Shown here piece by piece: positions 1 through 44,203 of a DNA stretch of 44,203 nt. A program made the position numbers and the translations under genes. Each line of letters opens with the position of its first letter. The stretch's first letter is position 1. The DNA is from an uncultured Rubrobacteraceae bacterium (GTDB lineage: Bacteria > Actinomycetota > Rubrobacteria > Rubrobacterales > Rubrobacteraceae). The notes beneath the pieces were generated by a model. The model worked only from the letters and a program-made list of their open reading frames with translations. It was not told the origin of the DNA and did not search any database. The stretch spans positions 1 through 44,203 of the forward strand of contig CADCVF010000022.1 of the NCBI GenBank assembly GCA_902806095.1, given 5' to 3'.

Positions 1-43
1 CACGCAGGTTTATATCGAGTTGGCAATGTTCCGCGACCACTAA
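1..43 (+). CDS. atpB: ATP synthase Fo subunit a, C-terminal end (partial)
   Basis: Only the last 13 codons are in the window, reading TQVYIELAMFRDH and then TAA at 41-43. The tail resembles the end of the last transmembrane helix of subunit a, and it lies directly before subunit c, as atpB does in most bacterial atp operons. Subunit a forms the proton half-channels against the c ring. The call rests on position and the short hydrophobic tail. Confidence 0.7.
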   Translation, partial: TQVYIELAMFRDH

Positions 44-92
44 GAGCTATAAGTAAGTCGAGAGAGTCAGCCGAGAGGCGAAAGGAGTAGGA

Positions 93-365
93 ATGGACGT
101 ATTGGCGCTGATAATGCCCATGCTAGCGTTGCTTCAGGCCAGCGGGGACGTAACCATGATCGGGGTCGGTATCGCGGCAGGCACCGCGGTCATCGGGCCG
201 GGAGCAGGAATGGGGTACCTCATAGGCCAGACCATCGCTTCGATCCACCGCCAGCCCGAGGCCTTCGACCAGACAAGGACGCTCATGTTCCTCGGCATCG
301 GGCTGGTCGAGGCGTTCGCGCTCTACGGTATAGTGTTCGCCCTCCTCATCGCCTTCGTGCTCTAA
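93..365 (+). CDS. atpE: ATP synthase Fo subunit c
   Basis: This 90-residue proteolipid forms the rotating c ring. It has two transmembrane helices. The first carries a glycine-repeat motif (about residues 24-41), the polar loop has RQP (53-55), and the second helix carries the proton-binding Glu73 in LVEAFALYG. The residue after Glu is Ala and the sodium-type Gln/Glu/Thr set is not seen, so a proton-driven enzyme is expected. A strong ribosome binding site (AAAGGAG) precedes the ATG. It is second in the operon after atpB. Confidence 0.97.
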   Translation: MDVLALIMPMLALLQASGDVTMIGVGIAAGTAVIGPGAGMGYLIGQTIASIHRQPEAFDQTRTLMFLGIGLVEAFALYGIVFALLIAFVL

Positions 366-397
366 AGACGTAGGTAGGGACACAGGAAAGGGTGATT

Positions 398-961
398 ATG
401 GTAGTGCTTCTGGCACAGTTGGACCCGACGGGGATCTTCGACCTGGGTAATACCAGCTTGATCTTCTGGGAGGTCATAACCTTCCTGATCCTGCTGCTCT
501 TGCTCGTCAGGTACGTCTACCCGCCAATCCGCAAACAGATCCAGGAGCGGCAGGCCGAGATCGAACGCTCCATAGACGAGGCCGAGAAGACGCGCGCCGA
601 GGCCCGCGAGCTCCTCGCCGAGTACAGGCGCCAGATCGAGGAGGCCCGCGGCGAGGGGCGTCGCATTCTGGAGGAGGCTCGCAAACAGGCCGAGGCCCAG
701 CGCGAGCGTACGAAAAAAGATGCGAGAGAAGAGGGCGACCGCATAATCCAGCGCGCCCGCGAGGAGATAGACCGCGAGCGAGAATCAGCCGTGCGCGAGG
801 TCCGTCGCGAGGTCGCAGATATGGTGGTCCAGGCCTCCGAGCAGGTCATCGGGCGCTCCATAGACCGCGACGAGCACGAGATCCTCATCTCCCAGGCCCT
901 CGACGATCTCGAAGCCGAGGTCGCTGGTGCGGCCTCCAGCGCGGGTGACGGGAGCGCTTGA
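398..961 (+). CDS. atpF: ATP synthase Fo subunit b
   Basis: Subunit b is the peripheral stalk linking Fo to F1. A single N-terminal transmembrane segment (about residues 20-40) is followed by a long, highly charged helix rich in Glu, Arg and Ala, as expected for the coiled-coil dimer. A GTG at 392 is in frame, but the ribosome binding site AGGAAAG (384-390) sits almost against it. It is well spaced for the ATG at 398, so I place the start there (187 residues). The stop overlaps the TTG start of atpH. Confidence 0.95.
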   Translation: MVVLLAQLDPTGIFDLGNTSLIFWEVITFLILLLLLVRYVYPPIRKQIQERQAEIERSIDEAEKTRAEARELLAEYRRQIEEARGEGRRILEEARKQAEAQRERTKKDAREEGDRIIQRAREEIDRERESAVREVRREVADMVVQASEQVIGRSIDRDEHEILISQALDDLEAEVAGAASSAGDGSA

Positions 962-1497
962 GCGCCGTTTCCACATACGCCGAGGCCCTCTTCGAGGCGG
1001 CGCGTGAGCGAGACGAACTCGAGGAGGTCCTCTCGGATCTCGAAGAGTTCGTCGCCGCCCTGCACGAGAGCGAGGAGCTCAGGCTGTTTTACTACGGCGG
1101 GCAGGTCCCCGAGCGCCAGAAGCGCAGGGCCATCGACGGCCTGACCGAAGGTATGAGGAACTCGACTACCAACTTCCTTAAGGTGCTCGTGGACAACGGG
1201 CGCGAGGAGATCCTGGAGGAAGTGCTCGGCCGTTACGAGCAGCTCGTCAAAGAGCACCTCGGTAGGATCGAGGTCGCTGTGACGATCGCCGTCGAGCTCT
1301 CGCAAGAACAGCTCGATGGTCTCAAAGAGCGGCTCGAAAGTGTGCTCGAAGATCGGGAGGTAATTCTTGAAACCAACGTGGACCCTGAGCTTATCGGGGG
1401 CGCGGTCTTCCGCTTCGGGGGACGCATGATGGACGGCAGTATCCGGGGGCGGTTGGAGAGCCTCCGGGAGGGGATGCTCGAGAGGAGTGTTGTTTAG
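958..1497 (+). CDS. atpH: ATP synthase F1 subunit delta
   Basis: The 179-residue product fits the delta/OSCP family: an N-terminal helical domain beginning [11 protein letters not shown] and a C-terminal half with [16 protein letters not shown] and a conserved [16 protein letters not shown] stretch near the end. It caps the alpha3beta3 head and holds the b stalk. Translation starts at TTG 958 inside the atpF stop (TTGA), and its own TAG overlaps the GTG of atpA, so translational coupling is likely. Confidence 0.95.
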
Positions 1498-3125
1498 TGG
1501 GTAGGCTCAGGCCGGAGGAGATCTCCTCCATACTAAAAGGCGCTATTACGGATTACGAGAACCGTGTCCGCACCGAGGAGGTTGGGCAGGTCCTGGAGGT
1601 GGGGGACGGCATCGCGCGCGTTCACGGCCTGACCAACGTGATGTACCAGGAGATGGTGGAGTTCGAGGACTCCAGGGGAGAGAAGATCACAGGCCTCGCG
1701 CTCAACCTGGAGGAGGACAACGTAGGGGTTATCGTCGCCGGCGACGACACCCACGTCCAGGAGGGCAATACGGTAAGGCGTACGGAGCGGCTGGCGAGCG
1801 TGCCCGTCGGCGAAGGTGTCCTGGGCCGGGTCATAGACGCCCTCGGGCGTCCGATGGACGGCAAGGGTGAGATCGAGGCCGAGGAGACCCTCCCTGTGGA
1901 GATAGTGGCGCCCGGCATCATCAGGCGCCAGCCGGTCAAGCAGCCGCTCCAGACGGGGATCAAGGCCATAGACTCCATGATCCCGATCGGTCGTGGGCAG
2001 CGGGAGCTCGTCATCGGCGATAGGAAGACGGGTAAGACCTCGATCCTGCTCGACACCATCATCAACCAGGCCGACCAGGACGTGAAGTGCGTCTACGTCG
2101 CCATCGGCCAGAAAGACTCCACCGTGGCAGGCGTCGTCGCCTCCCTGGAGGAGGCCGGCGCGCTCGAGTACACCACCGTCGTCAACGCCTCGGCGGCCCA
2201 GTCTGCGACGCTGCAGTATCTGGCCCCGTACGCGGGGTGCGCCATCGGCGAGTTCTTCATGAACCGTGGCGAGGATTCGCTCCTGATCTACGACGACCTC
2301 TCCAAGCACGCCGTCGCCTACAGGCAGATGATGCTCCTCCTCAGGCGCCCGCCGGGCCGCGAGGCGTATCCCGGTGACGTCTTCTACCTGCACTCTCGCT
2401 TACTCGAGCGCGCGGCGAAGCTCTCGGAGGACTCGGGAGGAGGATCTCTCACGGCGTTGCCGGTCATCGAGACCAAGGCTGGGGACATCTCTGCTTACAT
2501 CCCGACGAACGTCATCTCCATCACGGACGGCCAGATCTTCCTCGACTCCGACCTCTTCAACTCGGGCCAGCGCCCCGCCATAGATACGGGTAACTCGGTA
2601 AGCCGCGTGGGGTCTTCGGCCCAGATAAAAGCAATGAAGAGCGTCGCAGGCACGCTCAGGCTCGACCTGAACCAGTACCGCGAGCTCGCCAGCTTCGCCC
2701 AGTTCGGGAGTGACCTGGATCGGGCCACCCAGCAGACCCTGAACCGCGGGGAACGTCTCACGGCGATCCTGAAGCAGGACGAGCGCGACCCGATGCCGGT
2801 AGAGGAGCAGGTAGTCGTCCTCTACGCCGCCTCGAACGGCTACCTGGACGAGGTCGAAACCGACGCGGTCACGGACTGGGAGCGCCAGTTCCGCGACTTT
2901 ATGCGCAACAGTCATAGCGACCTGCTCGATTCCGTCCGCTCCGAGCAACAGCTCTCGGATGAGAACGAGGAGAAGCTACGCGAGGCCGTAGAGCAGTTCG
3001 ACTCCAACTACGAGCCCGAGCATACCAGCCTCGTCGATGTCTCCGTAGGGGACGAGGAAGATAACGCACCGGAGCCTGAGAACGGGGAGGACGAAGACCA
3101 GACCCGAGAGGAAGAGGGGAGCTAA
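1497..3125 (+). CDS. atpA: ATP synthase F1 subunit alpha
   Basis: This is the non-catalytic nucleotide-binding subunit of F1. The N-terminal beta barrel is followed by the P-loop GDRKTGKT (174-181) and the typical alpha-subunit segments [17 protein letters not shown] and [20 protein letters not shown]. At 542 residues it is longer than usual (about 500-515) because of an acidic tail from about residue 505 to the end. Start GTG 1497 overlaps the atpH stop by one base. Confidence 0.97.
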
Positions 3126-3128
3126 GAC

Positions 3129-3989
3129 TTGGCTTCCGCCAGGGACTTTCAGAGGCAGATCAATACCGTAAAGAACCAGGCCAGGGTCTTCTCGGCCCTG
3201 CAGACGGTCTCCTCGGTGAAGTTCCGCAAGGCGGAAGCCAGGGTCAAGCGTGCGCGCCCCTACGCGGAGAACGTCGAGCAGATGATGCGCGACGTGGCAG
3301 GCAGCGCTTCGGGGGATCTCCCTCTCCTCACTGGGCGGGAGATAAGGCGCATCGCCGTCTGCACCCTCACCGCAGACAGGGGCCTGGCCGGTGGTTTCAA
3401 CGCGCAGGTACTCCGAAGGACCGTGCGCCTCAGAGACGAGAAAGACTCTGACGCGCTTCAGGTTGCGAGCGGCCGCAAGGCCGTTGCGTTCTTCCGGTTC
3501 AGGCGTGTCGAGCTCGCCGAGGTCTTTACCGGTTTCACGGACAACCCGACTTACGAGAAGGCGCGTGAGATCGGACGCACGCTCACCCACCTCTTCGACG
3601 AGGAGGAGGCGGACGAGGTCTACCTGGTCTACAACCGCTTCGAGAGCGCCCTGAATCAGAGGCCCGTGGTGAAACGACTCTTGCCTGTAGCCAAGGAGGA
3701 GGGCGAGGAAGAAGAGAGCGGCACCTCGTACATGGAGTACGTCCCCGACGCTGAGACAGTATTGAAGAGGCTGGTTCCCCGCTACGTGGAGACGATGGTG
3801 TGGCAGGCCCTCCTCGAAGGTGCGGCGGGCGAGCACGGCGCCCGCATGACGGCGATGAAGAACGCCACGGACAACGCAAACGACCTGGTGCGCGACCTTA
3901 CCCTTCAAATGAACAAGGCCCGCCAGGCCCAGATCACACAGGAGATACTCGAGATCGTCGGCGGCGCGGAGGCACTCTCCGCGGGCTAG
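3129..3989 (+). CDS. atpG: ATP synthase F1 subunit gamma
   Basis: The central rotor shaft of F1, 286 residues. The family pattern is present: an N-terminal helix (DFQRQINTVKNQARVFSALQTVSSVKFRKAEAR), the central Rossmann-like part with TADRGLAGGFNAQ, and the C-terminal helix with GARMTAMKNATDNANDL. It begins at TTG 3129, three bases after the atpA stop. A Glu-rich insertion (about residues 190-197) lies in the variable central domain. Confidence 0.96.
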   Translation: MASARDFQRQINTVKNQARVFSALQTVSSVKFRKAEARVKRARPYAENVEQMMRDVAGSASGDLPLLTGREIRRIAVCTLTADRGLAGGFNAQVLRRTVRLRDEKDSDALQVASGRKAVAFFRFRRVELAEVFTGFTDNPTYEKAREIGRTLTHLFDEEEADEVYLVYNRFESALNQRPVVKRLLPVAKEEGEEEESGTSYMEYVPDAETVLKRLVPRYVETMVWQALLEGAAGEHGARMTAMKNATDNANDLVRDLTLQMNKARQAQITQEILEIVGGAEALSAG

Positions 3990-5590
<1,601 letters not shown>

Positions 5591-5591
<1 letters not shown>

Positions 5592-6046
5592 TGGCTGAGA
5601 GTAGCGACCAGCGGGGCGGGGGTCGGCAGCTCTTTTGCCGGGTCATCACGCCCGAGGAGGTAATCTACGACGGCGAGGCCAACCTCATTATCGCCCGCAT
5701 AGCCGATGGGAACTTGGGGGTGCTGGTTGACCACTCTCCCCTGGTCTCATCCGTGGAGGTGGGGGAGGTCCGTATCAGGGAAAACGACGAACAGCACGTC
5801 TACGCAACCTCCGACGGGTTCTTCAAGGTCTCCGAAAACCTCGTGCAGGTCCTCGTCGAGGAGGCGGTCTCCGCCGAGGACATCGACGTCGAAGCGGCGG
5901 AGAACCGCGTCGAGGAGGCCGAAAGGGAGCTCTCGGAGGTTTCGGAAGAGGCCGAGGATCGTGATAGAGTGGTCGCTGAGATAGAGCGCCGCCAGCGTAT
6001 GGGTGAGAACCTCGTGGCCGTAGCGCGCAAGTACAGAGAGAGCTAG
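5591..6046 (+). CDS. atpC: ATP synthase F1 subunit epsilon
   Basis: A 151-residue epsilon subunit, which couples gamma to the c ring and can inhibit ATP hydrolysis. The N-terminal beta sandwich shows VITPEEVIYDGEANLIIARIADGNLGVLVDHSPLV, and the C-terminal half is a charged helical hairpin. About 13 extra residues precede the family start. It is last in the operon and is translationally coupled to atpD through TAATG. Confidence 0.95.
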
Positions 6047-6176
6047 CGCCAGAATACACGCCGGTCGTAACGCAGACGTTATCCGGCTGTTGTCGTTTCG
6101 TAACCTTTCGTGGGCATACTGATACAACGAGTCCGGATGTGAGCGGACCGGGAAGCAAGGCATACCGGGAGGATCC

Positions 6177-7463
6177 GTGTCTGAGAGATTCTACGTCGAA
6201 GGCGGGAAACGCCTGCAGGGGGAGATCGAGGTCTCGGGGGCCAAGAATGCCGCCCTGAAGTTCGTCGCGGCGGCGCTACTCGCTCCGGGGAAGTCCGTCC
6301 TCCACCACGTCCCCCGCATCAAAGACATGCACACGATGCTCGCCCTCCTTGACGAGCTCGGGGTCAGGACGAGCTTCTCGGGAAGCACCCTGGAGATCGA
6401 TGCTTCCACCGTAGACTCGTACACGGCCCCCTACGAGTTGGTGCGCCAGATGCGGGCGAGCCTCGTCGTCCTTGGTCCGCTCGCGGCCCGCTTTGGGGAG
6501 GCCGAAGTCTCAGCGCCCGGCGGGTGCAACCTGGGCTTGCGGAAGTTCAACTTCCACGTCGACGGCCTACGGGCTCTCGGCGCGAACGTCGAGCTAGACC
6601 ACGGCTTCATAAAGGCGAGCGCGCCCGACGGCTTGCGTGCCGCCGAGGTCAACTTCGAGTACCCGAGCGTCGGCGCCACAGAGAACGTCATGATGGCGGC
6701 CGTGCTCGCTGAAGGTGTCACCATAATAGAGAACGCCGCCAGGGAGCCGGAGATCTCCGCCCTCGCCGGTTTCCTCGATTCGATGGGCGCGCGCGTCATG
6801 GGAGCCGGTACGGGCCGCATAGTGATCGAAGGCGTCAAGGAACTGCAACCCACAGAGTGGACCGTAATGCCCGACCGCATAGAGGCGGGTACTTTCCTTA
6901 TGGCCACGGCGGCGACCGGTGGGGACGTAACGGTCACGAACGCCCTCCCCGAACACCTGAAGATGGAGCTCGAGAAACTGCGGGAGATGGGCGTAGACGT
7001 GAGCGCCACCCCTGGTTCTCCAGGCATCAGGGTGAAGGTCGACGACCCCGCCTCGCTCTCAGGGGTAGACGTAGCAACTCTGCCTTTCCCAGGTTTCGCG
7101 ACCGACCTCCAGGCCCAGATGATGGTCTTGCTCACCCAGGCTTCGGGTGCAGGCATCATCACGGAGAACGTCTACGAGAACAGGCTACAGGTGGCCGAAG
7201 AGCTCAACCGCCTCGACGCTGGTATAGACCTCTTCGGCGGCCACAGGGCCCTCGTCCGCGGCCCGCGCCGGCTCTCGGGGACCATCGTGCAGGCGCCAGA
7301 CCTGCGCGGAGGCGCCGCCCTGGTGATGGCGGGCCTGGTCTCCGAAGGCACGACCGTCGTAGACGGCGCCACACACATCCTGCGCGGCTACGAGGATTTC
7401 GAGGAGAAGCTCACCGCCCTCGGCGCGACCGTAGCCTTCACAGCAGGGGCCCCTGTCAGCTAG
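6177..7463 (+). CDS. murA: UDP-N-acetylglucosamine 1-carboxyvinyltransferase
   Basis: MurA transfers enolpyruvate from PEP to UDP-GlcNAc, the first committed step of peptidoglycan synthesis, in the cytoplasm. The 428-residue product has the EPSP-synthase/MurA inside-out barrel pattern: VSGAKNAALK (19-28, with the substrate lysine), the active-site loop with Cys117 (APGGCNLGLRK), PDRIEAGTFLM and the closing domain with YEDFEEKLTALGA. Cys117 predicts fosfomycin sensitivity. Start GTG 6177 is preceded by GGAGG at about 6169. It follows the atp operon after a 130-base gap and has its own transcription start in all likelihood. Confidence 0.95.
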   Translation: MSERFYVEGGKRLQGEIEVSGAKNAALKFVAAALLAPGKSVLHHVPRIKDMHTMLALLDELGVRTSFSGSTLEIDASTVDSYTAPYELVRQMRASLVVLGPLAARFGEAEVSAPGGCNLGLRKFNFHVDGLRALGANVELDHGFIKASAPDGLRAAEVNFEYPSVGATENVMMAAVLAEGVTIIENAAREPEISALAGFLDSMGARVMGAGTGRIVIEGVKELQPTEWTVMPDRIEAGTFLMATAATGGDVTVTNALPEHLKMELEKLREMGVDVSATPGSPGIRVKVDDPASLSGVDVATLPFPGFATDLQAQMMVLLTQASGAGIITENVYENRLQVAEELNRLDAGIDLFGGHRALVRGPRRLSGTIVQAPDLRGGAALVMAGLVSEGTTVVDGATHILRGYEDFEEKLTALGATVAFTAGAPVS

Positions 7464-7628
7464 GCAGCACGCTACGCCCTACGGACTCCGCTTGTCAGCA
7501 CGGCGCTTCGGACCTGCGGTCCTCGCTTTCAGCATTTCAGCCAGGTGTTGCACATGCTGAAGTGCTGACAAGCGAAGGCGAAGCCTGAGCGTGCTGAGAA
7601 GCCGCCTGCAAGGCGGCGTGCTGAACTA
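7464..7628. repeat. Hairpin repeat tract 1 (between murA and M20 peptidase)
   Basis: The tract starts directly after the murA stop. The left arm is in reverse orientation (CAGCACGC, stem, CGCTTGTCAGCA...). The centre is CAGCCAGGTGTTGCACATGC, and the right arm is in forward orientation (TGCTGAAGTGCTGACAAGCG, then the mini-hairpin GGCGAAGCC, then GCGTGCTGA). A second right-arm stem pairs GCCGCC with GGCGGC. It is one of nine such intergenic tracts in the window. Confidence 0.85.
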
Positions 7629-7667
7629 TAGACTGCTCTCGTTGGCGTCCGAAAAGCGGAGAGTCTT

Positions 7668-8792
7668 CTGACGGTAATATCCGAGAATACGGAGGTATTC
7701 GCGCTCACGCAGCAACTCGTGCGCTACAGATCTTACACGCCGGGCGCGGCGCAGTCTGCGATCGACTTTATCAACGGCTGGTTCGGGGCCCGCGGGCTCG
7801 AGACTGCGCGCTATACGGGCGCGGGGCCCCGCGAAGATCTCACCTCGCTAGTGGTACGGGTGGGGGACGGTGATCCAAGGATACTCCTGCACGGCCACGT
7901 CGACGTGGTGCCTGGCGAGGAGTCGCAGTTCGAGCCGCGTGAGGATGAGGACGAACTCTACGGTCGCGGCGTCTACGATATGAAGGGCGCCCTCGCCGCC
8001 ATGATGTACGCCATCGAGGACCTGCAGAAGCTGGGGTGCCAGGCCACGGTCGAGCTCCTCGTCGTCCCCGATGAAGAGGGTGAGCACGGCGCGAAAACGG
8101 GTGCAGAAGTCTTGATCGGCAACGGCCACGTGGGAGACTTCATGATCACGGGCGAGCCGACGGATTTCCACATCGGTACGCAGGCGAAGGGTGTGCTCGA
8201 CCTCCGTGTGACGATGCGTGGCAAGAGCGCCCATGGCTCCCAGCCCTGGTTGGGCAAGAACGCCGCGCTCCTCGCCTACGAGCACTACCGCAGGGTCGTC
8301 AGCCTGCCTTTCACACAACAGAGGAGCGAGCTTTTCCCTTACCCGAGCGTGAACCTGGCGCGTATCATCGGAGGCGACGTACTCAATCGCGTCCCCGATC
8401 GCTGCACCTACGACCTCGACGTCCGCTTCCTCCCCAACCAGGACCCTGAGGAGATCGTGCGTCAGATACGCTCGGTGGACCTCCCTGCCGATGTCGAGGT
8501 CCTGTTTTACCGCGAACCTACCTACGTGACGCGCAAGAATCCCTACGTAAAGGTGCTCCGCGAGGTCTCGGCACGACACTTCCGCGGCAACCCAGTCGGC
8601 GTAGGCCGCCACGGCGCGAGCGACGTCGTCTACTTCCAGCGCGCAGGCGTGCCTGGTGTCGAGTTCGGCCCCGTCGGCGGGGGGCACCACGGTCCGAACG
8701 AGTACGTCGTGACTTCCTCTCTGGAAACCTACAGGCAGATGATCGTCCAGTTCGTCCAGATCGTCGGCCGCAACGGCAAGGTACTCGGATGA
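7668..8792 (+). CDS. M20-family metallopeptidase (ArgE/DapE/ACY1/CPG2 type)
   Basis: A zinc-dependent amidohydrolase or peptidase; the substrate cannot be told. The metal and catalytic motifs are all seen: LLHGHVDVVPG, GRGVYDMKGALAAM, VVPDEEGEHG and, near the end, GVEFGPVGGGHHGPNEYV. The first in-frame ATG/GTG/TTG is GTG 7719, which would start inside the conserved first helix (LTQQLVRYRSY). The frame is open back to a TAG at 7629 with no standard start. CTG 7668 has GGAGAG (7658-7663) just upstream and gives the normal family N terminus, so I use it. The stop TGA is followed, in the same frame, by a hydrolase fragment. Confidence 0.85.
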   Translation: MTVISENTEVFALTQQLVRYRSYTPGAAQSAIDFINGWFGARGLETARYTGAGPREDLTSLVVRVGDGDPRILLHGHVDVVPGEESQFEPREDEDELYGRGVYDMKGALAAMMYAIEDLQKLGCQATVELLVVPDEEGEHGAKTGAEVLIGNGHVGDFMITGEPTDFHIGTQAKGVLDLRVTMRGKSAHGSQPWLGKNAALLAYEHYRRVVSLPFTQQRSELFPYPSVNLARIIGGDVLNRVPDRCTYDLDVRFLPNQDPEEIVRQIRSVDLPADVEVLFYREPTYVTRKNPYVKVLREVSARHFRGNPVGVGRHGASDVVYFQRAGVPGVEFGPVGGGHHGPNEYVVTSSLETYRQMIVQFVQIVGRNGKVLG

Positions 8793-8993
8793 CAGAAGGT
8801 CAGAATCGTCTGGGGCGAGCAAGACGCATGGCTCGCCCCCTCCATCGCCGAACGTCTGCATGAGACCATCCCTGGCTCCGACCTCATAATGTTGCCCGAG
8901 ACAGGCCATTTCGCAATGGAAGACAGCCCGCGAGAGGTCGCCGCGACGCTCTTCGAGTTCTTCACCGGCTGTAGCAAAACAACCGCGCATTAA
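8793..8993 (+). pseudogene. Alpha/beta-hydrolase C-terminal remnant
   Basis: Reading on from the M20 stop in the same frame gives about 66 codons to TAA 8991-8993. They match the end of an alpha/beta hydrolase: IVWGEQDAWLAPSIAERL (strand with the acid Asp), then LIMLPETGHFAMEDSP (catalytic His) and EVAATLFEFF. The nucleophile Ser half is absent and no start codon or ribosome binding site is seen, so it is a truncated remnant. Translation could reach it only by reading through the TGA. Confidence 0.75.
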
Positions 8994-9012
8994 ACTACGA
9001 GCGAAAACAACA

Positions 9013-9119
9013 AGCTAAAATGCTGAGAAGCGAGGCTGCAGGCCGAAGCGTGCTGAAATGCTGACAAGCGGAGCCCGAAGGGCGTAGCGTGCTGACAAGG
9101 CGCGAAGCGGCGTGCTCAA
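9013..9119. repeat. Hairpin repeat tract 2
   Basis: A forward-oriented array only. Three stems occur in a row: an imperfect GGCTGCAGGCC, a perfect GCCCGAAGGGC, and GCGCGAAGCGGC. They are separated by copies of TGCTGA(AATGCTGA)CAAG. The tract ends at the stop codon of the minus-strand gene that follows (TAG on the minus strand at 9120-9122). Confidence 0.85.
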
Positions 9120-10280
9120 CTAGCTGCTAGATCCTGCTTCCTGGAAAGGCTCGGCTTCCCCTCGAGGCTGCGAGCCTCCGGCCATGGTCGCCTCTGCCTC
9201 GGCCCCAGCTTCCTCCTGGGGTATCGCGCCGCCTGAAATTGCGATGATGTCGTTCTCAATAGAGGAGATCTCGCCCCCCATGCTCGCCCAGACGCCGACG
9301 GAAAAGCCCTCGTCGACGGGCTCTCCTAGCTTCTGTTCGTATTCCACCTCGTCGCCCTCGGAGACGAGTGGCGTGGCCGGTTTCAACAATCCGCCGCCCA
9401 AGGGAAGGTTCACGCCCGAGACCTTGCCGACGAGAGAGACGATACCTTCTTCAGGACACTCTGTCTCTATCTCGGCGTACTCCTTGCCCCGCCTGTCCTC
9501 AGGGATCACAAAGAGGGAGTTCGTCATCCGCCGCACGTAGGCGTCGCCCTTACCCAGTTCCGCGATAGCCATGTCGTGCAGGTATGGCCCGCCGTCCAGG
9601 ACCGTGAGGTGGCCGGAGTTCTCGACGTCCAGGCCGGCGATCCCCAAGACCTCGGCCACCGAGGCGCCAATCGGCACTTCGTATACCTTCGTGTCCACCT
9701 CCTCGCCGTACACGGTGAAGAACTTGGTGGTGAGAGGTTTGCCGAGGAAGAGCGCGTTGTAGACGTTGAGCAAGGACTCTGTATTGTTGACGACCTTGCC
9801 GACGTCGGGCGGCATCCCAGGGCGCCTGGTCCCGTCGGGGTTGTTCACGAACCGGGGCACCCTGCTCTCGGTGGAGTGCTTGACGAGGGTTTTCTCCTCG
9901 CCCAGGGCGTACGTGTTCGGCACGTAGCGAACGTCGTAGACGCCGTCGGAGGCATGATCCTGGTACTCGGCGAACCACTCCCGGTCCTTCTCGTGGACGG
10001 CGAGGGAGATCTGCTCGAAGCCGAAGATCGTCTTCATGGCGTCGAAAACCTGCAGGAACTCCTCGAGGTACTCCTTGTGTAGAAGCTTGTCCCCCCAGTA
10101 GCCGGGCTCGCTCTCGGTGGCGTTGACGATCAGGTGCGGCTGGGGCTTCATGTACTTGAAGTAGGTCGGGAAACCGCCGCCCCCAGCGCCGACGATGCCG
10201 GCCTGGCGCATGATCTCCACGGCCTCTTCAGGGCCCAAACCCTTTACTTCCTCGAGACTGCGCTGCTTTATCTCGGCCAT
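9120..10280 (-). CDS. NuoF/RnfC-like FMN-binding electron-transfer protein
   Basis: The 386-residue protein matches the complex I 51-kDa/RnfC fold. GAGGGGFPTYFK (31-42) corresponds to the GxGGxGFPTxxK nucleotide/FMN loop and NATESEPG (53-60) to the NADEGEPG FMN motif. An SLBB-like ubiquitin fold follows at about 187-216. The iron-sulfur cysteine motifs of NuoF and RnfC are missing; the only cysteine is Cys275. The protein may therefore carry FMN, and perhaps bind NAD(P)H, without its own cluster. It lies 27 bases after the ferredoxin gene in one transcription unit, divergent from the nuo operon. The partner assignment is an inference. Confidence 0.75.
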   Translation of the reverse strand: MAEIKQRSLEEVKGLGPEEAVEIMRQAGIVGAGGGGFPTYFKYMKPQPHLIVNATESEPGYWGDKLLHKEYLEEFLQVFDAMKTIFGFEQISLAVHEKDREWFAEYQDHASDGVYDVRYVPNTYALGEEKTLVKHSTESRVPRFVNNPDGTRRPGMPPDVGKVVNNTESLLNVYNALFLGKPLTTKFFTVYGEEVDTKVYEVPIGASVAEVLGIAGLDVENSGHLTVLDGGPYLHDMAIAELGKGDAYVRRMTNSLFVIPEDRRGKEYAEIETECPEEGIVSLVGKVSGVNLPLGGGLLKPATPLVSEGDEVEYEQKLGEPVDEGFSVGVWASMGGEISSIENDIIAISGGAIPQEEAGAEAEATMAGGSQPRGEAEPFQEAGSSS

Positions 10281-10307
10281 GATCCCCTGTCCGGAAGAGT
10301 CGTCAGA

Positions 10308-10571
10308 CTAATTGATTTCGACGCCCGGCGCGACGTTCGAGTAGTCGAACTCGGCAGCCTTGGTGGCGTATTCTTCCAGATAGTCGGGGACCTCGTCGCC
10401 GGGGTAGATGGCCTCCACCGGGCACTCGGGCATGCACATAGAGCAGTCGATGCACTCCGCCGGGTTGATTATGAAGTGGTCACCGGCGTCGTAGATGCAG
10501 TCTACCGGGCAAGCACCCACGCAGGCCGTGTTCTTCGTACCGATACACGTTTCGGTTATAACGTAGGCCAC
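10308..10571 (-). CDS. 7Fe-type ferredoxin (3Fe-4S plus 4Fe-4S)
   Basis: An 87-residue ferredoxin of the FdxA type. Cysteines 9, 17, 21, 25, 40, 43, 46 and 50 reproduce the Azotobacter/Mycobacterium 7Fe pattern. Cys9, Cys17 and Cys50 would bind the 3Fe-4S cluster, and Cys21, Cys40, Cys43 and Cys46 the 4Fe-4S cluster. It is a small cytoplasmic electron carrier. It is the first gene of a two-gene unit with the FMN-binding protein, and the complex I operon starts in the other direction about 350 bases away. An ancestral link to complex I electron input is plausible but not shown. Confidence 0.93.
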   Translation of the reverse strand: MAYVITETCIGTKNTACVGACPVDCIYDAGDHFIINPAECIDCSMCMPECPVEAIYPGDEVPDYLEEYATKAAEFDYSNVAPGVEIN

Positions 10572-10917
10572 ACGCTCCCCTTTGTTGGTGCTGGATTCTC
10601 TGGAAACCAGTCTAACATGTCAGCACGGCGCTTCGCGCCTTGTCAGCTTGTCAGCACGCTTCGGCCTGCGGCCTCGCTCGTCAGCATTTCAGCCAGGACC
10701 TGCACATGCGAAAGCTGACTTGCTGAAATGCTGACGAGCGAAGGCGAAGCCGGAGCGTGCCGTCATGCGTGCACGGCAGGCATGACGTTGTTCACCGTTT
10801 GCTACCGTTAGTAGCTCCTTGAAAGTTGCTGCTTGCGAGGGTATATTGCGACTGGATTATCGGGTAGAAAGGCTAGGTTTGGCGCTGGGTATTTTGCAAC
10901 AGGGAGCTTCCTACGGG
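10572..10917. other. Divergent intergenic region between ferredoxin and nuoA
   Basis: This 346-base stretch separates the minus-strand ferredoxin unit from the nuo operon and must hold both promoters. Its left half is hairpin repeat tract 3 (10618-10760). Between 10761 and 10917 I see no convincing -35/-10 pair for nuoA. The nuoA frame is open back to TTG 10819, but that part does not look like NuoA. Confidence 0.6.
10618..10760. repeat. Hairpin repeat tract 3
   Basis: A complete two-armed copy. The left arm in reverse orientation carries GGCGCTTCGCGCC and CGCTTCGGCCTGCGGCC. The centre is CAGCCAGGACCTGCACATGC. The right arm has TGCTGAAATGCTGACGAGCG followed by the GGCGAAGCC mini-hairpin and GAGCGTGC. 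The central element is nearly the same as in tracts 1 and 8. Confidence 0.85.
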
Positions 10918-11268
10918 ATGGTGTATCTGTACGTGGGTATCTTCATGTTGCTCGTTACGGGTTTCATCGCAACCACGCTGGTGCTTGCGCGCCTGATCTC
11001 GCCCGGCCGGAGGTCGAACACCAAGGCGCAGAACTACGAGACGGGTGAGACGACGGTAACAGACCCGTGGCGGCCTTTCCCCGTCCGCTACTACGTCTTC
11101 GCCTTGCTCTTCCTGATCTTCGACGTGGAGGCGGCGTTCTTGTACCCGTGGGCGGTTATCTACGATAGCCTGGGCGTCTACGGTTTCGTGGAGATGGTTA
11201 TCTTCGTTTTGATCCTGGCTGTGGGCCTGGTCTACGCCTGGAAGAAGGGGGCCCTCAAATGGGTGTGA
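10918..11268 (+). CDS. nuoA: NADH-quinone oxidoreductase subunit A
   Basis: A membrane subunit of complex I with three transmembrane helices. Family hallmarks are [42 protein letters not shown] chose ATG 10918 (116 residues), which begins just before the first helix ([11 protein letters not shown]). AGGGAG at 10901-10906 is somewhat far for it, so in-frame TTG codons at 10879 and 10894 remain possible. It is first in the eleven-gene nuo operon and overlaps nuoB by 10 bases. Confidence 0.92.
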
Positions 11269-12065
11269 TGCAACAGTTCAACGAGCCGAACCTCATTACT
11301 ACGAGTACGGACAAGCTATTTAACTGGGCCCGCAAGAACTCGCTGTGGCCACTGCAGTTCGGCCTGGCCTGCTGCGCCATAGAGATGATGTCGACGGGCA
11401 TGGCCCACAACGACCTCGACCGCTTCGGTGCCGGATTCTTCGCGGCCTCCCCGAGGCAGGCCGACGTCATGATCGTCTCGGGCACCGTTTCGACCAAGAT
11501 GGCCGAGCGGATGACCCGCCTCTACGAGCAGATGCCAGAGCCCAAGTGGGTCATAGCGATGGGGGCCTGCGCGATCTCGGGCGGCCCGTTCCTCGACGGC
11601 TACTCGGTGCTCATGGGCGCCGATAGGGTGATACCCGTCGACGTTTACGTGCCGGGGTGCCCGCCGCGTCCCGAGGCGCTGATCTTCGGGATCATGACGC
11701 TGCAGAAGAAGATAGAGCGCGACCAGCAGGTCGGCTACGAGAGGCCGCGGCCGGCACTTGTCGACGACGAAGGCAACGTGATGGAGTACCTTCCCGAGCG
11801 GGAGTACACCGGGATCAGCGAGGGCAAGGCCCCCCGCCTCGAAGGGATAAGGCCCCTTAAGAGAACCTACGTCTTCGAGCGCGCGGGCATGCCCCCCGCC
11901 TCCCAGACCGACGTCGGTTGGATTCCCGCGGAGGTCAAGAAGAAGCTTAAGGAGGAGGCGAAGAAGGCCGCGACGGACGGCCAGTCTGCGACTACCACCA
12001 CCGAGGCCAAAGGCCAGACGAACGGCTCCTCCGAGGAACCGGCCGACCCGAAAGGGACCGCCTAG
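11259..12065 (+). CDS. nuoB: NADH-quinone oxidoreductase subunit B
   Basis: This peripheral-arm subunit carries the terminal cluster N2 that reduces quinone. Ligands are visible as Cys38-Cys39 (LACCAIEMM), Cys104 (MGACAISGG) and Cys134 ([11 protein letters not shown]). At 268 residues it is much longer than most NuoB (about 160-190). The extra part is a C-terminal tail of Lys/Ala and then Thr/Gly/Ser/Pro-rich low-complexity sequence. The start overlaps the nuoA end. Confidence 0.95.
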
Positions 12066-12557
12066 ATGGCCGTAACGCTGCCGGAGGGGGATCTTCAGAC
12101 CCGTCTCGCGCGCTATCTGGACGGTCTCAACAACCGCCACGGGATCGAAGACTCCTCGGTCGACGGGAACATCGTACTAGTCTGGGTCCGACCGGAGGAC
12201 GTGCCCGCGGTGCTGGCGACCGCACGCGAGACCCTTGGCATCCTGCACCTCTCGTTCATCACCGTTGTCGACCGGCAAGGCTCCTTCGAGCTGACCTACG
12301 AGATGCTGGATCTGCGCGGCGGACAGGTGAGAGTCAAGACGGTCGTCGAGGGTGAGGAGCCGGTCATCCAGACCGTAACAGACATCTATCCGACGGCCAA
12401 CTGGCACGAGCGCGAAGCCTACGATATGTTCGGGATCGCCTTCAGAGGCCACCCCGACCTCAGGCGCCTGTACATGTGGCAGGACCACTTCGACCACCAC
12501 CCGTTGCTAAAGAGCTTCGAGATCAGCACGAAGCGGACCTTCGAGGGGCTGAGGTAA
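12066..12557 (+). CDS. nuoC: NADH-quinone oxidoreductase subunit C
   Basis: The 30-kDa subunit of the peripheral arm, 163 residues. The signature [23 protein letters not shown] (positions 118-140, approximately) is clear, with YPTANW just before it. It joins NuoB and NuoD in the quinone module. ATG 12066 follows the nuoB TAG directly, and the stop is four bases before nuoD. Confidence 0.95.
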
Positions 12558-12561
12558 GAGT

Positions 12562-13749
12562 ATGCTTGGAGAACAACGCCGCGCCGAACACGAGGGAGCG
12601 CTCACCGAGCCGGCGAGCGGCCGCCTCGCAAGCCCCGACATCAGGGACGAGTTCGGGCTGGAGACCATAGACATGAACATGGGGCCGCAGCACCCCGCGA
12701 TGCACGGCCTCTTGCGCCTCATCCTCGAGCTCGACGGCGAGACGGTCGTCCGCTGCGACCCGGTTATGGGTTACCTGCATCGCAGCAAGGAGAAGATCTC
12801 CGAGAACCGGATGTACCCCGCGGTCATCCCCATCACCGACCGCATCGACTACATGAATAACATCGCCATGGAGTACGGGTACTGCCTTGCGGTGGAGAAG
12901 CTGCTCGACGTGGAGATACCGCCTCGGGCGGACGCGATCCGCGCGCTCATGAACGAGTTCGGCCGCATCATGAGCCACATCCCCTCCGTAGGTTTCCTCC
13001 TGCTGGAGCTCGGGGCGTTCACCCCGATCCTCTACGCTTTCAGGGAACGCGAGCGCATACAGAGCATCTTCGAGGCCGTCACCGGGGCCAGGATGATGTT
13101 CCACTACATCCGCATTGGGGGCGTCAAGGCCGATCTTCCTGAGGGTATGACGGAGACGATGTGGGAGTATATAGAAGGGCTCGAGAAGCGCCTGCAGCCC
13201 GACTTCGTCGACCTTATCGGAGGGAACGAGATCTTTATATCCCGGACGCGGGGCATCGGGAAGATGAGCCAGGAGAAAGCCGTGGAGATGGGCCTGACCG
13301 GGGTGCCGCTGCGCTGCACCGGGGTCGAGTTCGATGTGCGCAAGCATTACCCCTACGGCTGGTACAAGAACCTCGATTTCGACGTCATCACTGACGAGGC
13401 CGGCGACGTGGAGGCCTCCTACCGGGTGAGGATGGGCGAGGTCCGGCAGAGCATACGGATGATAAAGCAGATCCTCGAGAACTTGCCCGAGGGAGAGGTG
13501 CTCGGGGATCTGGGGCGCCGTCTACGCCCCAACGAGGGCGATGGCATAGCGCGCATCGAGTCGGCGCGGGGCGAGTACGCGGTCCACGTCGTCTCTGACG
13601 GTTCCGATACACCTTACCGGGTACACTACCGGACCCCCTGCACCGTGAACATGCAACTCTTGCAGGAGATAGTCCCGGGGCACTACCTGCCCGACATAAT
13701 GCCTATCATGGGTCTCATAGACCCCGTCTCTGGGTCGTGGGACAAGTAA
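12562..13749 (+). CDS. nuoD: NADH-quinone oxidoreductase subunit D
   Basis: The 49-kDa subunit, which with NuoB forms the quinone-binding site and is related to NiFe-hydrogenase large subunits. Seen are [12 protein letters not shown], the HRSKEK loop, a central DLIGGNEIF-type stretch and the C-terminal end [18 protein letters not shown]. It has 395 residues, a normal length. About 35 hydrophilic residues precede the conserved core. Its TAA overlaps the ATG of nuoH. Confidence 0.96.
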
Positions 13750-14750
13750 TGCAGACGGTCCTCAACCTGCTCGAGGTAGAGCCGATCCGGCTGCTCATCT
13801 CCTTCGGGGCCGTTCTGTTCCTCGTGCTCAACCTCGCGGCCGTCCTGACGATGGCGGAGAGGAAGGTCTCGGGATACATCCAACTCCGCTACGGGCCGAA
13901 CAGGGTCGGACCGCGCGGGCTGTTGCAGCCGGCAGCGGACGTCTTCAAGCTGTTTACCAAAGAGAACGTCTCGCCCGGCAGGTCGGATTTGTGGGTCTTC
14001 CTCGGGGCGCCTATCGCCATGTTCATACCCGCCGCGCTCGTGTGGCTCGTCGTGCCTTTCGCGCCCGAGGCGGTCGTCGCCGACCTCAACGTCGCGATAC
14101 TGTTTTTCGTCGCGATTACCTCCATCGGAGCGCTCGGCGTCGTCATGGCAGGCTACGGGAGCCGCTCGGCGTTCTCGCTGCTCGGCGCCCTGCGCGGGGC
14201 GGCGCAGATGATCTCCTACGAGGTGCCGCTCATACTGAGCCTTCTGGGTGTCGTGATGCTCACGGGGAGCCTCTCGCTCGTGGACGTGGTCCAGGCGCAG
14301 GGGGATACGATCTGGACCTGGTACTTCCTGCCGCAACTCCCGATGTTCATCACCTTCTACATCGCGGGGCTCGCCGAGGTGAAGCGGGTGCCTTTCGACC
14401 TGCCCGAGGGGGAGAGCGAGATCGTCGGCGGGTACATGATCGAGTACTCGGGGATGACCTGGGCCCTCATACAGGCTGCGGAGTTCGCCTCGATGGCGGT
14501 TATCTCGGCGGTCACCGTGACGCTGTTCGTGGGCGGCTGGCAGCCGCCGCTGCCTTTCCTCGATCTCGGACCTTTCAACTGGGTCTGGTTCGGGTTAAAG
14601 ACGGCGCTCATCATGTTTACCTTCCAGTGGATCCGTTGGAGCGTCCCCCGCCTGAGGATGGACCAGCTCATGGACCTCGGATGGAAGATCCTGGTCCCGG
14701 TCACCCTGATCTGGCTGTTCGTCACGGCCGGAGCTATGCTTGTTTTCTAG
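13749..14750 (+). CDS. nuoH: NADH-quinone oxidoreductase subunit H
   Basis: The membrane subunit at the joint of the two arms, with about eight helices. The family motif AERKVSGYIQLRYGPNRVGPRGLLQPAADVFKLFTKE is present, as is the loop PFDLPEGESEIVGGYMIEYSGM, which takes part in quinone access. I chose ATG 13749, which overlaps the nuoD stop (TAATG) and lies about seven bases after GGGA. An in-frame GTG at 13737 would add four residues. Confidence 0.95.
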   Translation: MQTVLNLLEVEPIRLLISFGAVLFLVLNLAAVLTMAERKVSGYIQLRYGPNRVGPRGLLQPAADVFKLFTKENVSPGRSDLWVFLGAPIAMFIPAALVWLVVPFAPEAVVADLNVAILFFVAITSIGALGVVMAGYGSRSAFSLLGALRGAAQMISYEVPLILSLLGVVMLTGSLSLVDVVQAQGDTIWTWYFLPQLPMFITFYIAGLAEVKRVPFDLPEGESEIVGGYMIEYSGMTWALIQAAEFASMAVISAVTVTLFVGGWQPPLPFLDLGPFNWVWFGLKTALIMFTFQWIRWSVPRLRMDQLMDLGWKILVPVTLIWLFVTAGAMLVF

Positions 14751-14759
14751 GAGGTTTCG

Positions 14760-15269
14760 ATGCCGCAGGTAGGACAGGGCATTTTGAAGGGGATGGGGGT
14801 GACCTTACAGCACCTCTTTGGGCAGAAGATCACGCGCCAGTACCCAGAATACAAGCGCGAGCTCCCCGAGCGCAGCCGCGGGATGCTTACGGTCGATATG
14901 GACCGCTGCATCGCGTGCCTGCAGTGCATGAGGATCTGCCCCGACCACTGCATCTCGATCGAATCGACCAAGCGCGATGCCGACGGCTCGGGCAAGCCGA
15001 AGCCCTTCGCTGTAGGGTTCGTGATCGACGACTCGCGTTGCATGTACTGCTCGCTGTGCGTCGAGGTCTGCCCGGTCAACTGCATCTACCACACCGAAGA
15101 GTTCGAGGCGCAGGCCTACAATCGCCTGGAGCTCGCCAGGCAGTTCGGTGAGCTTCCCGTCGACCCTACTGTAGACCCCAAGCCGGCCGTGAAGAAGAAG
15201 AAAAAGCCCACCGGGAAGAAAGCCCCCAAGACCGTAGAGAAGCCCAGAACCGGAGATGAAGCGGCTTGA
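14760..15269 (+). CDS. nuoI: NADH-quinone oxidoreductase subunit I
   Basis: The peripheral-arm subunit with two 4Fe-4S clusters (N6a/N6b). Cysteines at 50, 53, 56 and 60, and at 94, 97, 100 and 104, give the two CxxCxxCxxxCP motifs. It passes electrons to N2 in NuoB. A Lys-rich tail of about 30 residues follows the core. In a complex without NuoEFG this subunit would be close to the electron entry point. A strong GGAGG precedes ATG 14760. Confidence 0.95.
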   Translation: MPQVGQGILKGMGVTLQHLFGQKITRQYPEYKRELPERSRGMLTVDMDRCIACLQCMRICPDHCISIESTKRDADGSGKPKPFAVGFVIDDSRCMYCSLCVEVCPVNCIYHTEEFEAQAYNRLELARQFGELPVDPTVDPKPAVKKKKKPTGKKAPKTVEKPRTGDEAA

Positions 15270-15802
15270 CGGTCGCTTTCGTCTTCCTGGCTGGGATGAC
15301 GCTGGTCTCGGCGCTCGGGGTCGTGTTGAGCCGCAGCGTCGTCCACTCGGCGCTCTTCATGTCAGGGTCGTTCCTCGGCATCTCCGGGTACTTCGTGATG
15401 CTCAACGCCCCTGCGCTCGCCGCGTTCCAGGTGCTCATCTACGTCGGGGCGGTAACCGTTGTGATCCTGTTCGGGATCATGTTCACCCAGAAGCCCCAGG
15501 TAAGGCGCTACCGCACCATAATCAATCGCCAGTTCTGGGCTGGCCTCCTCGTGGCCGTAGGCATCGGGGCTTTCCTGGCCTACGTACTCTCCGCCGAGGA
15601 CTGGGGAGGAACCGAAGCAGGGAACGGGCCCCGCGAGGTCGGCGCTTTCGGGCGAGACCTGCTCGGCGTCAGCCAGGGGGCTGAGATCTTCACCCTGCTC
15701 TACGAGGTCGCCTCGGTGCTGCTCCTCGTCGCTGTCGTCGCGGCTATCGTCGTGAGCCGCCGCAAGATCGGAGGAGGCGTCGACAGGGGTGTGCGAGAGT
15801 AG
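15266..15802 (+). CDS. nuoJ: NADH-quinone oxidoreductase subunit J
   Basis: A membrane subunit with five predicted helices, 178 residues. The N-terminal pattern (VVLSRSVVHSALFMSGSFLGISGYFVMLNAPALAAFQVLIYVGAVTVVILFGIM) is typical of NuoJ/ND6. It starts at TTG 15266 within the nuoI stop (TTGA), and its TAG shares a base with the GTG of nuoK. Confidence 0.94.
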   Translation: MTVAFVFLAGMTLVSALGVVLSRSVVHSALFMSGSFLGISGYFVMLNAPALAAFQVLIYVGAVTVVILFGIMFTQKPQVRRYRTIINRQFWAGLLVAVGIGAFLAYVLSAEDWGGTEAGNGPREVGAFGRDLLGVSQGAEIFTLLYEVASVLLLVAVVAAIVVSRRKIGGGVDRGVRE

Positions 15803-16161
15803 TGCCCCAGATCCCCATGCAAGCACAGCAATTTCTGGACGCGCTGGTCTCGGCGCCGCCCCTCGAAGGATACCTGGTAGTGGGCGCGATCCTGTTCGCC
15901 ATAGGGACGTGGGGGGCCCTGATCCGTCGCAACGCCGTCGTAATCTTTATGTGCGTCGAGCTCATGATAAACGGCGTCAACCTCACGCTCGTCGCATTCG
16001 CAGACTACCTCCCCAACGCCGGAGGTCTCGGCGTCAGCTACGCCGTACTCGTGATCGCCATAGCCGCGGCGGAGATCGCGGTAGGACTCGCTATCGTGCT
16101 CGCCGTGTTCCGCTCGCGGCGGACCGTGAACGTCGACGAAGTAACAGCGATGAGGGGCTAG
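15802..16161 (+). CDS. nuoK: NADH-quinone oxidoreductase subunit K
   Basis: A three-helix membrane subunit (MrpC-like), 119 residues. The conserved glutamates are seen in CVELMINGVNL and in AAAEIAVGLAIVL. About 20 residues precede the first helix, slightly more than usual. It starts at GTG 15802, overlapping the nuoJ stop as TAGTG. Confidence 0.95.
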   Translation: MPQIPMQAQQFLDALVSAPPLEGYLVVGAILFAIGTWGALIRRNAVVIFMCVELMINGVNLTLVAFADYLPNAGGLGVSYAVLVIAIAAAEIAVGLAIVLAVFRSRRTVNVDEVTAMRG

Positions 16162-16171
16162 AAGGGAACTA

Positions 16172-18154
16172 GTGCAGACCGTAGGCCAACAGTTGATCAT
16201 CACGGCTATACCAACGCTACCCGCGCTGGTCTTCCTCGTACTGGTCCTCACCGGGCGTCTCCTCAGGGAGAACGCCCAGTACGTCGCCATACTCGGGGTG
16301 ACCATCTCGCTCGTCTTCTCGGTCTTCGCCCTGTTGTTCGTCGCCGGTATCGTCCCCGGCGGCGGGGCGCCCATAGAGTTCTCGGTCAACTGGATCGACC
16401 TGAACCAGGGCGGTTCCTTCCCGATGGGCGTCTACATCGACGGGCTGGCCGCGGTGATGCTCGTCGTCGTTAGCTTCGTAAGCCTCATGATCCAGCTCTA
16501 CTCGGGCGCGTTTATGGAGGGCGACAAGCGCTTCGCCTGGTTCTACGCGGTGCTCAACCTATTCACGGCCTCGATGCTAGGTCTCGTACTCGCGCCGAAC
16601 TTCATCCAGCTTTATATTTTCTGGGAGCTAGTCGGCCTGTGCTCCTATCTGCTCGTCGGACATTGGTTCGAGAAGCCTTCGGCCCGCGACGCCGCGGTAA
16701 AGGCTTTCGTCGTCACCCGAATCGGGGACGCCGCGCTGTTCGTCGGGATCATTATCTTCTGGGCGACGACCGGCTCTACGGCCTTCACGGATGTCTCGGA
16801 GGCCGCGCAGGCCGGCTTTGTCGGCGGCTCTCTGTTAACCACGGCCGTCATACTCGTCTTCGTCGGCGCCGTCGGCAAGAGCGCGCAGTTCCCTTTGCAC
16901 GTGTGGCTCCCCGACGCGATGGAGGGCCCCACGCCCGTGAGCGCCCTGATCCACGCCGCAACCATGGTCGCGGCTGGCGTCTACCTCGTGGCGCGCACCT
17001 ACGACATCTTCGTCCAGAGCCCAACGGCCATGCTCGTCGTCGCCTATATAGGTGGCTTTACGGCGCTGATGGCCGCGACCATGGCGCTGGTCAAGAAGGA
17101 CATAAAACGTGTGATCGCCTACTCCACCGTCTCGCAGCTCGGATACATGATGTTGGGCCTCGGGCTCGGCTCCTATACGGCCGGCATCTTCCACCTCTAC
17201 AACCACGCCTTCTTCAAGGCCCTCCTATTCCTGTGCGCCGGCAGCATCATCTACGCCATGGACTCCTATAATCTCTTCGAGATGGGAGGACTGAGGCGTA
17301 GGATGCCGATCACGTTCTGGGCCATGCTCATAGCGGGGCTCTCGCTCTCGGGGATCTTCCCTTTCGCAGGCTTCTGGTCCAAAGACGCGATCGTCGCCTC
17401 AGCCTACGAGGAGCACTACTATTTGCTCTTCGGCATGGCGCTCGTGACCGTATTCCTTACAGCCTTCTACATCTTCCGCGCCATCTTCCTCGCCTTCACG
17501 GGGGAGCCGCGCACCGAGCCGGCCAGGGAGGCTGCAGAGTCGCCAGGGATCATGACGGGGCCGATGCTGATCCTCGCCTTCCTCGCCATCGTGAGCGGCT
17601 GGGTCGGGATACCGGAAGGTTTCGGGCTCCCCATAAGGGACTACTTCAGCGTGTTCGTGCAGCCGAGCGAGTTCGCCGCGGCGACGCTCGGCCTCGAAGC
17701 GCACGCCTTCAGCTTTGCGCTCGGCGGGATCTCGGTCGCCGCCGCCCTCCTCGGGATAGGGCTCGCCTACGCGCTCTACGTCGCGAGGCCGGAGTGGGCG
17801 GGAGCCCTCACCGCCAGGCTCTCGTGGCTCCACACGTTCCTGGACAAAGGATGGTACTTCGACACCCTCTACGGAGCGACGGTCGTGAGGTTCGCGATGT
17901 GGCTCGGAAGGGCTACCCGAGGGTTCGACCGTAACGTCATCGGCGGACTCGTTGGCGGGGTCGGCCGCGGGACGCTCGGGACCGGCGGACTGCTGCAGAG
18001 GCTCCAGAGCGGCGGGGTCCAGGCCTACGCGCTGTTTATCCTGCTGAGCGTCCTGCTCATCGGGGTCATAGCCGGGGCCCAGTACGCGGTGATGGTCGTC
18101 GGTCTGATCGCCCTGATAACGGTCGCCGCCTTCGCCGTAGGGGCCAGACTGTGA
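16172..18154 (+). CDS. nuoL: NADH-quinone oxidoreductase subunit L
   Basis: The largest antiporter-like proton-pumping subunit, 660 residues. Seen are FWELVGLCSYLLVGHWFE, the antiporter core GKSAQFPLHVWLPDAMEGPTPVSALIHAATMVAAGVYL and the KKDIKRVIAYSTVSQLGYM segment. The C-terminal part has the long lateral helix region. Start GTG 16172 follows nuoK by ten bases, and the stop overlaps the nuoM GTG. Confidence 0.96.
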   Translation: MQTVGQQLIITAIPTLPALVFLVLVLTGRLLRENAQYVAILGVTISLVFSVFALLFVAGIVPGGGAPIEFSVNWIDLNQGGSFPMGVYIDGLAAVMLVVVSFVSLMIQLYSGAFMEGDKRFAWFYAVLNLFTASMLGLVLAPNFIQLYIFWELVGLCSYLLVGHWFEKPSARDAAVKAFVVTRIGDAALFVGIIIFWATTGSTAFTDVSEAAQAGFVGGSLLTTAVILVFVGAVGKSAQFPLHVWLPDAMEGPTPVSALIHAATMVAAGVYLVARTYDIFVQSPTAMLVVAYIGGFTALMAATMALVKKDIKRVIAYSTVSQLGYMMLGLGLGSYTAGIFHLYNHAFFKALLFLCAGSIIYAMDSYNLFEMGGLRRRMPITFWAMLIAGLSLSGIFPFAGFWSKDAIVASAYEEHYYLLFGMALVTVFLTAFYIFRAIFLAFTGEPRTEPAREAAESPGIMTGPMLILAFLAIVSGWVGIPEGFGLPIRDYFSVFVQPSEFAAATLGLEAHAFSFALGGISVAAALLGIGLAYALYVARPEWAGALTARLSWLHTFLDKGWYFDTLYGATVVRFAMWLGRATRGFDRNVIGGLVGGVGRGTLGTGGLLQRLQSGGVQAYALFILLSVLLIGVIAGAQYAVMVVGLIALITVAAFAVGARL

Positions 18155-19605
18155 TAACGACAGTTACTATCTTCACACCACTCCTCGGCGCCATCCTGGT
18201 GATGCTCCTGCCAGACGAGGAGCGTCTGCTGCGCTACACAGCCCTCGGGGTTGCGGCCGTACCTGTGCTCCTCTCCGTCTACCTCTATTTCGCTTTCGGG
18301 GACGATCTCGGCGTGGCCGCGCTCTCCCAGGACGTAACCTGGATACGGTCTCTTAACATAGGCTACCGCGTCGGCCTGGACGGTCTCGGGTTCGGGATGT
18401 TCTTCCTCTCGACGTTCCTCACAGTAATAGCGATTCTGGCTTCCTGGGACGTGCGCCGAAACCTCAAGCAGTACTTCGCAGCGATCTTCGTCGCCGAAGT
18501 AGGGATGCTTGGAGTCTTCGCGGCGCAGGACCTGATCCTGTTCTACATCTTCTTCGAGATCACGCTGATCCCCATGTATTTGCTCGTCGGTGTGTGGGGG
18601 GACGAGAACAGGCGTCCGGCCGCGATCAAGTTCTTCATCTACACGTTTCTCGGCTCGACGGTGATGCTGGCCGGGTTCCTGGCTTTCGGTATCCTCGCGG
18701 ATACCTATGCGATGGACGCCCTCGGCGGCGGTGGCGGCCTCTCGCGGACGGCCCAGATCGCCGTGGCGGCCCCGATCCTCTTCGGATTGCTGGTAAAAGT
18801 GCCGGCCGTGCCGCTGCACAGCTGGCTTCTGGACGTCTACGTTTCGAGCCCGACCTCGACCAACGTGCTGCTCTCCGGAGTATTGCCGAAGCTGGGGACC
18901 TACGGCCTGATCGCTGTGGCCATCCCCCTGCTGCCCCAGGGGGTCGAGCCTTTCCTCCCTTATGTCGCCGCCTTCGGGGTGATCAACATCATTTACGGGT
19001 CGTTCGTGGCCTTCATGCAGCCCGACCTCAAGGCGCTCGTTGCCTACTCCTCCATAGGGACTCTGGGCTTCATCCTGCTAGGTGCCGCATCGGGGAACGC
19101 GGTCGGCCTCAACGGGGCCGTCTTCCAGCAGGTCTCGCACGGGCTCTACTCAGCCCTCCTTTTCATCCTCGTCGGCGTTGTCGCGGCCCGCACGGGGACC
19201 CGCCGCATCGAGGACCTCGGCGGGCTGGCGGCCAGGATGCCGTGGGCGGGGGGGCTGCTGGCCCTCGGTGCCCTCGCCGCAATGGGGCTGCCTGGGCTCG
19301 CTGTCTTCGTCTCCGAGTTCATGAGCATCATGGGCGTGTACGCGACGTTCCCGGTGCAGGGAGTGCTCGCGGCGCTGGGGATCATACTCTCGGCGATGTA
19401 CCTGCTTTACATGCTGGCGCGTGTGATCTTCGGTCCCATAGAGCGTCCCGCCTACGATGAGGTCGGGGACGCGGGGCCGGCCGAGATGGCCGCCGTCGTG
19501 CCGCTGGCAGTGTTGCTCGTCGTACTCGGCATCTTCCCGGCCCTGCTGATAAACGTCCAGCGCCCGGCCGTGGATGCCGTACTGAGCGCGATAGGGGGTA
19601 GTTAG
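18151..19605 (+). CDS. nuoM: NADH-quinone oxidoreductase subunit M
   Basis: The second antiporter-like proton-pumping subunit, 484 residues with about 14 helices. Diagnostic segments are FFEITLIPMYLLVGVWG, LLVKVPAVPLHSWLLDVYVSSPTSTNVLLSGVLPKLGTYGL and LKALVAYSSIGTLGFILLG. GTG 18151 overlaps the nuoL stop (GTGA), so the two are likely coupled. Confidence 0.95.
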   Translation: MITTVTIFTPLLGAILVMLLPDEERLLRYTALGVAAVPVLLSVYLYFAFGDDLGVAALSQDVTWIRSLNIGYRVGLDGLGFGMFFLSTFLTVIAILASWDVRRNLKQYFAAIFVAEVGMLGVFAAQDLILFYIFFEITLIPMYLLVGVWGDENRRPAAIKFFIYTFLGSTVMLAGFLAFGILADTYAMDALGGGGGLSRTAQIAVAAPILFGLLVKVPAVPLHSWLLDVYVSSPTSTNVLLSGVLPKLGTYGLIAVAIPLLPQGVEPFLPYVAAFGVINIIYGSFVAFMQPDLKALVAYSSIGTLGFILLGAASGNAVGLNGAVFQQVSHGLYSALLFILVGVVAARTGTRRIEDLGGLAARMPWAGGLLALGALAAMGLPGLAVFVSEFMSIMGVYATFPVQGVLAALGIILSAMYLLYMLARVIFGPIERPAYDEVGDAGPAEMAAVVPLAVLLVVLGIFPALLINVQRPAVDAVLSAIGGS

Positions 19606-19610
19606 AGGCT

Positions 19611-21041
19611 ATGACAGGACAGGCATTCATCGCGCTCTTGCCCGAGTTGATCTCTACGGGGTTCCTGATCCTGGTCCTCATGGTAGGCGTGTTCAGCGAT
19701 AGCAACGTAGGGATCTCAGCCAGCCTGGCCGCCATAGGGACGCTGGCCGTGTTCGCGAGCGCCGCCGTTCTGCTTGCTAGCGGCTTCTCGGGAAGCTTCT
19801 TCGGCGACGGCTTCGTGGTCGACGGCTTCGCGCTGTACTTCAAGCTGATAGTAGCAGGGTCGGCCTTCTTCGCCGTGCTCGCAGCGGCCCGCTGGGCGGA
19901 CCAGACCGGTGACGCCCCCGAGTACCTGACGCTCATCCTCTCCGTCGTGCTCGGTTCGACGCTCCTCGTCTCCATGCGGGACCTCTTCGGCATCTTCCTC
20001 GCGATCGAGCTGGCGACGATACCTTCCTACGCGATGGTCGCCTTCGACAGGAGCCGCCGCGAGAGCGCGGAGGGCGGGATGAAGTACCTGATCACCGGCG
20101 TCATCGCCTCCTCCGTACTGCTCTACGGCATCGTTTTGATCTACGGCGTCTCGGGCTCTGCGATGCTCTCGGACGTTGCTGACACGTTCACGGGCACCCT
20201 CACCCCCGTCGCCGTCCTCGGGCTCGTGCTCATGGTCTCGGGCTTCGCCTTCAAGCTCTCGGCGGCCCCCTTCCATTTCTGGACCCCGGACGCCTACCAG
20301 GGTGCCCCTACGAGCGCGGCCGCCTTCCTGTCGGTGGGCCCGAAGGCCGCCACCTTCGCGATCCTCCTGCGAATCCTGCTCGAAGGCATGCCAGGGGCCG
20401 CGCCGACCTGGACTGCCGTTATGGCCTTCCTGGCGATCATAACGATGTTCGTCGGCAACCTCTTCGCCCTCAGACAGCGCAACGTCAGGCGGATGCTCGC
20501 GTACAGTTCGGTAGCCCACTCTGGGTACATTCTGGCCGCCTTCGCGGCGCTCCAGGGAGGCGGGGTCGCGTTCGCCGTGCAGGCGGTCCTGATCTACACG
20601 GCTGCCTACGCCGTTATGAATATGGGCGCCTTCCTCGTCATAGACCTCGTAGGCGAGGACGCCAAGAGCTTCAACGGGCTCGTCAGGACGAACCCAGGCG
20701 TGGCGGCGAGCATGGCCCTGTTCATGGCCGCGCTCGTCGGCATACCCCCGCTCTCGGGATTCTTCGGGAAGCTCTGGATCATCATCGCCGGGGCCCCGAC
20801 GGGCTCTATCCTCGTCTACATCGTCGTCGGCGCGCTCGTCGTCAACACCGTGCTCTCGGTCCCCTACTACTTCGGCATCATCAGGAACATGCTCTTCGAG
20901 GAGCCGACAACGGATACGGTCACGTCTAAAGGAAGCGGCGCCGTCAGGTTCTCCGTCTACGTGCTGGCCGTCCTTACCACCCTGTTCGGCCTGCTCATCA
21001 TCCCTCTCTCCGCGCTGGTCGGAGCCTCGGGCCTGGCGTGA
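19611..21041 (+). CDS. nuoN: NADH-quinone oxidoreductase subunit N
   Basis: The third antiporter-like subunit, 476 residues and strongly hydrophobic. The core reads FAFKLSAAPFHFWTPDAYQGAPTSAAAFLSVGPKAA, with RQRNVRRMLAYSSVAHSGYIL and GIPPLSGFFGKLWI after it. It is last in the operon. No nuoE, nuoF or nuoG is found before, within or after the operon in this window. Confidence 0.95.
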   Translation: MTGQAFIALLPELISTGFLILVLMVGVFSDSNVGISASLAAIGTLAVFASAAVLLASGFSGSFFGDGFVVDGFALYFKLIVAGSAFFAVLAAARWADQTGDAPEYLTLILSVVLGSTLLVSMRDLFGIFLAIELATIPSYAMVAFDRSRRESAEGGMKYLITGVIASSVLLYGIVLIYGVSGSAMLSDVADTFTGTLTPVAVLGLVLMVSGFAFKLSAAPFHFWTPDAYQGAPTSAAAFLSVGPKAATFAILLRILLEGMPGAAPTWTAVMAFLAIITMFVGNLFALRQRNVRRMLAYSSVAHSGYILAAFAALQGGGVAFAVQAVLIYTAAYAVMNMGAFLVIDLVGEDAKSFNGLVRTNPGVAASMALFMAALVGIPPLSGFFGKLWIIIAGAPTGSILVYIVVGALVVNTVLSVPYYFGIIRNMLFEEPTTDTVTSKGSGAVRFSVYVLAVLTTLFGLLIIPLSALVGASGLA

Positions 21042-21065
21042 GGCACATAGATCGCCCGCTTCGTA

Positions 21066-21095
21066 TTGGTCTGAGATCCGTGCCTGGTGTAAGCT
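21066..21095 (+). promoter_or_regulatory. Candidate promoter of the nucleotidyltransferase gene
   Basis: TTGGTC (21066-21071), an 18-base spacer and TAAGCT (21090-21095). The ATG at 21102 lies six bases after the -10 element and lacks a good ribosome binding site, so the transcript may be leaderless. Confidence 0.4.
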
Positions 21096-21101
21096 AGGTT
21101 C

Positions 21102-22205
21102 ATGCAAGCTGTCGTACTGGTTGGTGGTCAGGGGACCCGGCTGCGGCCTGTCACCTACGACATTCCAAAGTCGCTGGTGCCGCTCCGCAACCGTCCTTTT
21201 ATGGGGTACATGCTCGACTTTCTGCGCAGCGGTGGCCTCGATGGCGCGGTGCTCTCTTTGGGGTACCTGCCAGACCCGATCCAGGCCTACCTCCGCGACA
21301 AGCAGGACCTGGGCGGTTTCGCCGTGGATTACGCCGTCGAGAATCAAGCCCTCGGGACGGCCGGCGGCATCAAGAACGCCGAGAAATACCTCGACGGCGA
21401 CACGCTGGTCGTCGTCAACGGCGATGTGCTAACTGGTATGGACCTCGCCAGAACTATAGAGGTGCACAGAGCCTCGGACGCCCTGGCCACGATAGTCCTG
21501 ACGAGCGTAGAGGACCCGACGGCGTACGGCCTCGTCGAGGTCGACCACGAGATGCTGGTGCACCGCTTTATCGAGAAGCCGGCCGCCGACGAGGTGACGA
21601 CGAACCTGGTCAACGCTGGTGTCTACGTGCTCGAGCCCGAGGTCCTCGGTATGATCCCGCCCGACCGCGAGGTCTCCATCGAGCGTGAGATCTTCCCCGA
21701 GCTCCAGGAGAGCGGCAGGCTCAGGGCCAACATCACAAGTTCTTACTGGCGGGATATAGGGACGCCGCGCAGCTACCTGGCAGCCTCCCACGACGTCCTC
21801 TCCGGCGCCGTCGGCGCGCGTGAGGGTTTCGAGTACCTGGACGTCGACCCCTCGGTCGAGCTCGGCAAGAACGTCAGGCTCTTGCCTCCGGTATCGATAG
21901 CCGAAGGGTGCAAGATCTCGTCTCTCGCGACCATAGGCGGGCGTTCATCTCTGGGAAAGGGCAGCGTGGTGGGGGAGGGAGCCGTGGTCGAGGGGAGCAT
22001 CCTCCTCGACGGCGCCGAGGTTGAGGCTGGCGCTATCGTGCGCGGTTCTGTCATAGGTCCGCGTGCCAGGGTCGGCAACAACTCCATCGTGCGTGGCCTC
22101 TCGGTGCTAGGCGCCGGCTGCGTGGTCGGCGAGGGGAACGTCCTCGACCAGGGTATCCGCGTGAACCCCGGCGTCGTAGTCTCGCCCCGCAGTTTGAGGT
22201 TTTAG
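21102..22205 (+). CDS. Sugar-phosphate nucleotidyltransferase (GDP-mannose pyrophosphorylase-like)
   Basis: A 367-residue enzyme that would activate a sugar 1-phosphate with an NTP for cell-wall or capsule glycans. The N-terminal Rossmann domain has the signature VVLVGGQGTRLRPVTYDIPKSLVPLRNRPFM and the second-site VNGDVLTGMD. From about residue 245 a left-handed beta-helix of hexapeptide repeats follows. This two-domain form is typical of mannose-1-phosphate guanylyltransferase-like proteins. The exact sugar and nucleotide cannot be told, and glucose-1-phosphate thymidylyl- or uridylyl-transferase are alternatives. Confidence 0.85.
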   Translation: MQAVVLVGGQGTRLRPVTYDIPKSLVPLRNRPFMGYMLDFLRSGGLDGAVLSLGYLPDPIQAYLRDKQDLGGFAVDYAVENQALGTAGGIKNAEKYLDGDTLVVVNGDVLTGMDLARTIEVHRASDALATIVLTSVEDPTAYGLVEVDHEMLVHRFIEKPAADEVTTNLVNAGVYVLEPEVLGMIPPDREVSIEREIFPELQESGRLRANITSSYWRDIGTPRSYLAASHDVLSGAVGAREGFEYLDVDPSVELGKNVRLLPPVSIAEGCKISSLATIGGRSSLGKGSVVGEGAVVEGSILLDGAEVEAGAIVRGSVIGPRARVGNNSIVRGLSVLGAGCVVGEGNVLDQGIRVNPGVVVSPRSLRF

Positions 22206-22209
22206 AGCA

Positions 22210-22240
22210 GCTTGCACTGGGGTTCAATCCCATTGCAAGC
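22210..22240 (+). terminator. Hairpin after the nucleotidyltransferase gene
   Basis: Five bases after the stop, GCTTGCA (22210-22216) pairs with TGCAAGC (22234-22240). An inner TGGG/CCCA stem closes a small loop, with one C-T mismatch between the two stems. No U-tract follows, so it is a U-less terminator or an end-protecting structure. It runs into the partial repeat CAGCTAGTCAGC. Confidence 0.5.
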
Positions 22241-22260
22241 ATTTCAGCTAGTCAGCTTGT
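22241..22260. repeat. Hairpin repeat tract 4 (partial)
   Basis: Only the edge motif TTTCAGCTAGTCAGC is present, with no stem unit. The same edge motif opens tracts 6, 7 and 9 just after gene ends. Confidence 0.55.
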
Positions 22261-22391
22261 TGGTTTCGCTCGTAGCCGGATGCGCTCTTCGCGGTGGATC
22301 AAGATCTCCTAAGTCGCTCTAGCTTGAGCTCCTAGCCTCGCCGACCGACTACCCTCACAGTGCGACAAGCGGCATGTGGAGGAGTTCTCCG

Positions 22392-23075
22392 GTGTACGAA
22401 CCGTATCTCAGTGCCCTTGCCGACCTTTTCTATCCCGAACGCTGCGTCGGCTGTGAGCGGCGGGCGAGCGACGTACTCTGCCGCACTTGCTTCGACGCTC
22501 TCCCCGGCCTTGGCAGCCCCGCCTGCGGGCGTTGCGGGCTGCCGACCGCCTTCGCGACGTTCGTGTGCGAGGAGTGCAAGAACGTCGACTTCGGTTTCGA
22601 GAGCGCGAAGGCGCCCCTGAAGTACGAGGGTGTCGGCAAGAAGATAGTCCACGCCCTGAAGTACCGAGGCTACAAACGAGTGGTCGAGAGGTTGGCCACG
22701 CCGCTGATGCTTCAGGTCCTCGACGATGGCCGCTTCGACGCCATTGTGCCCGTCCCCCTGCACCGCTTGCGCCTGAGAAAGAGGGGCTTCAACCAGGCCG
22801 AACTGCTCGCCCGTGGCGTCGCCGAGAAGACTAAGGCAACCGTATCGGATACACTAGAAGTCGTGCGCAGCACAAGGGACCAGGTCGAACTCTCGGCGGC
22901 CCAGAGACGGGCCAACGTCGCCGGCGCCTACAAGGCCACAGTACCTCTGCACGGCAGGATACTCCTGATCGACGACGTCTTCACCACAGGAGCGACCATG
23001 AGCGCGTGCGCCGGGACACTAGTCCGCGCAGGAGCGGAAGAAGTCCACGCCCTGAGCCTGTGCAGGACATGTTAG
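22392..23075 (+). CDS. ComF-family phosphoribosyltransferase-like protein
   Basis: A ComF/amidophosphoribosyltransferase-like protein associated with DNA uptake in competent bacteria. An N-terminal zinc-ribbon region holds four CxxC-type pairs (CVGC, CRTC, CGRC, CEEC). The C-terminal part is a type I PRTase with the PRPP motif ILLIDDVFTTGATMSACAGTL, and VPVPLHRLRLRKRGFNQAELLA in the middle is typical of the family. An ATG at 22374 is in frame, but GGAGGAG at 22378-22384 fits GTG 22392, so I use that start (227 residues). Confidence 0.88.
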   Translation: MYEPYLSALADLFYPERCVGCERRASDVLCRTCFDALPGLGSPACGRCGLPTAFATFVCEECKNVDFGFESAKAPLKYEGVGKKIVHALKYRGYKRVVERLATPLMLQVLDDGRFDAIVPVPLHRLRLRKRGFNQAELLARGVAEKTKATVSDTLEVVRSTRDQVELSAAQRRANVAGAYKATVPLHGRILLIDDVFTTGATMSACAGTLVRAGAEEVHALSLCRTC

Positions 23076-23175
23076 CACTTCAGCAAGTCGTCCCAGGGCG
23101 TCACCATAAGCAGGGAACCCAGCTAGTGCCGGCAGCGATACCTGGAGTGCCGCAGGGCAAGGCCATTAGGGGAAA

Positions 23176-23233
23176 GCTGAACTGCTGACAAGCGAGGGCC
23201 GAAGGCCCGATGCGTGCTGAAATGCTGAAATGC
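23176..23233. repeat. Hairpin repeat tract 5
   Basis: Forward orientation: GCTGAACTGCTGACAAGCG, a perfect GGGCCGAAGGCCC hairpin with GAA triloop, and GCGTGCTGAAATGCTGAAATGCT. It ends about 27 bases before the start of the HPF gene and provides an in-frame ATG (23230) that is probably not used. Confidence 0.85.
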
Positions 23234-23259
23234 TCGCGACGACCGAAGGGAGGAGCGAC

Positions 23260-23832
23260 GTGGACATATTCATCAAGGGCCGCAACATCCCGGTGACGGA
23301 GGCGCTCGAGCGCTACGCCTGGGAGAAGGTGGAGCGGGTCGCCAGGTTCTTCGACGACGAGCGCAGCGCCTCGCGGGCCGAGGTAGAGCTCACCCACGAG
23401 CGCAACCGCGCCGTCTCCGAGCCTGAGGTGGCCGAGGCCACTTTATTCATCAACGGATCGGTGCTCAAGGCCAGTGAGGCCTCCGAAGACATGTACGCGT
23501 CAATCGATGGGATGTCGGACAAGCTCGAGCGGCAGGTCAAGCGCTTCAGGGGGCGTCAGATCGACCGCTGGCAAGGCCAGCTCAAGAATACGCCGGACGT
23601 GGCGCCCGAGGTGGCGCAACCCTTCCTAGTCGAGGAAGAAGAGGAGATCGAGGCCCGCATCGTGAGGACCAAGCAGTTCCAGATGAAGCCTATGGGCGCC
23701 GAGGAGGCCGTCCTACAACTAGAGCTGCTCGACCACGACTTCTACGTGTTCACGAGCGCCGATACCGGTGATATAAATGTGGTATACCGGCGTCGTGACG
23801 GAGACTACGGGCTTATAGAGCCTGCTCGTTAG
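23260..23832 (+). CDS. hpf: Ribosome hibernation-promoting factor, long form
   Basis: A long-form HPF (190 residues) that dimerises 70S ribosomes into inactive 100S particles in stationary phase. The N-terminal S30AE domain begins VDIFIKGRNIPVTEALERYAWEKVERV. An acidic linker (VEEEEEIEARIVRTKQF) leads to the C-terminal dimerisation domain (KPMGAEEAVLQLELLDHDFYVFTSADTGDINVVYRRRDGDYGLIEP). The open frame reaches ATG 23230 within a repeat, but GGGAGGAG at 23248-23254 fits GTG 23260, which is also the normal family start. Confidence 0.95.
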   Translation: MDIFIKGRNIPVTEALERYAWEKVERVARFFDDERSASRAEVELTHERNRAVSEPEVAEATLFINGSVLKASEASEDMYASIDGMSDKLERQVKRFRGRQIDRWQGQLKNTPDVAPEVAQPFLVEEEEEIEARIVRTKQFQMKPMGAEEAVLQLELLDHDFYVFTSADTGDINVVYRRRDGDYGLIEPAR

Positions 23833-23865
23833 TCCCCTGCGACCACTACTACGAGGTAGCTTGTC

Positions 23866-26451
23866 TTGGCGAACTTGTTGACGAAGATATTGAGGATGGG
23901 CGAGGGCCGCAAGGTCAAGGTCCTCCAGAATCGCGTGGAGACGGTCTCGGCGTTGGAGCCCGAGATAGAGAAGCTCTCCGACTCCCAGCTACGGGAGAAG
24001 ACGGACGAGTTTCGCGAGAGGCTCGCAGCGGGGGAGACCATCGACGAATTGCTGCCCGAGGCCTTCGCCGTGGTGCGGGAAGTCTCGAAGCGTACACTTG
24101 GAATGCGCCCCTTCGACGTGCAGATCATGGGCGGCATCGTCTTGCACGAAGGGAAGATCGCGGAGATGAAGACGGGCGAGGGCAAGACGCTCGCCGCGAC
24201 CATGCCCGTGTATCTAAATGCCCTCGAGGGCAAGGGCGTCCACGTCGTCACCGTCAACGACTACCTTGCCCGTCGCGACGCGACCTGGATGGGTGAGATC
24301 TACGATTTCCTTGGCCTCGAGGTTGGCCTCGTCCAGGAGAGCATGAACTTCGAAGAGCGCAAGATCGCCTACCACTCCGACATAACCTACGGCACGAACG
24401 CGCAGTTCGGCTTCGACTACCTGAGAGACAATATAGCGACCTCGACCGACCAGCTCGTGCAGCGCGAGCTGAACTTCGGGATAGTGGACGAGGTCGACTC
24501 CATCCTGGTCGACGAGGCGCGCACCCCGCTCATCATCTCGGGTATGCCCGAGACCGCAGCTGACGTCTACTACCGCTTCGCCGCCATAGTTCCGCGCCTG
24601 AAAAGCGGCGAGGACTACGAGGTGGATGAGAAAAAGCAGCAGGTAGCCCCTACCGAAAGCGGTGTCGAGAAGGTCGAGAATGCTCTCGGCATAGAGAACC
24701 TCTACGACGACGTCAACACCAACCTCGTCAACCACCTCAACCAGGCGCTGAGGGCGCAGACGCTCTTCCACAAAGACGACGAGTACATCGTCACCGACGG
24801 GCAAGTCTACATCGTCGACGAGTTCACGGGGCGCGTGCTCGAGGGCAGGCGTTACTCCGAGGGGCTCCACCAGGCAATCGAGGCCAAAGAAGGCGTCGAG
24901 ATCAAGGAAGAGAACCAGACCGTCGCAACCATCACCATCCAGAACTTCTTCAGGATGTACGATAAGCTCTCCGGCATGACGGGTACGGCGGCGACCGAGG
25001 CCGACGAGTTCATGCACACCTACAACATGGAAGTCGTCTCCATCCCGACGCACGAGGATATGATCAGGGACGACAAAGACGACCTGGTCTACAAGACCGA
25101 GAAGTCCAAGCACAAAGCCGTCGTCGAGGATATCGTCGAGCGAAACAAACAGGGTCAACCCGTGCTCGTCGGCACGGTCTCCGTGGACGTCTCGGAGCGC
25201 CTCTCGGCGCTGCTAAATCGGCGTGGGATCGCGCACAACGTCCTGAACGCCAAGCAGCACGAGCGGGAGGCGGAGATCATCGCCGAGGCCGGCGAGCGGG
25301 GCGCCGTGACGATAGCGACGAACATGGCAGGCCGTGGTACCGACATCAAGCTCGGCGAGGGAGTAGCCGAGCTCGGGGGGCTCTACGTCCTCGGCACCGA
25401 GCGTCACGAGGCCCGCCGCATAGACAACCAGCTGAGGGGCCGCTCTGGGAGGCAGGGGGACCAGGGCGAGTCGAGGTTCTACCTGTCCTTCGAGGACGAG
25501 CTCTTGAGGCTCTTCGGCGGCCAGCGGATGCAGGGGGTCATCGAGCGCATCGGGCTGGAGGAGGACGTGCCGATCGAGGCGGGTATGATCTCCAACTCGG
25601 TGCGGCGCGCCCAGGAGCAGGTCGAGAGCCGCAACTTCCAGATGCGCAAACGCATTCTCGAGTACGACGACGTCCTAAACAAACAGCGCGAGGTGATCTA
25701 CGCGATAAGGCGCGACATCCTTATGGGCGAGGACGTCGACACGAAGTCCTACGTGGACGATGTGCTCACAGAAGTAGTCTCTGAGTACGTCTCCGAGAAT
25801 GTCTACCCCGAGGACTGGGACCTGGACGCCCTCACGACCGAAGTGAATCGCTACTACCCGAGCACTATCGACTTCGAGTCAATCGACGTCGAGGGGTTGA
25901 CGGCCGCCGATGTCCTCTCGATGGTTCTCGAAGATGCTGAGGAGATCCTCGAGGAGCGCAAGGCCGAGTGGGACGAGAGGACCGCAGAGCTAGAGAGGCG
26001 CGGGCTCGCGCGCGGTGACGGGGTTGCCACTTTCGAAGAGGCCGAGCGCCGGACACTGCTCTCGGTGGTCGATTCCCGCTGGCGGGAGCACCTCTACGAG
26101 ATGGACTATTTGCGCGAGGGAATCGGCTGGCGCGGCCTCTCCCAGCGCGACCCGCTGGTCGAGTACAAGCGGGAGGGTTTCGACATCTTCCAGGAGATGG
26201 AGCGGGGCCTGAAGGCTGACTATGTCACCTACATCTACCGCGTGGAGAATATCAAGGTGCGCGAGGAGGAGATGCAGCAGCTCTCCTACAGCGGCGGCGA
26301 AGAGCCGAACCAGCCTCAGAAGAGTCCGCACAAGGCCGCGGCCAAGATCGGGCGTAACGAGCCCTGTCCGTGCGGCAGCGGCAAGAAGTACAAGAAGTGT
26401 CACGGGCAGCCTGGCGCGCCGCCGCTCGCGCCAGAAGCCCAGGCAGGTTAG
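23866..26451 (+). CDS. secA: Preprotein translocase ATPase SecA
   Basis: The motor of the Sec pathway, 861 residues. Walker [10 protein letters not shown] (101-109), [21 protein letters not shown], the preprotein cross-linking region, [12 protein letters not shown] and [20 protein letters not shown] are all present. The tail has the zinc-binding element Cys834-x-Cys836 and Cys845-His846, used for SecB or ribosome contact. Start TTG 23866 has GAGG nine bases upstream. It is 33 bases after hpf and overlaps prfB. Confidence 0.97.
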
Positions 26452-27542
26452 TGACGGAGCTCAAGGACAAAACCTCCGAACTCGAAGGGCGCCTCGCGGA
26501 ACTCGAGGCGTTCTTCGACGTGGAACGGTTGCGCACGGAGGCCGAAGAACTCGGCGAAGATATGAGCCGCCCTGGTTTCTGGGACGACCCCGAAGCGGCC
26601 AGGGTGGTATCAGCACGCTTCTCGCGGGTGCAGGGCAGGATCGAACTCCTCGACACGTTGAGGGAGCGCCTCTCGGATTCGGGGGAACTCCTCGAGCTCG
26701 CCGAGGAGGACGATGACCTTATCCCGGAGGTCGATGAGGAGCTGCGGCGGGTCGAGCGGGTGCTCGAAGAGCAAGAGGTAGCCAGGCTGTTCGCCGGCGA
26801 CTATGACGAGGGCGACGCCATACTCACCATAAACTCGGGCGCGGGAGGGGTAGATTCGCAGGACTGGGCCGAGATGCTTGCGCGCATGTACCGACGCTGG
26901 GCCGAGCGGCGAGGCTTCGGGCTCGAGATTATCGAGTACACCGAGGGCGAAGAGGCAGGCATAAAGAGCGCCACCTTCACCATCTCCGGGGAGTATGCCT
27001 TCGGGCTCTCCTCAGCCGAGCGCGGCGTGCATCGTCTCGTCAGGATCAGCCCTTTCGACGCCGGCGCAAGGAGGCACACCAGCTTCGCCTCCGTCGCCGT
27101 CGCACCCGTAGTCGACGAGGCCGTCGAGGTCGAGATCGACGAGAAAGACCTCAAGGTAGATACCTACAGAGCCTCGGGGGCCGGCGGCCAACACGTCAAC
27201 AAGACCGACTCGGCGGTCAGGATCACGCACCTCCCGACTGGCATCGTGGCCCAGTGCCAGAACGAGCGCAGCCAGCACCAGAATCGTGAGGTGGCCATGC
27301 GGGTCTTGCGGGCGCGGCTCTTCGAGCTACAGCGCGAGAAGCGGGAGCAGGAGATCGCCGCGCAGAGCGGGGAGAAGGCCGAGATCGAGTGGGGTTCGCA
27401 GATCCGGTCCTACGTACTCCACCCCTACAAGCTCGTAAAAGACCACCGCACCGGCGAAGAGACGGCGAACGTGGACAGGGTGCTCGACGGCGACCTCGAT
27501 GCGTTCGTCTACGCTTACCTGAAAAACAGAACCGCGGCCTAG
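26451..27542 (+). CDS. prfB: Peptide chain release factor 2
   Basis: Release factor for UGA and UAA, 363 residues. The RF2 discriminator SPF (200-202) and the catalytic GGQ (245-247) are visible. It starts at GTG 26451, sharing a base with the secA stop. No in-frame UGA is present near codon 25, so the programmed +1 frameshift that controls RF2 in many bacteria is absent here. Confidence 0.96.
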   Translation: MTELKDKTSELEGRLAELEAFFDVERLRTEAEELGEDMSRPGFWDDPEAARVVSARFSRVQGRIELLDTLRERLSDSGELLELAEEDDDLIPEVDEELRRVERVLEEQEVARLFAGDYDEGDAILTINSGAGGVDSQDWAEMLARMYRRWAERRGFGLEIIEYTEGEEAGIKSATFTISGEYAFGLSSAERGVHRLVRISPFDAGARRHTSFASVAVAPVVDEAVEVEIDEKDLKVDTYRASGAGGQHVNKTDSAVRITHLPTGIVAQCQNERSQHQNREVAMRVLRARLFELQREKREQEIAAQSGEKAEIEWGSQIRSYVLHPYKLVKDHRTGEETANVDRVLDGDLDAFVYAYLKNRTAA

Positions 27543-27546
27543 CGCC

Positions 27547-28269
27547 ATGCGGAGTGTCATCGCGGCCGTACTCGTGCCCGCCGTCGTCATCTTCCTGATC
27601 GGGCCCTACACGTTCTTGCCTTCGCTGCTCGAGTACGCTGTCGCCCGTGACGTCAAGTCCCGTCTCGGGGCCGAAGAGCAACCCGATGTAGAGCTGAAGA
27701 GCGACCCCCCCTTGAGGATGCTTGCGGGTGAGTTCTCGGGCGGCCGCATCGTCATGAAGAATACAGAGCTTGGCAACGTAACGGCAAAGAAGACCCGCAT
27801 CGACCTCGAGCCCTTCGACGTAAACGTCTGGGCCACTATGAGAGAGGGCCGCGTGGTGGATAGGGAGCCTCTATCGGGAGATCTCCGCGTCGACGTGACC
27901 GAGGCTGAGGTCTCGCGCCTCGTGAAGGCGGGATCCGAGATACCCATCATGGGCGTGGACGTGCAGGATGACGGGGTGCTCGTCCGCACGGAGGTCTCGG
28001 CGCTCGGCACGCGCTTCCCGGTCTCCGTAGAAGGGGATCCGATCTTGCGCGACGGAAGGCTTGTCTTCGAGCCGCAAGGACTTACGGCGGCTGGGATTGA
28101 GGTGCCCGATGATCTCGCAGCAAAGCTGCTCGCCGGCACGGCCTTCGAGTACCCGCTCGACCGCCTTCCCTACCAGACCAAAATGACAGGCGTCGAGGCC
28201 GAGGACGGGTGGATCACACTCAGCGGTAAGGTGCCGAGCATACCGCTCGGCGCGTACCCCGGCGGTTGA
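27547..28269 (+). CDS. DUF2993 (LmeA-like) envelope protein
   Basis: A 240-residue protein with one N-terminal hydrophobic segment (about residues 4-28, signal anchor). A beta-rich extracytoplasmic region follows, ending LPYQTKMTGVEAEDGWITLSGKV. This pattern is typical of the actinobacterial DUF2993 family, which includes LmeA, a phospholipid-binding protein linked to mannan maturation in mycobacteria. A lipid-binding envelope role is likely, but the exact job is unknown. It starts four bases after prfB. Confidence 0.8.
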   Translation: MRSVIAAVLVPAVVIFLIGPYTFLPSLLEYAVARDVKSRLGAEEQPDVELKSDPPLRMLAGEFSGGRIVMKNTELGNVTAKKTRIDLEPFDVNVWATMREGRVVDREPLSGDLRVDVTEAEVSRLVKAGSEIPIMGVDVQDDGVLVRTEVSALGTRFPVSVEGDPILRDGRLVFEPQGLTAAGIEVPDDLAAKLLAGTAFEYPLDRLPYQTKMTGVEAEDGWITLSGKVPSIPLGAYPGG

Positions 28270-28377
28270 TAACGCCTGCGGTTGTTGTTATCGTCTCCGA
28301 TGGCCGGGTCCCTGGAGGGGGACTTCGAATCAAACTCGGAGGTTAGCGACGGCCGGCAAACCACGCGTGGAGACGTA

Positions 28378-29064
28378 ATGATCCGATTCGACAACGTCAC
28401 CAAGGTATACGGTAACGACACCGTTGCCCTCGAGCGGGTGAACCTCGGAATAGATTCTGGTGAGTTCGTGTTCCTGGTAGGGGCGAGCGGTTCGGGCAAG
28501 TCGACCATAGTTCGCCTGATCCTCAAAGAGATGGAACCCTCGGCGGGGTCCATCTACGTGAACGGTACCAGGCTCTCGTCCGTGCCGCGGCGTAGGATCC
28601 CGCGCCTGCGCCGGGATATCGGGTGCGTCTTTCAGGACTTCAAGCTGCTTCCGAACAAGACCGTAGCCGAGAACGTTGCTTACGCGATGGAGGTCACGGG
28701 CCAGAAGCGGCGTACGATCCGTACGAAGGTGCCCCAGATACTCGACCTCGTAGGCCTCTCGGGGAAGATGGAGAAGTTCCCCGATATGCTCTCAGGCGGC
28801 GAGCAGCAGCGCGTCTCCATAGCCAGGGCCTTCGTGTCGCAGCCGCCCATACTCGTCGCCGACGAGCCGACGGGCAACCTCGACCCCACGACCAGCGTCG
28901 GCATCATGCAGCTCTTGCACAGGATCAACCGCACAGGCACCACGGTCCTGGTCGCGACCCACGACAGGGAGATGGTCGACGTGATGCGCAAGCGGGTGGT
29001 CGCCCTCGAGGAGGGGCGTCTGGTCCGTGATAAGGTGAAGGGGGCCTACGCCGATGAGGTTTAA
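28378..29064 (+). CDS. ftsE: Cell division ATP-binding protein FtsE
   Basis: The ATPase of the FtsEX complex that controls peptidoglycan hydrolases at the septum. Walker [10 protein letters not shown] (35-43), the FtsE-type [18 protein letters not shown], the ABC signature LSGGEQQR (138-145) and Walker [13 protein letters not shown] are present. The frame is open further upstream, but ATG 28378 has GGAG at 28368-28371 and gives the normal length (228 residues). It overlaps ftsX by 11 bases. Confidence 0.96.
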
Positions 29065-29938
29065 CCTGGGGTTCTTTCTGGGCGAGGCGGTAAAGAACCT
29101 CCGCTTGAATCTGCTCATGAGCATCACCGCCGTCACTACCACGTTCATCTGCATCCTGGTCTTCGGACTCGGCCTGCTCGTCAGCGCCCACATCCAGAGC
29201 ATAATAGGCTCCGTGCGCGAGGACGTCAGCGTCGAGGCGTTTATGCCTGAAGCCAGTAGTCAGGAAGTCGACTCCCTCGCAAGCAAGGTCGAAAGCTGGC
29301 CCGAAGTCGCCAGCGTGACCAAAGTCTCCGAAGAGCAAGCGTTCGCCGAGTTCAAGGACAAGTACGAGGACCAGCCTGACCTGTACGAGGACCTGGATCA
29401 GGGCGTATTCCCTGCATCCGTCCAGATCCAACTCACAGACCCTGATAACGCCAACGATGTGGCCGGGAGGCTAAAGCAAGAGGGATTCACGGAGCGTAAC
29501 CTCAGCTACCCGCAGCAGACCATCGACCGCCTCAACTCGGTGACTTCTTACGTGAGCTGGGGCCTCTACGGGGCCACGCTCCTGTTCCTGGTCGCCAGCG
29601 TACTCCTTATCTCCAACGCAATCAGGCTCTCCATCTTCGCCAGGCGCAAGGAGATAGAGGTAATGAAGCTGGTCGGCGCCTCGGACGGCTTCGTGCGTAC
29701 GCCTTTCGTCTTCGAGGGACTGCTCCAGGCCTTCGTCGGCGCAAGCCTCGCAGCATTCGCCGTAATCTGGATCAACCTTCTCTTCGTCGACTGGTCGCAC
29801 AATGCCCTCCCCTACGTACCGATCTCCAGCGGCGCAGTAAACGCCTTCTCGACCCTGATACTCCTGATCGTCGTCGGAGTCATCATCGGCGTAATCGGCA
29901 GCTTCCTCTCCGTAACACGATTCCTGAAGAAGATATAG
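29054..29938 (+). CDS. ftsX: Cell division permease-like protein FtsX
   Basis: The membrane partner of FtsE, 294 residues. One N-terminal helix is followed by an extracellular domain of about 120 residues (VREDVSVEAFMPEASSQEVDSLASKVESW and onward), then three helices with LSIFARRKEIEVMKLVGASDGFVRTPF in between. It signals to cell-wall hydrolases outside the membrane. The stop codon lies inside a long hairpin. Confidence 0.95.
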   Translation: MRFNLGFFLGEAVKNLRLNLLMSITAVTTTFICILVFGLGLLVSAHIQSIIGSVREDVSVEAFMPEASSQEVDSLASKVESWPEVASVTKVSEEQAFAEFKDKYEDQPDLYEDLDQGVFPASVQIQLTDPDNANDVAGRLKQEGFTERNLSYPQQTIDRLNSVTSYVSWGLYGATLLFLVASVLLISNAIRLSIFARRKEIEVMKLVGASDGFVRTPFVFEGLLQAFVGASLAAFAVIWINLLFVDWSHNALPYVPISSGAVNAFSTLILLIVVGVIIGVIGSFLSVTRFLKKI

Positions 29939-29959
29939 CGCCGCAGGCGCCATATCTTC
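29929..29959 (+). terminator. Stop-codon-overlapping hairpin of ftsX
   Basis: GAAGATATAGCGCC (29929-29942) pairs with GGCGCCATATCTTC (29946-29959) with one A-C mismatch and loop GCA. The ftsX TAG (29936-29938) is inside the left arm. No U-tract follows. The edge motif of repeat tract 6 comes directly after it. Confidence 0.65.
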
Positions 29960-30090
29960 AGCTAGTCAGCACGCCACCTGTGCTCGGCCGCGAACCACTC
30001 TCTTTCTAACAAATCATCTCCTCGTCGTCCGTAGCCAAGCTGAAGTGCTGACAAGGCGGCGGAGCCGCCGTGCTGACAAGCGAAGCCGCA
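29960..30090. repeat. Hairpin repeat tract 6 (two arms around unrelated DNA)
   Basis: The left edge CAGCTAGTCAGCACGCC (29960 onward) and the right arm (30039-30090) enclose about 50 bases of other sequence. The right arm has GCTGAAGTGCTGACAAG, a six-pair stem GGCGGC-GGA-GCCGCC, and then GTGCTGACAAGCGAAGC. The loop here is GGA, still a GNA triloop. Confidence 0.75.
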
Positions 30091-30098
30091 TGATAGAC
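30072..30098 (+). promoter_or_regulatory. Possible repeat-derived promoter for the RNase R-like gene
   Basis: CTGACA (30072-30077) is part of repeat tract 6, and TAGACT (30093-30098) lies after a 15-base spacer. The spacer is short, so this is weaker than the similar case before murI. Confidence 0.3.
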
Positions 30099-30140
30099 TC
30101 AGAGTGTGCCCTATCAGATACCTCTGATCGGAGATCTCTC

Positions 30141-31754
30141 TTGATACTACCGGCCATGCTGGTTCGTCGGGGGAAGTACTCGGTAGCAGACCCGCTTTTC
30201 GTCGAGGAGCGGCGTCCTGTGCTGGTCGCACGCAAGCTTCGCAGGGGCGCTGAGGCCGGCGATATAGTCCTCGTGAATGCCCGAGAGAAGAACCGCTCGC
30301 TGAGGGGCGAGGTAACGCGAGTTATCGGGGCTTCCGAGGATCCGCGCAACGTATACGAGGCGCTCTTCGCCTCTATCGGTACCTCCCGCGAGTTCCCGAG
30401 GACGGTCGAGGAGGAGGCCGATACTGTCGCAAACAGGGAGATCGGGGAGCGCAGGGACCTGCGTCACCTCCCAACGGTGACCATAGACGGCGCCGACGCC
30501 AAAGACTTCGACGATGCGATCTCGGTCCAGCGTACGGCAGAAGGCTTCAAGGTATGGGTGCACATAGCCGACGTAACGCATTACGTCGAACCTGGCTCTG
30601 CGCTCGACGGCCAGGCCGCATACAGGGGCAACTCCGTGTACCTTCCTGGGACCGTGGCGCCGATGCTTCCCAGGCGGCTCTCGAACGATGTCTGCTCCCT
30701 GCGCCCGCACTCGGAGCGGGCGGCCGTGACGGTGGAGATGGAGGTCACCGGAGATGGCGAAACAGAGGGCTACAGGGCTTTCCGGAGCACCATCGTAAGC
30801 GATGCCAGGCTCACCTACGAAGCCGTCGACGTATTCCTGCGCGATGCGGGGACAGTGGAGGAGGCGGATCTGGTCAGGAACGCTTACGAGCTCTCGCGCA
30901 AGCTCAGGACACGGGCTGCGAGGCGGGGCAAACTGGAGCTCGGTGGGCGGGAGCCGGAGTACCAGATGGACGAAGATGGGGTGCCCGTGGGTGCTGGAGT
31001 TCGTCGTTCGACACCGGCCAGGGAGTTGATCGAGGAGCTAATGGTCCTCGCTAACGAGTCGGTCGCGAAGATGCTGCAAGGGAAGAATGGCGGCGTCTTC
31101 AGGGTACATGAGAGGCCAGAAAAGGAGTCTCTGGAACTGCTCGGAGAGAGGCTCGCAGCCGTCGGGATGCAGGCCGAGCCGACTCCTGAGAACCTTGGGA
31201 CGATCTCCCAGATGGCCAAGTCAGACGCGGTGAACTACCTGATCCTACGCTCCATCCCCCGCGCCCTATATTCACCGGATGACCTCGGCCACTACGGCCT
31301 TGGGCTGGAGCACTACACGCACTTCACGTCCCCGATCCGGCGCTACGCTGACGTCCTCGTTCACCGCGCCCTGCTCGGAGACGACCCCACCGAGGACCTC
31401 ACAGGGGTCGCGGGCCACATCTCCGAGAGGGAGTACAGGTCCATGATGTGCGAGCGCACCGCGGACGAGTACACACTGATGTGGCTTATGCGCGACCGTG
31501 TTGGGGAGGTCCTCGAAGGGACGGTCGTGAGCACCGCCGCCTTCGGCCTCTTCGTCGAGCTCGAGACGGGGGCTACTGGCCTAGTCCACGTCAGCAAGCT
31601 CCCAGGATGGTGGGAGCTCGAGCCAAACGGCGTCGTCATCTCCAACGACGCCATAGGCGCCTCTTACAGGGTGGGGGACAGGGTTCTCGTAGAGTTGCTC
31701 GACGTTCTCCCGCTCATGCAACGGGCCGAGCTCAGGGTGGTGAAACGATTGTGA
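30141..31754 (+). CDS. RNase R/VacB-type 3'-5' exoribonuclease
   Basis: An RNase II/R family exoribonuclease. The RNB catalytic domain has TIDGADAKDFDDAISV (about residues 112-127) with the acidic metal cluster, and HYTHFTSPIRRYADVLVHR. A C-terminal S1 domain follows from about residue 453. The product (537 residues) is shorter than enteric RNase R (over 700) because the N-terminal cold-shock part is reduced. TTG 30141 has GGAGA at 30130-30134; ATG 30090 and ATG 30156 are alternatives. RNase R degrades tmRNA-tagged messages, and here it directly precedes smpB and ssrA. Confidence 0.88.
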   Translation: MILPAMLVRRGKYSVADPLFVEERRPVLVARKLRRGAEAGDIVLVNAREKNRSLRGEVTRVIGASEDPRNVYEALFASIGTSREFPRTVEEEADTVANREIGERRDLRHLPTVTIDGADAKDFDDAISVQRTAEGFKVWVHIADVTHYVEPGSALDGQAAYRGNSVYLPGTVAPMLPRRLSNDVCSLRPHSERAAVTVEMEVTGDGETEGYRAFRSTIVSDARLTYEAVDVFLRDAGTVEEADLVRNAYELSRKLRTRAARRGKLELGGREPEYQMDEDGVPVGAGVRRSTPARELIEELMVLANESVAKMLQGKNGGVFRVHERPEKESLELLGERLAAVGMQAEPTPENLGTISQMAKSDAVNYLILRSIPRALYSPDDLGHYGLGLEHYTHFTSPIRRYADVLVHRALLGDDPTEDLTGVAGHISEREYRSMMCERTADEYTLMWLMRDRVGEVLEGTVVSTAAFGLFVELETGATGLVHVSKLPGWWELEPNGVVISNDAIGASYRVGDRVLVELLDVLPLMQRAELRVVKRL

Positions 31755-32203
31755 CAGACTTCGCGCGTAACAGGAAGGCACTCCACGACTTTACTATCGA
31801 GGAGACCTACGAGGCCGGCATCCAGTTGACAGGGCCCGAGGTAAAGTCTGTCAGGGAGGGTCGGGCCAACCTCAAAGAGAGTTACGCCAGGGTGAGAGAC
31901 GGGGAGGTGTTCCTGATCGGGGCGCACATATCACCCTACGCGAACGCCAGGCAAGAACGACAACTCCCCACCCGCGACCGCAAGCTACTCTTGCACAGAA
32001 AAGAGATCGACCGCCTCATCGGCAAGAGCCAGGAAGAGGGCAAGACCCTCATTCCCCTAAAGCTTTACTCCAAAAACGGCATCGTCAAGCTCCAGATCGC
32101 CGTAGCAAGCCGCAAGCGCCAGTACGACAAGCGACGTGAGATCGCCAAGAAGACGGCAGACCGCGAGATCGAACGCGCCATGAAAGAGCGCCTCCGTAAT
32201 TAG
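31751..32203 (+). CDS. smpB: SsrA-binding protein SmpB
   Basis: The 150-residue tmRNA-binding protein of trans-translation. The OB-fold core reads ALHDFTIEETYEAGIQLTGPEVKSVREGRANLKESYARV, and the basic tail DKRREIAKKTADREIERAMK enters the ribosomal mRNA channel. It starts at GTG 31751, overlapping the stop of the exonuclease gene (GTGA), so the two are coupled. The tmRNA gene follows 225 bases downstream. Confidence 0.97.
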   Translation: MTDFARNRKALHDFTIEETYEAGIQLTGPEVKSVREGRANLKESYARVRDGEVFLIGAHISPYANARQERQLPTRDRKLLLHRKEIDRLIGKSQEEGKTLIPLKLYSKNGIVKLQIAVASRKRQYDKRREIAKKTADREIERAMKERLRN

Positions 32204-32385
32204 CATTTCAGCTAGTCAGCACGCTCAGGCTTCGCCTTCGCTTGTCAGCATGTCAGCTGTGTTGGGAGCAGCTTGCGTTCGTTTTGCTCTGCGCCGAGGA
32301 GGGCCGCACATCGTTTGCCGCGGAGTCCCGCTGGAAGGTACTTGCTGAAATGCTGAAAGCCGTCGAAGGCGGCGTGCTGACAAGG
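32204..32385. repeat. Hairpin repeat tract 7 (two arms)
   Basis: The left arm begins right after the smpB stop (GCATTTCAGCTAGTCAGCACGC, then GGCTTCGCC, to about 32257). About 80 bases of other sequence follow. The right arm (32343-32385) has TGCTGAAATGCTGAAAGCC with a stem in which GCCGTC pairs with GGCGGC through one G-T wobble and a GAA loop. The arm runs into the ssrA promoter. Confidence 0.75.
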
Positions 32386-32414
32386 TTTGTAGAACCTTGT
32401 CAAAATGGTAGAAT
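32378..32414 (+). promoter_or_regulatory. ssrA promoter with overlapping palindrome
   Basis: TTGTAG (32387-32392), a 16-base spacer and TAGAAT (32409-32414) place the transcription start shortly before the mature 5' end at 32428. A perfect inverted repeat, TGACAAGGTT (32378-32387) and AACCTTGTCA (32393-32402), covers the -35 region and part of the spacer. It could be an operator or just the repeat's end. Confidence 0.5.
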
Positions 32415-32427
32415 ATGCACCTTACAA

Positions 32428-32779
32428 GGGGGCGCATAGGCTTCGACGGGAGTGGTCAGCGTCCTGTGAGACGAGCCGAGTTTGCTGGAGACTCGTAAAA
32501 CGCCGGCAGCAAAAGATACACGCCAACGATGAAATGGCTCTGGCTGCTTAATTAAAAAGTAGCCCATCGGTCCGGGCGGCCCACGGCCCGGTTCCCGGTG
32601 TCATTGAGTGGGCTCACCCTCAGTGTTCTGGCCCGGAGCACCGAGGGGACGTTCAACGGGCTAGGCCTCGCGGCGGCGCCCCGGTCCGTCGCAGCAGGCG
32701 AAGCTAAACCGGGAGCTATGCTCGTAGAATCTCACGGACGGCGCGCTCGCGGACGCGGGTTCGAATCCCGCCGCCTCCA
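32428..32779 (+). ncRNA. ssrA: Transfer-messenger RNA (tmRNA)
   Basis: The acceptor stem GGGGGCG (32428-32434) pairs with CGCCTCC (32772-32778) and includes the G3-U pair needed for alanine charging. The discriminator is A32779, and CCA is not encoded. The 3' T-arm reads GCGGGTTCGAATCCCGC. The messenger part aligns with the E. coli one (CTCGTAAAA...). The resume codon GCC is followed by AACGATGAAATGGCT... and ends with TAA, giving the tag A-ANDEMALAA. It rescues stalled ribosomes with SmpB. Confidence 0.95.
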
Positions 32780-32784
32780 CTGAA

Positions 32785-32807
32785 GCGGGCCGGGTTCCCC
32801 GGCCCGC
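32785..32807 (+). terminator. tmRNA terminator hairpin
   Basis: A perfect ten-pair GC stem, GCGGGCCGGG with CCCGGCCCGC, and loop TTC, six bases after the tmRNA end. No T-run follows. Confidence 0.75.
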
Positions 32808-32813
32808 GCTGGT

Positions 32814-32982
32814 TAGCACGCTCCGGCCTTACGGCCCTCGCTTGTCAGCACTTCAGCACGGCGGCTCCGCCGCCTCGTCAGCCAGGGCTTGCTCATGCGC
32901 AAGCTGAAATGCTGACAAGTCGTCCGGCGAAGCCGGGCGGCGTGCTGACTTGCTGAAGTGCTGACAAGCTGAAATGCTGACA
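32814..32982. repeat. Hairpin repeat tract 8
   Basis: The most complete copy. The left arm has CCGGCCTTACGGCC and GGCGGCTCCGCCGCC. The centre is CAGCCAGGGCTTGCTCATGC. The right arm has TGCTGACAAG and the stem CCGGC-GAA-GCCGG. Three more copies of CTGA(A)(R)TGCTGA(CA) follow, and the last of these provide the -35 element of murI. Confidence 0.88.
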
Positions 32983-32988
32983 TAATAT
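32961..32988 (+). promoter_or_regulatory. Repeat-derived promoter of murI
   Basis: CTGACA (32961-32966) belongs to the repeat, followed by a 16-base spacer and TAATAT (32983-32988). Transcription would start about at the GTG 32995, and no ribosome binding site is present, so a leaderless mRNA is predicted. Confidence 0.55.
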
Positions 32989-32994
32989 AGCCTC

Positions 32995-33807
32995 GTGAGT
33001 GATCCACGGCCCATTGGAGTCTTCGATTCGGGTGTCGGCGGGCTTACGGTGCTCGCGGAGATCATGGACCGTCTGCCCTACGAGCATACTGTATATTTTG
33101 GGGACACGGCACGGGTGCCTTACGGGATACGTGACCTTGCCGAGGTCCGGTGGTTCACCTTCGAGATCATCAACTACCTCATCGGCATGGACGTGAAACT
33201 GATCGTGATCGCTTGCAACACAGCGACGGCTTCGGCCCTGCGGGCGACACAACGTTCTTTCGAGGTGCCGATAATCGGGGTCATAGAGCCTGGAGCCCGG
33301 GCCGCGGTCGAGGAGACGCGAAATAGGCGCGTCGGCGTCCTTGCGACGCCGCTCACGGCTGCAAGCGGAGCCTACAGGCGCGCGGTCCACGCCCTCGACG
33401 CAGGCGTCGAGGTCCACGAGCAGGCCTGTCCCGAGTTCGTGCCAATGATCGAACGCGGCGTCGTCGACGGTCCTGAGCTCGAAAGGGTCGCGCGGGGCTA
33501 TCTCGAGCCCATCATGGAGCGCAATGTCGACGCGGTCGTACTCGGGTGCACCCACTACCCGCTGATCTCAGCGCCGATAAACCGCATACTCGGTCCAGAG
33601 GTGCGTCTGATCTCCTCCGCAGGCCAGACCGCCCTCGAAGTGGGCCGCGTCCTCTCCCGCAGGGACCGCCTCCGCCGCCCGCGCCACGTCGACGACGAAG
33701 GCAAAGCCACCTTTGTGTGCAGCGCGGACCCGGAAGAGTTCGCCGCACTCGGAGGTCGCTTCCTCGACGAGGAGATAGAGGCAGTGGTCCCGGCGACCGT
33801 AATTTAA
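32995..33807 (+). CDS. murI: Glutamate racemase
   Basis: It makes D-glutamate for peptidoglycan. The 270-residue product has the N-terminal motif GVFDSGVGGLTVL, the two catalytic cysteines Cys74 (IACNTATA) and Cys185 (LGCTHYPL), and the usual length. It starts at GTG 32995 with no visible ribosome binding site, which fits a leaderless transcript from the promoter just upstream. Confidence 0.95.
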   Translation: MSDPRPIGVFDSGVGGLTVLAEIMDRLPYEHTVYFGDTARVPYGIRDLAEVRWFTFEIINYLIGMDVKLIVIACNTATASALRATQRSFEVPIIGVIEPGARAAVEETRNRRVGVLATPLTAASGAYRRAVHALDAGVEVHEQACPEFVPMIERGVVDGPELERVARGYLEPIMERNVDAVVLGCTHYPLISAPINRILGPEVRLISSAGQTALEVGRVLSRRDRLRRPRHVDDEGKATFVCSADPEEFAALGGRFLDEEIEAVVPATVI

Positions 33808-33831
33808 AGACCCATCCCCCTTTGCTATACT
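33803..33831 (+). promoter_or_regulatory. Candidate tRNA promoter
   Basis: TTTAAA (33803-33808), a 17-base spacer and a good -10 TATACT (33826-33831). The expected start is about ten bases before tRNA-Pro. The -35 overlaps the end of murI. Confidence 0.45.
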
Positions 33832-33846
33832 CATGCCCGGTCCCCG

Positions 33847-33921
<75 letters not shown>

Positions 33922-33953
33922 AGCGAAGCTGGCGGGACCGCGTACAGAGCCGT

Positions 33954-34024
33954 GCGGGTGTAGCTCAAAGGTAGAGCCCCAGCCTTCCAAGCTGGTGATG
34001 GGGGTTCGATTCCCCTCACCCGCT
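33954..34024 (+). tRNA. tRNA-Gly(UCC)
   Basis: The acceptor stem GCGGGTG pairs with CACCCGC. The anticodon arm CCAGC-CTTCCAA-GCTGG has anticodon TCC (reads GGA). The T-arm is GGGGGTTCGATTCCCC and the discriminator is T, as usual for bacterial glycine tRNA. CCA is not encoded. It is 33 bases after tRNA-Pro and probably cotranscribed. The low-GC islet begins just downstream. Confidence 0.95.
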
Positions 34025-34057
34025 CTCGCCCAACGTTGCAGAGGAAACGACAAGTAC

Positions 34058-34078
34058 GCAGCAGCGCAAGACTGCTGC
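34058..34078 (+). terminator. Possible hairpin after the tRNA pair
   Basis: GCAGCAG (34058-34064) pairs with CTGCTGC (34072-34078) around a seven-base loop. It lies between the tRNA pair and the convergent membrane-protein gene. No T-run. Confidence 0.4.
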
Positions 34079-34096
34079 AAAGAACGAGGGGCATCG

Positions 34097-35338
34097 TCAG
34101 CGCCCTACTGTATGCTTGTCCTTCGTACCCGTCTCGGGGCGTAACCAAAGCGAGACGTGTGCCGGTTGCATCGTCCCTCTGACCACCGTTACGAGATCGT
34201 CGCCCAGGGCATCGAGATCAGTCTCTTGGCTTAGAGTGGCGGAGAAGGCTTCCAGGGTCTTTCTCGCGTCGTACTTCCTGCGGTAGAAGCGCTTATCTAT
34301 AAGGGACTTGATGCGCCGCCTGAGTGGGTTGAACAGCGCGGCGATCACGAGGGTAGAGACGACTATGGCGAGTTGTGGCTGCTCCTCCTGGCCGGTGAGC
34401 GCGCGAAAGGCAGCCTCGGTCACTGTTACACCACCGAAGTACACCAGCGCGAGAGAGGCTGTGAGGATGCTGTAAACCAGCGTGCGGCGGATGACGATGT
34501 CGATGTCCCACAATCGATCGTGTACGATCGCTACACCGATCGACAACGGGATCAAGAGTAGGGCGCCAAAGAAACCAGCTTCGAGCGCAAGAGCGTGCAG
34601 CGGGCCGAACTGGCCGAGCGGAGAGCCAGCGACGGGTAGCTCGATTGCACCTCCTCCCAGCCCGGCCGACACCAGACCGAAGACCACCCACTTGGTTTGC
34701 TGACGCTCTACTGGAGACGACACATATCGATAGCGGTACATTTGCGAACCTATGGCGATACAAACGAAGGTCGTCAACATGGCAAAATCGAGTAGAGGTA
34801 ATGATCTGGAGAAGTCGAAGATAGACCCGGGGAAGAGGTAGAAGAACGTTTCATGCGCGACGAGAAAGACGACCGCCCAACGCGTCCAGTGTGGCACAAA
34901 CCGTCCGCTGGGAAAGAGGAGATAGAATGTATAGAATGCTACCATGCCGAAGAGCGCTAATAGACGAATCAGTAGCCACGCAGCGAAGGATTGGTCCGCT
35001 AGCGCAGGTAGAGTGGGAGGGAGACTCGAGGTGCCAAAAGTAAGGAGTAGCAGCGAAGCAAAGAAAGCCATCCAATTATCTGCCCTGCTCCAGAAGATGA
35101 TCATAGCGACTGCGACCCACACCACCGTCGAAACGAAACCGATCGAGAGTAGGCATATAGCATAGAACTGAACCGAGACCTCACTTGTTTCGAGGCTGGC
35201 GCGGACGGCCGGAAAGCTGACAATCTTGTCATAGTACGCTGGGATACTGGCGAAGAACAGCCCTACACTCACCACGAACGCCACAAGCCATCCCACCCGA
35301 GCGCTAAGGAGGAGGCGTCCGCTCAGGGTGGAGGACAT
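34097..35338 (-). CDS. ComP-like polytopic membrane protein without kinase domain
   Basis: A 413-residue protein with about eight hydrophobic segments. The following part resembles the junction region of ComP-type histidine kinases: RLWDIDIVIRRTLVYSILTA, then NPLRRRIKSLIDKRFYRRKYDARKTLEAFSATL, ending MQPAHVSLWLRPE. No HisKA or ATPase domain follows; the reading frame simply stops. It may be a receptor that hands its signal to a separate protein, or a sensor of another kind. ATG 35338 has GAGG six bases upstream; a TTG at 35392 would add 18 residues. Base composition is visibly lower in GC than in the neighbours. The gene is divergent from the peptide and prenyl-synthase genes. Confidence 0.65.
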   Translation of the reverse strand: MSSTLSGRLLLSARVGWLVAFVVSVGLFFASIPAYYDKIVSFPAVRASLETSEVSVQFYAICLLSIGFVSTVVWVAVAMIIFWSRADNWMAFFASLLLLTFGTSSLPPTLPALADQSFAAWLLIRLLALFGMVAFYTFYLLFPSGRFVPHWTRWAVVFLVAHETFFYLFPGSIFDFSRSLPLLDFAMLTTFVCIAIGSQMYRYRYVSSPVERQQTKWVVFGLVSAGLGGGAIELPVAGSPLGQFGPLHALALEAGFFGALLLIPLSIGVAIVHDRLWDIDIVIRRTLVYSILTASLALVYFGGVTVTEAAFRALTGQEEQPQLAIVVSTLVIAALFNPLRRRIKSLIDKRFYRRKYDARKTLEAFSATLSQETDLDALGDDLVTVVRGTMQPAHVSLWLRPETGTKDKHTVGR

Positions 35339-35628
35339 TAGGGCCTCGGCCCTACCGGCGAACGCGCACGGTCTCTTGCGCTCAGGACCCAAGCTAACCT
35401 GTACCTTTACCCTAGAGCTTGCTGACTCGACATGATGACAGACGACAACGAACTTGTCACCTCTCTACAGTCGACACGCGGGGGCCCTGCCTTCTACCCA
35501 AGTATTCTCTTTACCCTTACGTCTGCCGGATGCTCCGTCTGGTGGGGACTACGCTTGTGTCAAAGGGTTATTACTGGTTAAACTTCCCTGAGTGGGAGCA
35601 GAAGGTAGGCTGTGATGGGAGGGACCTC
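35339..35628. other. Divergent region of the ComQXP-like islet
   Basis: This stretch of about 290 bases separates the membrane-protein gene from the peptide gene. The plus-strand frame of the peptide is open back to 35419, but that part lacks a ribosome binding site and looks non-coding. A possible promoter is listed separately. Nothing else is recognised. Confidence 0.5.
35555..35584 (+). promoter_or_regulatory. Candidate promoter of the peptide gene
   Basis: TTGTGT (35555-35560), an 18-base spacer and TAAACT (35579-35584), about 45 bases before the peptide start. Weak match, position plausible. Confidence 0.3.
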
Positions 35629-35859
35629 ATGGAACACCAGGAGGAGATACGGTTAGAGGTGCTGAAGGCGCTGACCGTCTTGGCGGTACACGACGACCAG
35701 TTCCGGCACAGTATATGGGAGGATCTAGAAGGTACGCTAGCAAGATACGGCTTTGTCCTAAACGACCGGGAATTGGCGCAAGTAAGGGACTTCATCTATG
35801 CCGTTGACAACAGCATCAAGGATGAAGTCTTCGCAGGCCTGACAGAGCGCCACAGATAG
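35629..35859 (+). CDS. Small helical peptide, possible signal precursor
   Basis: A 76-residue, acidic, mainly helical peptide. The first part (EEIRLEVLKALTVLAVHDDQF) and the motif DLEGTLARYGFVLNDRELAQVRDF resemble leader regions of ComX-type and NHLP-type precursor peptides (a helix, then an L-x-x-YGF-x-L turn and a second helix). There is one Trp (Trp30) and no Cys. ComX peptides have a Trp near the C terminus, which is missing here (the end reads AGLTERHR). GGGAGGGA at 35617-35624 supports ATG 35629. It precedes a ComQ-like synthase by 150 bases. Its role as a precursor is inferred from context only. Confidence 0.6.
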   Translation: MEHQEEIRLEVLKALTVLAVHDDQFRHSIWEDLEGTLARYGFVLNDRELAQVRDFIYAVDNSIKDEVFAGLTERHR

Positions 35860-36008
35860 TACCCGAACGTTGGATGTGCGCCACGCGGCAAACTTGGAAA
35901 CGAACCCGTCCGCTGGGATAGCAAATTCAACCGCGATCCAATGAGGTCGTCAGCGTAGAGAGCCACAGCAAAACAGCAAGAGCCGATAAGAGGCGTCCGC
36001 GTGAGCGG

Positions 36009-36992
36009 GTGGAAAGAGTCTTTGCGTTCCTCGACGAGTTGATCCTGGCGCTACCCGTCCGCCAGGGCCACCGGCACTCATTGCAAATACACTTGAGGAT
36101 TGGCAAAGAGCGGGCAGAGGCCTGGCCACAGATGTCCTCGATCCAGTTGCCGTTTCTGGTGCACGCCGCGATCACCGGCGATGAGAGGCCGGCTCTCCCC
36201 GTGGCTGGCGCCTGTACCCTCCTGTACCTCGGCGCCGACCTGTTCGACAGCATCCTCGATCACGAGCTGCCGCCCTTGTGGCACGCCCGCGACAGGTCGG
36301 AGGCTAGCCTGGCAGCGACCACTCTTCTCGGAGCGCTCCCCCAGCTTTCCATCGCTCGTCTACAAGAACAAGGGACGCCGCCAGCAAGGCTTTGGACGCT
36401 GGCCCACCTTTTCGCAGACGCCGGCCTGACGATGGGTGCTGGTCAGTATGAGGATCTACTCCTCCCAGCTCTGGAGAACGTGTCCGTAGAGGACAGCAGG
36501 GCGATGGCGGAGAAAAAGAGCGGGGCTGAATATGCTTTGTTTGCGGCTGCCGGAGCTACTCTAGCGACCGAGGATCCCTCCACGATCGAGGCATACGCAG
36601 CCTTCGGTTCGTGTTTCGGCATAGCCCAACAGCTGATAAACGACGCACAGGACATCTGGGGCGAGGAGTGCGGTCGAGACCTCTCGAACGGGAAGCGCAC
36701 GCTCCCGGTAGTCCACGCCCTATCCACCCTGACCGGGGAACAACGCGGGCGACTTCAGAAGCTGCTCGCCGCCGCCCGTGAATCCACGGAACACCATGAC
36801 GGGGTGCTGGCACTCCTGGCAGCGGCGGGATCGCTGCGCTACACGGCTCTGATCGTATGGCTCTATCAACAGCAAGCACGGAGTCACCTGGCTAGTGCCT
36901 CTCCTAGGGAGTCAGCAGCTCGGGAACTCTACACATTGCTAGATCAGGCATCCATCCTCCCTCAGCCCAGGGAAGCACGACTCTCAGATTAG
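36009..36992 (+). CDS. ComQ-like polyprenyl synthase family protein
   Basis: A 327-residue protein of the trans-isoprenyl diphosphate synthase fold. The first aspartate-rich motif lies at GADLFDSILDHE (75-86). Asp77, Asp80 and Asp84 are present, but the second Asp of the DDxxD pattern (80-84) is Ser81. The second motif is NDAQD (211-215), followed by RDLSNGKRTLPVVHAL; GAGQYEDL (143-150) is the ComQ/IDS-like middle motif. In ComQXPA systems such a protein prenylates the ComX Trp. An alternative is a terpenoid or carotenoid prenyl synthase. GTG 36009 is the only standard start in the open frame, and its ribosome binding site is weak. Confidence 0.75.
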   Translation: MERVFAFLDELILALPVRQGHRHSLQIHLRIGKERAEAWPQMSSIQLPFLVHAAITGDERPALPVAGACTLLYLGADLFDSILDHELPPLWHARDRSEASLAATTLLGALPQLSIARLQEQGTPPARLWTLAHLFADAGLTMGAGQYEDLLLPALENVSVEDSRAMAEKKSGAEYALFAAAGATLATEDPSTIEAYAAFGSCFGIAQQLINDAQDIWGEECGRDLSNGKRTLPVVHALSTLTGEQRGRLQKLLAAARESTEHHDGVLALLAAAGSLRYTALIVWLYQQQARSHLASASPRESAARELYTLLDQASILPQPREARLSD

Positions 36993-37063
36993 CCCGCGGC
37001 AAGTCGGTCCCGGCGTACTTCGACGGCATCTCCTTCTGCCCCACCTCAGCCCACCCAGAGACG

Positions 37064-37093
37064 TTGCTGCCATTTTCTAACACTTGTTATACT
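37064..37093 (+). promoter_or_regulatory. Candidate promoter of the CaCA-type transporter gene
   Basis: TTGCTG (37064-37069), an 18-base spacer and TATACT (37088-37093), about 86 bases before the TTG start. Confidence 0.4.
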
Positions 37094-37179
37094 GTTCTCG
37101 TTACGGGCAAAGGTGAAGAGCGGCGCGGCGGCTGTCCCGGCGACAAGTTGGTCGGGGTGGCGGGTAGGGGGGAGGCACC

Positions 37180-38118
37180 TTGAGCGTGGCCTTCTCGCTC
37201 GCCCTCTTCGGCATCGGCGTGGCGCTGGTTATCTGGGCGACGGAGCGTCTCCTGGATGGGCTGGTCGGGCTCGCGTGGCTGCTCAGGGTCTCGGCCTTCG
37301 CCGTCGCGGCGATCTTCTCGGGCTTCGAGGCAGAGAACGTGGCGGTTGGCCTCGCGGCTGCCAGGCGCGGCGCTGAGGAGGTGGCCTTGGGCACGGTCTT
37401 CGGCGGGGCTATCTTCCTGGTGTGCGTCGCCCTGGGCCTCGGGGCGGTACTCTACCCGTTACGGGTGAGGCTGCCCCGCGGCTTCCTCGTGCTGATGGCG
37501 GCCTGCCCGTTGGCGGTCGGGGTGGGGCTCCTCGGGGGCACGACCAGCCGCTTGGCGGGGGTGGCGTTGCTCGCGGCCTTCGCCCTGGCCGTCGCCTACC
37601 TCGTCGTGGCCTCCCGCCACCACCGCTTCCTGGAGTCCGAAGAGGTGAGGGAGGCCGAGGAGAAGCGCCGCTCGTACAAAGAGGCCGTCGGCCTGAGTGT
37701 CCTCGGCCTCGCCGTGATCGCGGTCGGCGGCGAGCTGGTCACCGTGGGGGCCGAGGGCATCGTCTCCGCCCTCGGCCTCTCGGCGCTCCTGGTCGGCATG
37801 GTCGTTACCCCGGCGGCCATAGAGGTCGAGGAGGTGATCCGCCAGGCAGTCCCGACCAGGGAGGGCCTGCCTGAGGTCTCGGCAGGCAACCTGGTCGGCA
37901 CCCTACTGTACTTCCTGTGGTTCAACCTGGGCCTGATCTCACTGCTCGTGCCAGTACGGATAAACCCACAGGTGGTCGCCTTCGACTGGCCCTTCCTGGT
38001 CGCGGTCACCTGGCTGGCGACCTTCTTCTTCGCCCGGGGCCGGGTTGGTCGATTAGAGGGCGCGGCGCTCCTCTCCGCCTACGCCCTCTACGCAGCCCTC
38101 CGCACCTTCTACCTGTAA
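37180..38118 (+). CDS. CaCA-superfamily cation exchanger-like membrane protein
   Basis: A 312-residue protein with about ten helices in two halves. Each half carries an alpha-repeat-like segment: GFEAENVAVGLAAARRGAEEVALGTVFGGAIF (about 48-79) and, in the second half, TPAAIEVEEVIRQAVPTREGLPEVSAGNLVGTLLY. These match the G-x-S-x-P-E...G-N-x-x-G-S-N-x-F pattern of sodium/calcium exchangers only loosely; glutamates are kept, while the Ser/Asn ligands are altered. The ion is therefore uncertain. Start TTG 37180 follows GGGGGAGG. Confidence 0.7.
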   Translation: MSVAFSLALFGIGVALVIWATERLLDGLVGLAWLLRVSAFAVAAIFSGFEAENVAVGLAAARRGAEEVALGTVFGGAIFLVCVALGLGAVLYPLRVRLPRGFLVLMAACPLAVGVGLLGGTTSRLAGVALLAAFALAVAYLVVASRHHRFLESEEVREAEEKRRSYKEAVGLSVLGLAVIAVGGELVTVGAEGIVSALGLSALLVGMVVTPAAIEVEEVIRQAVPTREGLPEVSAGNLVGTLLYFLWFNLGLISLLVPVRINPQVVAFDWPFLVAVTWLATFFFARGRVGRLEGAALLSAYALYAALRTFYL

Positions 38119-38119
38119 A

Positions 38120-38154
38120 GCGGATTGCAAAAGGTAAATCCTTTTGCAATCCGC
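38120..38154 (+). terminator. Perfect 15-pair hairpin after the transporter gene
   Basis: Directly after the stop, GCGGATTGCAAAAGG (38120-38134) pairs fully with CCTTTTGCAATCCGC (38140-38154); loop TAAAT. No T-run. Confidence 0.75.
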
Positions 38155-38158
38155 GCTG

Positions 38159-38256
38159 ATCAGCACTTTAGCTAGTCAGCACTTCAGTAGAAACAAAAAG
38201 CTGACCAGCTGACAAGCGAGGCCGAAGGCCGCAGCGTGCTGAAGTGCTGAAATGCT
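38159..38256. repeat. Hairpin repeat tract 9
   Basis: The left edge TTTAGCTAGTCAGCACTTCAG is followed by a short spacer. The right arm has AGCTGACAAGCGA, the perfect GGCCGAAGGCC mini-hairpin, then GCGTGCTGAAGTGCTGAAATGCTGA. The tract lies between two convergent genes and is framed by two long perfect hairpins. Confidence 0.85.
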
Positions 38257-38295
38257 GAGCAGCTTGCAAAGAGGGAACCTCTTTGCAAGCTGCTC
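38257..38295 (-). terminator. Perfect 18-pair hairpin at the GlcG-like gene end
   Basis: The 18-base arm 38257-38274 (GAGCAGCTTGCAAAGAGG) pairs fully with 38278-38295 around a GAA triloop. It touches the TAG stop of the minus-strand gene (38295-38297). Confidence 0.75.
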
Positions 38296-38711
38296 TAGAA
38301 GGCAGCGGCCCCCGCCTCGGCGACCTCTTGGTCCTGATCTACGGTACCGCCGCTCACGCCTACGGCCCCGGCCACTTCCTCTCCGCGCATCAGAGGGATC
38401 CCCCCGGCGAAGTTGATGACCCGACCTTCGTTGGTCGTCTCCAGGCCGTAGAGCGGCTGCCCCGGCTGCGTCATCTCGGCCAGTTCCTGGGTCGGCATCA
38501 GGAATGAGGCCGAGGTGAAGGCTTTGTCTACAGCGATGTTTATGCTGCCCAGCCAGGCGTCTTCCATTCGCGCGAAAGCCTTCAGGTCCCTACCGTTGTC
38601 GACGACGGCTACGTTCATGGGTTGGCCTATCTCCCTGGCCTTCTCCATGGCGGCCTGAATCACCGCCTGTGCTTCCTCCAGCAAGATCGTGCTCCTGTCT
38701 CCTGATTGCAT
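38295..38711 (-). CDS. GlcG/HbpS-family (DUF336) protein
   Basis: A 138-residue protein of the GlcG/HbpS fold. Seen are ILLEEAQAVIQAAMEKAREIGQPMNVAVVDNGRDLKAFARMEDAWLGSINIAVDKAFTS, then GGIPLMRGEEVAGAVGVSGGTVDQDQEVA, both highly typical. Members bind heme or cobalamin or have unknown ligands; no heme ligand can be fixed here. GGAGGAGG with seven bases of spacing decides for the ATG at 38711, over the one at 38741. Confidence 0.88.
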   Translation of the reverse strand: MQSGDRSTILLEEAQAVIQAAMEKAREIGQPMNVAVVDNGRDLKAFARMEDAWLGSINIAVDKAFTSASFLMPTQELAEMTQPGQPLYGLETTNEGRVINFAGGIPLMRGEEVAGAVGVSGGTVDQDQEVAEAGAAAF

Positions 38712-38841
38712 ATTCGTGCCTCCTCCTTCGTTCTGTTCCACCAGACAATAACCCGCCGGACGTTCGAACGGTGTTTAGACTTTGATACCCAACTCACCTG
38801 GTACATAAACTGCGGCGGGATGTGCCTGTAGGTCGCGGTCC

Positions 38842-39102
38842 GTCCTGCCTAAGAATCCCTTCGAGACCGTAGACCGGGAAGGCGTGGGCGAGCTCATCTC
38901 GATGGCCTGCGAAAGAGGCAGGGAAGCGAACTCCGAGCTCGAGCTCGGCATCTGCGGCGAACACGGCGGCGACCCGGAGAGCATAGAGTTCTGCCACGAG
39001 GCCGGCCTCGACTATGTCTCCTGCTCTTCATACCGGGTACCGGTCGCACGCCTGGCGACGGCTCAGGCGGCCATCGGCGGTCGCGAGAAAGCCGAGGACT
39101 GA
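38842..39102 (+). pseudogene. Pyruvate phosphate dikinase C-terminal remnant
   Basis: The open frame reads [18 protein letters not shown], then [44 protein letters not shown] to TGA. This is the extreme C-terminal end of PPDK, with the catalytic Cys of the CGEHGG loop. The other roughly 800 residues, including the phosphohistidine and ATP-grasp domains, are absent. No ribosome binding site is seen. It is a leftover of a lost gene. Confidence 0.88.
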
Positions 39103-39113
39103 AACCACACCTT

Positions 39114-40154
39114 CTACTCACCCCAGGTTTTGCGAAGGACACGGACCCAATTCTCGTGGGCGAGCTTTCGGAGATCCTGATCGTTGTAGCCGTGCTCCCC
39201 AAGCGCCGACATCAGCTTCGGCAGGCCCGACACATCGCCTATCTCCTGCGAGATCAAGACCCCATCGAAGTCGGAGCCGAAGCCGACCCTGTCTATCCCG
39301 ACTCGCTCTACCAGGTAGTCGATCTGCCGGACCATCACTTCCAGAGGGGTGCTCGCATCCCTGGCCGCATCCTCACGCAGGAAGTTGACCGCGAAGTTGA
39401 GGCCGACCATCCCGTCGGAGGCGGCTATGGCGTCGAGCTGCGAGTCTGTGAGGTTTCGCGTGGAGGCGCAGAGGGCGTAAGCGTTGGAGTGGCTCGCAAC
39501 GAGCGGGGCATCCGTGAGAGTTACCACATCCCAGAAGCCTCGCTCGTTCAGGTGGGACACATCGATCATGATGCGGAGGCTGTTGCAGGCGCGAACCAAC
39601 TCCCTACCAGCTTCGGTTAGCCCCGGTCCCGTATCCGGTGAGCGCCGAAAGTGCACGGCGACACCTTCGGCAAAGGCGTTCGGCCGGCCCCAGACAAGGC
39701 CTAGCGAGCGCAGGCCCGCCCGGTAGAGCACGTGCAGCGTGTCGAGGTCGGTATCGATCGCGTCGGCGCCCTCCAGGTGCAGCACCGCCGCCATTACGTC
39801 CCCGTCCAGGCACCGTTGCAGTTCAGCGGCGGTGCTGACGACCCGGAACTTCCCGTCCGAGCAATCCTCGATCCTGAACAGCATGGCTGTATCGGCCATC
39901 GAGCGGCGCAACGCAAACGCGGCATCAAGCGCGGGCGGAAGCCCCCTCGTCCCCAGCGTCTGCTCTTTGGGTGAAGGGATCCAGACGGCAAAGAAGCCGC
40001 CCCCGAAGCCCCCCTCACGTGCCCGGGGTAGATCCAGGTGGCCCTTCTCACCGCGCTCGAAGAATGCGCCGGGTCCGCCCCCATCCGGCCCACCGAGCCT
40101 TAGCAGTACATCGTTGTGGCCATCGAACACGACCGGAAATGCATTCCGACCCAT
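39114..40154 (-). CDS. Membrane dipeptidase (M19 family)
   Basis: A zinc dipeptidase of the renal dipeptidase family, 346 residues. The metal motif His13-x-Asp15 (FDGHNDVLLRL), the bridging Glu in LHLEGADAID, MIDVSHLNERGFWDV, ASHSNAYAL and VGFGSDFDGV are all in order. No signal peptide is seen, so it is probably cytoplasmic. Neighbours do not suggest a pathway. The stop is 12 bases from the ppdK remnant. Confidence 0.92.
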   Translation of the reverse strand: MGRNAFPVVFDGHNDVLLRLGGPDGGGPGAFFERGEKGHLDLPRAREGGFGGGFFAVWIPSPKEQTLGTRGLPPALDAAFALRRSMADTAMLFRIEDCSDGKFRVVSTAAELQRCLDGDVMAAVLHLEGADAIDTDLDTLHVLYRAGLRSLGLVWGRPNAFAEGVAVHFRRSPDTGPGLTEAGRELVRACNSLRIMIDVSHLNERGFWDVVTLTDAPLVASHSNAYALCASTRNLTDSQLDAIAASDGMVGLNFAVNFLREDAARDASTPLEVMVRQIDYLVERVGIDRVGFGSDFDGVLISQEIGDVSGLPKLMSALGEHGYNDQDLRKLAHENWVRVLRKTWGE

Positions 40155-40260
40155 CCGAGCATCTCCCTTCTTGACGACACACTACTATCACATTGCAAAG
40201 CTATGAGGCTGATAGCTGAAACTTGGTGTGAACCCCAGGCAAACTATAGACTTAGGATCT

Positions 40261-40794
40261 CTACCTCCACTTTATCGTGCAGCCGATCGGTCGAGTCTGG
40301 GCGACCGGGGGTTCTTCGTCGGCCAGGGCCGCATCGAGAGCATCCCTGAGGTAATGGTTCTGTACGGCCCCGGGATCTTCGTAGTTATCGTCGACGGTGC
40401 CGTGGTAAAGCAGCGTGCCATCCTTCCCGAAGAGGAACACTTCGGGGGTGCGCTCCGCCCCGTACGCCCGAGCTACCTCCTGCGACTCATCGAAGAGGTA
40501 AGGGAAGTTAAACCCCTTCTCTTGTGCGCGCTCCTTCATCCTTGGGAAGTTATCGTCGGGATACCTTTCCGGGTCGTTGGCGCTGATGGCTATGACCTTC
40601 ACACCCCTGTCGGCGTAGTCAGCCTGGGTCTGGACTATGCGATCCTCCCACGCCTGGGCGTAGGGGCAATGGTTGCAGGTGAAGACGACTGCCACGGCCA
40701 CCTTATCCGCGTGATCCGCGAGGGCGTGGTGATGGTCATCCACCCCGGGTAGCTCGAAAGCTATCGCCTCGTCGCCTGGTTTGAGGTTGGCCAC
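40261..40794 (-). CDS. Thioredoxin-fold peroxiredoxin-like protein (AhpC/TSA type)
   Basis: A 177-residue protein with the CNHCPY motif (Cys40, Cys43) after a beta strand, the thioredoxin-fold core (VKVIAISANDPERYPDD, FPYLFDESQEVARAYGAERTPEVFLF) and the end IGCTIKWR. This is a well-recognised thiol-disulfide family of unknown substrate. It is probably cytoplasmic, as no leader is visible. Confidence 0.88.
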   Translation of the reverse strand: MANLKPGDEAIAFELPGVDDHHHALADHADKVAVAVVFTCNHCPYAQAWEDRIVQTQADYADRGVKVIAISANDPERYPDDNFPRMKERAQEKGFNFPYLFDESQEVARAYGAERTPEVFLFGKDGTLLYHGTVDDNYEDPGAVQNHYLRDALDAALADEEPPVAQTRPIGCTIKWR

Positions 40795-40874
40795 TTCTAC
40801 CGCTCCTTTCTCGAAGCATACATCGTGTACGGGCGTGCCTACTGTCCATATACACAGCCTACCGCTATTATCCC

Positions 40875-41207
40875 CTATCCATCGCCTGGCTCGGACTTCT
40901 CCGCGGCGTCTATGGCCCGCCGAATCGTGTCCGGTGAAGGTAGCGGGGAGATGCGACCGTCCTCTAGATGGTAGGCGCGGCAGGTAAGTGCGTAGTGAGC
41001 ATCGGGCGGCGGAGGGGCTATGTCCTGGCCGTCTAGTAGTATGGTGGGGGAGCCTACGAAGCGCAGCTCTTGGGCCTGCTCTTCGCTCTCGACCCCGACG
41101 ACCTCGACGCTCGCGTCGATGCCCTTCTCGTCCAACACCTCACGCAGGCGTTCGAGCGCCAGCTCATGAGACGGACAGTCTTCGTAGAAGAGGAAACGCA
41201 CACGCAT
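40875..41207 (-). CDS. Small thioredoxin-like protein
   Basis: A 110-residue protein beginning MRVRFLFYEDCPSHELALERLREVL, with ELRFVGSPTILLDGQDI in the middle. This is a thioredoxin-like fold with a single N-terminal Cys (Cys11) and the cis-Pro motif GSPT; a second cysteine occurs at LTCRAYHL. Similar small proteins are found in metal-resistance contexts, but nothing here proves such a role. The ATG 41207 has no clear ribosome binding site; TTG 41222 is possible. Confidence 0.65.
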   Translation of the reverse strand: MRVRFLFYEDCPSHELALERLREVLDEKGIDASVEVVGVESEEQAQELRFVGSPTILLDGQDIAPPPPDAHYALTCRAYHLEDGRISPLPSPDTIRRAIDAAEKSEPGDG

Positions 41208-41409
41208 CAAGATCAGGAGCAACCATAGATGGCTTTTGTAGGCGCGTCAAGGAGTCCGCCATCATCGTCGACCAGTGGCTCAGCGCGTTGCCTCCAGGGC
41301 CGGCCTCCACGACGATGTTCGCGTGTGCGACCTCGCGTACGGGGGCGCCATCGATCTCGAACCTCGTCACGATGCCGAGCATGCCGCCGGAACCAGCTGG
41401 ATAGACCAC
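41164..41409 (-). CDS. Hypothetical 81-residue protein (doubtful)
   Basis: From GTG 41409 the frame reads YPAGSGGMLGIVTRFEIDG, then VREVAHANIVVEAGPGGNALSHW, which looks protein-like. GGAGGAG lies ten bases upstream. Its last 15-20 residues overlap the thioredoxin-like gene, and a second frame from ATG 41446 (MEYLKPLEEYHPR) would join it through a frameshift. It may be a small conserved protein or a decayed one. I do not recognise it. Confidence 0.3.
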   Translation of the reverse strand: MVYPAGSGGMLGIVTRFEIDGAPVREVAHANIVVEAGPGGNALSHWSTMMADSLTRLQKPSMVAPDLDACAFPLLRRLSVS

Positions 41410-41489
41410 GGGGGTGGTACTCCTCCAGTGGTTTCAGGTACTCCATGTGCTAGAACAGTCCAGAACGCACAACGGCCGATAGGAGAGAC

Positions 41490-41759
41490 ATGGCGAAGAC
41501 CCACAAGGTTACCTTTCGGCGCAGGGGCGTAACCATAGATTGCGCCGAGGACGAGTATATCCTCGAACAAGCCGAGAACGCGGGCTTGCGCCTCCCCTAC
41601 GATTGCCGCAGCGGTACCTGCACCACCTGTATTGTAAAGTGCCTCGAAGGCGAGATGGACCAGGACCTCGCTTTTGCACTGGACGATCTTGATCTGGAGC
41701 AAGGTTGGCGCCTCATCTGCATCGGCAGCCCGCTTTCGGACGTGGTGCTGGATAGATAG
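41490..41759 (+). CDS. 2Fe-2S ferredoxin, plant type
   Basis: An 89-residue ferredoxin. The cluster ligands are Cys39, Cys44 and Cys47 (YDCRSGTCTTC) and Cys77 (RLICIGSP), the CxxxxCxxC...C pattern of plant/cyanobacterial-type ferredoxins. GGAGAG precedes the ATG. It has no partner oxidoreductase intact nearby; the next gene is a broken FAD enzyme, which may once have been linked. Confidence 0.93.
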   Translation: MAKTHKVTFRRRGVTIDCAEDEYILEQAENAGLRLPYDCRSGTCTTCIVKCLEGEMDQDLAFALDDLDLEQGWRLICIGSPLSDVVLDR

Positions 41760-41928
41760 TAGCTAGAGCGTGTAGCCGTCACCAGGGCTAACCCGGAACC
41801 TCTTGGAAGCTCGAATCAGCCTGGCTCGGCCGAGAGCCCGCATCCCGGTCATACCTCCTTTCCGGATTGTGTATCATTTTACGGGATAGGGGAAGCCGAA
41901 AGGCAAGCAACGTGGAAAGGGGAAGGCT

Positions 41929-42413
41929 GTGCCGGACTACGATATCGTGGTCATCGGTAGCGGTTTCGCGGGCTCGACGGCTACGTTGAGCTTCCTGGAG
42001 GCGGCGGAGAAGACCGGCCAGGCCGGCCGTGTCGCGTTGATCGAGGCTGGAAAGAAGGGCACATGGCCGGGAGGTTCGCGCTGGACGAGGCCTTTTCTGC
42101 GGCTCGATCGCGACAACACGCTCTTGAGCCACCGGACCGAAAGAGTGGAGCAGAACCTGTCGGACCTCGACTACTGGCGCAAGTTTGCGGACGAGGTACC
42201 TGACACGGTCGAGTTCATGCAGGACCACGGCGTCAAGCTGATCCACCACGACGAGGAGAACGCCGCCCTGGACTTCGAGGAGCAGCACTTCGCCCACCCG
42301 TCAGGTGGTGGCAAGGAGATCGCGGATAACTACTTGATCTGCGGGCGAATACCTTCGGACGCATCGTCGGCATGAACGTCGCCGAATCACTCTCGGGCGC
42401 GCCAACCGGATAG
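41929..42413 (+). pseudogene. FAD-dependent dehydrogenase with internal deletion
   Basis: The N-terminal part (from GTG 41929) has the FAD Rossmann motif DIVVIGSGFAGSTATLSFLEAA and GGSRWTRPFLRLD, as in FAD-dependent tricarballylate dehydrogenase/fumarate-reductase-like enzymes (TcuA type). After residue about 140 the frame changes, and the other frame gives ANTFGRIVGMNVAESLSGAPTG with TAG at 42411. That is the C-terminal FAD-binding end of the same family. The catalytic middle (about 300 residues) is missing. So an internal deletion with frameshift left both ends. Confidence 0.8.
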
Positions 42414-42528
42414 GATACCCTTCACCGCCTTCCCGCTCGGCGCGGACCAGGAAGAACGAAGGGTGTGCTAGACGCCTTCGTGTAAAAGGGGGTAGTATTC
42501 GGAAGGGCGATTAGGAAAGGAAATTGCC

Positions 42529-42714
42529 ATGGACGATCTTAACCCCATAGCCGCTAAAGGCGCGCAAAAGATAGCAGAGGCTCAACGACGGTTCTACGAA
42601 CCGCGTATAGAAAAACTGGTGCAGATTGGCGCGACCCGCGAACTCGCCGAGTACCTCGTCGGCCTCGAAATAAGGGTAGCCCAACTCGAACAGGGGCCGC
42701 CCACGAACCGGTAA
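42529..42714 (+). CDS. Small unknown protein (61 residues)
   Basis: A helical, charged protein with no membrane segment: AAKGAQKIAEAQRRFYEPRIEKLVQIGATRELAEYLVGLEIRVAQLEQ. AGGAAAGGAAA lies ahead of the ATG at good distance. I do not recognise a family. It stands alone between the FAD-enzyme remnant and a minus-strand small gene. Confidence 0.6.
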   Translation: MDDLNPIAAKGAQKIAEAQRRFYEPRIEKLVQIGATRELAEYLVGLEIRVAQLEQGPPTNR

Positions 42715-42863
42715 CGGCCCGCGGGGCGCGCCGACCGCGTGGGGCCGGTCTTGGCGAGGAGGGCGTAGCCCTGCTTAACCTCTTATTCGTCCCTGGCTTA
42801 TCGGGGAAGGGTTTGTACGCTTATGCTGCTGATTCAGGAGTTGTCGGTGGTAAGCAGTGACGG

Positions 42864-43064
42864 TTAGCCCTCGTTTAGAAGCGCCTCGAGCTCTTCGTCC
42901 AGCAGAACCAACTCCCAACCCCGCACCAGCGCCCCGTTCTCGAAAGCGCCGAAGTCCTTTACCCGCATCACCTCGGGATGGCTGGCGACAGGTTCGGCGT
43001 CCACGATCATGCCTTCGGTGAGGCGGGCGTACCTCAGGACGTTTTGTGTGAGGCGTATCTTCAT
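42864..43064 (-). CDS. Small unknown protein (66 residues)
   Basis: MKIRLTQNVLRYARLTEGMIVDAEPVASHPEVMRVKDFGAF... suggests a small beta-rich (SH3/KOW-like) domain followed by an acidic helix ELVLLDEELEALLNEG. AGAGGAG at good distance upstream supports the ATG at 43064. Function unknown. Confidence 0.6.
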   Translation of the reverse strand: MKIRLTQNVLRYARLTEGMIVDAEPVASHPEVMRVKDFGAFENGALVRGWELVLLDEELEALLNEG

Positions 43065-43350
43065 CGCTCCTCTTCCCGCTATTATGAGCGCGCGCGGGAA
43101 CCGGTTTTGTCCGTTTGCTTACACTTCCGTTTGCCGACCGCCTTTTGTGGCCGAGTACCATGGCCTCGCTCGGGAGACGCTGTGGCCCGGGTTCTCGGCT
43201 ATCGCCCATTGCGATAGACTACACTGGTCCGGTTCCTTCCGACATCGTCGCCCAGGGAAGCTCCGGTGAAGTGCAGGTTGTGTCCACGAAGTAGGATATC
43301 GAGGATGAAGTGTATTAATCATCGGGCTACTCCAACCCATCAGCGAAGAC

Positions 43351-44203
43351 TTGGGTAATGACAAGGTAGGCACCGCCAGGAGCGGCGACGGGTCCCGGCC
43401 CAGTGCGACGCCGACGGTGGACGAGTACAGCCGCGACCTGACGCGGATGGCGAAAGAAGGCAAGCTCGATCCCGTCATCGGGCGGGCAGAAGAGATCGAG
43501 ACCCTTATCGAGATCCTCTCCAGGAGGACCAAGAACAACCCGGTGCTTATAGGGGATCCCGGCGTCGGCAAGACGGCCATCGTCGAGGGGCTTGCCCAGT
43601 GGATCGTCAACGGCGAGGTCCCGGATACGCTCGCCGATAAGCGCGTCCTCTCGCTGGACCTGTCGGGGATGGTCGCGGGGACGCAGTATCGCGGAGAGTT
43701 CGAGGCGCGCCTCAAGAAGGTCATAGAGGAGATCCGGGAGAACCCGGATGACCAGATAATCTTCCTCGATGAGCTGCATACCGTGGTTGGAGCCGGCGTG
43801 GTAGAGGGCTCGATGGACGCCTCCAACATGCTCAAGCCCGCCCTGGCATACGGTGAGATGCGTCTCGTGGGCGCAACCACGGTAGACGAATACCGCAAGA
43901 ACATAGAGAAGGACGCGGCGCTGGAACGCCGCTTGCAGCCGGTCCTCATCGGCGAGCCCACCGTTGACGAGGCTATCGAGATCCTGCGCGGCCTCAAGGA
44001 CCGCTACGAGGCGCACCACCGCGTCGAGATCACCGAAGAGGCGATCGTCGCCGCCGCCGAGCTCTCCGACCGCTACGTTGCCGGCCGCTTCCTCCCGGAT
44101 AAGGCAATCGACCTGATGGACCTGGCGTCGGCGAGGGTGCGCCTGCGCGCGAAGACCAAACCCGGGGACACGAAAGCACTGGAAAAGGAGCTGAGGAGTC
44201 TTC
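43351..44203 (+). CDS. ClpC-type AAA+ ATPase, no N domain seen (3' end outside window)
   Basis: The frame gives [64 protein letters not shown] (Walker A), [14 protein letters not shown] (Walker B), and [24 protein letters not shown]. This is the first AAA+ module of ClpC/ClpB, and AAA2 would be beyond the window. The frame is closed by TGA at 43306, and the 140-residue Clp N domain is not found upstream in any frame. The start is uncertain: TTG 43351, GTG 43417 or ATG 43447, none with a good ribosome binding site. It is either a truncated copy or an N-domain-less variant. Confidence 0.75.

Follow-up and report, generated by a model that had tools for sequence, protein, structure and literature searches.

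Gene content and genomic setting of the locus

Three genes lie beside a pair of tRNA genes in a 44,203-nucleotide stretch of DNA from an uncultured soil bacterium of the Rubrobacteraceae (hereafter the window): a membrane protein gene and, divergent from it, a small peptide gene followed by an enzyme gene (Table 1). All three had been named in a preliminary description of this DNA, and they were recovered with their coordinates unchanged. Its observation that they sit in lower-GC DNA next to two tRNA genes also held, as GC content reaches its window minimum at about 34.25-36 kb, with 0.546-0.561 per kb in the islet compared to a window mean of 0.623 (sd 0.022). Homology to the glutamate racemase-tRNA block of four genus-mates (G002, G003, G004 and G006; blastn) stops in all four at 34026-34029, the 3' end of tRNA-Gly(TCC). 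Since the DNA beyond this point differs from that of the window in each of the four, the islet is strain-specific.

Two further features of the setting were recorded. In G002 (L088, about 2512-2700), a tyrosine-integrase-like C-terminal remnant, LGHASINIMLDTYSRVI, was read by eye directly after the tRNA. A short interspersed repeat, TCAGCATTTCAG, occurs at 19 places between window positions 7529 and 38258 with at most one mismatch, where 0.13 would be expected, and is often paired; it is also present on contigs L045 and L021 and resembles a REP-like element of the genus.

Table 1. Features of the islet and of the enzyme active site (window positions; L045 is a second locus, described below)
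Feature	Position	Strand	Remarks
tRNA-Pro	33847-33921		adjoins tRNA-Gly upstream of the three genes
tRNA-Gly(TCC)	33954-34025	+	ARAGORN
Multi-pass membrane protein, 431 aa	34097-35392	-	ORF without kinase domain; possible, unproven partner of the pair
Peptide-enzyme cassette, conserved extent	35542-36997	+	86% identity to L045 (blastn)
Precursor-like peptide, 76 aa	35629-35859	+	Os1348/NHLP-type leader; frame nested in a longer open frame
Trans-IDS-fold enzyme, 327 aa	36009-36992	+	active site as in ComQ; predicted to act as a prenyltransferase on a peptide (Trp)
FARM, D80-S-I-L-D84	36246-36260	+	first and fifth Asp kept; next loop 5 residues shorter, no RRxxPT
Pseudo-SARM, Q208-L-I-N-D-A-Q-D215	36630-36653	+	Asn in place of the first Asp, second Asp retained; next loop 6 residues shorter

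The enzyme combines a predicted synthase fold with a ComQ-type active site

Judged by overall similarity, the enzyme resembles prenyl diphosphate synthases. Its Pfam (polyprenyl_synt) and NCBIfam matches are to synthases only, and its structural model (pLDDT 93.2) predicts a trans-IDS fold that aligns to 1wy0 with Z 35.4 and an rmsd of 2.1 over 303 residues. In the single-sequence PDB search, Ord1, a Trp prenyltransferase, came out on top (E 3e-13), level with a polyprenyl synthetase. Because canonical synthases rank above Ord1 in the structural comparison, that ranking does not decide the function of the enzyme.

Active-site residues were then compared among four enzymes of the window type, 29 canonical synthases, of which 27 come from same-phylum genomes and two from a plasmid of Streptomyces, and three ComQ records with an annotated ComX gene next to them. 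All four window-type enzymes lack GKxxRP, RRxxPT after the FARM and the GK loop after the SARM, elements that are present in nearly every canonical enzyme. Together with the SARM, these elements hold IPP and diphosphate in the synthase mechanism. The SARM starts with ND in all four window-type enzymes compared to DD in every canonical enzyme but one (Strep83b, SARM N); the window enzyme retains D215 as well, whereas those of G006 and G001 retain the second Asp only. Loop lengths follow the same division, with 8 residues after the FARM (13 in nearly all canonical enzymes) and 13 after the SARM (19 in canonical enzymes, 18 in one). The three ComQ records lack the same three IPP-binding elements, have ND in the SARM in two cases and largely agree in loop length (4-9 and 12-13). 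In ComQ, the first and fifth FARM Asp and a lone second SARM Asp are functional, and a DDxx(D) SARM is unsuitable for Trp isoprenylation (PMC5331326). Judged by these residues, the enzyme carries a ComQ-type active site.

Phylogeny separates the canonical synthases by one branch (84/99), with the window type and ComQ both outside it. The firm grouping with carotenoid or quinone synthases that would have spoken against a ComQ-like enzyme was thus not seen. The window type forms a group (98/97) with homologues from Priestia and one Streptomyces plasmid, with ComQ in between, on long branches that make its relation to ComQ uncertain. HMM scores place many canonical synthases above ComQ, so the IPP-binding elements could have been lost convergently, and their loss could serve another acceptor. 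The proposed ComQ likeness is supported at the active site by the match to real ComQ records, while overall similarity alone does not place the enzyme with ComQ.

The peptide has a probable NHLP-type leader and a variable tail

The 76-residue product had been called precursor-like, and profile searches support that view. By hmmscan it matches NF038399 (Os1348-family NHLP clan) with E 3e-6 and 27.2 bits, and its orthologues on contigs L045, L021 (G006) and L003 (G001) match with E values of 1.1e-6, 1.8e-5 and 3e-4, all four falling below the curated cut-off (40 for the window peptide's score). This repetition across relatives hints at membership of the Os1348/NHLP RiPP-leader family. The sole Pfam match is a weak one to Frankia_peptide (hmmscan). 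Pfam ComX (PF05952) gave no match at the window locus, in a search insensitive enough that the B. subtilis control also fell below cut-off.

Alignment of the four peptides shows a common leader and diverging tails: GLTERHR in the window, GLTDAHR in L045, AERRIWNN in G006 and NGWWRWRVH in G001. ComQ requires a Trp 2-4 residues from the end of ComX (PMC5331326), a range that includes the Trp at -3 in the G006 peptide and at -4 in that of G001. The window and L045 peptides both end in HR and have no Trp in their tails, in line with the preliminary description, which had found no C-terminal Trp in the window peptide. The only Trp of either peptide is residue 30 (W30, at 35716-35718 in the window). 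A frameshift concealing a Trp tail was considered and rejected, since the two peptides stop at the same position.

Selection differs between the two genes. When the window is compared with L045, the enzyme has a dN/dS of 0.23 (p 1e-9) and the peptide one of 0.60, with 0.48 in its leader and 0.96 in its tail; the corresponding values for G006 against G001 are 0.38 and 0.52. Enzyme function is clearly maintained, and for the peptide the signal of purifying selection is consistent though weak (combined p 0.02). Such a fast-changing tail would be expected of either a diversifying or a decaying core.

The peptide-enzyme pair recurs at four loci

At all four loci (window, L045, G006 and G001), the peptide gene lies immediately upstream of the enzyme gene on the same strand. 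None of 39 other actinobacterial NHLP-peptide loci has an isoprenoid-synthase neighbor within the ~1.5 kb examined. The L045 enzyme is 90% identical to that of the window; the two loci are alike over the conserved extent of the cassette and elsewhere only in the repeat, and their upstream DNA differs. L045 itself is a 3-kb contig labeled Pyrinomonadaceae, and is probably a misbinned Rubrobacter contig because the Rubrobacter-type repeat is present on it, as is an 84-bp stretch that matches the repeat region of the window. Divergent from the pair and upstream of it, L045 encodes a 314-aa stand-alone class II terpene-cyclase-like protein (L045:231-1175, minus strand) with a DLDDTA motif and a match to drimenol synthase (E 2.7e-7). 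A search of the window's genome and 38 other Rubrobacteria genomes, run without a positive control, detected no cyclase of this type, and in Nostoc a toroid-domain homologue was seen in a multidomain setting that is unrelated.

Among 396 Actinomycetota genomes, only the three Rubrobacter loci had an enzyme of the window type, and the remaining matches score far lower; two of these, inspected in detail, are hopanoid-cluster synthases. A scan of genome contigs for wider homologues returned only L045 and L046, a contig of G001, and two scans of viral contigs returned no homologues of this enzyme type. Plasmids yielded one unpaired homologue in Priestia and a more distant one, also unpaired, in Streptomyces. 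The former, on a Priestia megaterium megaplasmid (L060:5983-6990), is 31% identical, with the same loop deletions and ND in the SARM, and no peptide gene neighbors it. Separately, several Rubrobacter genomes encode a second conserved NHLP-type peptide (L054, L055, L058, about 1360-1830), which adjoins O-methyltransferase-like and LCP-family-like genes.

A kinase and regulator adjoin the pair in G006

On contig L021 of G006, genes for a receiver-domain regulator, the peptide, the enzyme, a histidine kinase and a NarL-type regulator follow one another on one strand. The kinase (762 aa, HisKA_3 and HATPase_c) overlaps the NarL-type regulator gene; its kinase domain resembles ComP and the regulator resembles ComA, both at the level expected of generic families. 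This is the only locus where a kinase and regulator were seen beside the pair. Given the 27 HisKA_3 kinases of G006, the chance of such an adjacency is about 1%.

The membrane protein of the window matches the N-terminal region of PrsK (E 5.5e-8) and, by Pfam, has no kinase domain. The ComP-like sensor region attributed to it was not confirmed, as BLASTP against real ComP returned nothing (E 0.31) and the protein is a member of a Rubrobacter family, mostly without a kinase domain, that is matched 23 times in the window's genome and nine times in G006. Members of this lineage-specific sensor family are membrane proteins of ~420-460 aa, some of them encoded in tandem in G001 and G006. The window protein was also considered as the missing P orthologue and rejected, since the tree does not make it the specific orthologue of the G006 kinase. 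A member of the family directly flanks the pair at each of the two loci that show the DNA on either side, an arrangement with a chance of about 5e-5 by a rough, post hoc estimate for a family partly arranged in tandem. Of the trio envisaged in the preliminary description, then, the peptide and enzyme recur at four of four loci and are joined in G006 by a kinase and regulator, whereas the membrane protein of the window is one of many paralogues in its family. The absence of ComA from the window was likewise upheld: this copy has no regulator, and no kinase domain either.

A peptide prenylation cassette as the preferred explanation

The explanation we prefer, with a probability of roughly 0.62 for the whole, is that the pair at 35629-36992 is a ribosomal-peptide prenylation cassette whose G006 version would be a ComXQPA/PalPXQ-like circuit. 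Recurrence of the pair and the ComQ-like loss of IPP-binding elements make a ComQ-like prenyltransferase with a cognate peptide well supported, so this part of the prenyl-peptide signaling first suggested is supported, whereas the trio in the window is not.

By this explanation, the small gene would encode a precursor whose helical leader is of the NHLP/Os1348 type. The enzyme would bind an allylic prenyl diphosphate at the FARM and no longer bind IPP as the second substrate. The prenyl chain would pass to a peptide residue sitting in the place of IPP, most likely Trp, with help from the NHLP leader, and PalQ and PalX of Paenibacillus offer an experimental precedent for such leader-assisted prenylation. 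In G006, the C-terminal peptide would be set free once modified, and the membrane histidine kinase encoded next to the pair would sense it and phosphorylate the neighboring NarL/ComA-type regulator. The G006 product is signal-like in its features, and signaling in that genome is plausible. The window cassette may yield a peptide with a different acceptor, whether W30 or some other residue, or it may be a signal or RiPP unit using components encoded elsewhere. Characterized trans-IDS-like peptide prenyltransferases all act on Trp (PMC13290415), and the missing C-terminal Trp of the window and L045 peptides counts against the cassette.

The alternative that survives best, though we consider it unlikely, is a prenylated and cyclized RiPP natural product in the style of ChrPC, with no signaling role and with sensors as incidental neighbors. 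The divergent cyclase-like gene of L045 would fit, as ChrPC joins Trp prenylation to cyclization (PMC13290415), but no cyclase was detected in the Rubrobacteria genomes searched, G006 has a kinase and regulator instead, and the Nostoc toroid-domain homologue lies in an unrelated setting. It is improbable that the window cassette is what decay has left of a formerly complete signaling set: the missing kinase domain, regulator and Trp tail and the near-neutral dN/dS of the peptide tail are what decay would leave, but the enzyme is under strong constraint, and reading frames are intact with the same stop position in the window and L045. We give less credence again to an Ord1-like enzyme that prenylates free tryptophan or another small molecule, with the NHLP-like protein as a partner or carrier rather than a substrate. 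Ord1 is the top PDB match, if a tied one, and two peptides lack a C-terminal Trp, but in the alignment Ord1 has the RR-containing loop, SARM DD and GKP loop that the window enzyme lacks, and the G006 and G001 peptides have their Trp at -3 and -4. Least probable is an ordinary prenyl diphosphate synthase for terpenoids, carotenoids or quinones beside an unrelated small ORF and membrane protein, which agrees with the family matches, overall similarity and structure of the enzyme, but not with the loss of GKxxRP, RRxxPT, the GK loop and the first SARM Asp or with a peptide gene kept at all four loci.

An extension of the cassette explanation, offered tentatively, is that prenylated NHLP-type peptides serve Rubrobacter as cell-to-cell signals read by a kinase/NarL pair, an X-Q-P-A system outside Bacillota. 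The cassette would then move between sites as a unit and could be coupled to different partners: a sensor kinase in G006, a class II terpene cyclase in L045, and in the window a membrane protein that is sensor-like but has no kinase domain.

Comparison with known systems

The closest described system is PalPXQ of Paenibacillus alvei, in which the PalP kinase accompanies the NHLP precursor PalX and the Trp prenyltransferase PalQ, and where prenylation was shown experimentally (PMC10853753). The Rubrobacter loci share an NHLP-type precursor (NF038399 matches below the curated cut-off, four loci) beside a prenyltransferase with a predicted trans-IDS fold, and the G006 cluster, like that of P. alvei, includes a histidine kinase. 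In PalX the Trp is the last residue, whereas Trp is at -3 or -4 in G006 and G001 and absent from the window and L045 tails. PalQ, compared by description only, keeps D200 and D204 in a SARM whose first Asp is Asn in the window type, and G006 additionally has a response regulator.

ComQXPA is the second closest. Window-type enzymes share the active-site losses of ComQ, and in G006 the peptide and enzyme genes share a strand with those for the kinase and a ComA-like regulator, with Trp at -3 of the G006 peptide (-4 in G001). Differences are the X-Q-P-A order in G006, a peptide that is NHLP-like rather than ComX-like, a sensor domain unlike that of ComP, the assignment of Rubrobacter to Actinomycetota, and the lack of P and A in the window, whose copy is the less complete of the two arrangements.

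Resemblance to other systems is narrower. ChrPC-type RiPPs combine a trans-IDS-like prenyltransferase with a cyclase, as fused domains in ChrPC and as separate genes in L045 (PMC13290415), whereas the window and G006 have no cyclase. Ord1 (PDB 9v4g), a free-Trp farnesyltransferase, resembles the window enzyme in fold and as its top single-sequence PDB match; it keeps the canonical loops and SARM DD, and nothing links the window enzyme to free Trp.

In a 2014 census, ComQXPA was found in Firmicutes only (PMC4008528), and for Rubrobacter a review of quorum sensing in actinobacteria names nothing but LuxR-type homologues (PMC4748050). No description of a prenyl-peptide signal in Actinomycetota was found in the literature searched. 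A ComXQPA-like set outside Bacillota would thus be new relative to the published census (PMC4008528), and the G006 X-Q-P-A set with its NHLP leader would join RiPP chemistry to ComX-type signaling. The Rubrobacter sets would also provide new peptide prenyltransferases, and the window variant, with no C-terminal Trp in its peptide, poses the question of the range of residues that such enzymes can modify.
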